Shown here: piece by piece, positions 1 to 64,000 of the stretch
Numbering within the stretch: position 1 is the stretch's first letter
How the letters are laid out: every line of letters starts with the position of its first letter
Assembly (NCBI RefSeq): GCF_000970285.1
Contig: NZ_CP009516.1
Location: 4,629,036 to 4,693,035 of the forward strand
Direction: 5' to 3'
From: Methanosarcina horonobensis HB-1 = JCM 15518
GTDB taxonomy: Archaea > Halobacteriota > Methanosarcinia > Methanosarcinales > Methanosarcinaceae
Length of the DNA stretch: 64,000 nt
The notes under the pieces: generated by a model
Seen by the model: only the letters and a program-made list of their open reading frames with translations
What the model was told of the DNA's origin: nothing
The model's database searches: none
Program-made: the position numbers and the translations under genes

Positions 1-209
1 GTTAGGCTGTCAGGAACAGCCCGCCATATCACGGCTCACTTCAGGTAGGCAGAAAAGCCCAATCCCGTGAAACGCGGGACTGGACCCCGGCTTTCGCCGG
101 GGTGACGAGGTTGACTGAGAGCATTTCCCTTAAGTCAACAGCCTTGCCGTTATAAAAGGGACCAAGTTGACTTTTCCCCCTTTGTAAAGGGGTGTTGGAG
201 AGATTTTTC
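1..209. repeat. Hairpin-rich bacterial-type repeat DNA
   Basis: No gene is supported here. The sequence carries short perfect inverted repeats: CCCCGGC/GCCGGGG around a TTTC loop at 85-102 and CCCCTTT/AAAGGGG around GT at 177-192. The conceptual minus-strand translation (VTPAKAGVQ-type) is one I associate with dispersed intergenic repeats in many bacterial genomes, so I read it as repeat DNA that landed in this genome, not as a coding region. It abuts a gene remnant at 210-359, which suggests the repeat replaced the remainder of that gene. Confidence 0.45.
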
Positions 210-359
210 ACGTAACATGGTGACGCCTTTAGCAGGACGGTCACGCAGGTCATAGCAGGAGTTAAGGAGATCCATCTGACATTTCACGGTCTCCGCTTTC
301 GCTGCTTTCATCCGTGTCACAATGGAATCGAACGGCTCTTTAATATGTTTGTTTGTCAT
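210..359 (-). pseudogene. N-terminal remnant of a cytochrome-like gene
   Basis: About 50 codons from an ATG at 359 read MTNKHIKEPFDSIVTRMKAA onward through a YDLRDRPAKGVTM-like stretch, then run directly into the repeat DNA at 1-209. The stretch resembles the region just after the signal peptide of bacterial proteins often labelled cytochrome B6 (typically SRYDL..RPAKGVTMSRGKPVQ), but the signal peptide, haem motifs and the rest are absent. I call it a decayed fragment, probably acquired from a bacterium. The family assignment is from memory and uncertain; the truncation against repeat sequence is directly visible. A degenerate copy of the local TetR operator motif lies at 377-390, 18 bases upstream of the ATG, at the same spacing as the operator in front of the TetR gene itself. 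Confidence 0.35.
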
Positions 360-392
360 TACAACTTTCTTATTCGTGACCGTTCAGTCACG

Positions 393-473
393 CAGCCAGC
401 ATCGCAGGCTGATGTACATAAATCCTTCGGATTTGATGCTGGCTGACTCGAAAATCTACTGTATTTTTCGAGT
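393..473. terminator. Nested hairpins downstream of flavodoxin gene
   Basis: Two inverted repeats lie here. CAGCCAGCATC (393-403) pairs perfectly with GATGCTGGCTG (435-445) and encloses a smaller AAATCC-TTC-GGATTT hairpin. ACTCGAAAA (446-454) pairs with TTTTCGAGT (465-473). The second lies 17 bases past the flavodoxin stop and could end that minus-strand transcript. The larger one looks like a mobile-element or repeat end; no transposase is nearby. Confidence 0.4.
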
Positions 474-490
474 AGACCGAATAGTTACTT

Positions 491-976
491 TTACTCTATC
501 ATCCCAATTTTACGCAGCCACTCGGATACCTCATTCTGTGCATTTTTTACTTCTCTGCCCCGGACTGCAAGACCGTTCAGAACGGTTGACTGTGGGCAAA
601 GCCTGGTGATATCTGTAATACTTCTCCCCAGACGGCTTCCCTCGTGTGTACAAAATGGCACAATGGTTTTGCCGGAAAAATCGTGTTTTGACAAAAACGC
701 TGCAACTGGCCTTGGTATTGTACCCCACCAGTTAGGATAGCCAATGAAAACTGCCTCATACGATTTCATGTCCTTAACTGCTGTTTTCAACTCGGGTTGG
801 TAACCCGATTGCAGTTCCTGCTTTGCCTGTTCCACAACCTCATTGTATTCGCTGGGATATGGATTTACAGACTGAATTTCAAAAATATTGCTCCCAATGT
901 TTTTATGAATTTGAATAGCTATTTCGCGCGTATTGCCAGAATGTGAAAAATAAGCCACAAGAATTTTTTTATTCAC
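491..976 (-). CDS. Flavodoxin family protein
   Basis: A 161-residue single-domain flavodoxin. The N-terminus KKILVAYFSHSGNTREIA is the FMN phosphate-binding loop (T/S-x-T-G-N-T type, residues about 4-20), and GYPNWWGTIPRPV (about 99-111) is the second flavin-contacting loop typical of the long-chain flavodoxin_4 group. It should be a cytosolic one-electron carrier or small FMN reductase. It starts 24 bases after the stop of the upstream cupin gene, so the two are probably one operon driven from the TetR-operator promoter at 1485-1498. A broken second copy of its 3' end is found at 2837-2945. The natural partner is unknown; redox-stress or aromatic/quinone detoxification is inferred from the repressor-controlled context. 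Confidence 0.85.
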   Translation of the reverse strand: MNKKILVAYFSHSGNTREIAIQIHKNIGSNIFEIQSVNPYPSEYNEVVEQAKQELQSGYQPELKTAVKDMKSYEAVFIGYPNWWGTIPRPVAAFLSKHDFSGKTIVPFCTHEGSRLGRSITDITRLCPQSTVLNGLAVRGREVKNAQNEVSEWLRKIGMIE

Positions 977-1000
977 TGAAATTGTCCTCCATATTTGGAG

Positions 1001-1423
1001 TTATTTTAACTTGTTATATTCTTCATCCGTTATGGGTTCCAGCCATTCAGCCGGACCTGCATTAGCATTTGTTTCAACAGAAAGGTGTACAAACCAGCTA
1101 TCAGGCGCCGCACCATGCCAGTGCTTTACGTTTGAAGCAATCTTTACCACATCTCTTGGATTAAGTTCCTGTGCAGGCTTTCCTTCCTCCTGATAGTAAC
1201 CACGTCCTCCTGTTACTAGCAGAATCTGTCCGCCCGGATGTTTATGCCAGTTATTCCGACAGCCGGGTTCAAATGTTACATTGCCTATCGGACAATTAAA
1301 TTCATTGTCCCTTGGCACCAGCATGTTAAGCCATGCATTACCTGAAAAATATTTACTAAACTGTTCCGGAAGTTTTTCACCTTTCGGGAAGATTACACTT
1401 TGACTTAAGTTTGATTTATCCAT
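1001..1423 (-). CDS. Cupin domain protein
   Basis: A 140-residue single cupin. The conserved first motif is seen at residues about 50-70 (GCRNNWHKHPGGQILLV, giving two metal-ligand histidines), with the second motif around residue 100 (NVKHWHGAAPDS) supplying another. The family is the small RmlC-type cupins frequently fused to or next to carboxymuconolactone decarboxylases, in which a metal-bound beta-barrel handles small organic substrates. No signal peptide; cytosolic. It is the first gene of a probable cupin-flavodoxin operon: a TATA-like element (TTATATAA, near 1515-1525 on the minus strand) is followed by a 14-bp operator and then about 60 bases of leader. Exact substrate unknown. Confidence 0.85.
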   Translation of the reverse strand: MDKSNLSQSVIFPKGEKLPEQFSKYFSGNAWLNMLVPRDNEFNCPIGNVTFEPGCRNNWHKHPGGQILLVTGGRGYYQEEGKPAQELNPRDVVKIASNVKHWHGAAPDSWFVHLSVETNANAGPAEWLEPITDEEYNKLK

Positions 1424-1484
1424 AGATTATCTCCTTGAACTTTTTTACATTCTTTTCGTCATTTGCTCGATCATGGCTTGTGAG

Positions 1485-1498
1485 TGACTAATCAGTCA
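1485..1498. promoter_or_regulatory. TetR operator at the cupin-flavodoxin promoter
   Basis: TGACTAATCAGTCA: TGACT/AGTCA arms around four bases. It is the exact reverse complement of the site 17 bases in front of the TetR gene (4044-4057). It lies about 20 bases downstream of the TATA-like element of the cupin gene, a position that would block transcription when occupied. Two identical 14-mers at the repressor gene and at a nearby redox operon make a local TetR regulon likely. Confidence 0.7.
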
Positions 1499-1712
1499 GA
1501 ATGTAAGATTTAATGTTATATAAAAGTAAGCCCTACAAAGAAAAATAGAATATAAAAAGTTGAAGAATAATTTCCCAACAATAATTTCCCAACATGCCTA
1601 TGATCTTTCTCTTTCGATCAAACAGCTTTTCTAATTTCACATACCATTTCCATTACTTTGCTTCCTCTGATATCTCTCATATTCCGGCACAATTTCAATA
1701 GAGAATACTCTT

Positions 1713-2840
1713 TCAAAAATTCCACCATGAAGTTGGAGGCATGTGTAAGTCTGAATCTAATAGAACGGTTTCGCCAATTTTCGGGGCAATTATGCTTACT
1801 TCTCTATTTTTTGCCTCTTTAAGTGCTCGTTCTATTGGTTCTTTCCAACCATGATTAGCTAATGTAAATGCTCCCCAATGCATCAACATCATAGTTTTAC
1901 CATTTACATCTAAATTGGCCTGGACAGATTGTTCAGGTATCATATGAATATCCGACCATCTCCGGTCATATTGGCCGCCTTCAATTAAGGTGATATCAAA
2001 AGGCCCGTATTCCTTTCCTATTTCCTTAAAATGGCTGTCATATCCGGTGTCTCCGCTGGTATATAATCGAGTGTTGTTTCCAAGAATGACCCATCCACCC
2101 CAGAGGGTAGTATCGATATTAAACGGATCTCTTCCAGAGAAATGTCTGGCTGGTGTCAAAGCAACGGTTAAGCCCTGGTACTCCGTTTCTTCCAACCAAT
2201 TGAGTTCCGTAATATTTTCTTCTGGAACACCCCATCGAATCAAATGAGCACTAACCCCAAGAGGAACAAAGAAATGTGATACTTTACTCTTTAGCTTTAC
2301 AACAGATTGATAATCTAAGTGGTCATAGTGGTCATGTGTAATAAAAACTGCATCAATCGGCGGCATTTCATCAATAAGATGCAGCATGATATCTTCACTA
2401 TATTCGTATCTTTTAACTCCCACGAATGAAACCGGTGAGGCAATAAGACTTAGCATAGGGTCTATCAATAACTTTTTATTATCAATGCTAAGCAGAAAAG
2501 CAGAGTGTCCAAACCAGGTCAAACTATCATTTTCACTTTTAATTTTGTTCCAGTCAATGACAGAAACAGGAATTGGACTCGTCGGATTGCGGTCTTTAGA
2601 CTCTGAAGCAGAATCTTCATCCATTGATGAAGCGTTTGAGGAATTTATGACCAACTCTGTAGGATCCTCATTAATAAATTTCCCATCAACATAATTACTT
2701 AAATGTTGATATGTTTCTTTTTGTTCTTTCGTTGGATTCCCACCGAAAGCTGGGTCTATGTTTATAAACAATGTAATAACAACGCCCAATAGAAGCAAAA
2801 AACTGAGTAAATATAATATCACTTTTTTAAGCTTTTTCAT
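1713..2840 (-). CDS. Membrane-anchored MBL-fold metallohydrolase
   Basis: A 375-residue protein of the metallo-beta-lactamase fold, UlaG/NAPE-PLD-like branch. Residues about 5-27 form one hydrophobic segment (signal anchor), followed by a Ser/Asn/Glu-rich linker to about 90. The catalytic motif THDHYDHLD is at 168-176 (HxHxDH), with later ligands in PARHFSGRD (about 235), TSGDTGYD (about 267) and LMHWGAF (about 326). The di-metal site is therefore complete and the enzyme should be active, facing the cell exterior or membrane. NAPE-PLD-like homologues hydrolyse phosphodiesters, but the substrate here is not evident. Its ATG overlaps the stop of the flavodoxin remnant, implying an older two-gene operon. 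Confidence 0.85.
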   Translation of the reverse strand: MKKLKKVILYLLSFLLLLGVVITLFINIDPAFGGNPTKEQKETYQHLSNYVDGKFINEDPTELVINSSNASSMDEDSASESKDRNPTSPIPVSVIDWNKIKSENDSLTWFGHSAFLLSIDNKKLLIDPMLSLIASPVSFVGVKRYEYSEDIMLHLIDEMPPIDAVFITHDHYDHLDYQSVVKLKSKVSHFFVPLGVSAHLIRWGVPEENITELNWLEETEYQGLTVALTPARHFSGRDPFNIDTTLWGGWVILGNNTRLYTSGDTGYDSHFKEIGKEYGPFDITLIEGGQYDRRWSDIHMIPEQSVQANLDVNGKTMMLMHWGAFTLANHGWKEPIERALKEAKNREVSIIAPKIGETVLLDSDLHMPPTSWWNF

Positions 2841-2945
2841 ATTTTCACTTCTGCCATTCCTATTTCATGCAGCCACTCGGATACATAATCCTGCGCTTTT
2901 TACGTCTCTGCCCCTGACTGCAAGATCGTCCAGAAGAAAGACGGA
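2837..2945 (-). pseudogene. Truncated, frameshifted flavodoxin 3' remnant
   Basis: This stretch aligns base by base, at roughly 80 percent by eye, with the last quarter of the intact flavodoxin gene (about 491-590). It encodes the same C-terminal pattern (AVRGRDVK ... YVSEWLHEIGM). A deletion in the A-run (GTAAAAAG versus GTAAAAAATG) breaks the frame, and everything upstream of about 2945 is gone. The remnant's frame ends in ATATGA, overlapping the ATG of the MBL-fold gene, so it was once translationally coupled to it. This marks a duplication followed by decay within the same accessory block. Confidence 0.75.
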
Positions 2946-3413
2946 CGACCCTGAGCTGCTGTGTATATACTGAGGAATCATCATATGGTACGCGGAAAGG
3001 AGATGCCTTTGGTTTCCTGCGGTCTATTTTGCTTTCTCCGCTATTATTGAATATTCTTTGATAGGCGCCGCTTTTCCCGATTTTGGACAAATTTCAGAAT
3101 ATAGTAAGTCATAAAGATATAAACTCCATGATGGAAACTTAATCTGTGAAGAAAAGCATGGCTGGTTCATCAAAGTTCCAATAGGAATATGTATAGTACA
3201 AAATTAGTTTGAAGCCCGCGTCTCTAGCAAAGAAAGATGGGAAGACGCATGTATCCAAACTCAAGTATCGAAAGCTCGTCTCCATTCTTAGGCATTTTTC
3301 TGTACAACATTTTCCATTCACCTGGTTTCTTCAAACTATTTTCTATGTACCTCGGGTTGATTTTCTGATTAACTGGATTTTTTGAGATAAGTCAGTCCAT
3401 TGCTTTCTATTTA
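2946..3413. other. Intergenic DNA between remnant and TetR gene
   Basis: I see no supported gene here. Short open frames exist on the minus strand, but none has a ribosome site plus a recognisable sequence. The stretch is probably what is left of the 5' part of the duplicated flavodoxin region and its promoter. Confidence 0.5.
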
Positions 3414-3431
3414 TGAGTGAGCAGTCACTCA
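3414..3431. promoter_or_regulatory. Perfect inverted repeat near the TetR gene end
   Basis: TGAGTGA-GCAG-TCACTCA: seven-base perfect arms with a four-base spacer, 17 bases past the TetR stop. It shares the TGAGTGA half with the sequence flanking the cupin operator (TGAGTGACTAATCAGTCA), so it may be a further repressor site of a lost minus-strand promoter. A role as transcription terminator is less likely because no T-run follows on the minus strand. Confidence 0.35.
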
Positions 3432-3448
3432 CCGATGAGTGAAAAAAA

Positions 3449-4027
3449 TTATTCTTTAGCCAGACCTCTCCAGATAATCTGGAATCCATCCTCCAAAACT
3501 TTATTTTCATCTAGCGAAGAATCTGAATCAAGGATAAAGTTCACTACCGTCCTGCTGGCCTGATAGAACATTGAAATGGTCAGTTCCTCAGAAAAATCTC
3601 TGATCTCGCCATTTGCTATTCCTTCCTTCACAAGATCATGAAGAAAGACATACTCTTTAGTTACTTCTTCACGCGTAAACTTTGTGATATAGGGGGATGT
3701 GCAAAATTGTCCGACAAAAAGGAATTCTTCCTGATTGTCTACTCCCCATTTGACTAAATTTGACCATATTTTTCTTAACTTATCCTTGAAGGTACTCTGT
3801 GCCTCAATTCCCTTTCCCATACTGCGGCTTAACTCTCCTTTAATCTCAAAATACAGGTTATTTATAAGGTCTTCCTTTGTGGGAAAGTAATTGAAAAGGG
3901 TGCCTGTGGCTACACCTGCATCTTTTGAGATTTGTGCAGTGGAGGTACCATGAAAACCTCTTTCAGTGAAGAGCTTCAGGGCAGCATCCATAATTGCTGT
4001 TTTTTTGTCTTTGACCTGTTCTTTCAT
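3449..4027 (-). CDS. TetR/AcrR family transcriptional repressor
   Basis: A 192-residue regulator. Residues about 8-55 make the TetR DNA-binding domain: AALKLFTERGFHGTSTAQI, then KDAGVATGTLFNYFPTKEDL, which is the signature helix-turn-helix and following helix. The remaining 130 residues are the helical ligand-binding/dimerisation domain, not recognisable to a specific ligand class. The gene is preceded by TGACTGATTAGTCA (4044-4057), 17 bases before the ATG, so it is probably autoregulated. The same 14-mer in inverse orientation sits at the cupin-flavodoxin promoter. I infer that it represses itself and that operon until an effector, perhaps a toxic organic compound, binds. Confidence 0.9.
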   Translation of the reverse strand: MKEQVKDKKTAIMDAALKLFTERGFHGTSTAQISKDAGVATGTLFNYFPTKEDLINNLYFEIKGELSRSMGKGIEAQSTFKDKLRKIWSNLVKWGVDNQEEFLFVGQFCTSPYITKFTREEVTKEYVFLHDLVKEGIANGEIRDFSEELTISMFYQASRTVVNFILDSDSSLDENKVLEDGFQIIWRGLAKE

Positions 4028-4043
4028 GTATTATCTCTACAAT

Positions 4044-4057
4044 TGACTGATTAGTCA
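4044..4057. promoter_or_regulatory. TetR autoregulatory operator
   Basis: TGACTGATTAGTCA, with TGACT/AGTCA arms, 17 bases upstream of the repressor's ATG and just downstream of an AT-rich TATA-like element. It is the reverse complement of the site at 1485-1498. A degenerate version (TGACCGTTCAGTCA, 11 of 14 matching) occurs at 377-390. Confidence 0.7.
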
Positions 4058-4258
4058 GTTATGTTGTAATATTATGTTTTTATAAATACTTAATGGTGCT
4101 TTTACTTAACTCTTGCCAAGTATTTTAGTACACAGAAGATTTTGGGAACTATAAGATAACGAGCACTCTATAATAATGCCTTTCACAATAGAAATTTTCC
4201 AGAATGAGAAAGGCTTTTGGGAAAAAGGCCCTTACTCTGAAAAAAGGTAAAATGGGCT

Positions 4259-4849
4259 TTAATTCCCGAAGCAGGTTTTCGTCTTATCCTTACAGTACAG
4301 TTTTTTCGAAACAGGGGACAAAGGTTCATTATCCAGTCCAGGACCACAGTCATTGAAATTGACAGTAAAGTCCTTTATGCCTTTAAGAGCTCTTTCTTCA
4401 ATTAATTCCTTAATTTCGTACATGGAAAGCTTCAGACCCGCTTCCTTTACCCTGCTTGCCAGGTCCTTAAGTTCTTCGTACTCCACCCGGGCAGAAAGGG
4501 GCTTTTGCTCTTTTCCTATAACTATTTTTATGTCAATTTCCCCTTCCCAGAGAGGCAGGTCATTTTCGTCCCTGAAAGAAAGGCAAAGCTTCCTCAGCTC
4601 GCAGTCAAAGGGATAATGCTCGGTCTTCAAAAGCCTGACTCCGAGAGTACCGGTTTCCAGAGCCATGAACTCGGCAAGAGAATCAAGATTTTCTTCCTCA
4701 CAATCAATAAGAAAAATATACTCAGGTCTGCCTTTCTTGGTAATGGCTGGTATTACGTGCACGTTTTTAGCTCCGAGTTTCATCAGTTCTTCTATCAGGT
4801 AAGGAACCTGGTCGCAGGTGATATTGTCAATGTTAGTCATCAAAAGCAA
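4259..4849 (-). CDS. Stand-alone LarC2-like nickel-insertion domain
   Basis: A 196-residue protein matching only the C-terminal half of LarC (DUF111), the CTP-dependent cyclometallase that inserts nickel into the pincer nucleotide cofactor of lactate racemase. Visible family features: TNIDNITCDQVPYLIEELM (LarC normally has NIDD.T.E....), then KKGRP and a LETGTLGVR motif. Full LarC proteins are about 400 residues; the LarC1 part is missing. The start is taken as TTG at 4849, because GGAGG (4857-4861) is spaced seven bases from it, whereas the ATG at 4840 is 16 away. It is followed by the 595-residue unknown gene on the same strand (4987-6774, upstream in transcription), so the two may be co-transcribed. 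A C-terminal Cys-containing tail (LYCKDKTKTCFGN) is unusual. Function as a nickel-binding protein is inference. Confidence 0.7.
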   Translation of the reverse strand: MLLMTNIDNITCDQVPYLIEELMKLGAKNVHVIPAITKKGRPEYIFLIDCEEENLDSLAEFMALETGTLGVRLLKTEHYPFDCELRKLCLSFRDENDLPLWEGEIDIKIVIGKEQKPLSARVEYEELKDLASRVKEAGLKLSMYEIKELIEERALKGIKDFTVNFNDCGPGLDNEPLSPVSKKLYCKDKTKTCFGN

Positions 4850-4986
4850 AAAGAGGCCTCCCGCTGTTTTCCAGAAAAGAAAAAGGCAGAGGTTGAAACA
4901 AAGTTAAAGTCCTGCCTTAAACCCGTTCTTCTCTGCCCATAGTTCAGGTCGTTTTTGTGGATTGTCTGGTTTTCATCTGGATATAC

Positions 4987-6774
4987 TCAGATATTTTCCA
5001 TGGATTTCATTATCCTGACTGCCAGTTTTGCAACGTCGAGAGCTTTTTCCCGGGCTCCCGGAATTGCAGCTGAACAGGACTTCCCTCCTTTTTCTGCAAG
5101 CTTTGCAACTTCTTTCGGGTCAGCAACTTTCATTGCAGCTGCAACGGCTGCAGGTACGGTAATATTAATTATTGAGTGCCCTGAAAGCTGGAGTTCGCAG
5201 ACGGGTATAGCTGCAAGGGGTATAATTTCCAGAAGCTCCTTTTTATCATTAAAAATTGCATCCGGAATCACATTCTGCCCAAGTCCCAGAAGTTCAAAGG
5301 TCCTTCCGTCTACAGTCAGTTCAACATCGGCATCCGTATCAAATCCGTAGTACGAACTTGTGAAAGGATGGTTTCTGCGAGCACCTCCGACCATTTTCTT
5401 TATTTCGATCCTGATGTCATGTCCGGTCATAGCTCCAAGCATTGCAGCAGCCCTTGTTTCAACGGTTTTTTTTCTTTCCAGATCCAGTTCCCTGACGACA
5501 TCTTCCACAGACTTTCCGACTTTTATGTCTTCATATGCTTTTTTTGCCCTCCTGACGATTGCGGCTGAGCGAACGCCGTCAGTCCCGAGGATCATGGTAC
5601 GTGTAATAGGGCCTCTCCTTACCTGTTCGGTTTTCCTTGCAATTGTATTAAGGGCAACCGAAGCAATTTCCGGATCAAGCCATTCGTTCTTTTTTACCTC
5701 TGCAATAATATCTGCTGCCTGCTCAACATCACCTTCAAACTTGATAAGTGACCTGAGGGCGATTATGGTATCCGCAGTCATATGACCAAGAGGAGGCATA
5801 ATAGGGCCGCCGGAAAAACCTGCCCCTATTTCGATAGACTCCTTAAAAGCACAAAGCATCTCACCAAAAGACATCATCCCGACAACAGTGGGAGCTCCTA
5901 TGTCTTTCAAGATAACCCCGAGGTCTCCTACCAGCCTAAAAGAGTCGTATTCTTCGTCCGTGCCGCGCATATGGAGCTTTTCCGGGATTCCTGCAGCCTG
6001 ACATGCAGCTTTGCCTGCAAGATATGCACTGTTTACTTCGAAAAAACCGCCGTACTCCTCCCCTACAAAAGCATCAGGGTGGACAATTTCAAGAGCTGCT
6101 GCAGCTCCGAGAACTGCCGAAATTATAGGACTTGCAGAAATACCTGCTCCCCAGTAGGCCTGCATCATAGCTTCAGTTCCGATCCTGGCCGCATTCATAG
6201 CAACTTCAGGAAAACCGATGTCTTCTCCAAGGGTATTGTGCCCGTAAAGAGGTCCTCCCGCAACTCCGAGAGGAAGCTTTCGCCCATCAATTCTGGTAAG
6301 CTTGCCTTCTGCCATCGCATTGTAAATGGCCTGCACGGCTGCAAAACCGGAAACCTTATTATTGGATTTAGGGGTGGGAACAGCTATAACCCCTGCCCTA
6401 TCGGCTCCTGCAATCATACGGGCAAGTGCTCCTATCTTCCGGTTCCCTGCAGGAACACCGGCCTGAGCGTTGGAACCTGCAAAATAGCAGATCGTAGCTG
6501 CAAAAAGGGCTGCATTTGCAGGGCTTGCTCCGGCTTCTTCTGCAGCTTCAATACCTTTTTTGAGTACATGATCTATTTCCAGGCTGCCGGCATCTTCATC
6601 CGTAAGCCTGATATTAGCACCCCGGAAAAGCTCCGTAGCGACAGCGTTTGCAGCACACATAGCGCCTATATTTGTCATTCCGTGACCTTTGGTAAGGGCT
6701 TCAATCCTATCATTTGTAAGATTCTGTATACCTGAGACTGAAGCCGTTACTGCAGCACATACCTCGTTATTCAA
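4987..6774 (-). CDS. Conserved 595-residue protein, function unknown
   Basis: I do not recognise this family with confidence. It is a soluble protein, rich in Ala/Gly, without signal peptide or membrane helices. Striking segments are AGSNAQAGVPAGNRKIGALA (about 126-145), the Gly-rich LPLGVAGGPLYGHNTLGEDI (about 195-214), GFSGGPIMPPLGHMTADTII and a Cys near residue 560 (GGKSCSAAIPGAREKA). The pattern of small-residue loops recalls alpha-chain-like L-serine dehydratase or cysteine desulfidase proteins, but I would not assign that. The start is TTG at 6774: GGAGGAGG lies about eight bases upstream. It probably heads a two-gene operon with the LarC2-like gene 137 bases downstream, suggesting a metal-cofactor-linked enzyme. 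That link is inference. Confidence 0.75.
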   Translation of the reverse strand: MNNEVCAAVTASVSGIQNLTNDRIEALTKGHGMTNIGAMCAANAVATELFRGANIRLTDEDAGSLEIDHVLKKGIEAAEEAGASPANAALFAATICYFAGSNAQAGVPAGNRKIGALARMIAGADRAGVIAVPTPKSNNKVSGFAAVQAIYNAMAEGKLTRIDGRKLPLGVAGGPLYGHNTLGEDIGFPEVAMNAARIGTEAMMQAYWGAGISASPIISAVLGAAAALEIVHPDAFVGEEYGGFFEVNSAYLAGKAACQAAGIPEKLHMRGTDEEYDSFRLVGDLGVILKDIGAPTVVGMMSFGEMLCAFKESIEIGAGFSGGPIMPPLGHMTADTIIALRSLIKFEGDVEQAADIIAEVKKNEWLDPEIASVALNTIARKTEQVRRGPITRTMILGTDGVRSAAIVRRAKKAYEDIKVGKSVEDVVRELDLERKKTVETRAAAMLGAMTGHDIRIEIKKMVGGARRNHPFTSSYYGFDTDADVELTVDGRTFELLGLGQNVIPDAIFNDKKELLEIIPLAAIPVCELQLSGHSIINITVPAAVAAAMKVADPKEVAKLAEKGGKSCSAAIPGAREKALDVAKLAVRIMKSMENI

Positions 6775-7073
6775 AAGATCTTGCCTCCTCCAAAAAGTGC
6801 GTAGAGATTATTTTCCCTCAATAGTTTAAAATTTGTCGTGTAAATAGTTATGTATTAACGCTGTGACAGCATGAAAAAAATGAAAAATATGATAGAAAAA
6901 AGCAAATCAAGTAAATTTGAGTTTAATCTTCGTTGTGAATATTGAAAAATTTAAGGGCAAAAGCCTATTGCATCCCTCCCGCAGCCTGCAAAATTGAGAA
7001 ACGTGAAAAACTGTGAGTAAAAAATGTCAGCGATACATTTAAAAATCCGAATTGTCAATGTGTAGAGATCATC

Positions 7074-7775
7074 ATGCTCATAGTACTCTCATTAGGCGGT
7101 TCAATTCTCGCAAAAGATCTTGATTCGGATCGTTTTTTAAAATATGCAAAAGTACTGCGCGACATATCGAAAAAACATACACTACTTGTAGTAACTGGCG
7201 GGGGAGAAGCAGCACGAAACTACATAAGTGCTGCACGGGCCATGGGGGCAGATGAAGTAACCTGCGACTACATAGGCATAGAGATCACTCGCCTGAACGC
7301 AAGGCTGCTTATTGCAGCTCTCGGACCCAATGCGTATCCTGAAATTCCTTCAAACTACCTTGAAGCCTCAAAGGCCATGACTTCAGGTAAAGTTGTGGTA
7401 ATGGGAGGAGTCACACCCGGCCAGACAACTGATGCCGTTGCTGCAATCCTTGCAGAATATCTGCGTGCGGACCTTTTGACAATTGCAACCTCGATTGACG
7501 GGGTTTATTCTTCAGATCCTAATTATGACCCTAGTGCAGTCAAATATGATAAAATCTCTCCTGAAAAACTCATAAACATAGTAATGGCTATAGAGATGAA
7601 AGCAGGTTCGAAATCACCTGTGGACCCCGTGGCTGCAAAGATTATAGAGCGCTGCAAGCTCGACGCCCTCGTCATGGACGCCAGAAATCCTGATCTGCTT
7701 GGAGAAATTCTGGACGGAGAAGCAGCAAAAAAATCTCCCGTCTCCTGCGGAACCTGGATTACAGCAAAAAAATAA
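7074..7775 (+). CDS. pyrH: UMP kinase
   Basis: A 233-residue archaeal-type uridylate kinase of the amino acid kinase fold, converting UMP to UDP with ATP. Typical motifs: LIVLSLGGSILAKDL (residues 2-16, phosphate-binding GGS), VTGGGEAARNYISAAR (about 40-55), the archaeal CDYIGIEITRLNARLL region that contacts UMP, GGVTPGQTTDAVAAILAEY (about 115-133), and a DGVYSSDPN motif near 148-156. The length equals that of characterised archaeal PyrH and is shorter than bacterial homologues. It stands alone, divergent from the 595-residue gene, with an AT-rich promoter (ATTTAAAAATCC near 7038) about 30 bases upstream of the ATG. Confidence 0.95.
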   Translation: MLIVLSLGGSILAKDLDSDRFLKYAKVLRDISKKHTLLVVTGGGEAARNYISAARAMGADEVTCDYIGIEITRLNARLLIAALGPNAYPEIPSNYLEASKAMTSGKVVVMGGVTPGQTTDAVAAILAEYLRADLLTIATSIDGVYSSDPNYDPSAVKYDKISPEKLINIVMAIEMKAGSKSPVDPVAAKIIERCKLDALVMDARNPDLLGEILDGEAAKKSPVSCGTWITAKK

Positions 7776-7937
7776 AAATCTGAGATACGTTTACAGCCTT
7801 TTTCCAGTACGTTAAAACGTAGAGAAAACATCAAAAACTTAAACAAGGAGGTTCCTACATACATTCATGTTGCAAAGAACCAGAGCCGGATACCCGACCT
7901 GGTTCCAGGCAGTTTTTGGAAAGAGGAGGAACCGGGC

Positions 7938-9131
7938 TTGAGCCTGCCAGAAAAAAAGAACTGTTTAAAACAGAAAGAGTATATTTTCCGTTTATTTTCT
8001 CTAACCTTAATCCTGACTTTCTTCTGCTCCCAGATAACTCCTGTATATGGGGCAGTAAACTGGACAGCTGCCGGAGAAGAGAGTGAGAATAAAATTATTC
8101 TTGACTTTTTCTCAGACCATGACCTGAGCGACACAACGGTCAGGTTTGAAGAGCCACATGAAAATGCATCTCTTGTCTTTACCCTGAGTTCAGGAGAAGA
8201 AATCCTGAAATCGGAAACCTTCGTCCTGGGTCCGATACAGGCAGGGCAGAAGATTACAAAAATTCTTTTCTGGGGACTTGAAGAGGACTTTGGAAAAGAT
8301 AGAGATTCATATACTGCACAGCTTTTTGTGAAGGAAGGGAGCAAAACTCTCGAAACACAAAAAACCTCTTTTTCTTACAGAAACCCATATCTTTCAAACC
8401 TGAAAGTTGTGGATTTTTCTGCAGACTCCGAAAAAGCTTCCGTCCTTATAGACCTTATAAGTTCCGCAAACCTCAGACTCGTACAGATGCCTGAGCCCGG
8501 CATGGTAGACCTTGACCTTAAACTCCTTTCAGGCACGGACATCATATACACCGAAAGCCTGGAAAATATCCCTGTAACGGATGCTTATTACAAAGCAATG
8601 AACTGGCCCTTCCTTCTGGAAAAAGACAGAAATTACACAGCTCTTCTGAAGGTACATTCTCATTCCCCTGATCTTACTACCGCTTATATATCGGAATTCA
8701 GGGCAGAAGAAAAAGTAGAAATTCTTGATACCGATATCGATGTTGATGAATACGGGGCAAGCGTTACTGTCGTCGGAAAATCCCAGGTGCCTTTTAACGG
8801 AGTTATCAGGGTTGTTCTTACTCCTGAAGAAGGAGAGGTTCAGGTTTTTGAAGAAACTGCAGACATCCTTACCGCAGGAAAAGAAGATACCGTGGGAATT
8901 ATCTGGCAGGGGGTCCCCAGGGGTGACTATAATGTAAAAATATATACAGTAAACCTTGACGGCGAAGTCCTTGACAGCCATGAAACGGTCCTGCGGGTTT
9001 TTGAGCCAGTAGCCGAAATAAATCCTCCGGAAGAATCTCCTGCTTTCAGCTTTCCAATCGCATTTGGCATTTTTCTATGCTTCGCAGTCTTGTTCGGAAG
9101 AAAAAGAAGAGGCAAAAAAGAAGTGCGGTGA
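7938..9131 (+). CDS. Secreted membrane-anchored protein, DUF7490-like
   Basis: A 397-residue protein with an N-terminal signal peptide (residues about 17-38, FRLFSLTLILTFFCSQITPV), an extracytoplasmic region of beta-rich repeats, and a C-terminal anchor (about 370-390, FSFPIAFGIFLCFAVLFG) ending in a basic tail GRKRRGKKEVR. Two repeated extracellular modules can be seen (LSNLKVVDFSADSEKASVLI and EKVEILDTDIDVDEYGASVT as parallel starts). I think this corresponds to the Methanosarcina DUF7490 type, but only from memory. The start is TTG at 7938, with AGGAGG just upstream. It precedes a MacB/FtsX-type permease and its ATPase, so it is likely the extracytoplasmic partner of that ABC system. Confidence 0.75.
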   Translation: MSLPEKKNCLKQKEYIFRLFSLTLILTFFCSQITPVYGAVNWTAAGEESENKIILDFFSDHDLSDTTVRFEEPHENASLVFTLSSGEEILKSETFVLGPIQAGQKITKILFWGLEEDFGKDRDSYTAQLFVKEGSKTLETQKTSFSYRNPYLSNLKVVDFSADSEKASVLIDLISSANLRLVQMPEPGMVDLDLKLLSGTDIIYTESLENIPVTDAYYKAMNWPFLLEKDRNYTALLKVHSHSPDLTTAYISEFRAEEKVEILDTDIDVDEYGASVTVVGKSQVPFNGVIRVVLTPEEGEVQVFEETADILTAGKEDTVGIIWQGVPRGDYNVKIYTVNLDGEVLDSHETVLRVFEPVAEINPPEESPAFSFPIAFGIFLCFAVLFGRKRRGKKEVR

Positions 9132-9246
9132 CGAATAGTCTCAAAGTCAAAGCTCAAAGTCAATAGCTAACCGATAATCTCAAAACAACAATCTCAAGCT
9201 GTCTGAAGCTAGCTGAAGTTAGAATGTATCCGTATGCGGGATCATT

Positions 9247-10362
9247 ATGTTTGACCTCATCATTCGAAACATAACGAACAGGAAAGTTCGGAGCGTACTG
9301 ACAATCTGCGGGATAGCCCTCGGGATTTTTGCAGTTATAGTTATGGGCGCCATGTCTGAAAATTTCCATCAGACATTTGAACGTTCCATGAGTGTGACAA
9401 GTGACAAGATTCGGGTCTTTGCCGAAAGCGGAGTCTTTGGAGGGGGGCTCACGGACGATAAAGTAAGTGATGTCCTGCGGGTAGCCGGGGTAAAAGATGC
9501 CTACGGGCTTTTGATGACCACCTTTGATGAGGATAAGATGGGCATGACAGGAAAACAGATCCTTGGTGTCCCTCCTGAAAAATCCGGTGTCGCCCTTAAC
9601 CCGGTAGAGCTGAAAGCAGGCCGCTTTCTTAACTCCGGAGACTCATACAGCGTGGTAGTCGGAAACAACATCAAGAGAGAATACAATCTTGAGGTTGGCA
9701 GCAAGTTTGAGATCCATGACAAATACTTCACTGTTGTCGGAATCCTTGATTATACCGGATCTATCTTTGACAATGCAGTGATCATTCCTCTTGAGACTGC
9801 CCAGGACCTTTATAGTGTAGGAAATTCGGTTTCCTATATTTTTGCCGTGCCTGATGAGCGGGTGGATGCGGAAATGCTCTCCAAGAGGATCGAGTTAAGT
9901 GTAAAAGGCACAAGCACCCTTTCTCCGGGAGAACTTGAGGTGCAGGCAAAGCAGTCCTTTATGATCTTCAGCGTAATAACCATCAGTTCCGGGCTTCTTG
10001 CAGCAATTATAGGCGGGCTTTGTGTGATGAATACGATGCTCATGTCCGTTGCTGAGAGGACAAGAGAGTTTGGAATTTTAAAAGCCATAGGCGCAGAAAC
10101 TCGGGATATCCTCCTCCTGACGCTCGGAGAGGCTTCATTCATGGGACTTTTAGGGGGGATTCTGGGAATTACAGTTGGTGTCGGAGCTGTCCAGATTATG
10201 AACGCCTGGCTTGAAACGACAAGGATAGTGCTTTTCCTGATAACTCCAAGGCTCCTCACAATTGCCATGATTTTTGCCCTGCTCATAGGCGCCCTTTCAG
10301 GACTTTATCCTGCTTATAGAGCTTCAAAAATGAGCCCTATGGAGGCTTTGAAGCATGCCTGA
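9247..10362 (+). CDS. ABC transporter permease, MacB/FtsX type
   Basis: A 371-residue permease. One membrane helix lies near residues 18-40 (VLTICGIALGIFAVIVMGAM), followed by a roughly 200-residue extracytoplasmic MacB-like periplasmic core domain (through about 235). Three C-terminal helices follow, about 245-270, 295-320 and 335-355, including the FtsX-fold signature PAYRASKMSPMEALKHA at the end. MacB/LolE-type pumps do not carry substrate through a channel but transmit ATP-driven movement across the membrane. It sits between the DUF7490-like secreted protein and the ATPase gene, whose ATG overlaps its stop (ATGCCTGA). Likely role: export or surface-lipoprotein handling at the cell envelope. 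Confidence 0.9.
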   Translation: MFDLIIRNITNRKVRSVLTICGIALGIFAVIVMGAMSENFHQTFERSMSVTSDKIRVFAESGVFGGGLTDDKVSDVLRVAGVKDAYGLLMTTFDEDKMGMTGKQILGVPPEKSGVALNPVELKAGRFLNSGDSYSVVVGNNIKREYNLEVGSKFEIHDKYFTVVGILDYTGSIFDNAVIIPLETAQDLYSVGNSVSYIFAVPDERVDAEMLSKRIELSVKGTSTLSPGELEVQAKQSFMIFSVITISSGLLAAIIGGLCVMNTMLMSVAERTREFGILKAIGAETRDILLLTLGEASFMGLLGGILGITVGVGAVQIMNAWLETTRIVLFLITPRLLTIAMIFALLIGALSGLYPAYRASKMSPMEALKHA

Positions 10363-11158
10363 AGAAAAAATGGAGAATCTGGCATCAGTAGAAAAATCTG
10401 GAAAAAAAGAGATCTCGGGGGATGAAAGAACTGTTAGAGGAAAGGTCGAAAACATTGGACATAATGATGAAAGTAAAGGCGGACAGAGAGTTATTATGCA
10501 GGTCGAAAACCTTTCCAAGACCTACTCGCAGGGTAAAATTCCTGTCCATGCCCTTCGCTGTGCCTGTATAACCGTAAGGAAAGGAGAGCTTCTTGCCATC
10601 ATGGGCCCATCGGGTTCAGGGAAATCAACCCTCCTTGCTTTGATAGGCACGCTTGAGAAAGCCACTGACGGAAAGATTATCCTTGACGGGACAGACCTTA
10701 CCTCAGTGCCCGAAAAGCTGCTTCCGAGAGTGAGAAGAGAGAAAATAGGTTTTATTTTCCAGCACTATAACCTGATCCCTACACTCTCAGCCCTTGAAAA
10801 TGTGGAACTTGCCATGCGTTTTTCCAGGGTACCAAAAAAAGAGAGAAAAGAAAGGGCAAAAATTCTGCTTGAAGATCTTGGCCTGGGAGACCGTCTTAAT
10901 CATAAACCCACAGAGCTGTCCGGCGGAGAGCAGCAGCGGGTTTCTATTGCCAGAGCACTCGCGAATAAACCTGCCCTGATTCTGGCTGACGAACCTACAG
11001 GCGAGGTGGACAGCAAAACCCGGGACTCCATTGTGCGGGTTTTCAAGGAATTGAGCCAGAAGGGACAGACAATTCTTGTAGTAACTCATGACCCAGAGGT
11101 TGCAAAGGAGTGTTCAAGGGTACTCAGAATTACGGACGGCACAATTAAAGATTATTAG
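10355..11158 (+). CDS. ABC transporter ATP-binding protein
   Basis: ATPase subunit for the preceding permease. Walker A is GPSGSGKS (about residue 85-92 from this start), the Q-loop region is FIFQHYNLIPTLSALENV, the signature is LSGGEQQRVSIARAL, Walker B is LILADEPTGEVD, and the switch His is in VVTHD. The LolD/MacB-type QHYNL and ADEPTG wording fits the FtsX-fold permease. The start used is the ATG at 10355, overlapping the permease stop, with GGAGG (10339-10343) in front. It gives a charged 47-residue extension. An internal ATG at 10496 (MQVENLSKTY) would give the usual length and also has an AGGCGG-like site. I cannot decide between them. Confidence 0.9.
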   Translation: MPEEKMENLASVEKSGKKEISGDERTVRGKVENIGHNDESKGGQRVIMQVENLSKTYSQGKIPVHALRCACITVRKGELLAIMGPSGSGKSTLLALIGTLEKATDGKIILDGTDLTSVPEKLLPRVRREKIGFIFQHYNLIPTLSALENVELAMRFSRVPKKERKERAKILLEDLGLGDRLNHKPTELSGGEQQRVSIARALANKPALILADEPTGEVDSKTRDSIVRVFKELSQKGQTILVVTHDPEVAKECSRVLRITDGTIKDY

Positions 11159-11288
11159 AGGTACTCCTGATCCGGGAGCAGGTCGCAATTCACATGTCTA
11201 AAAGCACCCCTATCAGCTACTTTGCAGCCCACCGGAAAAAGAAAAATCAGAAAAAAAATCCTGAATGAGAATATAGAAGGAGTATTCT

Positions 11289-12212
11289 TTAAAGTTCTCC
11301 AAACTCCCAGCCAAGATGCTCTTTTATTACAGTATAAGCCATCGCAGGCGGGATGATCCCTATATCAGTAACTATCATGTCGATATACTCGGCGGGGGTG
11401 AAGTCAAAAGCCGGATTTCTTACCTGCACGTGAGAAAGCTCTTTCAGGATTGAAGGGTCTACGATTTCATCTATAGCTCTTTCTTCGATTTCTATGGGAT
11501 TTCCGACTATCGTGCTCGGGCTGAATTTGAAAGTCTCGGCAGCCACCATGAAACTCTTTCTGGCTTCATGAGCGGCAAGAGCAAGCTGAGAAGTCCCTAT
11601 TTTGTTTACGAGAGCCCCGTTTGTCGCAATCGCATCAGCGCCGACTATTACCTTATCCACATCTTTCATATAGTAGCGTACAGCAGAGTCCACAATCAGG
11701 GTTGTGGGGATGCCAAAGTTGTTAAGATGTCGGATTGTCAGTAAGCCTTGGCATCTGGGGCGGCTTTCGGTTGAAATTACCGAAATGTCTTTTCCGTCTT
11801 CAAAGGCTGTGGTAATTATGGAAAGTGCAGCATGTGAGTTGCAGTGGGTCATTATTACATCCCCGTCCATAACCCTCCTTGACCCTATTTTTCCAATTCT
11901 TCCAAGGGCTTTATCTGCCTTCTCAATAAAGGCATTTGCGTTTTCGATAACCTCCTGTCTGGCTTCCTCTACATTCTCCGAGGAGTATCTGGAAGCTAGT
12001 TTTACGGCGTTAGGGAGGGATACGGCTGTAGGTCGGGTACTGATAAGATAACTGGAGACTTCACTTATTCTGGCTGCAAATTCCTCAATTGAAGTAACCT
12101 CAAGTTGTGCAGCATAATCCCTGATGGCTTCAGCCGCAGCTTTTGCAATCCTGCCTGCACCCCGGATTTCCATTGTCCGGATTTTTTCTGCAGTTTCCTT
12201 AACTTTCTCCAT
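11289..12212 (-). CDS. Ribose-1,5-bisphosphate isomerase
   Basis: A 307-residue member of the eIF2B-alpha/MtnA superfamily. The archaeal R15P isomerase pattern is evident: RGAGRIAKAAAEAIRDYA near the start, DGDVIMTHCNSHAALSII with the catalytic Cys (about residue 134), STESRPRCQG, and VIVGADAIATNGALVNKIGT with the catalytic Asp (about 202). In archaea this enzyme converts ribose-1,5-bisphosphate to ribulose-1,5-bisphosphate for type III RuBisCO in the AMP/nucleoside degradation route. No RuBisCO or AMP phosphorylase gene is in this window. Older annotations call it translation initiation factor eIF-2B subunit 2-like. It is a lone minus-strand gene converging with the ABC operon. Confidence 0.9.
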   Translation of the reverse strand: MEKVKETAEKIRTMEIRGAGRIAKAAAEAIRDYAAQLEVTSIEEFAARISEVSSYLISTRPTAVSLPNAVKLASRYSSENVEEARQEVIENANAFIEKADKALGRIGKIGSRRVMDGDVIMTHCNSHAALSIITTAFEDGKDISVISTESRPRCQGLLTIRHLNNFGIPTTLIVDSAVRYYMKDVDKVIVGADAIATNGALVNKIGTSQLALAAHEARKSFMVAAETFKFSPSTIVGNPIEIEERAIDEIVDPSILKELSHVQVRNPAFDFTPAEYIDMIVTDIGIIPPAMAYTVIKEHLGWEFGEL

Positions 12213-12297
12213 AATATAAGGATAGTCAGAGCCTGATTTATAGCTATCTTCCGATCGATCCCGATCCTGGTAGATAAAGACCCTGGTAGACTGAATT

Positions 12298-13149
12298 TCA
12301 GATCTCAGTTACTTTTTCTGATCTATTCCTGTAGTAAGCAAAAAGGTCTTCTCCCCATTGAAGGGCAGTAGGAGTGAAACACAGGATATCCTGTTTATGG
12401 TCATAGGTACCGTCAGAAAAGGGAAGACTTAAAGAGAGAAAACTATCAGTGATAACATGAGAAAATTCTATTTTTTCGTCACATACGTATAAACATGAAT
12501 TCGGAAGCTTTAGAAATTCTCTTACTTCAGTTTGATATTCCTCTTTTAACCTCTCATAAACCGAACGGGTTACAAGAATGGAAATGTCCGCCCCATTTTT
12601 TGCAAAAGAAAGAAAAAGAGAAGGGTAAAGAGGATGAAAAATGGAGGAAATGCCATTTATCCTTTTAGATATTGCAAGTCTTTCCACAAATTCCCTGTGT
12701 GGTTCAAAGAGACGTGTTCTGTCAGGAGGTTCGGAGAGTGTACAGTTGTCCAGATCTTCAATCCTGCTCCTTAAAGAAGCGGGTATGCACTCAACTGCAT
12801 GGTTTGCCCAGAACTCATAACTGCTACCAAAAACATTTAGTAAACCTGCCATTGCCTGCAGTCTGCTGGCTACTGCTATGCCAAGAGGTAATAGACTGTA
12901 AATGTCGCCGGTCTTGGATACCAGAGAATCCTCCCTTAGTTTTTTTAGTTGAGGGAGAACAGCTACAGCACTGGCATCCAGATACATATTTATTTCTTTA
13001 ATCGTTTTTGGCCCCTCATTTAAAAATAAAAGGAGATCTTTCCTTTTCTCAGAGAAAAAAATTAATTCGAGAAGCGAGCTGTTCATACTCTGGAGATATA
13101 AGTAAATATTTGATAAGTATCTTTCGTCCTTTTCAGAAGTTCTTTCCAA
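12298..13149 (-). CDS. FilR1-type winged-helix transcriptional regulator
   Basis: A 283-residue regulator. The N-terminal winged helix-turn-helix is at about 25-90 (LLELIFFSEKRKDLLLFLNE, then the recognition region SAVAVLPQLKKLREDSLV). The C-terminal half is the methanogen FilR1/DUF1724 domain (VERLAISKRINGISSIFHPL, GADISILVTRSVYERLKEEY, later DGTYDHKQDILCF). Methanosarcina encodes many such paralogues; characterised relatives control methyltransferase genes for methylotrophic growth. The DNA target here is unknown. It lies next to a 1.4-kb stretch without protein genes that contains two small-RNA candidates. Its promoter region overlaps the start of that stretch. Confidence 0.85.
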   Translation of the reverse strand: MERTSEKDERYLSNIYLYLQSMNSSLLELIFFSEKRKDLLLFLNEGPKTIKEINMYLDASAVAVLPQLKKLREDSLVSKTGDIYSLLPLGIAVASRLQAMAGLLNVFGSSYEFWANHAVECIPASLRSRIEDLDNCTLSEPPDRTRLFEPHREFVERLAISKRINGISSIFHPLYPSLFLSFAKNGADISILVTRSVYERLKEEYQTEVREFLKLPNSCLYVCDEKIEFSHVITDSFLSLSLPFSDGTYDHKQDILCFTPTALQWGEDLFAYYRNRSEKVTEI

Positions 13150-13385
13150 GAAATATTAACATCTTACTAAAATTTTTCTTGAATGCTAGAGGAAAATTTT
13201 AATTTAATACACTAATGAAAGGGTATATATTTAGATAAATATTACACCGTAAAAAAACAACCAGATTAAAGATGTGCAACACGATTATTAAGTCCGAGTA
13301 ACTGGATTTTGAGGCGGCTAAATAATTTAATGAGAAGTAAATTTTAAGGTCGTATAGGTTATATACCTCTATAACATAAAGAGGA
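13150..13385. promoter_or_regulatory. Divergent promoter region upstream of first small RNA
   Basis: AT-rich DNA holding the minus-strand promoter of the FilR1-type regulator and, at 13359-13366, the TTATATAC box that would direct plus-strand transcription to about 13386-13390. The box is embedded in an imperfect palindrome AGGTTATATACCT (13356-13368), which could bind a regulator at the TATA element. No protein gene is visible. Confidence 0.5.
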
Positions 13386-13500
13386 AGTCAACGATTAAGA
13401 GTTAAGGGGTTTTTCTCTTAATCGTAGGGGTTGAATCACACAATTGGGAGCCAAATCAGAGGTGGCAAAAGGCTCCCAATTATAACATTAATATTTTTTA
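13386..13500 (+). ncRNA. Structured small RNA candidate, copy 1
   Basis: No open frame, but clear RNA design. A first stem has 11 perfect pairs (13391-13401 with 13415-13425) with a 13-base loop containing AAGGGGTTTTT. A single-stranded link AGGGGTTGAATCAC (13426-13439) follows. A second stem has 11 perfect pairs (13442-13452 with 13471-13481) with an 18-base loop. It ends in an AT-rich tail with TTTTTT at 13494-13499, as in archaeal terminators. The TATA-like TTATATAC starts 32 bases before the first stem, which puts the predicted start right at the hairpin. The paralogue at 13899-14032 keeps the architecture with compensatory stem changes. Possibly a known Methanosarcina sRNA; I cannot check. 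Confidence 0.7.
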
Positions 13501-13898
13501 AGAGTTTTATCAATACAAACTTTCTGGTTTTTGATTATCCGAATATAAATTACTAAAAACTGTTAAATTTTTTGAATAAAACTAGTCAGTTGTCTCCAAG
13601 TATATGAGATGTGAACTGAAGAGTTTTTGATTGAGAAATAGGCTGAAAAATTATATCCGAGTATTTTTAATTAAAAGATTTTAACTGTAGATTTTTAAAT
13701 TCTGAATTGAATTTTCAGAAGGAAAAGAAAAAAGAAATAGGTATTATACCCATAGAATTGACAGTATTTTACGCCAACAAAAATTTTTATGCAAAAAAAT
13801 ATTTCAAAGTAAATGAAAAAAACAAGAGTCTCCAAAAGTTTGATAGCAACTAATATTTTGCTTCATTTATTATATATAACTGAAAACCGTAAAAAGTG
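13501..13898. other. AT-rich spacer between the two small RNAs
   Basis: About 400 bases without a supported gene. The only functional element I can point to is the TATA-like TTATATATAA at 13870-13879, placed 34 bases upstream of the first stem of small-RNA copy 2. The region may carry regulatory sites for that promoter. Confidence 0.5.
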
Positions 13899-14032
13899 AA
13901 ATAGATTGAGAGTAAATGGGTTTCCTCTCAGTCCGATGGGGTTGGATCATCGGTAGGGACCTCGGAAAGGGAAATTAAGGTCCCTATTATCCTTATTATA
14001 GGGTAATTTCCTAAATCCTGAACTCTTTTTGT
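13899..14032 (+). ncRNA. Structured small RNA candidate, copy 2
   Basis: Paralogue of the RNA at 13386-13500. Stem 1 pairs GATTGAGAG (13904-13912) with CTCTCAGTC (13925-13933) around a 12-base loop holding ATGGGTTT. The conserved GGGGTTGGATCA follows and is here the loop of a small CGATG/CATCG stem (13934-13952). The last stem pairs TAGGGACC (13954-13961) with GGTCCCTA (13979-13986) around a 17-base loop. Stem sequences differ completely from copy 1 while pairing is kept; the loop and linker motifs are conserved. CCCTAT (13982-13987) could instead pair with ATAGGG (13998-14003), so the 3' end may switch between two folds. A T-run at 14026-14030 follows. Confidence 0.7.
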
Positions 14033-14082
14033 CAAATAAAGATTTTTTTCTTAATTACCTGATTTCTGAACTGCTATTGACT

Positions 14083-14140
14083 ATAAGCCGTCATTATATA
14101 AGTCGTCATTATATAAGCCGTCATTATATAAGTCGTCATT
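14083..14140. repeat. 15-bp tandem repeat, four units
   Basis: ATAAGYCGTCATTAT occurs four times head to tail (the last unit lacks two bases). The Y position alternates C, T, C, T, so the array looks like a duplicated 30-bp dimer. It lies between small-RNA copy 2 and the FmdE-family gene. It may be a slippage array or a set of protein-binding sites; nothing else supports a function. Confidence 0.75.
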
Positions 14141-14531
14141 AACTGTAGATTTTATTGATTATAGATTATTATGTAATTATTTTACTGATTTGATCTGACT
14201 GGTTTTCAGATTTTTCCTTTACCTGATTGTTGATTGTTATATCTGCAGTTGTGTTCGAAAATGTTTTCCAGAGACAACGTCATAGAAATACCCAATTAGA
14301 ATGAAAATAGAAGTGAATATCTGGCTTCTATATTTTTCTTGCTAGAAGGACAAAGGAGTATAGAATGGCAAAATATCTCAAAATTTTGCAGTTTTTAAAA
14401 TAACATAGGGACTGGACTTAAGTTAGTACTTCAGGCTTTTTTTGTAACATCAATTAAATACAAAATTTATAAATAGTATTCAGAGAATATGAAATGGACT
14501 CATTAAATTAACCAGAGATACCAGAAAATTA
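14141..14531. other. AT-rich region upstream of FmdE-family gene
   Basis: No gene is supported. It contains the promoter for the plus-strand FmdE-family/trmO pair; an AAATTTATAAATA element at about 14463-14475 is the most TATA-like sequence and lies about 60 bases before the ATG. Confidence 0.45.
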
Positions 14532-15152
14532 ATGAAAGTAGGAGTTGAGAACCTGGATTTCAATAATACTGATTTCGATACCGCTGTAAAATTTCACGGA
14601 CATGTCTGCCCTGGCCTTTCAATAGGATACAGAGTGGCTACTCTGGCTGCAGACCGTTTCAAAGACAGAAGCAAGGACGAAGAACTTGTTGCAGTTGTGG
14701 AAAACAGGTCCTGTGCAGTGGATGCAATTCAGGCAATCAACGGCTGCACATGCGGAAAAGGAAATCTTATTTTTAAAGAATACGGGAAGCACGTGTATAC
14801 ATTTTTCAAGAGAGGGGATAAAAAAGCCCTGAGAATTTCCCTGAAACCTGATGTCCTCCCCCAGGACGATAAACACACAGCGCTCTTTGCAAAAATTAGG
14901 GCAGGTATTGCAAGCCCTGAAGAGGAAAAAGAGTTCAGGGCTTCGCACGAAGCAAAAAGCCAGAGAGTACTGAAAATGCCAGAAGAGAAACTTTTCGGGA
15001 TTACTGAAATTGAAATCGAGCCCCCGGAAAAAGCCATAATCTATCCTACCGTCATATGCAGCAAATGCGGAGAAGGCTTTATGGAACCCCTGGGAAGGGT
15101 AAAAAACGGAGAAATGGTCTGTATCTCCTGTTTTGAGGCAAAAGATGAATGA
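14532..15152 (+). CDS. FmdE family protein with C-terminal zinc ribbon
   Basis: A 206-residue member of the FmdE family. The N-terminal domain carries the complete metal-site motif FHGHVCPGLSIGYRVA (about residues 19-34) and NRSCAVDAIQAINGCTCGKG (about 57-76) with its cysteines. The C-terminus is a CSKCGEGFMEPL...CISC zinc ribbon (about 177-202). Stand-alone FmdE proteins are thought to bind a metal and are not core subunits of formylmethanofuran dehydrogenase. Unlike the FmdE of the fmd operon in this window, this one keeps every ligand. Its stop overlaps the start of trmO, so the two are translationally coupled. Confidence 0.9.
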   Translation: MKVGVENLDFNNTDFDTAVKFHGHVCPGLSIGYRVATLAADRFKDRSKDEELVAVVENRSCAVDAIQAINGCTCGKGNLIFKEYGKHVYTFFKRGDKKALRISLKPDVLPQDDKHTALFAKIRAGIASPEEEKEFRASHEAKSQRVLKMPEEKLFGITEIEIEPPEKAIIYPTVICSKCGEGFMEPLGRVKNGEMVCISCFEAKDE

Positions 15153-15582
15153 AAATACAGAGCCAATTCCCAAAAGGATTGAGTTTACTCCTATAGGCTA
15201 TGTGGAAAACGACTACCTTGAACCGGGATACAATGAAGAGATTTACGAAAAGGTCTCAAAAATTGTCATTAAGAAAGACCTAGAGGATGGGCTTTACAGA
15301 GTAGAGGAACTTGAAAAACTGTATATCCTCTTTTATTTCAGCAAATCAGAAGGATATAAACTGATTCACCGCCGCCGCTATGACGGAGAGATGTCAGGGG
15401 TTTTTGCAAGCAGGAGCCCATACCGCCCTAACGGGATAGGGCTCACCATTGTAGAGCTCTTAAAGGTAGAGGGCAACGTGCTTTATGTCAAAGGCCTTGA
15501 TGCCATCGATGGGACCCCTGTGCTAGATATAAAACCTTACGTAAAAGAGCTTGAAGAAAAGGCAGAAAGAAGCAAGGAATGA
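15145..15582 (+). CDS. trmO: tRNA t6A37 N6-methyltransferase
   Basis: A 145-residue TrmO/TsaA-family protein. TrmO uses S-adenosylmethionine to methylate N6 of threonylcarbamoyl-adenosine 37 in threonine tRNAs. The N-terminal FTPIGYVEN motif and the hallmark GVFASRSPYRPNGIGLTIVE (about 85-104) are followed by GLDAIDGTPVLDIKPY, the standard core. It ends soon after with a charged tail, so it has only the catalytic beta-barrel domain seen in archaeal homologues. The ATG at 15145 is preferred over an in-frame TTG at 15133 because GAGG (15135-15138) is correctly spaced from the ATG. It overlaps the FmdE-family stop by eight bases. Confidence 0.9.
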   Translation: MNENTEPIPKRIEFTPIGYVENDYLEPGYNEEIYEKVSKIVIKKDLEDGLYRVEELEKLYILFYFSKSEGYKLIHRRRYDGEMSGVFASRSPYRPNGIGLTIVELLKVEGNVLYVKGLDAIDGTPVLDIKPYVKELEEKAERSKE

Positions 15583-15772
15583 AAAAGAACAAAAAAATAA
15601 GTGCAGAAAACTGATAAATCGAAACAAAAAGATAAAAAGTTCTATTTCTAAGATGAAAAAGGGAATTAACCCCTTTTCAAACTTAGTTTCGATTAATTTT
15701 TTCCGGTTTTGATTCACTTATTTCAGTTTTAATTCATTCTTACCGGTTTTATTCAGTTCTTTTGGTATCTTT

Positions 15773-18700
15773 TCATTTCTTCCGAGTTCCAAGGTAAATT
15801 CCTCCCACTGCTGCTACCACGAAGAGAATTCCGACTATATCAGATCCTGAGAAAGAGAAATCTCCGTTTTCTGCTTCTTCTACAGACTCCTTCTTCATCT
15901 CGTAGCCTTCCACATAACTGGAATCTGCAGTATTTCTGATTTCAGGAGCAGGTTCAGGAGAGTCAACACCATAACCGGCATCAGAATTCTGAACAGTCTG
16001 ATTACTGGCTGATTCCTCGCTGCTTGAGGTCTGGTTGCTGGCCGTACTGTCTTTTGAAACCACAGTAGCTTTTCCAGTATCATGATCACTATGACTGCTG
16101 CTCCTGCTCTCATCTGACTGCTTTGAAGATTTGCTTGATGTTGCTTTTTCAATTGCTTCGGTGAAACCGGGAACCGAAACAAGACCTGCAACATAACTGT
16201 TTAAGGTTGGATTTCCGCAGGTATGGTGACAGCAGGCTACCCCGTCTTCAACCACGGATTCCGCGTATTCCGTAGCCAGACTTTCGAGAACCTCATCCGA
16301 AGCGTCCCAGTTGCCCTCAAGAGCAGTCTCCAGCAGCCGGGCAGTAATAGACTGGTATGCATAGGAATTTGTCTCCTTGAGTGCACTGCTTAGTTCGGAA
16401 TCGGCGATATAGGCCTCATAGACTTTATTCCAGACATCATCACTGACCAAGTCAGGGTTTGTAGCTTCCCAACCCCAGAGGTTTTCAACAAAGTCCGAGA
16501 GCTGGCTCACACCCTCAAAACCGCTTCCCAGCATTCCCTCAATATATTTAGGGTTCAGGCTGCGGGTAATAATTTCCCTTGTAAGGTAGTCACTCAGGGT
16601 TTCTATTTCTTCGTCACCCGAATTTTGCAGGTTCATTATGTACGAATCAGGATAGAGCCCTGAAATAAAGGAAACTGCAAGGTTAAGGCCTCCAAGGTAC
16701 TCAAAGGCATCACTGTTATCCAGAACCCCGTAGGTGTTTGAACTGCGGCTCAAAACCGTGACCTCGACATCTCCGAGATTTGCCTCAAAAACCTCAGTAT
16801 TCTCAACAGAACTGCCGTCAACCCGGAACTGTTCGACAATTTCAGCAATACTTTCTCCCCACACATATTCTCCATACATATAACTCATCCTGTTTATGTA
16901 GAGTTCGGCAAGTTCATCGGTGCTTGAATTGTTCGCAGAGACAGCGTTTGCCAGTCCGGTCCCGTAAGTGCCGTCCTCAGGCCCGAAGACCCTCAGAAGG
17001 GCTACGGCCATTGAAGCTGTTTCGTTCCGGAAGGACTCGTTAAGGACAGAGAAAAGGTCATTGGTGTTCTCCCGGACATAATTCGTGTTTTCTTCCGAAT
17101 TGTAGGAAATATACGCAGGAGCAGGCCTTTCCTCACCTTTTCCGTACTGGTTATCGGGGTCATTGTAAGCAAGATAAACCGCCTTATCGATCAGCTCTAC
17201 TTTATGTGGGAAAGTGTCCCTGTAAAGCCCCGAAATCTGCACAAGAACGTCAATACGCGGCCTGCCAAGTTCCGAAGAGTTTATCAGTTCAACATCTATG
17301 ACCTCGTCTCCGTCGTCGTCCCAGACCGGCTTGACTCCCAGGAGATAGAAGATTTCAGCCTCAGTTACTCCTTCGTTCCGTGTAGATTCGCCAGCCCAGA
17401 GGACTAAACCGATTTTCTTCGGGTACTGTCCGTCGTGCTCTGCCCGGTAGGCTTCGATTGTCTGGTTAGCCATTTCCTTACCAAGTTCCCATGCCTGCTT
17501 TGTGGGGAGAAGCTGCTCGTCAAAGGCGTAGAAGTTTCTTCCCGACGGAAGTGTATCCGGCCTGAGTATGGGGTCTCCACCAATATTCGGCTCGATGTAT
17601 TTACCGTCCAGAGCTTTAATGACCTGCTGGATTTCATTTTCACTTTCTCCGAGTTTTTCTGCGTATTCCTGAGCCGTAGTAAGATAACCGGTTACTTCTT
17701 CGGAACTGTTCCCGAGAACCTGTTGCTGTGAGTCTGCAATACTCACGTTCTGCAGCAGGACAAGGTCCAGAAGGTCGAGAGGAGCGGTTTCTGAGCTATT
17801 GTATGCAGCCACCTCTTCGGCAAAATCATCTCCCAGCATCGAGTATACCATCTGTGTAAGGTTTTCTCCCTCCGGGGAAGTCCCGAGTATGTGAAGCCCG
17901 TAAGGCATGGAAGTAGTCTTAAGTTCCTCCAGAATATCTTCAAGTTCGTCAAGGAACTCTTCTTCAGTATCTTCATTTTCGGACAGACTTACGTTTACAA
18001 GCTCGTCAAGACTGAGTTCCATGGTAAGGTTAACGATTTCCTGCATGCGAAGTTCTTTCAATTCCGATTCACTGGGAAGAGTCTGGTATTGGGAAATCTT
18101 GCTACTCAGCTCAGTGTAATTCCCATAACTTTCGGAAAGCACCACAGGCGGGATCAGGTGGTCGATAATCACCGCATTACCCCTGCGCTTTGCCTGCATT
18201 CCTTCTCCCATTCCGTCCATGATATAGGGATAAATTACCGGAATATCTCCGTTAACGATTGCAGGCCACTCATCACTGAAGAGACAGAATTCTTTTCCCT
18301 GGAGCCATTCCACAGTCCCGTGCCGGCCCATGTTCACAATTGCATCAGCTTCGTACTCGTTCTGAAGCCAGAAATAAAACGCAAGATACTGGTGGTGGGG
18401 AGGCAGGTCTCCGTCATGGTAGAGAATTTCATTGTCCGAAAGCCATCCTCTTGTAGGCTGGGGAGCAAGGATTACATTATTGCTGACTTCAACTTTTGGG
18501 ATTACCAGGAATTTGTCCCCGGAGTCATCTTCGTAGACCATTATTTCTCCGGGAGCGGGACCCCATTCTTCAATAACTTCTTCCTTGCGGGCTTCGGGCA
18601 GGGCCTCAAACCATTCAAGGTATGTGGATTCGGGAGTCAGCTCGACTTCCCCTGATTCGACAAGCCTTTCAAGCTCTCCTGGAGCCCAGGTCCCTATGTT

Positions 18701-21568
18701 CGTACCCTGTTTTAACATAAGATCCGTTAATTCGCTTTCATTCGGAATGGAGTCCTTATCAATATCATAGCCTGCGTCTGCCATTCCCTCAAGGAGGTTG
18801 TTAATACTCGGAATAACCTCAAGGTAAGAAGCTCCTATGCTGTCATTTCCGCAGCCGTGGCTGTAATAGAGGATTGCAACTTTTTTATCGGATTCCTCTT
18901 TTTGGGAAAGTTCAGTCTGAGCAACTGCCCTGTCAACGAGCCATTCCACCTGGTCTGCAACAGGGACATAAATTTCAGTATTTGTTTCATTATCCAACTC
19001 GTTGGAGGCGATCATCATCGGGTCGATCCAGCCCCAGGTCTCGGGCCTGTACAGCCTGATCATATAGATACTTGTCAGAGGATCACTGACATTCTGCCAT
19101 TCTGTAAGGTTCATGTAACCGTTGAGGACGCAATTAAAAATCGGAACCCCAAGATCTTCAATGTTAAAGTACTGGCTGCGGTAGGTGGTAGAGACTATCA
19201 GGTCCACTTTCGTAGAGTTGTTGTAGTTGAGGAATTTGTCAACATATTCCTCGCTTGACCCGTAACATGCTATGACATTCACATTTCTGGATTCGAACTC
19301 CTCTATGAGAGCATCGATAGGCTGCATATCCGAAGGATAATAGGAAAGGTAGAACAGTATCCCTACCGTGGGGGCGCTCTCGTTGAAAGAATGCTCACTT
19401 TCATTCCTGCTGCCGTACCATTCGAAGTATTCACTCGCATTGGATGTGAAATAAGAACTATCAGCCATACCAGGATGGTAAATAGCACTGGCTGCTCCTT
19501 CAGGGGCTGCAACCTGAAGATCGTCACGTTCATAGAATACCCGGGCAAGATAGAATATAAGGTTATCAAAGTTGGAGCCATTTGTGGATCCGTAAACCCA
19601 GTACTCCTGAAGATAGTCCTTAAAATCGCTTATGTCCGTAAATGAAGAAGGAATGGAAGAGTTGTCTATGCTGTCAGGTAAATACGTGTTGTAGCCTATG
19701 ACAACAGCTCCGTTTGATATCGCTTCATTGACAGTGTTTTCAAGTTTACTGGCACTGTCGGTAAACATGTTAATATAAATTATATCCATGCCGCTGAGGT
19801 CGACATTTTCTCCGCTTGTGGCAGGGAGATAATAGGAAACGCTCATATTAAGAGAAGAGCTGCCGTTGATCCTTTCTGCCAGGGTGCTTAGTTTGAGATC
19901 ATAATTTGAGTATCCCGTGATTATGGCAATATCGAGATGAGAAGCATCTCCGGAATGTGAAGAGTTAGGGTCTTGACTCGAAGAGCCGGGCACCTTTTTT
20001 AAAAGCACCAGATCTGTTCCGGCTTTATTATCCCCGGTTTTGCTTATTGTCCTGCCTGAGACGGTAGTTCTGTTAAGATAGCTGAGTATCTCTTCGTAAT
20101 CGATACTTTCATCACTTCTCATGGTGAAAGTAATATTTGCTGGCTGACCACCTTCAATGCTGAATTCACTCTCATTGGTAAGCCACATCCCGCCCATGGA
20201 AGAACTGTATACTACAGCAGAAAGCCGGTATTTCCCATCTGGAACATCTGAAAAGACATACTCCCCGTTCTCGTCACTTGTAGTGTTGACAACAAATTCT
20301 TTGTGCTGAGTGAGAAGAACAAGGTCTGTTCCGGCCTTGTTATCTCCGGTCTTGCTTATTGTCTTACCGGAAACAGTAGTCCTGTTTAAATAACCAAGTA
20401 TCTCTTCGTAATCGATACTTTCATCGCTTCTCATGGTGAAAGTAATATTTACGGGCTGACCGTTCTCAATGCTGAACTCGCTCTCATTAGTAAGCCACAT
20501 TCCTCCCATGGAAGAGCTGTATACTACAGCAGAAAGCCGGTATTTTCCGTTTGGGATGTCTGAAAAGAGATAGTCTCCGTTCTCATCGCTTGTAGTGTTT
20601 GCAATGAACTCTTCGTTCTGAGTTGTAAGGACAAGGTCTGTTCCAGCCCGGACATCTCCGGTCTTGCTGATCGTTTTGCCTGAGATAGTAGTTCTGTTAA
20701 GATAGCTGAGTATCTCGCTGTAATCTATATTTTCATCGCTTCTCATGGTGAAAGTAATATTTGCTGGCTGACCATCCTCAGTGCTGAATTCACTCTCATT
20801 AGTAAGCCACATCCCACCCATGGAAGAACTGTATACTACAGCAGAAAGCCGGTATTCTCCATCAGGAATATTTGAGAAGATATACTCCCCGTTTTCATCA
20901 CTTGTGGTGTTGTTGAAAAGCTTGAACAGATATTCGGATGTAGAGCTCTCGTTTTCTTCAGAATCCTGAGATTCCGTATTGTTCTGGTCAATACCGTTAG
21001 AATCAGAAGAATTGGAGTCCAAAGAATTGGAGGCCGAAGAATTGAGATCCGAAGGATCAGAAGAATCAGAAAGGTACGGAAGATCTACAAATCCATTACC
21101 GTATCTGTTCTTTAGTAAAACAACAGTGCTCATTTTCGGGTATTCAAGCTTCATAACATAAGAAATCCCGGAAATAGAGAAACCTGTCCCCGAAGGCTCG
21201 GAAAGAGAAGAATCGTTCAGTAATTCCTGAACCCGGTAAGGATCAATATTATTGCTGCTGTTAATCTGAATATTCTGGTCAACCAGATCAGCACTGTTTA
21301 CTGTAATATTCAGTGAGGCAGTATACCATTTACTTTTCTCATCAGAATAATTCGTTGCAACAAGAGTATAGTTACCATTAGGGATATTTTTAAAGATATA
21401 ATAGCCGTTCTCGTCACATATCGTATTTGCAACCAGCTCATAATGCACATCTTCACTTTCAGATGCCTGAGCAGTTGTAACCAGTACAAAAAGCATCAAG
21501 AAAATTAATCCGTAAATTTTGATTTTTTTGTTTAAAGGGGTTGTTCCTTTACTCAACTTTTTTTTCAT
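15773..21568 (-). CDS. Surface CobN-like chelatase with repeat N-terminus
   Basis: 1931 residues from the ATG at 21568 (GGAGAAGAGG just upstream). Order: signal peptide (about 17-36, IYGLIFLMLFVLVTTAQA); four carboxypeptidase-regulatory-like beta domains, the last three being 104-residue near-identical copies; a CobN/magnesium-chelatase large-subunit domain (about 550-1780); a Ser/Asn/His-rich linker with SHSDHDTGK; and a C-terminal membrane anchor SGSDIVGILFVVAAVGGIYL plus RKK. The many N-X-S/T sites fit an extracellular glycoprotein. The family motif HxGxHGTxEWLPG reads NMGRHGTVEWLQG (near residue 1078), so the first His is replaced; CCHHTCGNP is kept near the end. Cytosolic CobN needs CobS/CobT and ATP, which are absent here. 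Last gene of the minus-strand locus running from 28479. Confidence 0.85.
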   Translation of the reverse strand: MKKKLSKGTTPLNKKIKIYGLIFLMLFVLVTTAQASESEDVHYELVANTICDENGYYIFKNIPNGNYTLVATNYSDEKSKWYTASLNITVNSADLVDQNIQINSSNNIDPYRVQELLNDSSLSEPSGTGFSISGISYVMKLEYPKMSTVVLLKNRYGNGFVDLPYLSDSSDPSDLNSSASNSLDSNSSDSNGIDQNNTESQDSEENESSTSEYLFKLFNNTTSDENGEYIFSNIPDGEYRLSAVVYSSSMGGMWLTNESEFSTEDGQPANITFTMRSDENIDYSEILSYLNRTTISGKTISKTGDVRAGTDLVLTTQNEEFIANTTSDENGDYLFSDIPNGKYRLSAVVYSSSMGGMWLTNESEFSIENGQPVNITFTMRSDESIDYEEILGYLNRTTVSGKTISKTGDNKAGTDLVLLTQHKEFVVNTTSDENGEYVFSDVPDGKYRLSAVVYSSSMGGMWLTNESEFSIEGGQPANITFTMRSDESIDYEEILSYLNRTTVSGRTISKTGDNKAGTDLVLLKKVPGSSSQDPNSSHSGDASHLDIAIITGYSNYDLKLSTLAERINGSSSLNMSVSYYLPATSGENVDLSGMDIIYINMFTDSASKLENTVNEAISNGAVVIGYNTYLPDSIDNSSIPSSFTDISDFKDYLQEYWVYGSTNGSNFDNLIFYLARVFYERDDLQVAAPEGAASAIYHPGMADSSYFTSNASEYFEWYGSRNESEHSFNESAPTVGILFYLSYYPSDMQPIDALIEEFESRNVNVIACYGSSEEYVDKFLNYNNSTKVDLIVSTTYRSQYFNIEDLGVPIFNCVLNGYMNLTEWQNVSDPLTSIYMIRLYRPETWGWIDPMMIASNELDNETNTEIYVPVADQVEWLVDRAVAQTELSQKEESDKKVAILYYSHGCGNDSIGASYLEVIPSINNLLEGMADAGYDIDKDSIPNESELTDLMLKQGTNIGTWAPGELERLVESGEVELTPESTYLEWFEALPEARKEEVIEEWGPAPGEIMVYEDDSGDKFLVIPKVEVSNNVILAPQPTRGWLSDNEILYHDGDLPPHHQYLAFYFWLQNEYEADAIVNMGRHGTVEWLQGKEFCLFSDEWPAIVNGDIPVIYPYIMDGMGEGMQAKRRGNAVIIDHLIPPVVLSESYGNYTELSSKISQYQTLPSESELKELRMQEIVNLTMELSLDELVNVSLSENEDTEEEFLDELEDILEELKTTSMPYGLHILGTSPEGENLTQMVYSMLGDDFAEEVAAYNSSETAPLDLLDLVLLQNVSIADSQQQVLGNSSEEVTGYLTTAQEYAEKLGESENEIQQVIKALDGKYIEPNIGGDPILRPDTLPSGRNFYAFDEQLLPTKQAWELGKEMANQTIEAYRAEHDGQYPKKIGLVLWAGESTRNEGVTEAEIFYLLGVKPVWDDDGDEVIDVELINSSELGRPRIDVLVQISGLYRDTFPHKVELIDKAVYLAYNDPDNQYGKGEERPAPAYISYNSEENTNYVRENTNDLFSVLNESFRNETASMAVALLRVFGPEDGTYGTGLANAVSANNSSTDELAELYINRMSYMYGEYVWGESIAEIVEQFRVDGSSVENTEVFEANLGDVEVTVLSRSSNTYGVLDNSDAFEYLGGLNLAVSFISGLYPDSYIMNLQNSGDEEIETLSDYLTREIITRSLNPKYIEGMLGSGFEGVSQLSDFVENLWGWEATNPDLVSDDVWNKVYEAYIADSELSSALKETNSYAYQSITARLLETALEGNWDASDEVLESLATEYAESVVEDGVACCHHTCGNPTLNSYVAGLVSVPGFTEAIEKATSSKSSKQSDESRSSSHSDHDTGKATVVSKDSTASNQTSSSEESASNQTVQNSDAGYGVDSPEPAPEIRNTADSSYVEGYEMKKESVEEAENGDFSFSGSDIVGILFVVAAVGGIYLGTRKK
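20000..20935 (-). repeat. Three tandem 312-bp coding repeats
   Basis: Within the surface CobN-like gene, a 312-bp unit (104 codons) occurs three times in a row. For example, the phrase ACTACAGCAGAAAGCCGG begins at 20211, 20523 and 20835. Each unit encodes one beta-sandwich carboxypeptidase-regulatory-like domain (TSDENGEYIFSDIPDG ... SSMGGMWLTNESEFS ... ISKTGD). The near identity of the units implies recent expansion or ongoing homogenisation, and copy number probably varies among strains. The fourth, outermost domain is divergent. Confidence 0.85.
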
Positions 21569-22049
21569 AACCTCTTCTCCAAATAATTTAAATTTCAACG
21601 TAGTTAGAACTTTCGAGTCCAATCCTGAAACAAAACGCTCTCCAGACAAACAATCATATAATTTTCAGACCAATCGTTCCTGCAGCAGATATGAAAGACA
21701 AATTCAAAAGAAAAATCTCATATTGCACAAATAAATAAAGTAAACTTTACTTACCAGTGCAGAGTAAAATATCATTTAAATGGGAGTTTTTGAAGGATAT
21801 TCAAGAACGATAGACTCAAAAATCATTGACTGTCCACCTCAGAGTAGAAAACTAATTGAACAATTTGAGCTCAAGTTTAGTTTACTTATATAAAAACCTC
21901 AGATTTTAGGTAATGATCATTAGCTAACAGGATAACAAAAAGTAAAAAAGTACAAATTAAGGAAAAAATAATTAAAAAGGGAGAGAACAAAAGAAAGGAA
22001 ATGAGAAGAAAAGAGCGTAAAATAAAAGCTCTCTTCTTCAAGACAGAGA
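21569..22049. promoter_or_regulatory. Promoter and long leader of first CobN-like gene
   Basis: No protein gene. On the minus strand a TATA box (TTTTTATATAAG, about 21887-21897) predicts a start near 21860 and a leader of almost 300 bases. Upstream of the TATA lies the perfect 12-bp palindrome TAATGATCATTA (21911-21922). Inside the leader is AGTAAA-C-TTTACT (about 21737-21749). Either could be a metal- or tetrapyrrole-regulator site. I looked for a cobalamin-riboswitch B12 box and saw none. This separate promoter means the gene need not depend on read-through from the upstream CobN-like gene. Confidence 0.5.
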
Positions 22050-25000
22050 TTACATTTTCTTTCTACGGAATCCGAGGTAAATTCCTCCCACTGCTGCAAC
22101 CACGAAGAGAATTCCGACTATGTCAGAACCGGAGAAAGAAAGACCTCCATTTTCTACTTCTTCGACGGATTCCTTCTGCATCTCGTAGCCTTCCACATAA
22201 TCGGATTCAAATGACTTCTGGATGTCAGGAGCAGGCTCTGAAGAATCCAAACCATACCCCAGATCTGAATCCTGAGAAGTCCGGTTGCTGGCTGAGTCTC
22301 CGGAAGGTGCTTTAGAGGTCTGGTTGCTGGCTGTACTGTCTTTTGATACCACAGTAGCTTTTCCAGTATCGTGATCACTGTGACTGTTGCTGCTACTTCC
22401 CGGAGTCTCTTCCGTAGTTTCCTGATTTTCGACCTGAGTTGCTGCTTTTATCCGCTCGGAATAACCAGGAACAGATACCATTCCGCTTACGAATTCATGG
22501 AGAAGTGGGTTTCCGCAGGTATGGTGGCAGCAAGCGGCTCCATTTTCAGCTACGGACTCTTCATATGCGGTTGCAAGGCTCTCGAGAACATCTTCCGAGG
22601 GTGTCCAGTAATCATGCCTGACAGCTTCAAGCATCCTTGCGGAGATTGACTGGTAAGCATCAGGATTATTCTGCTGGAACCACTCTTTCATAGAAGCATC
22701 ATTAATATAGGTCTCGTACACCTGCTGCCAGACAGTATCGTCCACAAGGTCCGGGTCGCTGACTTCCCATCCAAAAAGATTGTCCACAAACTCTGACATC
22801 ATGCTGCCGCCCGAATATCCGGAATTCTGCATCCCTTCGATCCATTTTTCATTGAAATATCTGGCCCGCAGGTCCTTACTGAGATACTCCTGCATTCCAA
22901 CCATCTGAGCTCCGTCCAGATCACTTGTATCCGAAATATACATTTCCGGAGTGCTGCCGCTAAGATACCTCGTTGCAAGATTCATGCCTCCGAAGTACTG
23001 GAAAAGGTCATCGTTATCAAGGGAGTCGTAAAGGTTTGAAGAGGACGAATGTACCGACGCGTCAACAGTTTTCAGGTTGCCTTCGAGAAGTTCCCTGGAC
23101 TGTATGCCCCAGAAATCCTCTCCGTAAGCGTATCCCATTTTGCTCAGGTATACATTTGCAATAGCTTCTTCGTCTTCCCATGTCCCGCTTGCACTGACTG
23201 CATCTGAGACCCCGATATCATACGTGCCGTCCATTACCGCAAAGCAGCGCATTGTGGAGAGTTTTGCTGCAGTCTCACTGTCATATCCTGCTTCAACAAG
23301 GGTATCGTACAGTGTAAGAGAGCTCTGGTTAACGTAGTTGGGGTAATTTACGGAAGGAAGAGAACTTGCAAGTTTTACAGCGCTGTCCACCATTTTGATC
23401 TTATCAGGGAAAGCATCCCTCATTCCTGCGGTAGTATAGACAATATCGATACGCGGCCTCCCTGGTTTTGACGTATCATAATTCGGCAGCAGTTCTTCTT
23501 CAGGGATAGCTTCAACTCCGGTCACATAACCGTACTGATCCCAGACAGGCTGTACCCCGAGCATGTAAAGCACTTCAGCTTCCAGAGTTCCGTGATCGGC
23601 AATAAACTCCACCCCGAACCTTGAGAATGAAACCTTTTCAGGATATTCACCGTACTTATCATGATAGTCCTCAAGCAACTGGATTGCAAGGGATTTCCCG
23701 ATCTCCCATGTTGCCTTTGAAGGATAGAGTTTCGAATTTACACTGTAATAGTTGCGTCCTGTCGGCACAGCATCCGGATTCATAATCGGGTCCAGCCCCG
23801 AAGCCGGCGGGATGAAGCCTCCGTTCAGAGCCGAAAGAATTCTGTCAATCTCCGCATCGCAGTCAAGAAGCCGGTCTCTGTACTCCAGTCCAAGTTCGAG
23901 GTCAAGTGTAACAGAACTGTTGGTTTCCCCGTAGACTGCAAGCTGTGCAGTGGAAACATTTGTATTATTGGTTACAACCTCCCAGACAAGTTGGGTAACT
24001 TTCGTATCATTTAGCGGAATTCCGAGAGGGTAAGCAGATTCAGGATAGAAAGCAGCAGTAACATTATCCTCAAAGGTTCCCCCAAGCATAGCCCTTACCA
24101 TTGCAGAAAGCTCATCTTTCTCAGGGTCTGTCATGTTCATTCCGGGAACACGGCTGAGAATGTGCATCCCGTATGGGATATTTTCATTCCCTACGTCTTC
24201 CAGATACTCATGAAGAACATCTTTTACGAAACTCTCAAATTCTTCTTCACTGTAATTCCGGAGAGCAGTTACATTCTCTATTCCCAGATCGACACTGAGA
24301 TTGAGTGCTATTATCTCGTCGATTATGGCTTGCTGGTATCCTGCCCTGGTCTGGGTAGTGATACTGGGGTCGTAGTACTGCTGGACATAAATTGAGAGGT
24401 TCAGCAAGCCTCCGTAAAGCCCGCTTCGTTCAAGAGTAGGAGTCAGGTGGTCGATAATAAGGGCATTACCCCTGTACTCCGCAGTTATTCCTTCTCCCAC
24501 GTTAGCAACTATGTAAGGATAGATGTTTGGCAGGTCCTGCAGCAGCAGGGGAGACCAGTCAGAAGTCCTGTTCATACCGTAAGTAGAGCCCGGAAGCCAT
24601 TCATGTGTGCCGTGTGTCCCCAGGTGGATGACTGCATCGGGCTGCCAGTCATGGTTAAGCCAGAGGTAGAAAGCTATGTACTGGTGTGTTGGGGGTACAA
24701 CATTGCTGTGGTAAAGGGTGTCATTGTTCTGCCCTGTTCCTCTGGCAGGCTGGGGCATGAGCCAGACATCTCCGAAACGCACTGCAGGGATTACAATGTA
24801 CTTTCCGGTTTCATTCTCATAGATCATAACAGTCTTATCCTGAGGCAGATCTTCAGACCAGGGTTCTCCCCATTCAGCCGTTACATTGGCTCTCAGGTCT
24901 TCCGGAATTTCAGACTCAAACCACTCTCTGTAAGTCTCCATTGGTATGAGGTGAAGTCCCCATTCAGTTCTGTTTTCTACCATTTCATGCAGAACACCCG

Positions 25001-26399
25001 GAGCCCAGGAACCTACATTGATACCCTGAGCCTGGAGCATCTCCAGAAGAGCACTGTCATTTTCCGGAATTCCGGAGACTTCATATCCACTTTCGTTCAT
25101 CGCATTGAGAAGGTCAAGCATGCTCTGAGTTACGTTGAGGTAATTTGCCACTATGTTGTCTTTTCCCGAAGGGTAGTTGTAATAAATGACAGCTACTTTC
25201 TTGTCCTGGTTATCCTTTAATTTCAGCTCTGCCCAGTTAATTGACCTGTTTGACATCCAGTCAATCTGAACTGGAAGAGGTTCATAGTTGCTTTCACCGG
25301 TTTCGGAATCGTAATTATCAACTCCTATTACAATGTACTCGAAAATTCCGTCAATACTCGGGAGCAGGGTCTTGTATACGACTTCGCTACTGGGGATACC
25401 CCTGTTGCCGTCAGCTATGTCAGTAGAATTAGCAGGATTATTGACAACCAGTCCCGTGAGGACAGGAACGTCAAGGTCTGTAAGTTCCTGTATACCTTTA
25501 TCAGGATCACCGTAATTCAAACGGAAACTTTTAAGAGAAATTACGCACTGGACAAGAGGTTCTCCGTTTTCGTCAAAGTAAAATTTGTGGATATCATTGA
25601 AAGTATCAAAGCCTGCAATTACATTGCAGCCCTTTCCTTCCAGATCGCGGATAAGGGCATCTATGACTTCAAGATTGTCCCCTGTATAATCCGAGGCATG
25701 GAACCATATCCCGATAGTGGGTTTACTTTTATCGTAAATATGTCGTGGTTCAGTTGCGTTGGAGTACCATTCAAGGTAGTCAGTGGTATTTTCAAACCAG
25801 TCAGGCTGAGATTCGTTGGTAGGAGAGCGGGCATCAGGATGGTAAAGTCCGCCTTCGGGGAACTCTATGGGCTCCTCGTAAACCCAGCTGTCCGTAAGCT
25901 CGGGTTTATCTCCGTAAGTTTTTGCGAGATAGATAAGGAAATTTTCAGTATTCTTCTTCAGGACTCCTCTTGTACCCATATTGTAGAAAAATTTCTCTTC
26001 AGTGGAATTATAAGGCTTGGTCCCGGTAAAGATCTGATCATAAACTGAAGTGTTGATGTATGTCGGATCCATTGCAGATGTAATGTCTATGAGTACAGTC
26101 CCATTTTCATGTGCACTCTCAAGGTCGTCTCCGATATCTTCGAACTGCGACCAGAGCATGTAGGAAAATATTACATCCTGGTTTTCAAAGGTGACATTGG
26201 TAAAGTCCGCATACCCCGAAATATATGTTACATTTATACTCGCATTGTACGGATTGGACTCCTCTGCCGCAGCAAGGGCGCTTCCGTCATAACAGATAAA
26301 AGTAAGGTTTACCTGATTTTCATCAGCCGATACGTTTTGTGCAAGCAGTAAAAAGACCACCGCACATAGAACCAGTAATCTACTTCGTGCCGTATGCAT
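22050..26399 (-). CDS. Surface CobN-like chelatase, short paralogue
   Basis: 1449 residues. Signal peptide (about 6-26, RLLVLCAVVFLLLAQNVSA), directly followed by a CobN-like large chelatase domain without the beta-domain repeats of its neighbour. The family motif is intact: IHLGTHGTHEWLPG (near residue 590), followed by DLPNIYPYIVANVGEGITAE and NALIIDHLTPT; RPRIDIVYTTAGMRDAFPDK and CCHHTCGNP come later. It ends with the same SHSDHDTGK linker and SGSDIVGILFVVAAVGGIYL anchor as the paralogue, almost identical at DNA level. In Bacteroidetes the homologous HmuS is a CobN-like protein that removes metal from haem; here the protein is predicted outside the single membrane. It lies downstream of ExbB/DUF2149 genes with a 344-base gap. 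Confidence 0.85.
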   Translation of the reverse strand: MHTARSRLLVLCAVVFLLLAQNVSADENQVNLTFICYDGSALAAAEESNPYNASINVTYISGYADFTNVTFENQDVIFSYMLWSQFEDIGDDLESAHENGTVLIDITSAMDPTYINTSVYDQIFTGTKPYNSTEEKFFYNMGTRGVLKKNTENFLIYLAKTYGDKPELTDSWVYEEPIEFPEGGLYHPDARSPTNESQPDWFENTTDYLEWYSNATEPRHIYDKSKPTIGIWFHASDYTGDNLEVIDALIRDLEGKGCNVIAGFDTFNDIHKFYFDENGEPLVQCVISLKSFRLNYGDPDKGIQELTDLDVPVLTGLVVNNPANSTDIADGNRGIPSSEVVYKTLLPSIDGIFEYIVIGVDNYDSETGESNYEPLPVQIDWMSNRSINWAELKLKDNQDKKVAVIYYNYPSGKDNIVANYLNVTQSMLDLLNAMNESGYEVSGIPENDSALLEMLQAQGINVGSWAPGVLHEMVENRTEWGLHLIPMETYREWFESEIPEDLRANVTAEWGEPWSEDLPQDKTVMIYENETGKYIVIPAVRFGDVWLMPQPARGTGQNNDTLYHSNVVPPTHQYIAFYLWLNHDWQPDAVIHLGTHGTHEWLPGSTYGMNRTSDWSPLLLQDLPNIYPYIVANVGEGITAEYRGNALIIDHLTPTLERSGLYGGLLNLSIYVQQYYDPSITTQTRAGYQQAIIDEIIALNLSVDLGIENVTALRNYSEEEFESFVKDVLHEYLEDVGNENIPYGMHILSRVPGMNMTDPEKDELSAMVRAMLGGTFEDNVTAAFYPESAYPLGIPLNDTKVTQLVWEVVTNNTNVSTAQLAVYGETNSSVTLDLELGLEYRDRLLDCDAEIDRILSALNGGFIPPASGLDPIMNPDAVPTGRNYYSVNSKLYPSKATWEIGKSLAIQLLEDYHDKYGEYPEKVSFSRFGVEFIADHGTLEAEVLYMLGVQPVWDQYGYVTGVEAIPEEELLPNYDTSKPGRPRIDIVYTTAGMRDAFPDKIKMVDSAVKLASSLPSVNYPNYVNQSSLTLYDTLVEAGYDSETAAKLSTMRCFAVMDGTYDIGVSDAVSASGTWEDEEAIANVYLSKMGYAYGEDFWGIQSRELLEGNLKTVDASVHSSSSNLYDSLDNDDLFQYFGGMNLATRYLSGSTPEMYISDTSDLDGAQMVGMQEYLSKDLRARYFNEKWIEGMQNSGYSGGSMMSEFVDNLFGWEVSDPDLVDDTVWQQVYETYINDASMKEWFQQNNPDAYQSISARMLEAVRHDYWTPSEDVLESLATAYEESVAENGAACCHHTCGNPLLHEFVSGMVSVPGYSERIKAATQVENQETTEETPGSSSNSHSDHDTGKATVVSKDSTASNQTSKAPSGDSASNRTSQDSDLGYGLDSSEPAPDIQKSFESDYVEGYEMQKESVEEVENGGLSFSGSDIVGILFVVAAVGGIYLGFRRKKM

Positions 26400-26743
26400 A
26401 TTATCCCCAGCAATTTACCGTGAACATGGGGCATCCCGGGAGGAAGAAATTATCAGGATGCCCGGCCCACCAGAGGCTTTTAATTTAAATATTTGATAAT
26501 TTTAGGAACTTCCATAAAACAGCCGCCAAATTTTAGGATTGAAAGTGGAAGCTCTCGATTCGAACTCTTCATTCAAACTCAAAACTTCCTCAAAAAAATG
26601 AGCAGCCGATTTTGTTTTAATAGATTCAACTTTCGAAGCATTGGATGAAAAAGATATAAAAGACGGTTTTTGGCTTACAATTGTTAGCTATTTGGGTAAA
26701 AAGGGAAATTTTAGAACAATTTTACTAAAAATAGGACGAAAAA
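26400..26743. other. Intergenic region upstream of second CobN-like gene
   Basis: 344 bases between the DUF2149 stop and the CobN-like ATG. A CGGGAGGAAG sequence close to 26440 and AT-rich TTAATTTAAATATTTGATAA (about 26480-26500) may be promoter parts. No gene or convincing operator is seen. Confidence 0.4.
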
Positions 26744-27139
26744 TTAATAGGAAGCAGATGCACTTGTTGAAGTGGATGTATCATTTCCCTCAGAACCTTC
26801 GGGCACGTAAATCACTCTGCCGTCAGCCAGCTTATAAGCCGTACCCAGAGCTTCTCCTGTACCTCCTCCGATATTGTCGGTCATGTTCAGGACCTCTATT
26901 GGCTTCCCCTGGTCCTTGATGATTATCTTCATATCCTCGGCTCCGGGATTCTTTACAATTGTAATATCCTCGTTCGAGCTCAAAAGTTCGGGGAGATGGT
27001 ATGACATCACAAGGGCTACAAGTAGCGCCACGGAAAAGACCATTGCAACGTCAAAAAGATTGGCAACCCCGGTCATGGGGTTTTGCTCATCAGGGTCATT
27101 TAAAAGCCCGGTTCGCCTGTACCTTCTGGATTTTCGCAT
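26744..27139 (-). CDS. DUF2149 protein, ExbD/TolR-like
   Basis: A 131-residue protein with one N-terminal membrane helix (about 27-47, NLFDVAMVFSVALLVALVMS) after a basic cytosolic stretch containing NDPDEQNPMTGVANLFD. The rest is a small extracytoplasmic domain ending in a Ser/Thr tail. The arrangement, including an Asp at the start of the helix, is that of ExbD/TolR, whose membrane Asp carries protons. DUF2149 corresponds to the small partner in hmu-type loci of Bacteroidetes. It follows the MotA/TolQ/ExbB gene by 24 bases, so they should form a proton-driven motor complex. Confidence 0.8.
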   Translation of the reverse strand: MRKSRRYRRTGLLNDPDEQNPMTGVANLFDVAMVFSVALLVALVMSYHLPELLSSNEDITIVKNPGAEDMKIIIKDQGKPIEVLNMTDNIGGGTGEALGTAYKLADGRVIYVPEGSEGNDTSTSTSASASY

Positions 27140-27163
27140 AGTATTCCTCCTTTAAAAAATCTA

Positions 27164-27793
27164 TCAATTCCCGGTCTTCTCCTCGACAATATCCAGAATG
27201 TAATCGATATCTGACATGTCTTCCCAGTACCAGCGCCTCCTGACCTGGGTAAGCACATAGGCTATTCCGGCAGAAAAGAGCCCTACAACGGTAGTCGCAA
27301 AGGCAATCATCAGGTTCTGTGCCAGGGTTTCGAGGTCTCCCTGCGAAAGCCCTATAAGGGCAGGCCCGAGAGGGATCAGGGTTCCCATAAGCCCGAGCAT
27401 GGGAGCAACAGTAGAGATTATTTTCGTGTGCTCGAGGCGCTTTGCCATCCTTATCTCATATTCCTCGGAAAGCTTACCGATTGCAGGGAAATTCTGCTCT
27501 TCAAGGTATTGTGCAGACTCTTTTGCAAAGGTCGTGACCATGTAATTTTGTTTTATATTCAGAAGAGCCTTCGACGCTTCCGAAAAACCCGAGCTATTAA
27601 GACTTTGCCTGATTTTTTTGCAACTAACTTCCAGGCTGTTCCGATCCCTGGTCCTTTTTGAATATTCGGAAAGGAATTCTCCTAACTGAATAAGTGAAAC
27701 AAAGACCAGGAGAGTCAAAAATATCATTACCGGATATAGTAAAGCCGATGAAAATACGTATATAGTCCGGAATAACAGATCCATATTGCTCAT
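27164..27793 (-). CDS. MotA/TolQ/ExbB proton channel family protein
   Basis: A 209-residue membrane protein with three predicted helices: about 10-35 (IYVFSSALLYPVMIFLTLLV), 118-145 (IISTVAPMLGLMGTLIPLGP) and 155-180 (LMIAFATTVVGLFSAGIAYV). The family signature TVAPMLGLMGTLIPLG followed by FATTVVGLFSAG is textbook for ExbB/TolQ stators that use the proton or sodium gradient. Methanosarcina has no outer membrane, so a Ton/Tol-type motor here must act across the pseudoperiplasm under the S-layer. The gene overlaps the stop of the upstream DUF2162 gene by four bases and precedes DUF2149. Confidence 0.9.
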   Translation of the reverse strand: MSNMDLLFRTIYVFSSALLYPVMIFLTLLVFVSLIQLGEFLSEYSKRTRDRNSLEVSCKKIRQSLNSSGFSEASKALLNIKQNYMVTTFAKESAQYLEEQNFPAIGKLSEEYEIRMAKRLEHTKIISTVAPMLGLMGTLIPLGPALIGLSQGDLETLAQNLMIAFATTVVGLFSAGIAYVLTQVRRRWYWEDMSDIDYILDIVEEKTGN

Positions 27794-28479
27794 TGGTTAG
27801 ACCTCACACGGTCAAGGAAAAAACCTGCAAGAATTATTATCCCGAAAGCCAGAAGGGGAAAAAAGCTTGATTCTCCGGTTTGCATAGGAGCCATGTTCAT
27901 CTGTTTTGATTTCATGTAGGCAGGGATTAAAAGAGCCCCCAGAAGATAATAAATTCCGATAAGCATCATGGCGCTTCCCATAGTTTCGGGAGTTTTTCCA
28001 CACCTGGTCTTCCCAAACCTGAAAAGAAAAGAAGAAGCTACAACTGCAGTAAAAAAAGCAACTCCTACAAGGAACCCTATTTTTATTCCGGAAAAGTTGA
28101 GACTTTCTGAAAGAAGCATGCAGGATACCGCAAGAGCTCCAAGGCAGACAGGGCAGGGCATGGATATTGCCAGGAAAGTGTGTCTGGAAACATCTTTCCC
28201 TGAATTCCACTTTTTCTGTGTGTAAATGCCGGCCCATATAAGGAGAAGAGAAACCAGAACGTGGATTCCCATGCCCATTGCAGAAAGGCGTTCAAAGGCA
28301 TCCAGACTCATGTGGTCAGCAACACTTCCGAATAAAAGGGCAAGAAAAAAGTAACTGCCACCAATTGTGAGAATTTCTCGTGTAGTGATATTTGAAAATC
28401 CGCAACCTAATCCAGTTTTAATCCCGAATATAAGAATGCCTATCAAAATACCGATAACAGTCAATGTCGAAGAGTCCAT
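27790..28479 (-). CDS. DUF2162 polytopic membrane protein
   Basis: A 229-residue integral membrane protein with about seven helices, starting STLTVIGILIGILIFGIKTG and including a CPVCLGALAVSCML segment with a CxxC pair in a helix. It is a predicted transporter family found with MotA/TolQ/ExbB, DUF2149 and CobN-like proteins; in the P. gingivalis hmu operon the equivalent gene is hmuV. The start at 28479 is chosen because AGAAGG lies just ahead, while the upstream ATG at 28536 has no ribosome site and would add 19 polar residues. It is the first gene of the locus on the minus strand and overlaps the next gene by four bases. Confidence 0.75.
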   Translation of the reverse strand: MDSSTLTVIGILIGILIFGIKTGLGCGFSNITTREILTIGGSYFFLALLFGSVADHMSLDAFERLSAMGMGIHVLVSLLLIWAGIYTQKKWNSGKDVSRHTFLAISMPCPVCLGALAVSCMLLSESLNFSGIKIGFLVGVAFFTAVVASSFLFRFGKTRCGKTPETMGSAMMLIGIYYLLGALLIPAYMKSKQMNMAPMQTGESSFFPLLAFGIIILAGFFLDRVRSNQ

Positions 28480-28952
28480 AAGTACCTTCTGAGCATCTAT
28501 AGTAGGATTAGATAAAAACTGGTTTTTGGGTAACATTTGTTAGTATTTTGGATAATAAGTTTAATTGATAACGTTTTTTGGAAAATAAAAGTCAAATTCC
28601 TGATTTTCATCAACAGGCGTTCCAAAGAAATAATCATAAAAGTGAAGAAACCAGCATGAAAGTATACTAATATACAGCTAATTTTAAAAAAGTAATCAGG
28701 GAAGTTGAATAGCAAATGAATGTCAAAATTTAACAAAAATTATGCAATAATTCACTCTGTTAACTATCGAATAATTTTGAATAAAAGAAAGTATAGACGG
28801 AGAATTAAAGTAAATTTGTTATACAAATAAATAAAAAAAGCAATTCGAAGGTAATATAACATGATTTACTTGTTTTAGATTGGGCAATAATTATAAGTAG
28901 TGGAGGTAAAATAGAGAGCTATCATGGTAGTAAGTATTAGAGGGATTAAGGA
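28480..28952. promoter_or_regulatory. Divergent promoter region of the chelatase locus
   Basis: About 470 very AT-rich bases separating the minus-strand chelatase/transport genes from the plus-strand ArsR-DUF4430 regulator. A TATA-like AATTATAAGTA (about 28888-28898) serves the regulator. No clear inverted-repeat operator is obvious. The arrangement suggests that the regulator controls the divergent genes. Confidence 0.5.
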
Positions 28953-29468
28953 ATGAATGGTGGCGGAGAAAACCTCTTCAAAGCAATCTCAAGCGATACA
29001 CGCCTTTCGATTCTTGAAAGCCTGAGTGAAGGCGAAAAACATATTTCAGGACTTGCAAGAGAAATAGGAATCTCCGTGCCCGTTGCTGCAAAACATGTGA
29101 AAGTCCTGGAAAAAGCCGAACTTATAGAAAGGAAAAAGTTCGGAAATACTCATATGATAGGCATAAAGCTGAATAATGTCTATTCTTTTCTGGACCGCTT
29201 TGCAGAAAACAGGAAGCTTGAGGTAGAAGAGGGGACGACTTTGCTTGAAGCCCTGAAAAGCGTAGCTGCTGTTGAAGTAAGGAAAATGGGAGACAGGATA
29301 AAAGTCGTCTCTACGGACGGAGAAGAGGGCTTTTATGTTTATGAAGTGGACGGCAAGTTCTCGGATAAGACTGTAGACGAGTATGAGTTTTACGAAGATT
29401 CGATCGTTGAGTGGAAGAAGTTAATTCCAGTTACGAAAAAGAGGTTGTTTGTAAATATAAGAAGGTAA
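28953..29468 (+). CDS. ArsR-type regulator fused to a DUF4430-like domain
   Basis: 171 residues. Residues 1-80 are an ArsR/SmtB-type winged helix (SSDTRLSILESLSEGEKHIS, then SVPVAAKHVKVLEKAELIER as recognition region). Residues about 90-165 resemble DUF4430, the transcobalamin/intrinsic-factor C-terminal beta-grasp: LEVEEGTTLLEALKSV, then FYVYEVDGK and YEFYEDSIVEWKK, matching the typical (W/Y)-Y-VNGK...GDxVEW pattern. Such domains touch corrinoids in transcobalamins. No ArsR metal-site cysteines are seen, so effector sensing probably rests on the C-terminal domain. Divergent from the CobN-like/ExbB locus; a tetrapyrrole- or corrinoid-responsive repressor is inferred. Confidence 0.75.
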   Translation: MNGGGENLFKAISSDTRLSILESLSEGEKHISGLAREIGISVPVAAKHVKVLEKAELIERKKFGNTHMIGIKLNNVYSFLDRFAENRKLEVEEGTTLLEALKSVAAVEVRKMGDRIKVVSTDGEEGFYVYEVDGKFSDKTVDEYEFYEDSIVEWKKLIPVTKKRLFVNIRR

Positions 29469-29623
29469 AGTAACCCTACAAAAACAGCTTTACAAAAAAT
29501 AATTCTTTGAAAATACTTCTGTAGCAGTTTCTGCAGTAACTCTGTTAAAGTAGTTATACTACCATTGAAAAAGTTCTGATTAAATAGATTTTCGGAAAGT
29601 TCAGCCTTCTGTAAGAACAGGAT

Positions 29624-30307
29624 TCATTCCTTTAACTTTGCCAGAACCCCAAGATGGTCTTCATGATAGGGCATTAGGTCTCTTGCAGTCAAAATTTCGA
29701 ATCCGGGTTCGAAAGCCTGTTCAAGTTTTTTTACTTCTTCTTTGAAGATCTCTTTCGGGCTTGCCGCAGTGTCAATGCTGCGAGCTTTAATAGAAAGGAG
29801 GAGATATCCTTCTTTTTTCAAAAAGCGGGCCGCATTTCGAGCGGCTATTTCTGCCTGGTTAGGCTGGGCAACGTCCTGAAAGATCAGGTCTACAGGTTCA
29901 ACAATATGGGCGTAACTGTCGGGCTTCCCTGCGTCAGCGAGAATAGGGAAAATGTTTTTTCGCCTGGAGGCGAGACCTATGAAGTCGCGCATGCTCCTTG
30001 GAGCAAACTCAACGGAATATACCGCCCCTTCGGATATGATATCAGAGACGTGGCTAACCGTTGTGCCTGAAGCAGCCCCCAGGTAGAGAACCTTTGAATC
30101 CTTTCTCAGAGGGATATCGAATTTTTTGAGGACCATGGCTCCAAGCTTGCTCCTGCGCGGGTCCCATGTCCTGTATTCGGCTCCTTCAACAGAAATCAGT
30201 TTTTCTCCGTAAACGACTTTTCCGGGGTCAAGGTTAAGGGTGGAAAGTTGCTTTTTATCTTTTGTAACTTCGAAAATCCCTTCGGAAAGCGACCTTATTT
30301 CGAGCAT
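29624..30307 (-). CDS. flpA: Fibrillarin, rRNA/tRNA 2'-O-methyltransferase
   Basis: A 227-residue archaeal fibrillarin, the catalytic subunit of box C/D ribonucleoproteins. The AdoMet site is seen as KVLYLGAASGTTVSHVSDI (about 74-92), followed by VYSVEFAPRSMRDFI and FPILADAGKPDSYAHIVEPV, then the DLIFQDVAQPNQAEI motif with catalytic Asp. Full length for the family. It begins immediately after the Nop5 stop, so both are co-translated, as in most archaea. Confidence 0.97.
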   Translation of the reverse strand: MLEIRSLSEGIFEVTKDKKQLSTLNLDPGKVVYGEKLISVEGAEYRTWDPRRSKLGAMVLKKFDIPLRKDSKVLYLGAASGTTVSHVSDIISEGAVYSVEFAPRSMRDFIGLASRRKNIFPILADAGKPDSYAHIVEPVDLIFQDVAQPNQAEIAARNAARFLKKEGYLLLSIKARSIDTAASPKEIFKEEVKKLEQAFEPGFEILTARDLMPYHEDHLGVLAKLKE

Positions 30308-31318
30308 TTACTTCCTCCTTTTCTTTTTTGGTTTTACCCTGACTTCCTGCCGCTTTTGAGGAGGCCTGGGGTTTGCTTCCCTGATCTTCCGGATCTTTTC
30401 TTCCAGTTCACCTGTAAGAGAAGGATCTTTTTTTGCAGAATAAAAATCAATTCTTGCGGCAAGAGAAAGTTTCGCTGCAAGGGCTCTTGCTACTTTTCCT
30501 CTCACCCACCAGGGCGAGGTGTTGATAAGGGGATGGCTGTAGATTATACCATGCTTCGGGGACGGAGCCCGGGATCGAAGGTGTTTGAAGAGGGCTTTGT
30601 TTGCCCCTATTACCTGAATGGTACTTGAAGGAAAAGCAGCAAGTTTTTCAAGGCTGCCTGCAACGCTTATGAGCCTTGCCCCGAGCATGGGTCCTGCCAG
30701 CATGGTCAGGTTGGGAGCAAGAGATGCCATGCTATCCTCAATGTAAGCCTCGATCTGTTTCCGCCGGTCATAGAGACTGCACACACTCTCTGCAAAACCT
30801 TTTAGAAGGGATTCGTCTGCGGTTTCAAGTTTTGCACCCATAGAATCTCTGGCTTTTAAATAAAGAGGATCATCAGGAGGAATATTCTCGCGAGAGCCGT
30901 ACTTTGCGACAAAATATGCCAGGGATTCCCCGTTGAGCCCGCTTTCAGGGAAATAGCCTCCGTACCATTCAAAAAGCCTTTCAGAAAGAGAGTTGGTAGT
31001 TTCGTTAATGTCGTCCAGAGCTTCTACTGCCTGAACTATACGCTGGTCAGGGGTGAGAGCCTCTGAGACCTGGAGTTTTACGGTTTCCAGAGTTACTTTG
31101 TGTAAAAGGGAATAGTATTCTGAAAGAGAATCTACAAAACCATAATCGATAGCTACAGCTGCCAGGTCAAACCCTTCGGGAGGGAGATTTTGCCTGCTGT
31201 CCCTCAGAGAAAGTGAACGGAGGGCAAGCTCTCTTACATTCTTTGGATAAATCTCGGAGGCAAGCAGTTTTCCATCATTGCCCAGCTCGATAACTCCAAA
31301 CCAGGTATTGATTTTCAA
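30308..31318 (-). CDS. Nop5/Nop56-like box C/D RNP protein
   Basis: A 336-residue scaffold protein of box C/D sRNPs, binding fibrillarin through its N-terminal domain and the L7Ae-RNA complex through its C-terminal Nop domain. Visible: the coiled-coil segment around residues 110-200 and the Nop signature MLAGPMLGARLISVAGSLEK (about 204-223), continuing to SPKHGIIYSHPLINTSPWWV. It ends in a strongly basic tail (KRQEVRVKPKKKRRK). It lies directly upstream of fibrillarin, and its start overlaps the RFAP-synthase stop by four bases. Confidence 0.95.
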   Translation of the reverse strand: MKINTWFGVIELGNDGKLLASEIYPKNVRELALRSLSLRDSRQNLPPEGFDLAAVAIDYGFVDSLSEYYSLLHKVTLETVKLQVSEALTPDQRIVQAVEALDDINETTNSLSERLFEWYGGYFPESGLNGESLAYFVAKYGSRENIPPDDPLYLKARDSMGAKLETADESLLKGFAESVCSLYDRRKQIEAYIEDSMASLAPNLTMLAGPMLGARLISVAGSLEKLAAFPSSTIQVIGANKALFKHLRSRAPSPKHGIIYSHPLINTSPWWVRGKVARALAAKLSLAARIDFYSAKKDPSLTGELEEKIRKIREANPRPPQKRQEVRVKPKKKRRK

Positions 31319-32298
31319 TCGGAGCCTCCAAAGATATCCGCGCCCCGGTTTCTTCCCTTTGTAAGCAGTACTTCTCCGCCAAGAGACTCGTCAAGCATAT
31401 GCTGGACTTCTTTCTGAAGCTTTCTGGCTTCTTCCTGACTCTCAACAATTCCATAAACGACAGGCCCGAAAGAGCTGACTCCCGAGCCGCTAGCTCCGTT
31501 GTCCTGCATGTATTTCATGATATCAATTACAGGTTCAGGCTGAAGTTCGACTTCCCTCTTTTTAAAGCCGGCAGTCTGGAAGTGGTTGACTGCCCTGCCA
31601 AAACTGTCAATATCCTCTTCAATAAGCGCAGGAAGCATCTGCATAAGGATTACATGAGAGATCTCCTGAACTTCTGCGAGAGGGATAGGGCAGACCTTTT
31701 TGAAAATATCCACTTCTTCTACATCATGAACTCCCTTGGAATTGGGGATTGCAAGAACAATATTCCAGTCAGGAAACTCTCTTCTGAAAAGTACGGGTCC
31801 CGGAGGCATTCGACTGGCTGCGGAAGGAGAAAATGCACCTTTATCCCTGAACATGTGCCCTCCATCCAGGATGAAACCGCCATTTTCAAAAGCAGCAACT
31901 CCTATTCCGGAAGTCCCTCCTCTACCTACGGCAACTGCGAGCTCCCTGACACTTTTGCCAAGTCCGTAAATCTCATTTACGGCTGCGGCTACCGAAAGTG
32001 CAGCCTGAGTTCCGGAGCCAAGCCCCACATGGTCAGGAAGATCCCTTTTGATATGGATTCTGATCCCTTTTCCTGCCGGAAGCACAGCTTTTGCTGCTTT
32101 TTGCATCCTGCCTGCAAGAAGAGAAGCGCCTACAACCTCAACAATATCCGCTTCAGTTGCCGAAATTTCCAGGCTGGGTGACTCGAGAGTGATTCCTACC
32201 CCTCCGTCGACCCTGCCTATCTCTGCATTGAGATCAATAAGGGTAAGATGCAGTCTGGACGGAGACACCACATTAATCATATTCATCTGTATCCTCAT
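31315..32298 (-). CDS. mptG: Beta-RFAP synthase, methanopterin biosynthesis
   Basis: A 327-residue GHMP-kinase-fold enzyme that condenses PRPP with 4-hydroxybenzoate or p-aminobenzoate, releasing CO2, to start the arylamine side chain of tetrahydromethanopterin/sarcinapterin. Motifs: SPSRLHLTLIDLNAEIGRVD near the N-terminus, GGVGITLESP, and the GHMP ATP-type loop DHVGLGSGTQAALSVAAAVN (about 90-109), then GRGGTSGIGVAAFENGGFIL. This agrees with characterised methanogen enzymes. Some GHMP genes near Nop5/fibrillarin are labelled kinases; the PSRLH.T motif supports RFAP synthase. Overlaps Nop5 by four bases. Confidence 0.9.
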   Translation of the reverse strand: MRIQMNMINVVSPSRLHLTLIDLNAEIGRVDGGVGITLESPSLEISATEADIVEVVGASLLAGRMQKAAKAVLPAGKGIRIHIKRDLPDHVGLGSGTQAALSVAAAVNEIYGLGKSVRELAVAVGRGGTSGIGVAAFENGGFILDGGHMFRDKGAFSPSAASRMPPGPVLFRREFPDWNIVLAIPNSKGVHDVEEVDIFKKVCPIPLAEVQEISHVILMQMLPALIEEDIDSFGRAVNHFQTAGFKKREVELQPEPVIDIMKYMQDNGASGSGVSSFGPVVYGIVESQEEARKLQKEVQHMLDESLGGEVLLTKGRNRGADIFGGSD

Positions 32299-32314
32299 TG
32301 CTTATTCATAAAGC

Positions 32315-33232
32315 TTAGGAGTTTATCTTCGAACTACCCCGAAGTTTTTCCTTAACAATCGAATAAGTAAAAGATAAAGTTTTCCCGTTAAATATAAATT
32401 TAATGAATGGGAAAATCAGCGAATATATTTTTATACGGATCTCCGCATTCCCCCGGAAATCCAGCAGTGACTCCATAAAAACAGGACAGACAGCAAAACT
32501 GCAGCTCCGGCAACGGCTGTAAACCGTTCCAAGAAGAGCATGTATAAGCCCGCAAAGCATCCCCGTATCCGCAGGATCCGGAAGCCCGAAGGTAAGGTCA
32601 GCTTTCAGGTTTTTGATTTTTATTGCATTAAGCATATCGGAAATAAGACGGAACAGAGGTTTTCGAAGGGCTTTGTAAGCTTCCAGACCCCAGTGGAGTT
32701 TTTCCATGGTAGTCATTCCCTTCTTTGTCTCCACTTCACCTTCAGTACTAACTCTTTTTTTACCTCTTAACCGATCAAGTATCCCTCTTTTCTCTTCAGT
32801 TTTTTCTTTAATCTCAATTTTCTCTTTACCTGCAATAATTACTGGCTCTTCTTCAGGCTTCTTTTCCTCATGTATCCTGTCTTCTTTCACTTTCATCTCA
32901 CGTTCTGCTTTTAGAAGGGCTTCATCTCTGCTTTCAGTCTGTTCAGAACCTTTTTTGTCCTGAGGACTTCGTGTCTCCGCTGTTATGCCAGTTTCTTTTT
33001 CCACTGCTCCTTTTCCCTCTTTACCCGGCGCTTCAAGAAGACATTTTTTTTCTTTTGGCTCTCCAAATAAAAACGTATGGGAAAAAAACAGCCATTTTAC
33101 AGTAAATGTGCCTCCCAGTTCTTTCTTTTCTTCAACACTGAGAACCTTAAGCTTGAAAGTGAAAACTATCGCCGTAAAAAGTATGAATAGAATAAGCAGA
33201 AAAACCAGAAGGATGAGATATATAGCAATCAT
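32315..33232 (-). CDS. DUF2953 membrane-anchored protein
   Basis: About 305 residues from the ATG at 33232 (an in-frame TTG at 33241 adds three). One hydrophobic N-terminal helix (AIYLILLVFLLILFILFTAI) is followed by a beta-strand region with GGTFTVKWLFFSHTFLFGEP, a long charged linker rich in Lys/Glu (about 65-155) and a C-terminal domain LKADLTFGLPDPADTGMLCG that is the diagnostic DUF2953 motif. In spore-forming bacteria DUF2953 (YtfI) is the neighbour of GerW (YtfJ), and the same pairing is found here. Molecular function unknown in archaea. Confidence 0.85.
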   Translation of the reverse strand: MIAIYLILLVFLLILFILFTAIVFTFKLKVLSVEEKKELGGTFTVKWLFFSHTFLFGEPKEKKCLLEAPGKEGKGAVEKETGITAETRSPQDKKGSEQTESRDEALLKAEREMKVKEDRIHEEKKPEEEPVIIAGKEKIEIKEKTEEKRGILDRLRGKKRVSTEGEVETKKGMTTMEKLHWGLEAYKALRKPLFRLISDMLNAIKIKNLKADLTFGLPDPADTGMLCGLIHALLGTVYSRCRSCSFAVCPVFMESLLDFRGNAEIRIKIYSLIFPFIKFIFNGKTLSFTYSIVKEKLRGSSKINS

Positions 33233-33338
33233 GCTAAACAAGTTGAGGGAAAAAAGATAGCCCTGACTATCCTGAAGCCCCTAACCTTTTAGTTCCGGTT
33301 TCTGGAGAATCCCTTAAATGGGTTTAACCAGAAGGAAT

Positions 33339-33806
33339 TTACTGGAAGCAGCCCCCTTTCTCGACGTATGTTTCCGTTTGTTCTTTAACCTCAGTTTCGC
33401 GGATTTCCGGCCCTGTGCTCTCCTTTACTTCCAGTTTCTCTTCTTTTTTATGTTTACCTGTCGCGCCTTTGATTTTATCTATAATTTCAGGCATCATACC
33501 CTGAATTGAACTTAGAATTGACCCGGCATCACCTTTTTCAGAAACCCTGAAGATTCTGGCTTCTTCTTCGGAGATCATAATAAAAGCTACAGGCTCGATC
33601 TTTGCACCTGCACCTCCGCCTCCTCCGTACCCGGATTCGTTTTCCTTTTTGCCTTCTCCACCTCCGCCTCCAAAACCCATTGTAATTTTGGAAACGGGAA
33701 TAATTGTTTTTCCTGCAGCTGTAATAGGTTCTCCAACAACAGTTTTTGTAGTTGCGATTCTTTCAAGTTCGCTTGCAATTTCTTTGATAGTTTCTTCTAC
33801 ACCCAT
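33339..33806 (-). CDS. GerW/YtfJ-like protein
   Basis: A 155-residue GerW-family protein: TIKEIASELERIATTKTVVG, VGEPITAAGKTIIPVSKITM, then two glycine-rich runs and the conserved VAFIMISEEEARIFRV strand. The C-terminal 60 residues are charged and low-complexity. The bacterial homologue YtfJ is needed for spore germination, but archaea do not sporulate, so its role is something else. It is the upstream neighbour of DUF2953, conserving the ytfI-ytfJ pairing across domains and suggesting the two proteins act together. Confidence 0.9.
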   Translation of the reverse strand: MGVEETIKEIASELERIATTKTVVGEPITAAGKTIIPVSKITMGFGGGGGEGKKENESGYGGGGGAGAKIEPVAFIMISEEEARIFRVSEKGDAGSILSSIQGMMPEIIDKIKGATGKHKKEEKLEVKESTGPEIRETEVKEQTETYVEKGGCFQ

Positions 33807-34330
33807 CTTTTTTATCCCCCGGTGTTATGGTATAATTTGTTTATATGGATAATAAATGTTATCTATTTTCTATTATATTTTCAGTCCAGAGTTATTATAA
33901 TATTTACTTAATTTATTTATTCAATTTTGTACTCATATTTTCAAACATAAGATCTCATATTCAGATAAATTATGAAATAATTCTCGAATACGACTTCGCA
34001 TAAACAAGAACATTTGTTCTTGTAAATAGCTACCCAATTAATTAAAACTAATTGACTGCTTTGCCATAAGAACACTATTTCATTCTTGTGTAAAAAAATT
34101 CTATTTTTATTTCTATTAAAAAGTATTAATCTAAATCACTATATTTATATTTGTTTACATGTGTTCCGATTTATTAAAATATTTGAATATAAGGAGTTAG
34201 ATTTTGAATTAATATATTTATTTATTAAATATTTATAATTACAATTTGTACACTTTGGCGCCTTGAGGAAACTTAAGGTAACTGCTGAAAACAATTCATC
34301 CATACAGAGATTTTACCCCCAATTTCTTGA
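33807..34330. promoter_or_regulatory. Regulatory region with 20-bp palindrome
   Basis: AT-rich DNA between the divergent GerW-like and beta-helix genes. It contains the perfect inverted repeat ACAAGAACA-TT-TGTTCTTGT at 34004-34023, followed 50 bases later by a looser AAGAAC...TTCTT pair (about 34067-34088). Both may bind one regulator. The last 40 bases before the plus-strand gene (ACCCCCAATTTCTTGAATGG at about 34315-34334) recur almost unchanged in front of the paralogue at 37573. Confidence 0.5.
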
Positions 34331-37009
34331 ATGGACGGAGGAATTAGAATTCAGAATAAATTAATCATTTTATTAGGATTTTTTCTTGTTTTAGCGTTGA
34401 TTTCAAGTGTTGGAGCGGCGGCTGAGATTATTGTCCAGCCAGGAAACTCAGTACAGGCTGTTGTGGACAATGCAAGTTCAGGTGATGTAATTACCATAAA
34501 AGCCGGAACATATACGGAAAATGTCAAAATAACCAAAGGTAATCTTACGATAAGATCTGAGTCCGGAAACCCTGATGATACAATAATTAAAGCTAGAAAC
34601 TCAACAGACAACGCGCTCTTCGTGCAGGCTGATAATGTAAAAATTAGCGGTATTAAAGCTGCTGCAGCAACCGCGGAAAGTGCCTCAGGAATCTGTCTTT
34701 CCGGATGTAATAACTGTGTAATTGAAAAAAACAAGCTCACAGCTAACGGGCGTGGAATTTATATCGTGAGCTCCAGAGGGTGCACGATCTCGGGAAACAC
34801 AATTGTCAACAATGGTTATTATGGAATTGTGCTTGGGAGTTCCAGCGGCAATACCATTTCCGGAAATATGGCTACTAGTGACGGGCGTGGTATCTATATG
34901 GGCAACTCTGACGACAATATCGTTTCAGGCAATACTGTCACTTTGAACAGCGTTTTAGGGTTCTATAGTTGTAGCTTGTGTGACCGAAACCAGATTTATA
35001 ATAACTACTTCAATAACACCGAGATATCCGTTAAAAGCGGGTCAGGAAATTCCTATAATACTACAAAAACCCCAGGTACAAACATCATTGGCGGCTCTTA
35101 TATAGGTGGAAACTACTGGGGGAAACCTGATGGTACGGGCTTTTCAGATACGGCAGTGGATAAGGATGGAGATGGAATTTCAGATTCCGCGTACACTCTG
35201 CCGGACAGTTCATACACAGATTACCTGCCTCTTGTATATCCGTCTAACTCGCCTGAACCCGTACTCCCTGTTGCGGACTTCAGCAACGACGTTACTTCAG
35301 GGAATGCACCACTAACGGTTACATTTACTGACAAAAGTACGGAAGCTCCCACTGAATGGAACTGGGACTTCGGAGATGGAAATGATTCAACAGATAGGAA
35401 TCCTATACACACATACACCTCAGCAGGAACTTATACTGTAAAGCTTACAGTAAGCAATGAAAACGGAACAGCTTCGAAAGACGGTACAATAACTGTTCTC
35501 CAGACATCTGAACCGGTAGTCCCTGCTGCTGATTTTAGCAGCAATGTTACCTCAGGAAATGCACCACTGGATGTAAGTTTTACTGACATAAGTACAGGTT
35601 CTCCAGCAGCCTGGAACTGGGATTTCGGAGACGGAACCAGTTCGGCAGATCAAAACCCTGTACATACTTACTCATCGGAAGGAACCTACACGGTAATGCT
35701 TACAGTAAGCAATGCAAACGGGACATCTTCAAAGACTCTAGAAATAAATGTGACGGGGGTAGAAATGGATATGGGCCTTCCTGTTGTAGACTTTGGCACT
35801 AACGCCACTCAGGGCTCTGCCCCTCTTGCTGTCCAGTTTACCGACCTTTCGCAGAATGTAGTTTCCTGGAGCTGGGACTTTGACAATAACGGACAGTCTG
35901 ACTCTTCCGACCAGAATCCTGTTTATGTATATGAAATTCCAGGAGACTATACTGTTAACCTGACAGTCAGCAATGCAAATGGTACGGCTTCAAAAACTAC
36001 TACAATAACTGTGCGGGAGGCAGAGACGGATACAGGCCTTCCGGTTGCGGATTTCAGCGCGAACGTTACGAGCGGCTACGCTCCACTCTCAGTCCTGTTT
36101 ACAGATCAATCGCAAAAAGCAACTGAAATAAGCTGGGATTTTAACAATGATGGACTGGCTGACGTGAACTCCAGTACCGTAATTTATGTATACACATCTC
36201 CAGGAACCTATAGTGTAAATCTGATCGCAACCAATGATAATGGGACAGTTTCAAAAACCGCTACAATAACTGTAGATAAGGAGAGTAGTGGAGGAAGCAG
36301 CCATAGCAGTGGAAGCAGCAGTGGTGGCGGTGGTGGAGGATCCCCTGAACCTGCAAGAAATGTTCAAACAAAAGAAATTTCACAGACTTTCATAACAAAC
36401 GGCAAGGCTGTAAAGTTTGACTTCACAAAAAACGCCACCTGTGTTGTTTACGTGGGCTTTGATGCAAAAAAGACAGCAGGCAAAGTCACAACAATTGCCG
36501 AAGAATTAAAAAACAAATCCGTACTTGTTTCCAAACTGCCTGAAGGAGAAGTATATAAATCATTTAACGTGTGGGTCGGAAACAGCGGGTTTGTAAGCTC
36601 AGAGAATATAGAAAACTCGGTACTCTGTTTCAAGGTTGAAAAGGCCTGGGTTCAGGATAAAAAGATAGATCAGGATTCTATCGCTCTCAACAGGTATGGC
36701 GATAAAAAATGGGAGCAGTTACAGGTTAACCTTTCAGGAGAAGACAAAAAATACCTGTACTTCACAGCCGATGTCCCGGGATTTTCCTCGTTTGCAATAA
36801 CAGGAAAAGCGAAAAACCTCTCTGAAGAAGATACAACAGAGACGGACCCTGAACAGGAAGTTCGCTCCATCAATGGAGAGTTTGCGAAAAATATGGAGCA
36901 GGAAGTTGAACAGAACTCTGACAGGGAAGAAGGCACGAGTGCGCCTGGATTTGAAATAGTCTATGGAATAGCCGGCATGCTTGCGGTTTTCCTGTATAAA
37001 AGAGAGTAA
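34331..37009 (+). CDS. Beta-helix/PKD surface protein with PGF tail
   Basis: 892 residues. Signal peptide (about 10-34, KLIILLGFFLVLALISSVGA); a NosD-type right-handed beta-helix domain (about 35-300: repeated SGNTIV/NNGYYGIVLGSSSGNTIS turns and the YIGGNYWGKPDGTGFSDTA end); four PKD domains (about 310-645, each with a WDFGDG-like core, the last two degenerate to WDFDNNG and WDFNNDG); a Ser/Gly linker; a PGF-pre-PGF-like domain (about 680-830); and a C-terminal GFEIVYGIAGMLAVFLYKRE, resembling a PGF-CTERM archaeosortase anchor. It is thus a processed cell-surface adhesin or envelope protein. The ATG used is in frame, but the GGAGG inside the first codons may be the real ribosome site (see the paralogue). 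Confidence 0.9.
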   Translation: MDGGIRIQNKLIILLGFFLVLALISSVGAAAEIIVQPGNSVQAVVDNASSGDVITIKAGTYTENVKITKGNLTIRSESGNPDDTIIKARNSTDNALFVQADNVKISGIKAAAATAESASGICLSGCNNCVIEKNKLTANGRGIYIVSSRGCTISGNTIVNNGYYGIVLGSSSGNTISGNMATSDGRGIYMGNSDDNIVSGNTVTLNSVLGFYSCSLCDRNQIYNNYFNNTEISVKSGSGNSYNTTKTPGTNIIGGSYIGGNYWGKPDGTGFSDTAVDKDGDGISDSAYTLPDSSYTDYLPLVYPSNSPEPVLPVADFSNDVTSGNAPLTVTFTDKSTEAPTEWNWDFGDGNDSTDRNPIHTYTSAGTYTVKLTVSNENGTASKDGTITVLQTSEPVVPAADFSSNVTSGNAPLDVSFTDISTGSPAAWNWDFGDGTSSADQNPVHTYSSEGTYTVMLTVSNANGTSSKTLEINVTGVEMDMGLPVVDFGTNATQGSAPLAVQFTDLSQNVVSWSWDFDNNGQSDSSDQNPVYVYEIPGDYTVNLTVSNANGTASKTTTITVREAETDTGLPVADFSANVTSGYAPLSVLFTDQSQKATEISWDFNNDGLADVNSSTVIYVYTSPGTYSVNLIATNDNGTVSKTATITVDKESSGGSSHSSGSSSGGGGGGSPEPARNVQTKEISQTFITNGKAVKFDFTKNATCVVYVGFDAKKTAGKVTTIAEELKNKSVLVSKLPEGEVYKSFNVWVGNSGFVSSENIENSVLCFKVEKAWVQDKKIDQDSIALNRYGDKKWEQLQVNLSGEDKKYLYFTADVPGFSSFAITGKAKNLSEEDTTETDPEQEVRSINGEFAKNMEQEVEQNSDREEGTSAPGFEIVYGIAGMLAVFLYKRE

Positions 37010-37099
37010 AAAGGCTGAAGGACATAAAAAGGAGATCAAATAAGGTTCAAGCGTGAAACATTGATATCGAAGGTAATATCGGTATAGAAAGTAACTGAC

Positions 37100-37131
37100 G
37101 AGGGGAAGCTCATCCCCTCTGTTTTATTTTT
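37100..37131 (+). terminator. Terminator after the first PKD protein gene
   Basis: GAGGGGA (37100-37106) pairs with TCCCCTC (37113-37119) around a six-base loop, followed by TGTTTTATTTTTCC. A seven-pair stem with a T-rich tail about 90 bases past the stop is a good terminator candidate. It separates the two PKD genes into independent transcription units. Confidence 0.65.
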
Positions 37132-37572
37132 CCACACACTCTGTTTTTCTATGTACTTTTCTTTTCTACCACTTTATTTTTCTGAATACTCAGATTTCTC
37201 AATTTCTCTCCTTTGATTATTGAAAAAAGAGATTTGAGAATAACAAAGATAATTATGTAATCGAGTTAAAAAGTTAATTCGCGCCTTACAAACAAATTAT
37301 TATTTTACCGATCTGTACACGTTTTTTAAGTTTTATAAAAGTAATATTTTAAATCTGTGTACTTCTATTAGTTATACACATTCCAGCTCAATTGAAGTAA
37401 TCGATTCAGGAGTTTTACTCTAAATACCGGCCAAATTCAGCGCAAATGCAGAGTCCTACATCTGTATGTTCATTGAACATGGAGTGTATTTTTCATGGTT
37501 TACTGATACTACAATTTTCGTCCCTGATACAGATTTCACCCCCAATTTCTTGAATGGACGGAGGTATTAAAA
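37132..37572. promoter_or_regulatory. Promoter and conserved leader of second PKD gene
   Basis: About 440 AT-rich bases with no gene. The 3' end (ACCCCCAATTTCTTGAATGG, then ACGGAGG, about 37538-37564) is nearly identical to the leader of the first PKD gene, indicating shared ancestry of the promoter/leader as well as the coding part, or a shared translational control element. Confidence 0.55.
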
Positions 37573-40530
37573 ATTAGAAATAAACTGGTAATTTTATTAG
37601 GAGTTTTTCTCGTTTTATTATTAATTTCTGGAACAGGAGCAGCGGCTGAGATAATTGTCCAGCCAGGAAATTCTATACAAACTGCCGTAAACAATTCAAA
37701 CTCAGGCGATACAATAATTATAAAACCCGGAACCTATACCGAAAATATCAAAATAACCAAAGGTAATCTTACGATCAGGTCCGAGTCCGGAAACCCTGAT
37801 AATACGATAATTAAAGCTAAAAGCTCAACAGTTAACGTGCTTGCCGTGCAGGCAGATAATGTAAAAATTAGCGGCATTAAAGCTATTGGAGCAAGCGGGT
37901 CCAGCTACTCAGGGATTTACCTGTCAGGATGCAATAACTGCGTAATTGAGAATAACAAGCTTATGAGCAACGGGCGCGGGATTTATCTCGTGAGCTCAAA
38001 AGGATGTACTGTTTCTAAAAACACAATTACGGGTAATGGATATTATGGAATAGTACTCGGGAGCTGCTCCGGAAATACCATTTCCGGAAACACTGCTTCT
38101 GATGACGCCCGTGGCATCCATGTAGGCTCTTCTGACGATAACATCCTTTCGGGTAATATGGTTACCTCGAACAGTGCCTACGGCATATACGTATGCGGAC
38201 TCAGTGACAGGAACCTCGTCTATAACAATTACTTCAATAATACCGATGTAACTATAAAAAGCGGGATAGGAAATTCCTACAATATTACAAAAACTGCAGG
38301 CAAAAACATTGTCAGTGGAACCTATATTGGTGGGAACTACTGGGGAAAACCTGATGGCACGGGCTTTTCAGATACAGCAGTAGATAGGGATGGGGACGGA
38401 ATTTCAGATTCCGCATACACCAGTATAACGAGCAGTATATACTCGGATTATCTGCCCCTCGTAAACCCTTCCAACCCCGCAGCCCCTGATGCGGATTTCA
38501 GCAGCAATGTTACCTCAGGAAACCTGCCCCTGAATGTCTTATTTACCGATGCAAGCACAGGAACGGCCACCGCATGGAACTGGAGTTTTGGGGACGGGAC
38601 ATATTCAACTCTGAAAAATCCGGTGCATACATATTCAGCAGCAGGAAATTATACGGTTAAGCTGACAGCAAGCAATGCGGCCGGAAACGATACAAAAATA
38701 AAAGAGAATTATATCAAGGTGACTACCCCTCAAACTCCGGCTGTAAACTTCTGGGGCTCTCCGGTCTCAGGAAATGCACCGCTGAATGTAACCTTTAAAG
38801 ACAATACTACTGGCTCACCCACAGCATGGAACTGGAGTTTCGGAGACGGAACATACTCAACAGATCAGAACCCAAAGCACACATATTCAGCAGCAGGAAA
38901 CTACACGGTTAAGCTAACAGCAACCAATGCCGCAGGCAGCAATACTGTGACAAAATCGAATTACATAAAAGTGACTGGAAGTTCTTTGCAAACTCCGATT
39001 GCAAGTTTCAGCAGCAATATCACTTCAGGAAGTGCACCATTAAACGTCCTGTTTACCGATACGAGTACAGGAACTCCCATTGCATGGAACTGGAACTTTG
39101 GAGACGGAACTAATTCAGCAGTCCAGAATCCTGTACATGCTTACTCCACAGCAGGAAATTACACAGTAGTACTTACGGTAAGCAATGCTGCAGGCAATAC
39201 TACGGTAACAAAATCAAATTACATAACAGTTACAGGAACAGTTGCACAAAAACCTGTCGCCGCATTTTCGGCATCTCCAACTTCAGGAAATGCACCCCTG
39301 AATGTGACCTTTACTGACAGCAGTACAGGTTCGCCAGTAGCATGGAACTGGAACTTTGGTGACGGAACCAGTTCAACTGAAAAAAATCCAGCGCATACTT
39401 ATTCGACGGCAGGGAACTACACAGTAACACTTACAGTAACTAATGCTGCAGGCAGCAATACCGCAACAAAGTCCAGTTATATAAGTGTGGGGACAACTGC
39501 ACAAAAACCGGTCATAAACTGCTGGGGTTCTCCGAGATCGGGAAATGCACCCCTAACTGTAACTTTTAAGGACGATTCATCCGGCTCTCCCACAGCATGG
39601 AACTGGAGTTTCGGAGACGGAACGACATCAACACTCCAGAATCCGAAGCACACATATTCAGCAGCAGGGAGTTACACGATAAAACTGACAGTAACCAATG
39701 CAGCGGGAAACACCACGGCAACAAAGAACAATTACATAACAGTCACAGGAACATCCGTGCAGATGCCGATTGCAGGATTTAGCAGCAACGTTACCTCCGG
39801 AAATTTGCCATTAAGTGTCAGTTTTACTGACACGAGTACAGGGACGCCAACGGCGTGGAACTGGAGTTTCGGAGACGGGACATACTCAACAGTCAAGAAT
39901 CCTGTACACATATACTCCACAGCAGGAAGTTACACGGTAACGCTCACAGCAACTAATGCTGCAGGCAGTAACACGGCAACGAAATCAAATTACATAACAG
40001 TAGCAGGAACCTCTTCACAAAAGCCGGTTGCCTCGTTTTCGGCATCTCCAACCTCAGGAAACGCACCATTGGGCGTCAGTTTTACTGACAGCAGCACAGG
40101 TTCTCCAACAGCCTGGAGCTGGAACTTTGGTGATGGAACCAGTTCAACTCAGAAAAGTCCAACGCATACTTATTCGACAGCAGGAAACTACACCGTAACA
40201 CTTACAGCAAGTAATACGGCAGGCAGCAATACGGTGACAAAAACAAATTATATAACAGTCACAGGAACAACAGCACAAAAACCAGTCATAAACTGCTGGG
40301 GCTCTCCCAGGTCAGGAACTGCACCCCTGACTGTTTACTTTAAGGACAGTTCCTCAGGCTCTCCCACATCCTGGAACTGGAGTTTCGGAGACGGAACGAC
40401 ATCAACACTCCAGAATCCGAAGCACACATATTCAGCAGCAGGGAGTTACACGATAAAACTGACAGTAACCAATGCAGCAGGAAGCACCACGGCAACAAAG
40501 AACAATTACATAGTGGTATCAAAGGCCTGA
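37573..40530 (+). CDS. Beta-helix/PKD secreted protein, unusual start
   Basis: About 985 residues. In frame from 37573 the sequence is IRNKLVILLGVFLVLLLISG, a signal peptide, then a NosD-type beta-helix (about 30-290) ending YIGGNYWGKPDGTGFSDTA, then eight PKD domains of about 86 residues (each with WNWSFGDGT or similar). Unlike the neighbour it has no PGF-pre-PGF domain and no anchor, stopping right after the last PKD. No ATG, GTG or TTG precedes the signal peptide in frame: the ATG at 37554 meets TAG after seven codons, while the first gene's equivalent ATG is in frame. GGAGG (37560-37564) is eight bases from ATT (37573). Either ATT starts translation, or one extra A in AAAAA (37569-37573) is a frameshift. 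Confidence 0.75.
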   Translation: MRNKLVILLGVFLVLLLISGTGAAAEIIVQPGNSIQTAVNNSNSGDTIIIKPGTYTENIKITKGNLTIRSESGNPDNTIIKAKSSTVNVLAVQADNVKISGIKAIGASGSSYSGIYLSGCNNCVIENNKLMSNGRGIYLVSSKGCTVSKNTITGNGYYGIVLGSCSGNTISGNTASDDARGIHVGSSDDNILSGNMVTSNSAYGIYVCGLSDRNLVYNNYFNNTDVTIKSGIGNSYNITKTAGKNIVSGTYIGGNYWGKPDGTGFSDTAVDRDGDGISDSAYTSITSSIYSDYLPLVNPSNPAAPDADFSSNVTSGNLPLNVLFTDASTGTATAWNWSFGDGTYSTLKNPVHTYSAAGNYTVKLTASNAAGNDTKIKENYIKVTTPQTPAVNFWGSPVSGNAPLNVTFKDNTTGSPTAWNWSFGDGTYSTDQNPKHTYSAAGNYTVKLTATNAAGSNTVTKSNYIKVTGSSLQTPIASFSSNITSGSAPLNVLFTDTSTGTPIAWNWNFGDGTNSAVQNPVHAYSTAGNYTVVLTVSNAAGNTTVTKSNYITVTGTVAQKPVAAFSASPTSGNAPLNVTFTDSSTGSPVAWNWNFGDGTSSTEKNPAHTYSTAGNYTVTLTVTNAAGSNTATKSSYISVGTTAQKPVINCWGSPRSGNAPLTVTFKDDSSGSPTAWNWSFGDGTTSTLQNPKHTYSAAGSYTIKLTVTNAAGNTTATKNNYITVTGTSVQMPIAGFSSNVTSGNLPLSVSFTDTSTGTPTAWNWSFGDGTYSTVKNPVHIYSTAGSYTVTLTATNAAGSNTATKSNYITVAGTSSQKPVASFSASPTSGNAPLGVSFTDSSTGSPTAWSWNFGDGTSSTQKSPTHTYSTAGNYTVTLTASNTAGSNTVTKTNYITVTGTTAQKPVINCWGSPRSGTAPLTVYFKDSSSGSPTSWNWSFGDGTTSTLQNPKHTYSAAGSYTIKLTVTNAAGSTTATKNNYIVVSKA
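38985..40520 (+). repeat. Three-PKD super-repeat, two copies
   Basis: PKD units 3-4-5 and 6-7-8 of the second surface protein are serial duplicates. Each triplet has the same order of unit types, recognised by the openings FSSN, FSAS and NCWGSPRSG, with long stretches identical in DNA (for example ACTCCAGAATCCGAAGCACA at about 39632 and 40408). The period is about 775 bp. Units 1-2 follow the FSSN and WGSP types, so the array probably grew by unequal crossing-over. Confidence 0.75.
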
Positions 40531-40682
40531 AAGCACCGTGAAAATCAGTTTAACGGAGAAAAGAGCAATAAAAGCGAAAATAAGAAAATAAAAAAGTAAG
40601 AAACAAAAAATAAGAAGAAAATCAGGAATTTAACTGAAATAATTCAAAAAGCCAGGCTGGAGTAACGGAGCTATTTTCCGTC

Positions 40683-43037
40683 TCAGAGTTTTTCTGCGAG
40701 GCTCCCGAATTCCGGCCGGCGTGAAGCCGGAGACTCCGGCTCTTTTTTTCCAGTCTTTTTGATTTCAGTTTCCTTGTTTTCAGATTCATAGGGAACTATA
40801 TTTGCAAAAAACTCTTCTACCAGGCTTCCTACTTCCCTGGGAGTCACATCAAGAAACTCTCTACTTTCTTCGGGTGGGAAATATCCAAAAACAGAAAATT
40901 TGCCCAGCTTGCGCATCTGAGAGCCCTGATAGCGGGCATCAAGGAGGATCCTTACCCCGAAGTCTCCGGGAGAACGGACAACCCTTCCCATTGCCTGCCT
41001 TACCTTCCTTATAGTTGGCACCTGAACTGCAAATTCCCAGCCTTCTCCGCAGCCAAAGACGGTATCATATGCCGATTCGACAGCTTTTATCCTGTCGTTC
41101 AGGGCAGGGTACCCCACGCCCACAACAATCACGGTTCTGCCGCGAGAATCTCTGAAGTCAACACCTTCGCTTAACGTTCCCCATAGATAGGTGATGAGTA
41201 CAGCCTTTCCTCCCTGTTCCCCTATTTTGAAAAACTCTTGCCTGATTTCCTGAGCTGAAACCCCTACCTCATCAAGAAAAATCGGAACCGAAAGCTCAGG
41301 CTCAAGGAGTTTTGTATAGCGGAGGGCTTCGGCGTAGCTCTGGAAGTAAATAATTACATTCCCAGGTGAGGCAGCAGTAGCAGCAAGAAGCGAGTCTTTC
41401 AAACTTTCCAGAGTTTCAGGGCTGTCCCTGTTTTTTGCAAAGAGAGGAGGAACTGAAACTGCGAGAGTAAGCCTTCTTTCCTGTGGAAAAGTGGTCCCAT
41501 AAGTTATTTCTTCCACTTCCCGGGCAATACCAAGTGTGGATTTAACCATCTCGAAAGGCCGGAGTGTGGCAGACATCAGAACTGCCGAATAAACGGAATC
41601 AAGCAAAGGTTGGGTCACATTCTTGGGAATGCAGGTGAAAAGTTCAAGCCTCCCGACCACCCTGTCACTTTTGAAGTCCCTCCGCATGTTTAGGATCGGA
41701 TAATAGTTCTGCCTGTCCGAAAGCACAAGATAGGAAGAAAGAAAATCGGCAACATATCGGATCTGGGATCGTTTGGGCACGGAAAGGAGACCTTTTTTGT
41801 AATTTTCAGCGTAGATCTCTTCCAGCCTGCCCCCGAACTCTCCGATCTCCCGCAGCCGTGTCAGTACTTTTTCTTCATCTGCAAACCCTTCTTTCTTTGC
41901 ATCCCGCAAAAAGCGAGCCTTCAGGATGTCGAGACGTTCATAAGGGTCGCTGATCTGGATATCCTGCCAGTGTTTTCCAAGCCTGTTCCTTTCCCCGAAC
42001 TTCAGTTTTGAGTCATAGGTTTCCCTTACAGAGGTCAGGAGGCAGGAAAAAAGCCTCTTGGCATAGAGCCGGGATGCATAGTCCTGGTCGAGAGGAATCC
42101 CTATACCCGGTCCTGAGCCTGCTCCGAATATGGGGGAATTTTCAGGCTCAGGAATTTCCCCAACTTCGGAAAGGGCTTTTTCAATGGTCAGCTCTGAGAG
42201 CATTATGGAGGAATGGGATCGGGCTGAAGCCTCAATGTTGTGAGCTTCGTCAAAGATAAGAATAATATCTTCAGGGTCTTTTTCAAGCCATTTAAGGAGA
42301 GTTATGAAAATATCAGCGTTTAACACATGATGGAAGTTGCAGATCAGGAGTTCCGTGTTTTTGAGTTCCTTTTTAAGAAGCTCGTACCCGCACATGTCCC
42401 GATCTTCCGCATATTCCATTACTTCTTCGGGACTCTTTACATCGGAAAAAAGCCAGGAAGAAAACTCACTTCCCTCGAACCTGAGGACTTCATAAAGCCT
42501 GGGACAGGAGTGGTTCCTCAAGGACTGAGCTTTTTTTCTGGCTTCTTCAAGTTCTTTTTCAAGCTCGTTCCTGAGGGTATAAAGCGCAGGATCTTTTGTT
42601 TTTTTGTGTTTTTCATAGGCGTCTTTGAGTTCTTTTTCCTTTGAAGAGACTTCCCGTTCAAAATCAAGGAGGTCGTAGGTATTTTCACCTTTGAGCCGAC
42701 ATTCTTCATAGTCGAGATTATCTGGACACATGGAAGTCTTGCCCTTAAAAACAATTGTTTTTATACTGTTGTCCCTGTTGATATCCCTGGCTTCATTGAT
42801 GAACTGAACCATCTGCTGGTGGACATTTGTGACTATAATTACTACCTTGTTGAGTTTCTTCCCCACATGCAGTGCAGGAGCAAGTGCACTCAGAGTCTTG
42901 CCTGTGCCACATGCCCCTTCAAAGAGCACTATTTTCTCACTCAAGAGAGCAGAATGAATCTTCTCCATAGCTTCTGCCTGGTTGGGGTAGCAGCTCTTTT
43001 TTGTAAAGTATCTCATGTATCCGTTCTTCTGTTCCAT
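40683..43037 (-). CDS. XPD/Rad3-type DNA helicase
   Basis: A 784-residue superfamily 2 5'-3' helicase with the iron-sulfur domain of XPD/FancJ/DinG. Q motif YPNQAEAMEKIHSALL, Walker A FEGACGTGKTLSA (about 36-48), cysteines for a 4Fe-4S cluster between about 110 and 220 (MCPDNLDYEEC, HSCPRLYEV, DMCGYELL), DEAH box LIFDEAHNIEASARS (about 262-276), and the C-terminal helicase half with SATLRPFEM, GVDFRDSRGRTVIVVGVGYP and QAMGRVVRSPGDFGVRILLD. Archaeal XPD unwinds DNA and is associated with nucleotide-excision-type repair. A C-terminal charged tail follows. Single gene, divergent from the MATE pump. Confidence 0.93.
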   Translation of the reverse strand: MEQKNGYMRYFTKKSCYPNQAEAMEKIHSALLSEKIVLFEGACGTGKTLSALAPALHVGKKLNKVVIIVTNVHQQMVQFINEARDINRDNSIKTIVFKGKTSMCPDNLDYEECRLKGENTYDLLDFEREVSSKEKELKDAYEKHKKTKDPALYTLRNELEKELEEARKKAQSLRNHSCPRLYEVLRFEGSEFSSWLFSDVKSPEEVMEYAEDRDMCGYELLKKELKNTELLICNFHHVLNADIFITLLKWLEKDPEDIILIFDEAHNIEASARSHSSIMLSELTIEKALSEVGEIPEPENSPIFGAGSGPGIGIPLDQDYASRLYAKRLFSCLLTSVRETYDSKLKFGERNRLGKHWQDIQISDPYERLDILKARFLRDAKKEGFADEEKVLTRLREIGEFGGRLEEIYAENYKKGLLSVPKRSQIRYVADFLSSYLVLSDRQNYYPILNMRRDFKSDRVVGRLELFTCIPKNVTQPLLDSVYSAVLMSATLRPFEMVKSTLGIAREVEEITYGTTFPQERRLTLAVSVPPLFAKNRDSPETLESLKDSLLAATAASPGNVIIYFQSYAEALRYTKLLEPELSVPIFLDEVGVSAQEIRQEFFKIGEQGGKAVLITYLWGTLSEGVDFRDSRGRTVIVVGVGYPALNDRIKAVESAYDTVFGCGEGWEFAVQVPTIRKVRQAMGRVVRSPGDFGVRILLDARYQGSQMRKLGKFSVFGYFPPEESREFLDVTPREVGSLVEEFFANIVPYESENKETEIKKTGKKEPESPASRRPEFGSLAEKL

Positions 43038-43339
43038 GCGCTTAATCCTGTGTTTTATCTCCGAATTTAAAAATTTCCAGACAGGGCATCAACTTAATAC
43101 AGGCTTACGGGTGGAAGACTTATGTATCTGTTGAGTGGTATTCTACCTGATGGATGGCTATTTCTACCTGTCGGGGAGGTTTCTCATCGTGTTGACAGTT
43201 GAATGCATTTTCCTGCTGAGTTAATACTGATTCTCCGGCATACAGAGCATTGCCAATAAACCTTATATTATATAGGTTATTTTGAGAGTACTCACATCAG
43301 GTATAAAAAGAACATACGAAAAAATCGAGGAATTTTCAG
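43038..43339. other. Divergent intergenic region helicase/MATE
   Basis: About 300 bases with promoters for both directions; ATTATATAGG near 43270 is the best TATA-like element for the plus-strand gene. The phrase TCTACCTG is repeated at about 43142 and 43168. No gene seen. Confidence 0.45.
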
Positions 43340-44743
43340 GTGGACGAAAGAAGTCAGATGCTTGCAAACGAAAAAATAAGTAAACTTCTCCTTAAACTTT
43401 CAGTACCGGCAATTGTAGGAATGCTGGTACAGGCTTTCTACAACCTTGTGGATACGATATTTGTAGGCCATGCTTATGGAGCAGATAGTGTCCAGGCTAT
43501 AGGAGGAATTGCCGTAGCCTTCCCGATCCAGATGGTAGGGATGGCTGTAAGCCTTGCCATAGGGATAGGGGGTGCATCAATAATCTCCCGTCGCATGGGA
43601 GAAAAGGAGATGAAAAAAGCCGACAAAACATTTTCAAACCTGATATTCCTGTCCATCCTTTCAAGCCTGCTGATCACCGGAGCCGGGATTTACTTCATAG
43701 TGCCCCTCCTGAAAATATTTGGAGCTACGGATACTATCCTTCCCTACTCCCTCGAATACCTGGAAGTAATCCTTTACGGTACAGTCTTCTTTTCACTTGC
43801 AATGGTGACAAATGCTGTTGCCCGTTCCGAGGGAAATGCAAAGGTTGCCATGAATTCCATGATGATGTCCGGAGGCCTGAATATAATACTTGACCCCATC
43901 TTTATTTTTGGCTTCGGGATGGGGATCAGGGGAGCCGCTATCGCAACGGTTCTGGCCCAGGTGATAGGAGTGCTTTACATTGCCCGCTACTTCCTGAGCG
44001 GGAAAAGTATACTCAAGTTTCACCATGCTGATCTTAAGCCTGACATCAAAATCATAAAAGAAGTCCTGGAAATAGGAATGTCGCCCTTTGCACGAAACGT
44101 GTCAAGCAGCCTCATGGTAATAATCCTGAATAACTTCCTTGCTCTCTATGGTGGAGACATAGCGATTGCTGTCTTCGGGATTATCAGCAGGCTTCTTATG
44201 TTTACCCTCATGCCGATGTTCGGAATTATCCAGGGACTTCAGCCGATTGTAGGCTTCAACTACGGAGCAAAAAACTTTGAGCGTGTAAGGGAATCGGTAA
44301 AACTTGCTATTATTATCACCACGTGCATGTCCATTGCAGGTTTTCTGGTACTCTACCTGTTTCCTGAGCAGCTTTTCGGTATTTTCAGCGGAGACCACCA
44401 GCTGATAATTGAAGGAAAACACGCCGTAAGAATAGTTGTGCTTGCAACTCCACTTGTAGGTTTTCAGGTAGTTGGAGGAGCACTTTACCAGGCACTCGGC
44501 AAAGCAAAACCCTCCCTGTTTTTATCCATGTGCAGGCAGGTGCTTTTCCTGATCCCTCTTGTACTTGTACTTCCCAGGTATCTGGAACTCTTCGGGGTCT
44601 GGGCAGCCTTCCCGCTTGCGGATACCCTGGCTTTTGCAGTAACCCTGATCATGGTTATCCGGGAATTCAAATTGCTTGCTGAAAAAGGAGAAAATGTGAG
44701 AGGTGACCCGGTTGCAGGAAACTTACCTGCTCGCGGGAATTGA
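43340..44743 (+). CDS. MATE family efflux transporter
   Basis: A 467-residue, 12-helix multidrug and toxin extrusion transporter, driven by a sodium or proton gradient. Typical N-lobe opening ISKLLLKLSVPAIVGMLVQA, FYNLVDTIFVGH (helix 1/2 region), IGIGGASIISRRMGEKEMKK, and C-lobe GIIQGLQPIVGFNYGAKNFE. The GTG at 43340 is preferred, GAGG (43327-43330) being nine bases upstream; ATG at 43358 is the alternative. It lies just upstream of, and convergent with, the HxlR gene, and near a flavoprotein detoxification cluster, so export of toxic aromatics is plausible. Confidence 0.92.
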   Translation: MDERSQMLANEKISKLLLKLSVPAIVGMLVQAFYNLVDTIFVGHAYGADSVQAIGGIAVAFPIQMVGMAVSLAIGIGGASIISRRMGEKEMKKADKTFSNLIFLSILSSLLITGAGIYFIVPLLKIFGATDTILPYSLEYLEVILYGTVFFSLAMVTNAVARSEGNAKVAMNSMMMSGGLNIILDPIFIFGFGMGIRGAAIATVLAQVIGVLYIARYFLSGKSILKFHHADLKPDIKIIKEVLEIGMSPFARNVSSSLMVIILNNFLALYGGDIAIAVFGIISRLLMFTLMPMFGIIQGLQPIVGFNYGAKNFERVRESVKLAIIITTCMSIAGFLVLYLFPEQLFGIFSGDHQLIIEGKHAVRIVVLATPLVGFQVVGGALYQALGKAKPSLFLSMCRQVLFLIPLVLVLPRYLELFGVWAAFPLADTLAFAVTLIMVIREFKLLAEKGENVRGDPVAGNLPARGN

Positions 44744-44788
44744 CAGGTTGTAATAAGCAGTTACTGCAAAATAGATACTGAAAAATAG

Positions 44789-45175
44789 TTACTGTAGAGC
44801 GGGACCATCAGCTGCTTCTAATTCCTCATTTTTACCAAGAACACATTCTCTGTCAAGGTATTTATTTCCCCATTCGCAAAGCGCATCCAGAACAGGGAGC
44901 ACGGTTTTTCCAAATTCTGTCAGAGAATATTCAACTCTGGGCGGGATTTCAGGATAAACCTCTCTTAAAACAAGTCCGGCTTCTTCAAGCTCTCTGAGCT
45001 GTTTTGTTAGCATTTTAGGAGAAATTCCCTGCATGCTTTGCTGGAGCCCTGAAAATCTCAGTTTTTCTGCTTTTAACTGCCAGAGAATAAGAGGTTTCCA
45101 TTTGCCGCCTATTACGTCCAGAGTCGCTTCAACTGGACAACGATAGCGTTTATTGTTTTTTGCCTCACTTACCAT
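44789..45175 (-). CDS. HxlR family transcriptional regulator
   Basis: A 128-residue HxlR/DUF24 winged-helix protein. RCPVEATLDVIGGKWKPLIL (about 12-31, including the redox-relevant Cys of the family), LRFSGLQQSMQGISPKMLTK (recognition helix), then EEAGLVLREVYPEIPPRVEY and SLTEFGKTVLPVLDAL. HxlR regulators such as YodB/HypR sense quinones, aldehydes or oxidants via this N-terminal Cys. It is divergent from a run of flavoprotein and nitroreductase genes beginning at 45338, which are its probable targets. The shared 160-base region has a TATA-like AGTATATAAG (about 45225) and the near-palindrome GTTACTAAGTAC (45198-45209). Confidence 0.92.
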   Translation of the reverse strand: MVSEAKNNKRYRCPVEATLDVIGGKWKPLILWQLKAEKLRFSGLQQSMQGISPKMLTKQLRELEEAGLVLREVYPEIPPRVEYSLTEFGKTVLPVLDALCEWGNKYLDRECVLGKNEELEAADGPALQ

Positions 45176-45337
45176 AAGCTTTCATTGTATCCTTTTTGTT
45201 ACTAAGTACCCAGACTGTATGTATAGTATATAAGTATAGTTGCTGTAAATTAAATATCAATAAATGGAAGTTATTGACAGAGAAACCTTTGTATTGCTAA
45301 AAAAAGCTCAAATCAACAGATAAAAGGTGTAAACAAA

Positions 45338-45895
45338 ATGAAAGTCATAGGTATTGTTGGAAGTCCCCGAAAGAACGGAAATACAAATATCCTCGTCCAG
45401 CAGGTCCTCGAAGGCGCAGCAGAAGCAGGTGCTGAGACCCGGAACTTCTTCCTCAATGAGATGAACTACAGAGGCTGCCAGGGCTGCAACTACTGTAAAG
45501 CCAATGACAAATGCAAACTTGAAGACGACCTTATGGAATTATTCGATGAACTTGCAGCAGCTGATGGCGTTGTATTTGGTTCTCCGATATACTTTGGTCA
45601 GTTTACAGGCCAGATGCGGCTATTCCTTGACCGCTGCTATTCCCTTATAAATGCTGATTTCTCTTCCCGCCTCCCTGCAGGGAAAAAAGCTGTGATTATA
45701 GGAACACAGGGAGCCCCTGAAGCTACAGCTTTCAAAGGAGTCTATGAGGAATTCGCAGGGCAGATCTCAAACTTCATGCACATGGATGTAAAGGATACGA
45801 TAGTAGGAGTTGGATACCACGCCCCCGGAGAAGTAAAGAGCGATTCCGAACTTATGGAAAAAGCGAAAAACACAGGTCTTAACCTGTTTAAATAA
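45338..45895 (+). CDS. Iron-sulfur flavoprotein (Isf-like)
   Basis: A 185-residue flavodoxin-fold protein beginning MKVIGIVGSPRKNGNTNILV (FMN-binding GSPRK.GNT loop) and bearing the compact cysteine cluster CQGCNYCKANDKC (about 48-60), as in the 4Fe-4S flavoprotein Isf of Methanosarcina thermophila. The SPIYFGQFTGQMRLFLDRCY motif follows. Isf-type proteins accept electrons from ferredoxin and can reduce oxygen species or quinone-like compounds. It is the first gene of the plus-strand cluster next to the HxlR regulator. Confidence 0.9.
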   Translation: MKVIGIVGSPRKNGNTNILVQQVLEGAAEAGAETRNFFLNEMNYRGCQGCNYCKANDKCKLEDDLMELFDELAAADGVVFGSPIYFGQFTGQMRLFLDRCYSLINADFSSRLPAGKKAVIIGTQGAPEATAFKGVYEEFAGQISNFMHMDVKDTIVGVGYHAPGEVKSDSELMEKAKNTGLNLFK

Positions 45896-46001
45896 AAAAC
45901 CCGAGAAAGAAATCAAAAAGGAGAAAATAAATCGGGTGAGAGAAACTTTGAGAGAGGTTTTCTCACCCTGATCTTTCAGGAATGAACAGGAGGAAGCTGA
46001 A

Positions 46002-46526
46002 TTGGAAACTCTTGAAGCAATCCACACTCGCCGAAGCATTCGAAAATACACTGACAGACCGATTCCAAGAGAGCTTGTTACTGAACTGCTCAGAGCTGCA
46101 ATGAGTGCTCCGTCCGCGGTTAATGCCCAGCCCTGGGTCTTCATTGTAATTGATGACAGAAAACTTCTGGATGAGATTCCTACATTCAGCCCTTATGCCG
46201 GCATGTGCCGGGAGGCTCCTCTTGCAATCCTGGTCTGCGGGGATACGACCCAGGAAAAAGCGCCTGGATATTGGGTACAGGACTGCTCTGCAGCCGTTCA
46301 GAACCTCCTGCTCACAGCTCATGATGCCGGGCTAGGAGCCGTCTGGACAGGGATTTTTCCCATGACAGACAGAATCAAAGGTTTCAGGAAAACTTTTGGA
46401 CTGCCGGACTACGTATTTCCTCTCGCGCTTGTGCCTGTTGGCTACCCTGCCGAAAAACCCGGACCTCAGGACAGGTACAGGGAAGATAAAGTATACCATA
46501 ACAGGTACGGTCAGAGGAAAGAATGA
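46002..46526 (+). CDS. Nitroreductase family protein
   Basis: A 174-residue FMN-dependent nitroreductase. ETLEAIHTRRSIRKYTDRPI (FMN phosphate contacts), LLRAAMSAPSAVNAQPWVFI, and CSAAVQNLLLTAHDAGLGAV, the dimer/FMN motif, with a C-terminal GYPAEKPGPQDRY. Start is TTG at 46002 with AGGAGGAAG directly upstream. It reduces nitro-aromatics, quinones or flavins with NAD(P)H or a ferredoxin-linked donor. It belongs to the HxlR-linked redox cluster. Confidence 0.92.
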   Translation: METLEAIHTRRSIRKYTDRPIPRELVTELLRAAMSAPSAVNAQPWVFIVIDDRKLLDEIPTFSPYAGMCREAPLAILVCGDTTQEKAPGYWVQDCSAAVQNLLLTAHDAGLGAVWTGIFPMTDRIKGFRKTFGLPDYVFPLALVPVGYPAEKPGPQDRYREDKVYHNRYGQRKE

Positions 46527-46576
46527 TACTGTAAGTACCAGTAGAGAATCAGGACTATTTACAGGCTGGTGATTTA

Positions 46577-46867
46577 TTGACAATAAGAGTCGTTGCAAAA
46601 AACCAGGTCAAACCTGAAAAAGTTCAGGAATTTATGGGTTTGTGCAAAAACCTTGTTGAAGAGACATTAAAAGAAGAAGGCTGCATAGAATATGGGGTAT
46701 ATCAGGAACTGGAGAATCCGGAGGCCCTGACAATGTTAGAAGAGTGGAAAGATGAAAGCAGCCTGGATGAACACTTAAAATCCAATCATTTTAGAGAGAT
46801 ATTCCCTTTGCTTTCAGAGTGCCTTGAAAAAGAAACTGAAATAAGCATATGCAGAAAAAAGCTGTGA
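46577..46867 (+). CDS. ABM/YgiN-type quinol monooxygenase-like protein
   Basis: A 96-residue ferredoxin-like dimeric alpha/beta-barrel protein of the antibiotic biosynthesis monooxygenase family: TIRVVAKNQVKPEKVQEFMG, EEGCIEYGVYQELENPEALT, and the diagnostic EEWKDESSLDEHLKSNHFRE. The family oxidises quinols or phenols with no cofactor, using O2. An oxygen-using fold in a strict anaerobe fits a detoxification role, but activity is not guaranteed. Start is TTG at 46577; the ribosome site is weak. Fourth member of the local redox set counting the regulator. Confidence 0.85.
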   Translation: MTIRVVAKNQVKPEKVQEFMGLCKNLVEETLKEEGCIEYGVYQELENPEALTMLEEWKDESSLDEHLKSNHFREIFPLLSECLEKETEISICRKKL

Positions 46868-46988
46868 CGTATAAATTTCAGTCCTCAAACTGTGCTCTCA
46901 TTCGTTTTTTGAAGATTTTCCGTCAAACTCGGTATACACGAATTAACATAGAGGCATTAATGCGTAAGAGGGTTGGGGATAAGTAGCT

Positions 46989-47576
46989 ATGGCAGAGAAA
47001 ATCAAGATAGATAACAATGTATTCGTCTACCCAATGCCTGTGACCCTCCTCGGGGCAAACTTGAAAGGAAAAGCCAATTTCATGGCTCTGGGCTGGGTCA
47101 GTCGTGTAAATGCAAACCCGCCAATGCTTGGAGTGGGAGTTCACAAATCCCATTATACACCAGAGGGTATTATGGAGAACAGAAGTTTCAGCGTGAATTT
47201 CCCTCACTCCGAAATGGTGAAAAAAACTGACTACTGCGGGCTTGTTTCCGGGGAAAAGGTTGACAAATCAGGTCTGTTCGAAGTATTCTACGGAGAGCTC
47301 GAAACCGCTCCCATGATCAAAGAATGTACACTGAACCTCGAGTGCAGGCTTATTGAAACTCTGGAGTTTCCGACAAACTTCTTTTTTGTGGGAGAAATCG
47401 TTGCTGCTTATTCGGAAGAGCAGTACCTGACACAGGGAAAGCCCGATATTAAAAAGATGGAGTCACTGCTCCTTACCATGCCTGATAACAGCTACTGGAC
47501 CGTGGGAGATTATGGGAGAGAAGCCTGGAAAACAGGTAAAAACCTGATTGGCAAAAAAGAAATTGAAAAGAATTAA
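46989..47576 (+). CDS. Flavin reductase-like FMN-binding protein
   Basis: A 195-residue split-barrel flavoprotein (flavin reductase/DIM6 family): YPMPVTLLGANLKGKANFMA, WVSRVNANPPMLGVGVHKSH, NRSFSVNFP, then a C-terminal extension with YLTQGKPDIKKMESLLLTMP and YWTVGDYGREAWKTGK. The N-x-M-x-x-GW/WVSRV and SHYT segments bind FMN. Methanogen relatives include small FMN-binding ferric/flavin reductases. It lies between two other flavoproteins on the same strand. Confidence 0.9.
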   Translation: MAEKIKIDNNVFVYPMPVTLLGANLKGKANFMALGWVSRVNANPPMLGVGVHKSHYTPEGIMENRSFSVNFPHSEMVKKTDYCGLVSGEKVDKSGLFEVFYGELETAPMIKECTLNLECRLIETLEFPTNFFFVGEIVAAYSEEQYLTQGKPDIKKMESLLLTMPDNSYWTVGDYGREAWKTGKNLIGKKEIEKN

Positions 47577-47631
47577 CCACTCAAGAGAAAGAACTTGAAA
47601 AAACAGGCAATAAGTAGTAGGAGAGATAGCA

Positions 47632-48207
47632 ATGAAAGTCGTAGCATTTAACGGAAGCCCTCGGAAGGAAGGCAATACAGCTTCTCTAATTAAGCATGTC
47701 CTTTCCGAACTTGAAAAAGAAGGAATAGAAACCGAAGTCGTGCAGATAGGGGGAAAAAGTGTACACGGCTGTATTGCCTGTGCAAAATGTTTTGAAAAAT
47801 TGGACCGAAAATGTGTAATTGACAAAGACATTGTCAATGAGTGCATTGAAAAAATGCTTGAAGCCGATGGCATAATCCTTGCCTCACCTACATATTTTGC
47901 AGACCTGACTCCCGAGCTCAAAGCCCTTATAGACAGGGCAGGCTTTGTTGCAAAGGCGAATAACGAAATGTTCAGGTACAAAGTGGGAGCAGCTGTTGTT
48001 GCGGTAAGGAGAGCCGGATCGGTCCATGTCTTTGATTCCATCAACCATTTCTTCACGATTTCCCAGATGATAATTCCAGGATCCAGTTACTGGAACATAG
48101 GGATAGGGCTTGCCGAAGGGGATGTCGAAAAAGATGAAGAAGGCATCCGGACCATGCAGGCTCTGGGCCAGAACATGGCCTGGCTTTTGAAGAAACTTCA
48201 TCAGTAA
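47632..48207 (+). CDS. Flavodoxin-fold iron-sulfur-type flavoprotein
   Basis: A 191-residue relative of the protein at 45338: [20 protein letters not shown] (FMN loop), and a cysteine cluster [17 protein letters not shown] (about 45-61; C-x2-C-x2-C with a more distant Cys) in the Isf position, followed by [20 protein letters not shown]. The wider spacing to the last Cys (C-x7-C versus C-x5-C) still falls in the Isf range, so a 4Fe-4S cluster is possible. The later [20 protein letters not shown] separates it as a different subgroup. Ribosome site GGAGAG is in front of the ATG. Confidence 0.88.
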
Positions 48208-48279
48208 CTTAGCGAAAGAGGCAGCCTTAATTATTTATTCAGGGAAACGAATTTCATGGATAGAACAAGGGGGAATAAA

Positions 48280-48921
48280 ATGAAAGTACTTTACATCCTT
48301 GCACATCCTGAGCCAAAATCCTTTAACGCTGCCATGAAAAATACAGCTCTCACCGCCCTGAAGGAAAAAGGGCACGAAGCAAAGCTCTCCGACCTTTATG
48401 CAATGGAATTTGACCCTATCCTGAAGGCTTCGGACTTTCCTGAAAGAAAAAACCAGGATTTTTTTAACCCATTCCTCGAAGCTATCAAAGCCTCAAAAAC
48501 AGGGGCTTTTTCACCGGATATTAAAGAAGAAATGGAAAAAGTAAAATGGGCTGACCTGCTGATATTTCAGTTCCCTATTTACTTTACAGCCATGCCAGCC
48601 ATAATGAAAGGCTGGATTGACCGCGTCCTGGCTCCGGGGTTTGGCTTTAATCCCGTAACTAACAGTGCCTACGACACCGGACTTTTCAAAGGAAAATCGG
48701 CAATGCTCTCCTTTACTACCGGCGCTCCGAAAGAAATGTATTCTGAAGGGGGAGCGCATGGGGATATTCATAAACATCTCGAGTCCGTAACTCACTGCAT
48801 CTTTGAGTTTATGGGAATGAAAGTGCTGCCCTCTTTCATAGTTTATGAGGCCAGTGCCATGAAGCGGGAAAAAGGAACTGAAGAACTGGAGAGATATCGA
48901 AAGAGAATCTCTGAACTATAA
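48280..48921 (+). CDS. NAD(P)H quinone oxidoreductase-like flavoprotein
   Basis: A 213-residue NQO1/MdaB-type flavodoxin-fold enzyme: MKVLYILAHPEPKSFNAAMK (FAD/FMN loop), LLIFQFPIYFTAMPAIMKGW, and SFTTGAPKEMYSEGGAHGDI, the usual two-electron quinone reductase features. Such enzymes reduce quinones fully and avoid radicals. The start at 48280 has a GGGGG ribosome site; the upstream ATG at 48256 has none. It closes the HxlR-linked cluster of five flavoproteins plus a monooxygenase-like protein. Confidence 0.88.
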   Translation: MKVLYILAHPEPKSFNAAMKNTALTALKEKGHEAKLSDLYAMEFDPILKASDFPERKNQDFFNPFLEAIKASKTGAFSPDIKEEMEKVKWADLLIFQFPIYFTAMPAIMKGWIDRVLAPGFGFNPVTNSAYDTGLFKGKSAMLSFTTGAPKEMYSEGGAHGDIHKHLESVTHCIFEFMGMKVLPSFIVYEASAMKREKGTEELERYRKRISEL

Positions 48922-49041
48922 ATACAGAGGAAAACGCCTTATTTCTTTTTTTTGAGATTCAGGACCGGAAAACCAGCTTGAATCTCCTACTACTTTTAAA
49001 TAATATTTATATAGAATATTATTATAAAAAACTTTATTAAC

Positions 49042-49065
49042 CGTTATGTATGTTCAGACATATCA
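49042..49065. promoter_or_regulatory. ModE-like operator at the mod promoter
   Basis: CGTTATGT-N8-ACATATCA, 24 bases. The left half is identical and the right half differs at two positions from the palindromic site at 63601-63624 upstream of fmdE. E. coli ModE binds CGTTATAT-N8-ACATAACG at its modA promoter, the same length and spacing (from memory). It follows the TATA-like TTATAAAAAA (about 49022) and overlaps the expected start site, suiting repression by a molybdate-bound regulator. Confidence 0.65.
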
Positions 49066-49093
49066 TTTAACTTCCATCTGAAGAGGTTCTTGA

Positions 49094-49912
49094 ATGAAAA
49101 AAGTCTGCACATTCATAATTATCATGTTACTTGCAATGGTTCTGTCTGGCTCAGGGTGTGCTGAGAAAGGAGCGTCCATCCCTGTTTCGGAAAACCAGGA
49201 GAAAGAGTTTACCGGGAGGCAGATTACGGTTTGTTCCGGCGCCGGGCTGATAAAACCAATGAACGAATTGATTGCAAATTTTGAAAACGAAACCGGGGCA
49301 GATATCGAGGTCCGCTACGGAGGAAGTGCCGAAATCTTCGGAATCCTTACCTCAAAAGAGTGTGACGTTTTTATCCCGGGGGATTACTTCTACACAGGAC
49401 AGGCTATGGAAAAGAATTACGTTTTCAATGAAAGCGTGGCAAACCTGACCCTGCATGTCCCTGTAATTGCAGTTCCCGAGGAAAACCCGGCAAACATAAG
49501 CGGGCTTGAAGACCTGGCAAATCCCAGAGTAAAACTGGCCCTAGGTGACCCAAACGGACCTGCAATAGGCAGAGTCTCGGAAGCAATCTTCACAAAGGCG
49601 GGAATCCTTCCCGAAGTAGAGAATAACACAATTGTAAAAACTGCGACCGTAAACCAGCTTCTCATTTACGTTGTATCCGGAGAAGTTGATGCGACAATCA
49701 TCTGGGAAGATATGGCAAGCTGGAGTGAAGCCAGCGGAAAACTCGAAATTATCCCTATTCCCGAAGAACAGAACAAAATAAAGACCATACCCACAGCAGT
49801 TTCCATATACACCGAAGACCCTGAACTGGCAGAAGCATTCAACGTTTATATTGCTGGAGAAGAAGCAGAAGAGGTCTGGGAAAAATGGGGCTTTGAGCCA
49901 TGCGATTCCTAA
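49094..49912 (+). CDS. modA: Molybdate/tungstate-binding lipoprotein
   Basis: A 272-residue ABC substrate-binding protein. Residues 1-23 are a lipoprotein signal with lipobox LSGSGCAE. The mature domain has ITVCSGAGLIKPMNELIANF, the ModA/WtpA start with oxyanion-binding Ser, then VRYGGSAEIFGILTSKECDV, PVIAVPEENPANISGLEDLA and the LGDPNGPAIGRVSEAIF motif. The C-terminus ends EVWEKWGFEPCDS. It captures molybdate or tungstate outside the membrane and passes it to the permease whose start overlaps its stop. A ModE-like operator lies about 30 bases upstream. Confidence 0.9.
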   Translation: MKKVCTFIIIMLLAMVLSGSGCAEKGASIPVSENQEKEFTGRQITVCSGAGLIKPMNELIANFENETGADIEVRYGGSAEIFGILTSKECDVFIPGDYFYTGQAMEKNYVFNESVANLTLHVPVIAVPEENPANISGLEDLANPRVKLALGDPNGPAIGRVSEAIFTKAGILPEVENNTIVKTATVNQLLIYVVSGEVDATIIWEDMASWSEASGKLEIIPIPEEQNKIKTIPTAVSIYTEDPELAEAFNVYIAGEEAEEVWEKWGFEPCDS

Positions 49913-50778
49913 AGTCCCGGTATATCTTAAGATTTCTGGACATCTTAAAATCCCTGGATATTTTAAAGTATCCAGACATCTTGAAATCTCCGGACACGAA
50001 CCATTCCTGGTTCAGGAACCTCACTATAGGCATTGCCTTCTTCTTTACCTTTTTACTGTTATTATCAATCGGAGTCCTGCTCTTCGTCCTTAAACCCTCG
50101 GAAATCCTCTCAGCCCTGCTTTCGGAAGAGATGTTCTATTCCATGAAGCTTTCCATGCTGACCTCATCAGCTTCGACCCTTTCGGTCATGTGCTGTTCGA
50201 TCCCGACAGCCTATGCCCTTTCCCGATTTTCATTTCCGGGAAAAAGTCTCATAAAGGCAGTGCTTGGGCTTCCGATGGCTTTTCCGGAACTGGTAATGGG
50301 CCTTGCCCTCCTGCTCCTTTTCGGGCACGGTTTTCTCGGGCCTTATCTTGAGGCAGCAGGAATAAAGGTGACCTTCACAAAGCTCGGGATAGTAGTTGCC
50401 CAGTTTTTTGTTGCTTTTCCTTATGCTGTAAGGGTTATCTACTCCACCTTTGAAGACATAAACCCGCGGTACGAACAGGTCTCAAGGAGTTTCGGGTACG
50501 GAGAATTCGAAACTTTCAGGCATGTAACCCTTCCCATGGCCAGAAGCGGGCTCTTTGCTTCGAGCATAATTACCTTTGCCCGCTGCATAGGGGCTTTTGG
50601 AGCCGTACTCGTACTTGCCGGAGGCTCTTACATGCACACCGAAGTCCTGCCCGTAACCCTCTATCTGAACATTTCCTACGGGAATCTGGAAATGGCGGTG
50701 ACAAGCGGGATTTTACTTATGGGAATTGCTTTTCTTGCAATCCTTAGCTTTGAAAGGTTTGAAGGAGGAAAGCTGTGA
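49900..50778 (+). CDS. modB: Molybdate/tungstate ABC permease
   Basis: A 292-residue permease with six helices: about 43-66 (GIAFFFTFLLLLSIGVLLFV), 90-113, 125-147, 155-177, 220-245 and 262-283. The ABC permease EAA-type loop is YEQVSRSFGYGEFETFRHVT (about 188-207), followed by LPMARSGLFASSIITFARCI. It differs from typical ModB by a 32-residue N-terminus made of six-residue repeats (ILRFLD, ILKSLD, ILKYPD, ILKSPD), encoded by an 18-bp tandem repeat. It overlaps modA by 13 bases and modC by four. Confidence 0.88.
   Translation: MRFLKSRYILRFLDILKSLDILKYPDILKSPDTNHSWFRNLTIGIAFFFTFLLLLSIGVLLFVLKPSEILSALLSEEMFYSMKLSMLTSSASTLSVMCCSIPTAYALSRFSFPGKSLIKAVLGLPMAFPELVMGLALLLLFGHGFLGPYLEAAGIKVTFTKLGIVVAQFFVAFPYAVRVIYSTFEDINPRYEQVSRSFGYGEFETFRHVTLPMARSGLFASSIITFARCIGAFGAVLVLAGGSYMHTEVLPVTLYLNISYGNLEMAVTSGILLMGIAFLAILSFERFEGGKL
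49924..49995 (+). repeat. 18-bp tandem repeat encoding ModB N-terminus
   Basis: Four consecutive 18-bp units encode I-L-[RK]-x-[LP]-D. The units have diverged but stay in frame. The repeat begins right after the modA stop, so it probably grew in former intergenic or leader sequence that became coding. Confidence 0.8.
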
Positions 50779-51836
50779 GTTTTCTGGAAGTCAGGGACAT
50801 CTGCCTTGATGTGGGGAGCTTCGAGCTTAAAGGCATATACCTGAAAGCTGAAAAAGGGGACTATGTGGCGCTGATAGGTCCCACAGGCAGCGGAAAGTCT
50901 CTCCTGCTTGAAACCATAATAGGGTTTTACGAACCCCGGAAAGGAAAAGTTTTCCTTGAAGGCAGGGACATAACCTCCTTTTCTCCTGACAAAAGGCAGA
51001 TCAGCATAGTGTACCAGGACAACATGCTCTTTCCACATATGGATATTTTTGAAAATATCGCATACGCCCTCAGGAAAAAGCTCAGGGACAAAAAGCAGAT
51101 AGAAATCGAGGTAACGCAGATTGCCGGAGTCCTCGGGATAAAAGAACTTCTGCACAGGAAGCCGGATACCCTGAGCGGAGGAGAAAAGCAAAGGGCATCC
51201 CTTGCAAGAAGCCTTATTGCCAGACCAAAACTGCTCCTGCTGGACGAGCCTTTCAGCGCACTTGATGCGAGAACAAGGGAAAAACTCAGGGAGATGCTGA
51301 AAAAGGCAATTGCGGACTACAGCACCACTGTCCTGCATGTAACCCATGATTTCGAAGATGTCTGGGCCCTGGCAAATAAGGTTGTAGTCATAAGAAAAGG
51401 GGAAGTTATGCAGGCAGGAGACCCTGAATCTGTCTTCAGGCGGCCATCTCCCGATTTTGTGGCTGAATTTCTGGGTACAAACGTGCTCAAAGGAACGGTA
51501 AAGGCTCTCGAAGGAAAACTCGCTGTACTCGATGCCGAAAGCCTGGAAATCTATTCCGCAGACCCAGCCGAACCCGGAGAAGATGTCACGGTTTCCATCC
51601 GCCCGGAAGAGATAATTCTTGCCAGAGAGGCCGTGGAAAGTTCGGCCCGGAACACCTTGAGGGGAAGGATTTCGGGAATTTTCAAAAAGGAACACCTTGT
51701 TGTGGTCGAGGTGAAGATGGGAAGTGCAGAAATTAAAGCCGTGGTTACACCGACTTCATGTGAGATGCTCGGGCTCGAACCGGGCAGGGAAATATATGCT
51801 GTATTTAAAGCTTCAAATGCCAGGATAATAAGGTAA
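50775..51836 (+). CDS. modC: Molybdate/tungstate ABC ATPase
   Basis: A 353-residue ATPase. Walker A is GPTGSGKSLLLE (about 35-46), the Q-loop IVYQDNMLFPHMDIFENIAY, the signature LSGGEKQRASLARSL, Walker B LLLLDEPFSALD, the His switch HVTHD. A C-terminal regulatory TOBE domain (about 232-353: TNVLKGTVKALEGKLAVLDA, VSIRPEEIILARE) is present; in Methanosarcina ModC this domain binds molybdate or tungstate and blocks transport when the metal is plentiful. Start is GTG at 50775, overlapping the modB stop. Confidence 0.9.
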   Translation: MSFLEVRDICLDVGSFELKGIYLKAEKGDYVALIGPTGSGKSLLLETIIGFYEPRKGKVFLEGRDITSFSPDKRQISIVYQDNMLFPHMDIFENIAYALRKKLRDKKQIEIEVTQIAGVLGIKELLHRKPDTLSGGEKQRASLARSLIARPKLLLLDEPFSALDARTREKLREMLKKAIADYSTTVLHVTHDFEDVWALANKVVVIRKGEVMQAGDPESVFRRPSPDFVAEFLGTNVLKGTVKALEGKLAVLDAESLEIYSADPAEPGEDVTVSIRPEEIILAREAVESSARNTLRGRISGIFKKEHLVVVEVKMGSAEIKAVVTPTSCEMLGLEPGREIYAVFKASNARIIR

Positions 51837-51948
51837 ATTCAGAGATAAGATAAATTCACAGGCAAATTGATACGAAAAAAGGCAGCAAAGGAAAAGGAAA
51901 GAGAAACACAGAAAAAGAAATTTATGAAGAGAATTATTGAGGCAAAGC

Positions 51949-52740
51949 ATGATAGACCTTTTTGACCTTTACTTTTACGAGGATTGCCCCTATCAGGATG
52001 AAAGCGCAGAACTGCTCAGACTTGAAGGCTGGGGAAAAATGAGGATTGTTTCAAGAGAAAACGGGACCTGTGCCTGCGCTGGAGAGCTGGCAGAATATTA
52101 CGAAAGAAAAGGCCTGAAAATCCGGAATTACCTCGAAGATGGGATGACCTTCAAGCCCGGAGATGCAATTTTCGAAGCCGAAGGAGATCTCAAACTCCTG
52201 TTCAAGCTCTGGAGAGTTTCCCAGACCTTCCTCTCCCTCATGTGTGCCATTTCCACAAAAACAGCCTCTCTGGTGAGTGCAGGCCGAAAAGCAAACCCGG
52301 ATCTTATTATTGCAACAAGCCGAAAGACCCATCCGGGATCCAGGATATTTGAGCTTAAAGCTGTCCGGGCAGGCGGGGGAGATATCCACAGGAACTCCCT
52401 CAGCGACTCCATCCAGCTCAGTCAAAACCACCTGGAAGTTGCCGGAGAACTGGGAAAACTCAGGGCTATGAAAAAGATAGAAATCGAACCCCGGACAAGG
52501 AAAGAAGCATTTAAATATGTCGAAATGTCGAATATAATGCTCCTTGACCACCTTTCTCCGGAAGAACTGCGGGAACTGGGACCCGAACTTAAGAAGATCA
52601 ACCCCAAGCTTGAACTTGCAGTGGGAGGAATTGAGGCAAAAAGGATTCCTGAATACGCTCCCTTTGTCGATATCATCGTCATAAGCGCTCCCTATTACGC
52701 AAATCCCCTTGACTTTACAACGAAAATCGAAAGGCTGTAA
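51949..52740 (+). CDS. modD: ModD, nicotinate-PRTase-like protein
   Basis: A 263-residue homologue of quinolinate phosphoribosyltransferase. EDCPYQDESAELLRLEGWGK near the N-terminus, GDAIFEAEGDLKLLFKLWRV, SQTFLSLMCAISTKTASLVS, then ATSRKTHPGSRIFELKAVRA, with SNIMLLDHLSPEELREL late. These match ModD, the protein encoded with molybdate transporters whose reaction is not settled. It probably does not make NAD. The ATG at 51949 with GAGG six bases ahead is preferred to an in-frame TTG at 51937. It follows modC by about 110 bases. Confidence 0.85.
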   Translation: MIDLFDLYFYEDCPYQDESAELLRLEGWGKMRIVSRENGTCACAGELAEYYERKGLKIRNYLEDGMTFKPGDAIFEAEGDLKLLFKLWRVSQTFLSLMCAISTKTASLVSAGRKANPDLIIATSRKTHPGSRIFELKAVRAGGGDIHRNSLSDSIQLSQNHLEVAGELGKLRAMKKIEIEPRTRKEAFKYVEMSNIMLLDHLSPEELRELGPELKKINPKLELAVGGIEAKRIPEYAPFVDIIVISAPYYANPLDFTTKIERL

Positions 52741-52767
52741 GCTGAGAAAAAAGTAAAAGGTGGACGC

Positions 52768-53604
52768 ATGTCAGAAAGCAAAAACCTGCACGAAATCGGG
52801 AAGAAGGAAGAAAGCGGAATCCTGCCCGCCCTCGTAAGTGCGCTCAAAAACGATCTGGGTCCTGCCCTTGAAGAAATCGAAGTAAAGGATGTAAGAATAG
52901 GGCTCGCCTATACAGGAGTCCTGCTTTCAGAAAACTACGGAGGCGTTGCCTGCACCCCCCTCTACGAGTTTTCCTGCTGCCCTGCCCTCGGTTTTGCGGG
53001 CTTTCTGAAAGGTAAAACTGCGGATAAGTTGCTTGAACTCTCCCTGTCAAAAAATCCCCTTGAAGCAGCCGTTGGAATTGCAACAGCAAATGCACTTTCC
53101 CATATGCTCCGTGATATGGAGCCTGAAAGCTTCCCAGTTTCAAATGCAGACATCCTTGACCTTGTAAAACCTGAAGACAAGGTTGCAATGGTAGGCTATT
53201 TTGGACCTCTCATCCCGAGAATCCTGAAAATAACCAGGAACTTCACAGTCCTTGAAAAACGCGAAATCGATTCCCCTAAAACCAGGATCCTGCCCTCGGA
53301 AAAAGCCAGAGAAATCCTTCCTGCATCGGATGTGATCATCCTTAGCGCAAGTACTCTCGCCAACCGGACTTTTGATGAACTCCTTTCCCTCAGGAGTACA
53401 GCAAGGGAAGTGGTCCTGCTCGGCCCAAGCACTCCTCTCTACCCTGCCCCATTTTTTAAGAGAGGAATTACTGCAATAATGGGAACCCTAATTATTGATC
53501 CCTGGACAATGCTTACGGTGGTCAGTGAGGCAGGAGGTACCAAGAAACTGCACAAGTGCTGTGGGGAGAAGATCGCGTTCCAAAATAAAAAAAAGCTAGG
53601 ATAA
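52768..53604 (+). CDS. DUF4213/DUF364 heavy-metal chelatase-like protein
   Basis: A 278-residue two-domain protein. The N-terminal DUF4213 region contains VKDVRIGLAYTGVLLSENYG and NPLEAAVGIATANALSHML; the C-terminal DUF364 part has KVAMVGYFGPLIPRILK, VIILSASTLANRTFDELLSL and VVLLGPSTPLYPAPFFKRGI. Members sit beside molybdate/tungstate uptake genes in many anaerobes and were proposed to bind oxyanions or heavy metals. It carries a CCPALG and a KCCGEK motif; both Cys pairs could bind metal. Last gene of the mod operon, 27 bases after modD. Confidence 0.85.
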   Translation: MSESKNLHEIGKKEESGILPALVSALKNDLGPALEEIEVKDVRIGLAYTGVLLSENYGGVACTPLYEFSCCPALGFAGFLKGKTADKLLELSLSKNPLEAAVGIATANALSHMLRDMEPESFPVSNADILDLVKPEDKVAMVGYFGPLIPRILKITRNFTVLEKREIDSPKTRILPSEKAREILPASDVIILSASTLANRTFDELLSLRSTAREVVLLGPSTPLYPAPFFKRGITAIMGTLIIDPWTMLTVVSEAGGTKKLHKCCGEKIAFQNKKKLG

Positions 53605-53676
53605 GTCCTCTTGAGCGAGCAGAAAGAGACAGTACCGATATAGTAATGAAACCATTGAGCTTGCATATTTATCTTA

Positions 53677-54297
53677 TTAGCGTTTGAAAACCAGTAACGA
53701 TAGAAGCCCTAAAATGACCATTATTGAAGTAAATCCGGGTGTTTGACGCGTTGTTGTTTCACCATCTGCGCCCTTTTCGCCTCCACGATCTTCAATTGCC
53801 ACTTCTCCCCAAATAAAAACGACTGGTACTTCATTTATTCCTTCCTTTTCACAATGATCCTCGATTATTTGATATATTTCATCAATTATTGACTCATTAA
53901 TATTTTCCGGAGTATTTTTATCGAATTCTACATACAAATATCCCCCCATTCCACTACAACCAAAGGTCACTACAGAGCCACCATTTGATCGCATATATGG
54001 GTCTATTTTAAATGGAAGATCACTAAAACCAGAACAGTTAGTAAGTAAATTAATCCATTTTTGTTTTTCTTCTTCTTCCTTTCCTATTTCAGGCATTGTT
54101 CCTCGAGCAGCTATAAATCTTGGATCATTTTTAATTTCTTCGAAAAGCTCCGGTCCATAGTTAGGTAATGCAGGAATCTCTTCATCATATTCGGAGTCAT
54201 TTAATTCGTTATCATCTGCACTTGCGGAAGCGCACAAAAAAACAGAAACACAAATGATAAGCGTCAGCCATTTGCCAATATTCCTTCTTTTGAGCAT
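53677..54297 (-). CDS. Secreted protein with PGF-CTERM-type anchor
   Basis: A 206-residue protein. Signal peptide (about 10-28, WLTLIICVSVFLCASASADD), an acidic segment, then a globular domain with one conspicuous FGCSGMGGYLYVEF strand and a repeated acidic pattern. The tail TPGFTSIMVILGLLSLLVFKR is a PGF-CTERM-like archaeosortase sorting signal. I do not recognise the central domain. It is close to other secreted-protein genes and shares an upstream element with the PKD gene at 57174. Confidence 0.75.
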   Translation of the reverse strand: MLKRRNIGKWLTLIICVSVFLCASASADDNELNDSEYDEEIPALPNYGPELFEEIKNDPRFIAARGTMPEIGKEEEEKQKWINLLTNCSGFSDLPFKIDPYMRSNGGSVVTFGCSGMGGYLYVEFDKNTPENINESIIDEIYQIIEDHCEKEGINEVPVVFIWGEVAIEDRGGEKGADGETTTRQTPGFTSIMVILGLLSLLVFKR

Positions 54298-54413
54298 TTA
54301 ATCAGACCTTATTAGTTATTTTAGAATTCTAACTTGCATCATTGTATAAAATAATCTCAAAATCAATCAACTGCATAATTTCCTTATGCAAAAAATTGGC
54401 AGAGCATGAAATA

Positions 54414-54486
54414 CTTTTTAAATTTTATAAGTTTTATAGTTACGTGCTTAAAAAGAGAATATTTTAAAAATACTTTTTCTGCTTAC
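54414..54486. repeat. Upstream element shared with PKD gene, copy 1
   Basis: The sequence TTTTTAAATTTT...CTTAAAAAGAG...TTTTAAAAATA recurs in the same order at 57316-57392. Both copies lie 120-210 bases upstream of a minus-strand secreted-protein start (54297 and 57174). Conservation by eye is clear over roughly 70 bases, mostly A/T. It may be a common promoter of surface proteins. Confidence 0.45.
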
Positions 54487-54594
54487 TGTGGCTGTGACTG
54501 TCAAAAATTGACCTGAGAAGTTGCAAACAACGTCGTCATCTGCAACTCCTGATCATTTATATACTTCAATGTTCAAATTACTTAGCCCAATTTA

Positions 54595-55344
54595 TTATTC
54601 AATGTAGTACGTGACCTGTACTGACATTGAAACGGTAGACTCGCCTGGCTGAACAGGAGTGGAACCTGCTCCCATATCTTTTTCTGCTGTTGCCATATCG
54701 TATTCGTAATATACTCTGGAACCGCTGCTTTCACTTATAGATGAGGTCTGTACACCAATTACCTCAACTCCCAGGCTCTTAGCAAGCGTAGCGGCTTTTG
54801 ATGATGCATCAGCTACTGCTTCACTCATCAGGTCTTCACGAAGCTGCTTTTGCATGTCATTAGATACTGAGAAGGAAATACTTCCTATCTCATTAGCTCC
54901 GGCAGCTGTGGACCTGTCAATGATCTCACTAAGGTTGTTGAGCTTTGTGGTTGTGATCTGCACGCTGTTGGATGCAGAGTAGCCTGTAATTATTTGTTCT
55001 TTATCATAATTATATACCGGGTACACGGAAACATAGGATGTCTGTATCTCCCTGTCCTGCAATCCCATTGCTTTCAGTTCTGCTATTACAGCGCTCATAA
55101 GGGCTGCATTTTCATCGGCTGCTTCCTTTGCAGTTGCAGACTGAATTACAACACCTATTCTCAATGTTGCTGTGTCAGGGACAACTTTCTGTTCAGCATA
55201 CCCACTCATGGAAATAGTACTTTCCGCATCCTTTTCGGATCCATTCTGCGAAATAGCGTAGATTGATGCCGACATTAGCACCAGAACAATTGATAGCGCA
55301 ATGATACTGTAATAAAACTTATCGTTTTTATCTTCCTGTGGCAT
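54595..55344 (-). CDS. SIMPL domain (DUF541) protein
   Basis: A 249-residue membrane-anchored SIMPL/DUF541 protein. Hydrophobic helix about 12-32 (YSIIALSIVLVLMSASIYAI), then TISMSGYAEQKVVPDTATLR, the family start, DREIQTSYVSVYPVYNYDKE, VQITTTKLNNLSEIIDRSTA and VADASSKAATLAKSLGVEVI. The family occurs in bacterial periplasm and archaeal envelopes; BP26 of Brucella is one example. Function not established. No near partner gene; the next gene is divergent. Confidence 0.92.
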   Translation of the reverse strand: MPQEDKNDKFYYSIIALSIVLVLMSASIYAISQNGSEKDAESTISMSGYAEQKVVPDTATLRIGVVIQSATAKEAADENAALMSAVIAELKAMGLQDREIQTSYVSVYPVYNYDKEQIITGYSASNSVQITTTKLNNLSEIIDRSTAAGANEIGSISFSVSNDMQKQLREDLMSEAVADASSKAATLAKSLGVEVIGVQTSSISESSGSRVYYEYDMATAEKDMGAGSTPVQPGESTVSMSVQVTYYIE

Positions 55345-55846
55345 TTTTCACATACTCCTCTTTCAATGCTTTGTTAACTGGAAATTCAACTAATTCTAGC
55401 AAGTCATAGATGTACACGCACATATTAAATAATTACTTAAACTTCAACTGCAACCGCAGTTATGATAATCGCATGATATTGAAGGAAAAATATACATAAA
55501 GTAATGAAAAGAGAAAGGGTTAAAAGATGAAAAAAAGGACCCAGTTCTCCCGAAATAGGTTCTTAAAAATTATATCCATGTGTAATAATGGCATTTGATA
55601 TCTTTTTTCATTAATTTGGATTAAATGCAAGAAATGGGGAGTACAAAACAATAAAAAGAAAAATAAAGGCTTATTAATTCTTAGAATTGAATATAATTTA
55701 TTGACATATTGTTTTTTTATTAGGGAATCAATAAGAATATATTTAAGTCATGAAATAAGCTCTATAAGCTCTTAAATAATAGATTATTTTGGGGATACTA
55801 TAGGGGATAGATAAAGAAAAACGCGAGACCTGGGGGTATGTAAAAT
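55345..55846. other. Intergenic region, nothing recognised
   Basis: About 500 A/T-rich bases between the divergent SIMPL and methyltransferase genes. It contains their promoters (TTATAGGGATAG-like sequence near 55795 for the latter is uncertain). No RNA gene, strong inverted repeat or open frame could be supported. Confidence 0.5.
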
Positions 55847-56593
55847 ATGTTTGGAGGATACGAAAAAAACGTTTCCAAACAAAAGGATTTCTGGATAGAG
55901 TTTTTCGCAAATAGGAGAGACGGTGGCCATAGATCTTCATCTGAAGAATTTATTTCCATGGAGGCTAAGGAAAAACTATTCCATCTTGATGGGGGCAAAA
56001 CACTACTTGACTTCGGATGCGGTGCAGGCGAACTTCTGATTTATTACGCACCGGGATATGAAAAGCTTGTAGGAGTTGACTTTTCCGCATCCATGCTTGA
56101 CGAAGCAAGCAAAAGAGTCAGGGAAAGAAAATGTGGGAATGTATCATTAATCCAGGCTGATGACAAAACTGTCTGGGATAAACTGGAATCTTCTTTTGAT
56201 CGAATAACCGCAGCTGGGGTGCTTCAATATTTGACATTGAAAGAAATAGATAGTTTTGTCTTTAATGCATCAAACTATCTTAATAACGGGGGTAAAATAG
56301 TATTGTTCGACATACTGGACCCTCGTTTATATCCATTGTGGAAAATAGGACTGTTCTCAGAAGATGCAGATATCTGGAAAATTTTACGCAAAATCGGTTT
56401 TGAGTTAAAGGTTATATTATCGGCAAGCCTGAACAATCGCCCAAAAGATATTCTCGGGTTTGCCCACAATCCCGGTACAATTAAGAAAGTAGCAAACAAG
56501 TATGGTTTTGAGACTATTTTCGTACAATCAATGTATTATGAATACAAATATCATGCAATAATATCTCGAATTTCAGAGGCTAAGCCTCAATGA
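55847..56593 (+). CDS. Class I SAM-dependent methyltransferase
   Basis: A 248-residue methyltransferase of the UbiE/Methyltransf_25 type. Motif I is TLLDFGCGAGELLIYYAPG (about 52-71), followed by LVGVDFSASMLDEASKRVRE, and motif IV FDRITAAGVLQYLTLKEIDS. The C-terminal part (residues 170-245) is a substrate domain without clear similarity. The substrate is unknown; an N-terminal QKDFWIEFFANRRDGGHRSS segment may help bind it. Single gene between unrelated neighbours. Confidence 0.88.
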   Translation: MFGGYEKNVSKQKDFWIEFFANRRDGGHRSSSEEFISMEAKEKLFHLDGGKTLLDFGCGAGELLIYYAPGYEKLVGVDFSASMLDEASKRVRERKCGNVSLIQADDKTVWDKLESSFDRITAAGVLQYLTLKEIDSFVFNASNYLNNGGKIVLFDILDPRLYPLWKIGLFSEDADIWKILRKIGFELKVILSASLNNRPKDILGFAHNPGTIKKVANKYGFETIFVQSMYYEYKYHAIISRISEAKPQ

Positions 56594-56868
56594 TCAAAAT
56601 AAAAGGGAATAGCATCGTTAAAAGAGCTTCTAAAGTTCAGAAAAAAAGGAGGAATATATTTCTTCCTTACTTCATATACTGACCCTATACCGTCCAAAGT
56701 TCTCCTTCAGCCTATTTTCACAGTCCCTATCGTCGGCATCAAACCCTCTATCTTTTCATCCTGATAAGAATAAGGAAATGACATCCATATATGCTGATTG
56801 AAGGAGTTGGATCTAAATAAATAGTGAGAAGGAAATAAATCCTTAACGAGTAACTAACGTATTATGTT

Positions 56869-57174
56869 TCAACAACTTATATCGACTTCATTATTATCAG
56901 TAACTTCACCAGAATCCGTTACTTCCAGATGTACCGTATAATCCCCACATTTATTGTATGTGTGTATGGGATTCGGCTCGGTTGAGGTTGTTCCGTCTCC
57001 AAAATCCCACAAATATTTAGAACCTTGACTTCCTTCTGAAGAAAAGTTTACTGTAAAAGATTTAATTGAAGCCTGAGCTATTGGGACTGCGTTTACCGAT
57101 GCAGCTGTCACTGATGCTACAAAGAGTACTACCAGCAAAACAGCCAGTATCTTCTTTACTGTTAATTTCATCAT
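56869..57174 (-). CDS. Small secreted single-PKD protein
   Basis: A 101-residue protein: signal peptide (about 5-30, [20 protein letters not shown]) and one truncated PKD domain ([31 protein letters not shown]) ending with DISC. The PKD fold lacks its first strands, so it is short for a stable domain; it may be the remnant of a longer PKD protein. The two cysteines (KCGDY and the last residue) could form a disulfide. Upstream it shares an element with the gene at 54297. Confidence 0.7.
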
Positions 57175-57504
57175 TTATTTACGCTCCCTACTTTGTTTTA
57201 TTTGATACAATTTAAAATCTTAATTTTACATGCCAGTAAAAGTGACTCCAAATTGTATCAATAGGGAATTATTATTCAAATAATGTAATATAACAAGAAT
57301 TATAAATTAGAAATCGATTTTTAAATTTTCTAAATTTATGCTTATTCGCTTAAAAAGAGGATTTTTTTAAAAATATTCTTATTTATGCCTACTTCGACTG
57401 CAATTCTGCCGAAAAATCTGGATCGATATTGAAAGAAGAAAGTCGCTTTCGGAATACCAAGAACTGTTAAAAAATAGATTTGAAATGTATGAATGCCATA
57501 CATT
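57175..57504. other. Intergenic region upstream of small PKD gene
   Basis: About 330 A/T-rich bases between the small PKD gene and the end of the fmd operon. Apart from the shared upstream element at 57316-57392, nothing is recognised. No gene is supported. Confidence 0.5.
57316..57392. repeat. Upstream element shared with PKD gene, copy 2
   Basis: Second copy of the element described at 54414-54486, here upstream of the small PKD gene. The shared words appear in the same order with similar spacing (TTTTTAAATTTT, CTTAAAAAGAG, TTTAAAAATA, then a T-rich run). Confidence 0.45.
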
Positions 57505-57542
57505 TTCTTTTTTTAAAAACATAAGGAGGTGTTACCCTCCTT
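57505..57542 (-). terminator. Terminator of the fmd operon
   Basis: AAGGAGG (57523-57529) and CCTCCTT (57536-57542) form a seven-pair stem with loop TGTTAC. On the minus strand the hairpin is followed by ATGTTTTTAAAAAAAG, a T-rich tail. It lies 43 bases past the fmdB stop and should end the fmd transcript. Confidence 0.7.
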
Positions 57543-57584
57543 TCATTGCTTATTCTTCCCTGGTGCAGGGAAAAACTGAATCGT

Positions 57585-58886
57585 TTACTTCCTTGCTTTG
57601 ATCTTCTCAAAGAGCTGTTTCAACGTATCTTCGTTACTCTTCGTAAACTCAAAGGGCGAGGTTGTGAAAGGTTCGAAGTGCACTGGCACGTCATCGAGCC
57701 TGTAGAAGGTTCCATCACATTCCATGGCATCAATAACTCCCGGAAGCACAACATCCGAAGCGGCTGTGCTCGGGCAGGGAGCGATATCCAGACAGACCAT
57801 TGGAATTTCGGCAAGATAGGCTGCACAATCCGCAGGGATATGGCAGACAAGATCAGCGCACATCACAAAGGCCGCATCTACATCTTTTTCCCTCAGCACG
57901 TCCACAGTTGTATACTCCCCTGGGTTGTAACGTGGATGTCCGCGCATGAAATCAAGCCCGAAGGGGTAACCGTACATATAGGAAGCAACCTGATTAAAGC
58001 CTGCAACGTTGCAGTGGCCTCTGAGAGCTCCGAGAGTGAACTTGGCATAGTTGTTCAGTTCCTTCACAAAGTTCATGGCAATCTCGGCATTCCTGTGCTT
58101 TCCGATGGATGAAGAAAGTCCGAGACCCACAGAGATGGCTCCGAAGTTGCAGTTCTTCATCATATCAAGCATCTCTTCCATGACCGGGATAGGAACTCCT
58201 GTTATCTCTTCCACTGACGGGTGGGGAGTTTTCCCGTGGAGAAGTGTAAGGAGAGCACTTATCAGTTCGTAGTCAGAGCTGGGTTTGAGCTGCACGTGCA
58301 GGTCGGAAGCTACGGCAGTCGGAGTTTTTCTTGGGTCCACAGTAATAACCGTACGGTCAAAACGCCCGCGTTTGGTCCAGTAACCTCTCGGGAAAACCCC
58401 GTACCTGGACATCTGTCTCGGCATTGATTCGAGAGGGTTAGTTCCCCAGTAAACTATAAGGTCGCCCCTGTTTTTCTTCTGCCCTTCGGTTGCACCGACT
58501 TTTCCGGATTCTTGAATTCCCATTGCTGTCGGGCCGTGGCAGATAGTAGCATTGGAGTCAACAAGCGCACCCAGGTATTCTCCGATCTTGAGACCGATTT
58601 CGTGAGCCTCGCAGGAGGTTTCACTGCCCATGAAAAGCAGGGGTCGCTTTGCCGAAACAAGGATATCGGCAGCTCTTTCAAGGGCTTCGTCCCAGGCTGC
58701 AGGAGTCAGTTTCCCATCAGTCTTTATAAGGGGCTGCCTGAGCCGGTGGGAACTTAAAACCTCCTTGAACTTGGCATTTCCCATTTTACATGCATTTCTG
58801 GCCTCAATCTTTCCGTCCCCGAACTCAACCTGGATATCATCACAGGACGCCCCACAGACCGGACAGATTATGTTTTTGTAAATCAT
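57585..58886 (-). CDS. fmdB: Formylmethanofuran dehydrogenase subunit B
   Basis: 433 residues from the ATG at 58886, with GGAGGG nine bases upstream; a GTG at 58892 overlaps the fmdD stop. It is the catalytic, pterin-dinucleotide-containing subunit that reduces CO2 to formate at a molybdenum (or tungsten) site. The 4Fe-4S motif CPVCGASCDD (residues about 8-17, followed by a later Cys in ARNACKMG) and the active-site Cys in NATICHGPTAMG (about 110-121) are intact, Cys rather than selenocysteine. Pterin-binding regions VYWGTNPLESMPRQMSRYGV and VDPRKTPTA are present. Last gene of the operon. Mo dependence is inferred from gene order and the ModE-like sites. Confidence 0.95.
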   Translation of the reverse strand: MIYKNIICPVCGASCDDIQVEFGDGKIEARNACKMGNAKFKEVLSSHRLRQPLIKTDGKLTPAAWDEALERAADILVSAKRPLLFMGSETSCEAHEIGLKIGEYLGALVDSNATICHGPTAMGIQESGKVGATEGQKKNRGDLIVYWGTNPLESMPRQMSRYGVFPRGYWTKRGRFDRTVITVDPRKTPTAVASDLHVQLKPSSDYELISALLTLLHGKTPHPSVEEITGVPIPVMEEMLDMMKNCNFGAISVGLGLSSSIGKHRNAEIAMNFVKELNNYAKFTLGALRGHCNVAGFNQVASYMYGYPFGLDFMRGHPRYNPGEYTTVDVLREKDVDAAFVMCADLVCHIPADCAAYLAEIPMVCLDIAPCPSTAASDVVLPGVIDAMECDGTFYRLDDVPVHFEPFTTSPFEFTKSNEDTLKQLFEKIKARK

Positions 58887-58888
58887 GC

Positions 58889-59278
58889 TCACTGCCCTCC
58901 GATATAAACTTTCAGTACCACATCTTCGGCGCTGAGAACCTCTTCTTCCGAGGGTTCAATATTTACAGGTGCACCCTTGTAGAGAGGAGAGCCCGTAGAA
59001 AGGGTATCAGGATCAATAACAACATTTGACCAGATAGCCCTCGGCATGAAAACCTGTCCCGGCTGGACCGAATCCGTACATTTAGTATAAACGACAATCG
59101 AATATTTTCCGTTCCTGCTTGTTACTTTCACCTTATCAGGGGAACAGAGGGACACGAAGTCCACAGGAGAGATCCAGCAGGACGCACACTCCATAGTGTA
59201 ATCATCCGTGAACTTATCCCCGCCTTTGGCAAGCCTGCCTTCATCAATCGTACTTCCGGTAATGAGTAATACTTCCAT
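58889..59278 (-). CDS. fmdD: Formylmethanofuran dehydrogenase subunit D
   Basis: 129 residues, starting MEVLLITGSTIDEGRLAKGG (ATG at 59278, GAGG upstream; the upstream in-frame codons belong to the fmdC region). It is the small beta-barrel domain that completes the molybdopterin-binding fold of FmdB, equivalent to the C-terminal domain of other formate dehydrogenase-like enzymes: SPVDFVSLCSPDKVKVTSRN and FMPRAIWSNVVIDPDTLSTG. Its stop lies at 58889-58891, immediately before fmdB. Confidence 0.95.
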   Translation of the reverse strand: MEVLLITGSTIDEGRLAKGGDKFTDDYTMECASCWISPVDFVSLCSPDKVKVTSRNGKYSIVVYTKCTDSVQPGQVFMPRAIWSNVVIDPDTLSTGSPLYKGAPVNIEPSEEEVLSAEDVVLKVYIGGQ

Positions 59279-59288
59279 ACCTCTCACC

Positions 59289-60155
59289 TCAGAGCTCCGG
59301 GTTTGCATCTGCAGACACATAGAGAGCTCCTTTTGCCCTCTTGCTGATCGCATAGTCCCCTGTGAACTTCTTGAACTCACCTATTATCTCAGTCTCACCC
59401 AGAGTGACTCTGTTTTCCATGGACACGAATTCGAAACCAGGGGAGAAGCGCTGTATTTTGCCTCCTATAACTATGGTTCCGCCTGCCATTTCTACGCCTA
59501 CTGTGCGGAGAGCTCCACCTTTTACAACAATGAGACCACCGTTCTGGCGAATCCCGCAGAAGCCTTCAACATTACCTTCTACAAGAATTTCACCGCCGTC
59601 CATGCCGCCTCCGAGCTGGTGCCTTGCCGAGCCTTCAATAACTATGCAGCCACCTTTCATGCCATGCCATTTGCCTCTGTAAGCACAGCCCACATGATCT
59701 CCGGCATTGCCTTTAATGTGCAAAAGTCCTCCCAGTATTTCCATGCCAGCCCAGGAATCGGCATCTCCGTAAACGACTATTTCTCCTCCTTTCATCCCTG
59801 TTCCAACATGCATGCCTGCAGAACCTTCGATCTCAATTTTTCCCGCACTCATGCCTTCTCCGATCCTTTTGATCCTCATTGCATCACCTTTTATGCGGAT
59901 CAGGGTCTCAGATGCAGAGCTGCCTGCGTTGCCTATCACTTCAAAGAAATCGGAAAGAGGGTAGGTTTTGGGACCCTGCCAGATGGATAGAGCTCCTATT
60001 TCCTCTGAAGTTTTGCCTGCAAAGGAGTCAGGAGTTATAACATCTGCTTCCAGTTTGATGTCAATCTCTTTTTTAGGAATAAGCGTTACTTCTTCCATTT
60101 CTCCAACGCTTTTTCCGGTATCGGTATTTTTATGAATAAGTACTCCCTCTGTCAT
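59289..60155 (-). CDS. fmdC: Formylmethanofuran dehydrogenase subunit C
   Basis: 288 residues, ATG at 60155 (MTEGVLIHKN). It consists of a glutamate-synthase-alpha-like right-handed beta-helix: repeated G-x-x-G-x-x-x-x-G units such as GIGEGMSAGKIEIEGSAGMH, GTGMKGGEIVVYGDADSWAG and GGGMDGGEILVEGNVEGFCG. It is the scaffold joining subunits A and B. It lies four bases after fmdA and ten before fmdD. Confidence 0.95.
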   Translation of the reverse strand: MTEGVLIHKNTDTGKSVGEMEEVTLIPKKEIDIKLEADVITPDSFAGKTSEEIGALSIWQGPKTYPLSDFFEVIGNAGSSASETLIRIKGDAMRIKRIGEGMSAGKIEIEGSAGMHVGTGMKGGEIVVYGDADSWAGMEILGGLLHIKGNAGDHVGCAYRGKWHGMKGGCIVIEGSARHQLGGGMDGGEILVEGNVEGFCGIRQNGGLIVVKGGALRTVGVEMAGGTIVIGGKIQRFSPGFEFVSMENRVTLGETEIIGEFKKFTGDYAISKRAKGALYVSADANPEL

Positions 60156-60159
60156 CACT

Positions 60160-61914
60160 TCACCTCTCACCGTTAACCTGTATGGGAATCGGGTTTGCCA
60201 GGTATTTTTCTGGAGTCGGGTAGTTGGCAAAACCAAGGGTGTAGTATCTGAACCACTCCTTCACGTCAGCCAGCATCTCTTTTTCCCGCTCGTTTTCGAC
60301 ATGCACTTCGGAATAGTAGGTCCGCTTCTCAGGCAGGGAGACAATTTCTCCTTTAGCCGCCACAATTTCGCCGTCCTTCACAGTGTATTCTGCCTTTCTG
60401 AAGGTCTGGAGGAGAGCTTCGTAATTGTTTGCGTCAAGCTGCTGCGGGTTTATATTGTAAACCGTAACATCCCCGTCTGCGCCTACTCCAAGAGAGCCTT
60501 TTCTGTGAATCATACCAATCGTCTTTGCAGGGTTGGCCCTTGTCAGGATCGCAAGGTCATATAGGGAAAGTTCCCGGTTTACGCTTCCGAGCTCACTCCT
60601 GTCATTTGCCCACTTGTGGCACTCACTGAAGGTCTGCTTCCTGAAAGCCTCGGACATGAGCCAGGTCATGACTTCAGGGTATTTCGTAAACGGTCCGCCG
60701 TTCGGACTGTCCGTGGTCATTATGGTCTTCCAGGGGTCATTGATAAGCAGGAGGCATTCAAGCCCCATTGCCCACTGCAAACTGTGCACAGGGTTGGACT
60801 TGAGGTAGGTAAAGGGAAGGACACCCGAGCCACACTCCATTTCAACGTCAGTGTTCGACCACTTGTTTCCTGTAAGGGTATAAAGGTCGTGAATGGCAGG
60901 CCCGTCTCCGGTCATAACTGTCGCTTCTCCGAAGGGAGTACATCCACTGTCGATTACCACATGGTCCCTGTTGTTGACGTAATCTGCAATGTCCTTAACT
61001 CCGGACTCGCAGTCTGCCCAGGTTGTGCCTGCAAAACTGTTGAACATCAGATGGGTAAGGTATACGGAACGGTCCCTTGAAGGGTCCATTTTAGTTTCAG
61101 CCCATTCCACATCCATGTTCTGCTTTGTCTTTACTCCATCAGGGATCTTAAGAGAATCTTTGGTAATTGCATAGCAGCCAGGGTGGCCCAGGTTATTTGC
61201 GTGCAGGTGGACTGGCATTGGCATGCCGAGGGTTTCGTTGATCTCGGTAAGCCCCTTAATGACTTCTCTAGGAGTAATCTCGAAATGGATGTTGGTTTCG
61301 TCAAGAGTGCTTATGTTCTTGCCCCATGCCCAGTTTTCGACTCCTGCAGGGTTGACGCATTTGATCCCGTATGTCTTGTGAGTCTTCATCATCCAGGCCA
61401 CATAAGCAGCCGCCTTTTCCATGTCCCCGTCCCTGAAGTAGCGCATCAGGAAAAAGTTGTTTCCGAGCACCAGATACCCTCCCATATCAAGAAGAGGGGT
61501 TGCACACATCTCTTCATGGGTGTGACGGGCTTCGAGAGGAGGAACCGCAGCTTCAAAAACAGTTGTATAACCCATTGCTGCGTAGTCATATCCCTGCTTG
61601 TAGACAGAGGGGACGGTATAACCCGAACCGGCATGAGTGAGAGAGGTCTTCTGAAGATTGGCTTTATAATGGTCTTCAGGGCGCATCATTCTGCCTGCAT
61701 TGACCTTTGCACCTGCTACGTGGGAATGAGAGTCAACCCCTCCTGGCATAACAGTCATGCCTGAAGCATCAATAACCTTTGACTCTTTCATTTCAGCTGC
61801 AGAAAGCTCTTTTACGACTTTTCCGTCCCTGACGAAGATATCCATAACTTCCCCGTTTATTTCGTTGAGGGGGTCAAAGACGTATCCGTTCTTGATTGCA
61901 ATTGTTCCTGCCAT
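60160..61914 (-). CDS. fmdA: Formylmethanofuran dehydrogenase subunit A
   Basis: 584 residues, an amidohydrolase-fold subunit with a binuclear metal site that joins formate and methanofuran. Ligand motifs: GGVDSHSHVAGAKVN (HxH, about 58-62), VHLHANNLGHPGCY (about 233-246), YLTHLMFNSF, and TTDSPNGGPFTKYPEV (Asp, about 400). The GFTK-like lysine region needs alignment to place the carboxylated Lys. It abuts fmdF directly, with the fmdF stop immediately preceding its ATG. Confidence 0.95.
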   Translation of the reverse strand: MAGTIAIKNGYVFDPLNEINGEVMDIFVRDGKVVKELSAAEMKESKVIDASGMTVMPGGVDSHSHVAGAKVNAGRMMRPEDHYKANLQKTSLTHAGSGYTVPSVYKQGYDYAAMGYTTVFEAAVPPLEARHTHEEMCATPLLDMGGYLVLGNNFFLMRYFRDGDMEKAAAYVAWMMKTHKTYGIKCVNPAGVENWAWGKNISTLDETNIHFEITPREVIKGLTEINETLGMPMPVHLHANNLGHPGCYAITKDSLKIPDGVKTKQNMDVEWAETKMDPSRDRSVYLTHLMFNSFAGTTWADCESGVKDIADYVNNRDHVVIDSGCTPFGEATVMTGDGPAIHDLYTLTGNKWSNTDVEMECGSGVLPFTYLKSNPVHSLQWAMGLECLLLINDPWKTIMTTDSPNGGPFTKYPEVMTWLMSEAFRKQTFSECHKWANDRSELGSVNRELSLYDLAILTRANPAKTIGMIHRKGSLGVGADGDVTVYNINPQQLDANNYEALLQTFRKAEYTVKDGEIVAAKGEIVSLPEKRTYYSEVHVENEREKEMLADVKEWFRYYTLGFANYPTPEKYLANPIPIQVNGER

Positions 61915-62955
61915 TCATTCCACCTCTTTTTTCACAAGCCAGATAGCATTAACAGGGCAGATAAGGGCGCAGGCTCCGTCTGCTCCGCAGCGTTCCTGGT
62001 TTACAACCGAAACTTTCCCATTTCTAACCTCAAGGAGAGCTTTTTCATCCATATCGTTCAGGTACCCGGAAGCAAGTTCACGGCTATCCAGAGCATTTAC
62101 AGGACAGACGATCACACAGTTCCCGCAGCCCAGACAAGCAGCATCATCCGTTTCCAGGCGGGTGCGGAGCAGGGCTTCAGGGACAGGAACTTCAAGCAGC
62201 TTTTTCTCGAGGGGACCCTTTTTCTCCACATCCGGCAGAATTGAAGTTTTTCTGACGTCAATGGCATCCACAGGACATGAAACAGCACATGCCCCGCAGT
62301 AAATGCAGGCATCCGGACGGTGACTAATCTTTTCGACTCTTTCTCCAGATTTAGCTTTTTTATTGAAAATAGCATTAGCAGGACAGACTTCCACACAGGT
62401 ATGGCAGGTCTGACAGACATTTTCATCCCGTGTCCAGCGTCCTTCAAAGGGCTTTTCCACAGAAATAGCATTTACAGGACAGACTGCCGCACACCAGCCG
62501 CAGTGAATGCAGCACTCTGTATCAATGAGGGTCTTTCCGACCAGTTTCAGGCTTCCATCCCCTGAAATCTCCCGGGTTACCTCAATGCAGCCTCTGGGAC
62601 AGATGTCCGCGCATAGCCCGCAGTGGACACAGTTTTCATTTACTGTTGTTGGCTTCATAGCCTCGAAAACATAGGATTTGTCATTGAGGGTTTTTCCTTC
62701 CTGCCTCAACTCAAGAGCCCCTGTGGGACAGACTCTCGCACAAATCCCGCAGACAATGCAGTTTTCACTTTCTTTCATTTCCAGGAAATCAGCATCCAGG
62801 AGCCCTCTAGCTATAGCTCCCACGGCCCCCACTGCCAGGGTACCTTTGGGGCATGCCTGTACGCAGGTCCCGCAGCCAATGCATTTTTCGGGCTTATAGA
62901 CCAGCTGCCTGTCTTTTTTTTCGGAAAAGACTGACAATCGCATCTCATCTTGCAT
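61915..62955 (-). CDS. fmdF: Polyferredoxin subunit of Fmd
   Basis: 346 residues with eight tandem cysteine motifs of the CxxCxxCxxxCP type: CIGCGTCVQACP, CIVCGICARVCP, CVHCGLCADICP, CIHCGWCAAVCP, CQTCHTCVEVCP, CIYCGACAVSCP, CLGCGNCVIVCP, and a last one, CGADGACALICP, in which the second Cys is Asp. It carries electrons from ferredoxin or heterodisulfide reductase to FmdB along a chain of clusters. The final Asp-for-Cys site would give a 3Fe-4S or Asp-ligated 4Fe-4S cluster. ATG at 62955, preceded by GAGG, 18 bases after fmdE. Confidence 0.95.
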   Translation of the reverse strand: MQDEMRLSVFSEKKDRQLVYKPEKCIGCGTCVQACPKGTLAVGAVGAIARGLLDADFLEMKESENCIVCGICARVCPTGALELRQEGKTLNDKSYVFEAMKPTTVNENCVHCGLCADICPRGCIEVTREISGDGSLKLVGKTLIDTECCIHCGWCAAVCPVNAISVEKPFEGRWTRDENVCQTCHTCVEVCPANAIFNKKAKSGERVEKISHRPDACIYCGACAVSCPVDAIDVRKTSILPDVEKKGPLEKKLLEVPVPEALLRTRLETDDAACLGCGNCVIVCPVNALDSRELASGYLNDMDEKALLEVRNGKVSVVNQERCGADGACALICPVNAIWLVKKEVE

Positions 62956-62973
62956 TTTATTTACCTCTCAACG

Positions 62974-63591
62974 TTATTCTGTGCATCCGCCGCACAGCAG
63001 CTCATTATCATGTTGAATGAACATTTCACCGCATTTTTTGCAGCACTGTATCCGCTTTTTCTTGCGGACCGGAACTTCCAGGTCCACAGGTTTCCAGGAG
63101 TACACTTTTTCCCCGGCTTCCAGGAGAACGGGCACAACCTCTTCATGAGGGAGCTTTTCAGTGTTCAGGTACCAGGCGTGGAGTTTGGGATAGTCCTTTG
63201 TCTTCTCAGGATCAAGGTAGATCCTGATACCTTTTATGCCGTGCACTTCTTCAGGCGCCTGTTTGTTTATCGTGACCGCCATCTTCCCCAGGTTACTGAT
63301 CTTTAACCCGTTGTTTCCGATGGTAGCTCCGGCAAGAATCTGGAAGGGGTCAGGCATGCAGCTTTTCGTTTCGCAGGTCACGTATATGCGCTCCCCGTCC
63401 CGGACATCGAGCTCTCTTCTTGCAATATTGAGCATCTGAATGCCGATTAATGCCCCGGAGGTCAGGAAGCCGTGAAAGGGGACGACCTTTTCGATCTGTG
63501 AAAGAAGCTCAGGGTCCTTTATCTGCTTCAGGATTGCCTCCATGTTGCGTTTCTCTTGGTCTGAATTTTTATGCAATGTGTACACCGCCAT
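62974..63591 (-). CDS. fmdE: Formylmethanofuran dehydrogenase subunit E
   Basis: About 205 residues, first gene of the fmd operon. An FmdE-family domain (FHGFLTSGALIGIQMLNIAR, then TKSCMPDPFQILAGATIGNN) is followed by a C-terminal zinc ribbon CCKKCGEMF...ELLCGGC. Compared with the stand-alone FmdE protein at 14532, the HGHVCPG metal motif has become HGFLTSG, so the classical metal site is lost. Start is taken as ATG at 63591, with GGTGA five bases ahead; a GTG at 63600 or ATG at 63543 are alternatives. The GGTGA sits in one arm of a 36-base perfect palindrome. Confidence 0.85.
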   Translation of the reverse strand: MAVYTLHKNSDQEKRNMEAILKQIKDPELLSQIEKVVPFHGFLTSGALIGIQMLNIARRELDVRDGERIYVTCETKSCMPDPFQILAGATIGNNGLKISNLGKMAVTINKQAPEEVHGIKGIRIYLDPEKTKDYPKLHAWYLNTEKLPHEEVVPVLLEAGEKVYSWKPVDLEVPVRKKKRIQCCKKCGEMFIQHDNELLCGGCTE

Positions 63592-63600
63592 GGGTTTCAC

Positions 63601-63624
63601 CGTTATGTTTATTTAAACATAACG
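63601..63624. promoter_or_regulatory. Palindromic ModE-like operator in the fmdE leader
   Basis: CGTTATGT-N8-ACATAACG, part of a longer perfect inverted repeat from 63595 to 63630 (17-base arms, two central bases). Match in length and half-sites to E. coli ModE operators (from memory) and to the mod-promoter site at 49042. On the minus-strand mRNA the arms could form a hairpin that covers the GGTGA ribosome site of fmdE, adding a possible RNA-level function. Confidence 0.7.
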
Positions 63625-63685
63625 GTGAAAATATTGAGTACAGACAGGGTGAATTTAAGACAGCCAGGTTATTTGGAGGAATTTA

Positions 63686-63709
63686 TATTATGTAAATTCC
63701 AACATAACG
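63686..63709. promoter_or_regulatory. Second ModE-like operator at the fmd promoter
   Basis: TATTATGT-N8-ACATAACG, 24 bases; the right half is exact and the left half lacks only CG. It overlaps the minus-strand TATA box (AATATAAA around 63681-63689), so binding would exclude the basal transcription machinery. It lies about 85 bases (centre to centre) upstream of the palindromic site. Confidence 0.65.
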
Positions 63710-64000
63710 CAGAAGGATACACTGTATTTATAGGTAACTTTCTAACAGAAACTTATCTCATTTGTAGTATGATTCAGAGGGATTCAGGGGTGAGATTTAA
63801 TGTAGGGGACAGAAACCCTCTTGGCCGGGCATAGAAAAGAAACACCAGCCAGAACTCTACAGCTTCCAGATATGTAAAGCTCAACATATCTATAAAAAAC
63901 GGAAGACAGGTCTTTTGCGCTCAAAATATATAAACAGGTATTTTATAAAATTATCGATCAAAAAGGGATTTTCCTTCAAGAGAAATGTTGTTTCTTAATT
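63710..64000. other. Region beyond the fmd promoter, no gene seen
   Basis: No supported gene to the end of the window. A TTTTATAAAATTATCG sequence near 63940-63956 and a GGGATTTTCC-like stretch at 63965 may belong to the promoter of a gene outside the window. Confidence 0.4.

Follow-up and report, generated by a model that had tools for sequence, protein, structure and literature searches.

The locus raises the question of where translation of a large NosD/PKD gene begins, since no canonical start codon opens its signal-peptide frame. The gene lies on the plus strand of the analysed stretch of 64,000 nt (the window, in which all positions below are counted). Read directly, the ATG at 37554-37556 is followed by GAC GGA GGT ATT AAA AAT TAG. 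The original prediction, that this ATG runs into a stop, is thus correct, the TAG lying in its frame at 37575-37577. It also held that the signal-peptide frame opens at an ATT placed ideally behind GGAGG. Indeed, ATT 37573-37575 stands 8 nt past the Shine-Dalgarno (SD) element GGAGG (37560-37564), within the peak of 7-8 nt seen for canonical starts of the same genome. A run of five A residues (37569-37573) ends on the first base of this ATT. The upstream ATG opens a 7-codon frame, MDGGIKN (37554-37577), whose TAG overlaps the AUU; it is not the gene's start, since relatives have another codon in place of the corresponding RTG or carry it out of frame. In the signal-peptide frame a stop lies 48 nt 5′ of ATT 37573, with no canonical start in that interval, and the earliest in-frame ATG, GTG or TTG is GTG 37837-37839. 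A gene finder restricted to these three codons would pick this GTG, giving an 897-aa ORF that lacks the first 88 residues and with them the signal peptide. We put the probability at about 90% that the gene starts at AUU 37573 and belongs to a genus-wide class of AUA, AUU and AUC starts in unrelated genes. This reading, drawn from sequence comparison, follows from a codon that is conserved or exchanged with canonical starts among relatives, from upstream stops in many family members and from purifying selection on the frame.

From the AUU, the coding sequence extends over 985 codons plus stop (37573-40530). It encodes a signal-peptide region (37573-37647; judged by eye from the translation rather than by a predictor), whose basic-hydrophobic-small pattern is conserved in relatives, followed by a NosD beta-helix (PF05048, E 3e-44) and PKD repeats in eight stretches (PF18911, E 2e-160). 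The product scores 96 bits against a cut-off of 300 for the NCBIfam NosD maturation model TIGR04247 and is therefore not assigned to copper maturation. The RNA surrounding the start shows no unusual structure (z 0.63; 145 of 200 shuffled sequences fold equally well or better).

Comparison of orthologues, which the original prediction had called for, bears directly on the start. The same ATT stands in all six closest orthologues and in the more distant L034, all of them from other genomes. The run of five A is not preserved among them, so the homopolymer conservation among orthologues that marks a phase-variable locus is not found. This argues strongly against the proposal that translation begins at ATG 37554 and that the A-run is one base too long, be it a sequencing error or a phase-variable ON/OFF switch. 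Deleting one A would bring ATG 37554 in frame, as the ATG of the neighbouring paralogue is, and in L086 and L091 the SD-ATT interval is one base shorter, placing the RTG in frame. However, the downstream frame is unaffected in these two, a one-base change of the kind that a non-coding leader permits. Other letters replace the A-run in orthologues, and neither ATG nor GTG stands at the upstream position in L089 and L034. Furthermore, TAA directly abuts the ATT or ATA in L089, L066 and L067, relatives that share the target's leader, and a stop occupies this place in 14 rows of the family alignment, other subfamilies included. AUA and AUU starts also occur in unrelated genes. We therefore regard an A-run that is one base too long as very improbable, and frameshift, phase variation and sequencing error were rejected on the orthologue evidence; the rare AUU start, which the original prediction had named last, is the alternative that this evidence supports, as part of a wider class. 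The upstream RTG as a shared start was likewise rejected. It is GTG in L087 and L091 and ATA in L089 and L034, and the stretch RTGGAYGGAGG is kept in many family leaders whatever the frame (in the window, 37554-37564 and 34331-34341). Since the RTG holds a fixed place before GGAGG in the target's subfamily, its frame depends on the spacing: 7 nt brings it in frame, and 8 nt, the spacing found in the target, puts it out. Other members have lost the RTG.

Translation of the 7-codon frame from ATG 37554, termination at the TAG and reinitiation at the overlapping AUU form another conceivable route. The stop and the AUU share one base, and similar short frames exist in relatives with spacing 8, such as L068 and L070. 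Against this, many members have no ATG or GTG at that place or have it in frame, and genes outside the NosD family carry AUA, AUU or AUC with no such short frame. We judge reinitiation improbable, and it would in any case remain an AUU start. Loss of start codons is common in decaying genes, and the same genome holds a frame-broken copy of the family, L003, so that the target might be viewed as a dying pseudogene without a start. This is hardly credible for a gene with 985 open codons whose six orthologues all have ATT and against which it shows a dN/dS of 0.09-0.13 over the first 300 codons; over the same codons, the value against L034 is 0.33.

The AUU start thus preferred for the target recurs in other forms throughout its family. 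Relatives were found in 28 of 30 Methanosarcina genomes by DNA search and in 30 of 30 by protein search, among the matches listed. Among 129 distinct N-terminal stretches, 110 yielded a codon in the SD register from the seven admitted (ATG, GTG, TTG, CTG, ATA, ATT and ATC). The 19 dropped rows comprise 14 of low score, one of which (L023) carries an ATT in that register, and five with none of the seven codons (L106, L167, L166, L170 and L114). The aligned codon is ATA in 66 rows (including L003 despite its broken frame), ATT in 19, ATG in 13 and TTG in 12; GTG, CTG and ATC do not occur. An in-frame stop is visible upstream in 79 of the 85 ATA/ATT rows, and in 39 of these 79 no canonical start lies between stop and codon. 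The stop immediately precedes the codon in 14 of the 85, and 22 rows have no canonical start either upstream or downstream within the signal peptide. A canonical codon does occur upstream, mostly RTG at -18 or -15, in 42 of the 85 (44 when first upstream codons are tallied), and any one of these rows, taken singly, might start at that codon. Relatedness makes the 110 rows strongly dependent on one another: their tree can be explained with six changes between AUA/AUU and NUG as the minimum, and among the four codons it requires at least 11. Two loci deserve separate mention. In L003 (G000:C1:2763474-2763705), the ATA at the SD register is followed by an eight-A run that shifts the frame, making it a broken copy or a sequence indel. 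In G009 (L026/L106), a member's leader (C1:295224-295526) and coding part (297135-297199) lie about 1.6 kb apart, the latter with no SD and start in front, perhaps through an insertion behind the start codon.

The paralogue in the window is one of the rows with an upstream canonical codon. Its ATG (34331-34333) precedes GGAGG (34337-34341) and does lead into an in-frame signal peptide, as the original prediction stated. In addition, an ATT at 34349-34351, with a spacing of 7 from the SD on the plus strand, aligns with the family start column and with the target's ATT. Judging by this alignment, the paralogue probably begins at ATT 34349 rather than at ATG 34331, though here the in-frame ATG could also serve as the start. 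Because of this aligned ATT, little can be concluded about the target from the ATG of the paralogue.

Six further families outside NosD were chosen from candidate lists for their clean look and then checked by their relatives. One is a CooC-like nickel-insertion ATPase, for which all 29 Methanosarcina orthologues carry ATA; a 30th locus is a paralogue with ATG. No canonical start lies between the upstream stop and the ATA in 27 of the 29, and in one TGA immediately precedes it. The product matches the solved CooC structure 3kje (E 1.7e-47) with residue 2 aligned to residue 2, so that extending the alignment places the AUA at residue 1. An ORF call restricted to ATG, GTG and TTG begins 22 codons later, past the P-loop, and loses the Walker A motif. 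Outside Methanosarcina, 70 genomes were matched and 20 were read: 15 carry their ATG one codon further upstream, and in groups g4 and g5 ATA or ATC stands at the same place in four of four. One locus, L309 (G104, group g14), has ATA where the 15 others have ATG, which points either to a shared habit or to an assembly error, the assembly being fragmented. Across 15 loci of the SBP_bac_5 family, whose domain was verified in the two own copies, ATT occurs in nine, ATC in five and ATA in one. The second own copy adds another ATT, so that AUG occurs in none of 16; TAG immediately precedes the ATT in three.

The remaining four families mix both kinds of start. DUF1269 has ATG in 16 and ATA in 11 of 30 loci, three being unaligned at the start, and a methyltransferase has ATG in 13, ATA in seven and ATT in one of 21, one ATA copy having an inner stop. 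In a MATE protein (30 loci of the 49 places listed), ATG occurs in 23, ATA in five, and ATT and TTG in one each; the seven nearest have ATA in five, ATT in one and ATG in one. An FAD protein has GTG in four, ATT in one (the own gene) and one unaligned row among six. Homologues with a canonical start at the same position thus exist in these four families and in the NosD/PKD family (25 of 110). Recurring across the NosD/PKD family and unrelated genes, the start arrangement exceeds chance.

AUA and AUU starts tend to be accompanied by strong SD elements. In the NosD family, GGAGG precedes 57 of 85 AUA/AUU starts versus 2 of 25 NUG starts. The corresponding figures for AUA/AUU versus canonical starts are 10/11 versus 4/16 in DUF1269, 6/8 versus 2/13 in the methyltransferase, 1/6 versus 0/24 in MATE and 0/1 versus 0/4 in the FAD protein. 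Pooled without the NosD family, GGAGG stands before 17 of 26 AUA/AUU/AUC starts versus 6 of 57 canonical ones (p=7e-7, uncorrected for relatedness).

A scan of roughly one quarter of the target's genome (1.264 Mb; G000 1.4-2.2 and 2.6-3.0 Mb plus the window) extended the search beyond chosen families. A simple gene finder of our own accepted 742 genes, covering 63% of the scanned DNA. A canonical start lies 4-11 nt from a strong SD in 270 genes, with peaks at spacings of 7 and 8 nt (89 and 58 genes, respectively), and 122 genes have a strong SD with no such start. Within this set of 122, ATA occupies 19 of the 168 codon cells whose spacing is 6-9, versus 4 of 227 control cells (p=6e-5; 19 codons were tested, and one gene enters two registers). 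CTG is likewise enriched (13 versus 3 cells, p=0.0015), and with a looser SD definition both remain so (ATA 25 versus 11, p=0.001; CTG 20 versus 6, p=0.0004). ATT (9 versus 15 cells) and ATC (2 versus 3) are not enriched at SD spacing among these 122 genes; the case for AUU therefore rests on the orthologue comparison. In 800 kb of G088, from another genus of the same family and an unclean negative control, ATA is not enriched (8 versus 7) and ATT is (7 versus 1, p=0.013). Overall, the scan of the own genome covers 392 strong-SD genes. In 17 of these, ATA or ATT occupies the SD register and canonical starts are lacking upstream; three of the 17 have an ATG at most 13 codons downstream.

Such starts could, most simply, operate through SD-directed placement of the ribosome. 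GGAGG 8 nt upstream would position the small ribosomal subunit at AUU 37573, where the initiator Met-tRNA would presumably accept the codon with a third-base mismatch and insert methionine, as it would at AUA and AUC starts. The perfect GGAGG probably offsets the weak codon-anticodon pairing. Output would be expected to be lower than from AUG, and low output may be useful where AUG never appears. As to special factors, a duplicated aIF1 was considered as a cause and was not seen in the family genomes: PF01253 matches once above the cut-off in 109 of the 111 genomes, and a second match in G007 falls below it. No special initiator tRNA occurs among the 60 loci in 1.2 Mb of G000, a part that is also devoid of any CAU tRNA, so that this result carries little weight.

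Whether these starts have a purpose is a separate matter. They may be tolerated, functionless drift, in which a strong SD makes the penalty small and the third base wanders. Such drift accepts the AUU start and disputes its purpose only, and we give it an even chance. DUF1269, the methyltransferase and MATE indeed swap AUA or AUU with AUG between species. On the other hand, AUG is absent from all 29 CooC-like orthologues and all 16 SBP_bac_5 genes. This absence is what selection for a weak start would predict, but the SBP tree needs only two changes among its start codons, which makes the absence weak evidence for selection. That AUA, AUU and AUC lower output or are regulated is weakly suggested, the sole hint being the missing AUG in these two gene sets. 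More speculatively, and in our view rather doubtfully, the NosD/PKD, SBP_bac_5, CooC-like and other genes may form a dispersed regulon whose common output depends on how stringently archaeal start codons are selected, e.g., through aIF1 activity, so that conditions relaxing this selection would raise all members together.

Unusual initiation has precedents. Deinococcus deserti, a bacterium where Methanosarcina is an archaeon, reportedly makes unusual use of non-canonical initiation codons, found by proteomics, going by the title of a 2010 study by Baudet cited in PMC3305630. The bacterial infC gene, encoding IF3, starts with AUU in E. coli and AUC in Streptomyces, according to the part of the report concerned with it (PMC5472188), and so is a conserved gene that naturally begins at AUU or AUC, as here. 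However, infC is a single gene autoregulated through IF3, whereas the Methanosarcina class spans several unrelated families with AUA as the commonest codon. That report also describes sigR of Streptomyces, which starts with GTC, is repressed by IF3 and shows a consequence on change to a canonical start (PMC5472188); it differs from the present class in its codon and in being one bacterial gene. In bacterial in vitro work, non-Watson-Crick pairs are described as permitted at no codon position but the third, where IF3 excludes the weakest of them, and AUU read by the CAU anticodon as giving product at reduced yield (excerpts of PMC10158994); rare AUC, AUU and AUA starts are also said to be accepted in bacteria (excerpt of PMC9094748). 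Among archaea, work on Sulfolobus describes aIF1 as promoting discrimination against start codons of the non-canonical kind (PMC6237735, PMC8211752), which makes this factor a possible control point for the Methanosarcina starts. The portions of those two reports drawn on here concern biochemistry in another archaeon, with no natural class of AUA/AUU/AUC genes. In Methanosarcina mazei, Ribo-seq is described as finding unannotated small ORFs that start with ATG, TTG, GTG and CTG (excerpt of PMC11456600). Non-AUG starts as such are therefore known; in a survey by titles and abstract openings, AUA/AUU/AUC starts in Methanosarcina were not found described, nor was a genus-wide set of them across unrelated archaeal gene families.

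If the reading proposed here is correct, some percent of Methanosarcina genes would start at codons that ATG/GTG/TTG gene finders ignore, and standard ORF calls would leave the affected proteins truncated or mis-started. Methanosarcina is a genus with genetic tools. Its AUA, AUU and AUC starts would constitute natural, conserved near-cognate substrates for archaeal start-codon selection, complete with interspecies AUA/AUG allele pairs.
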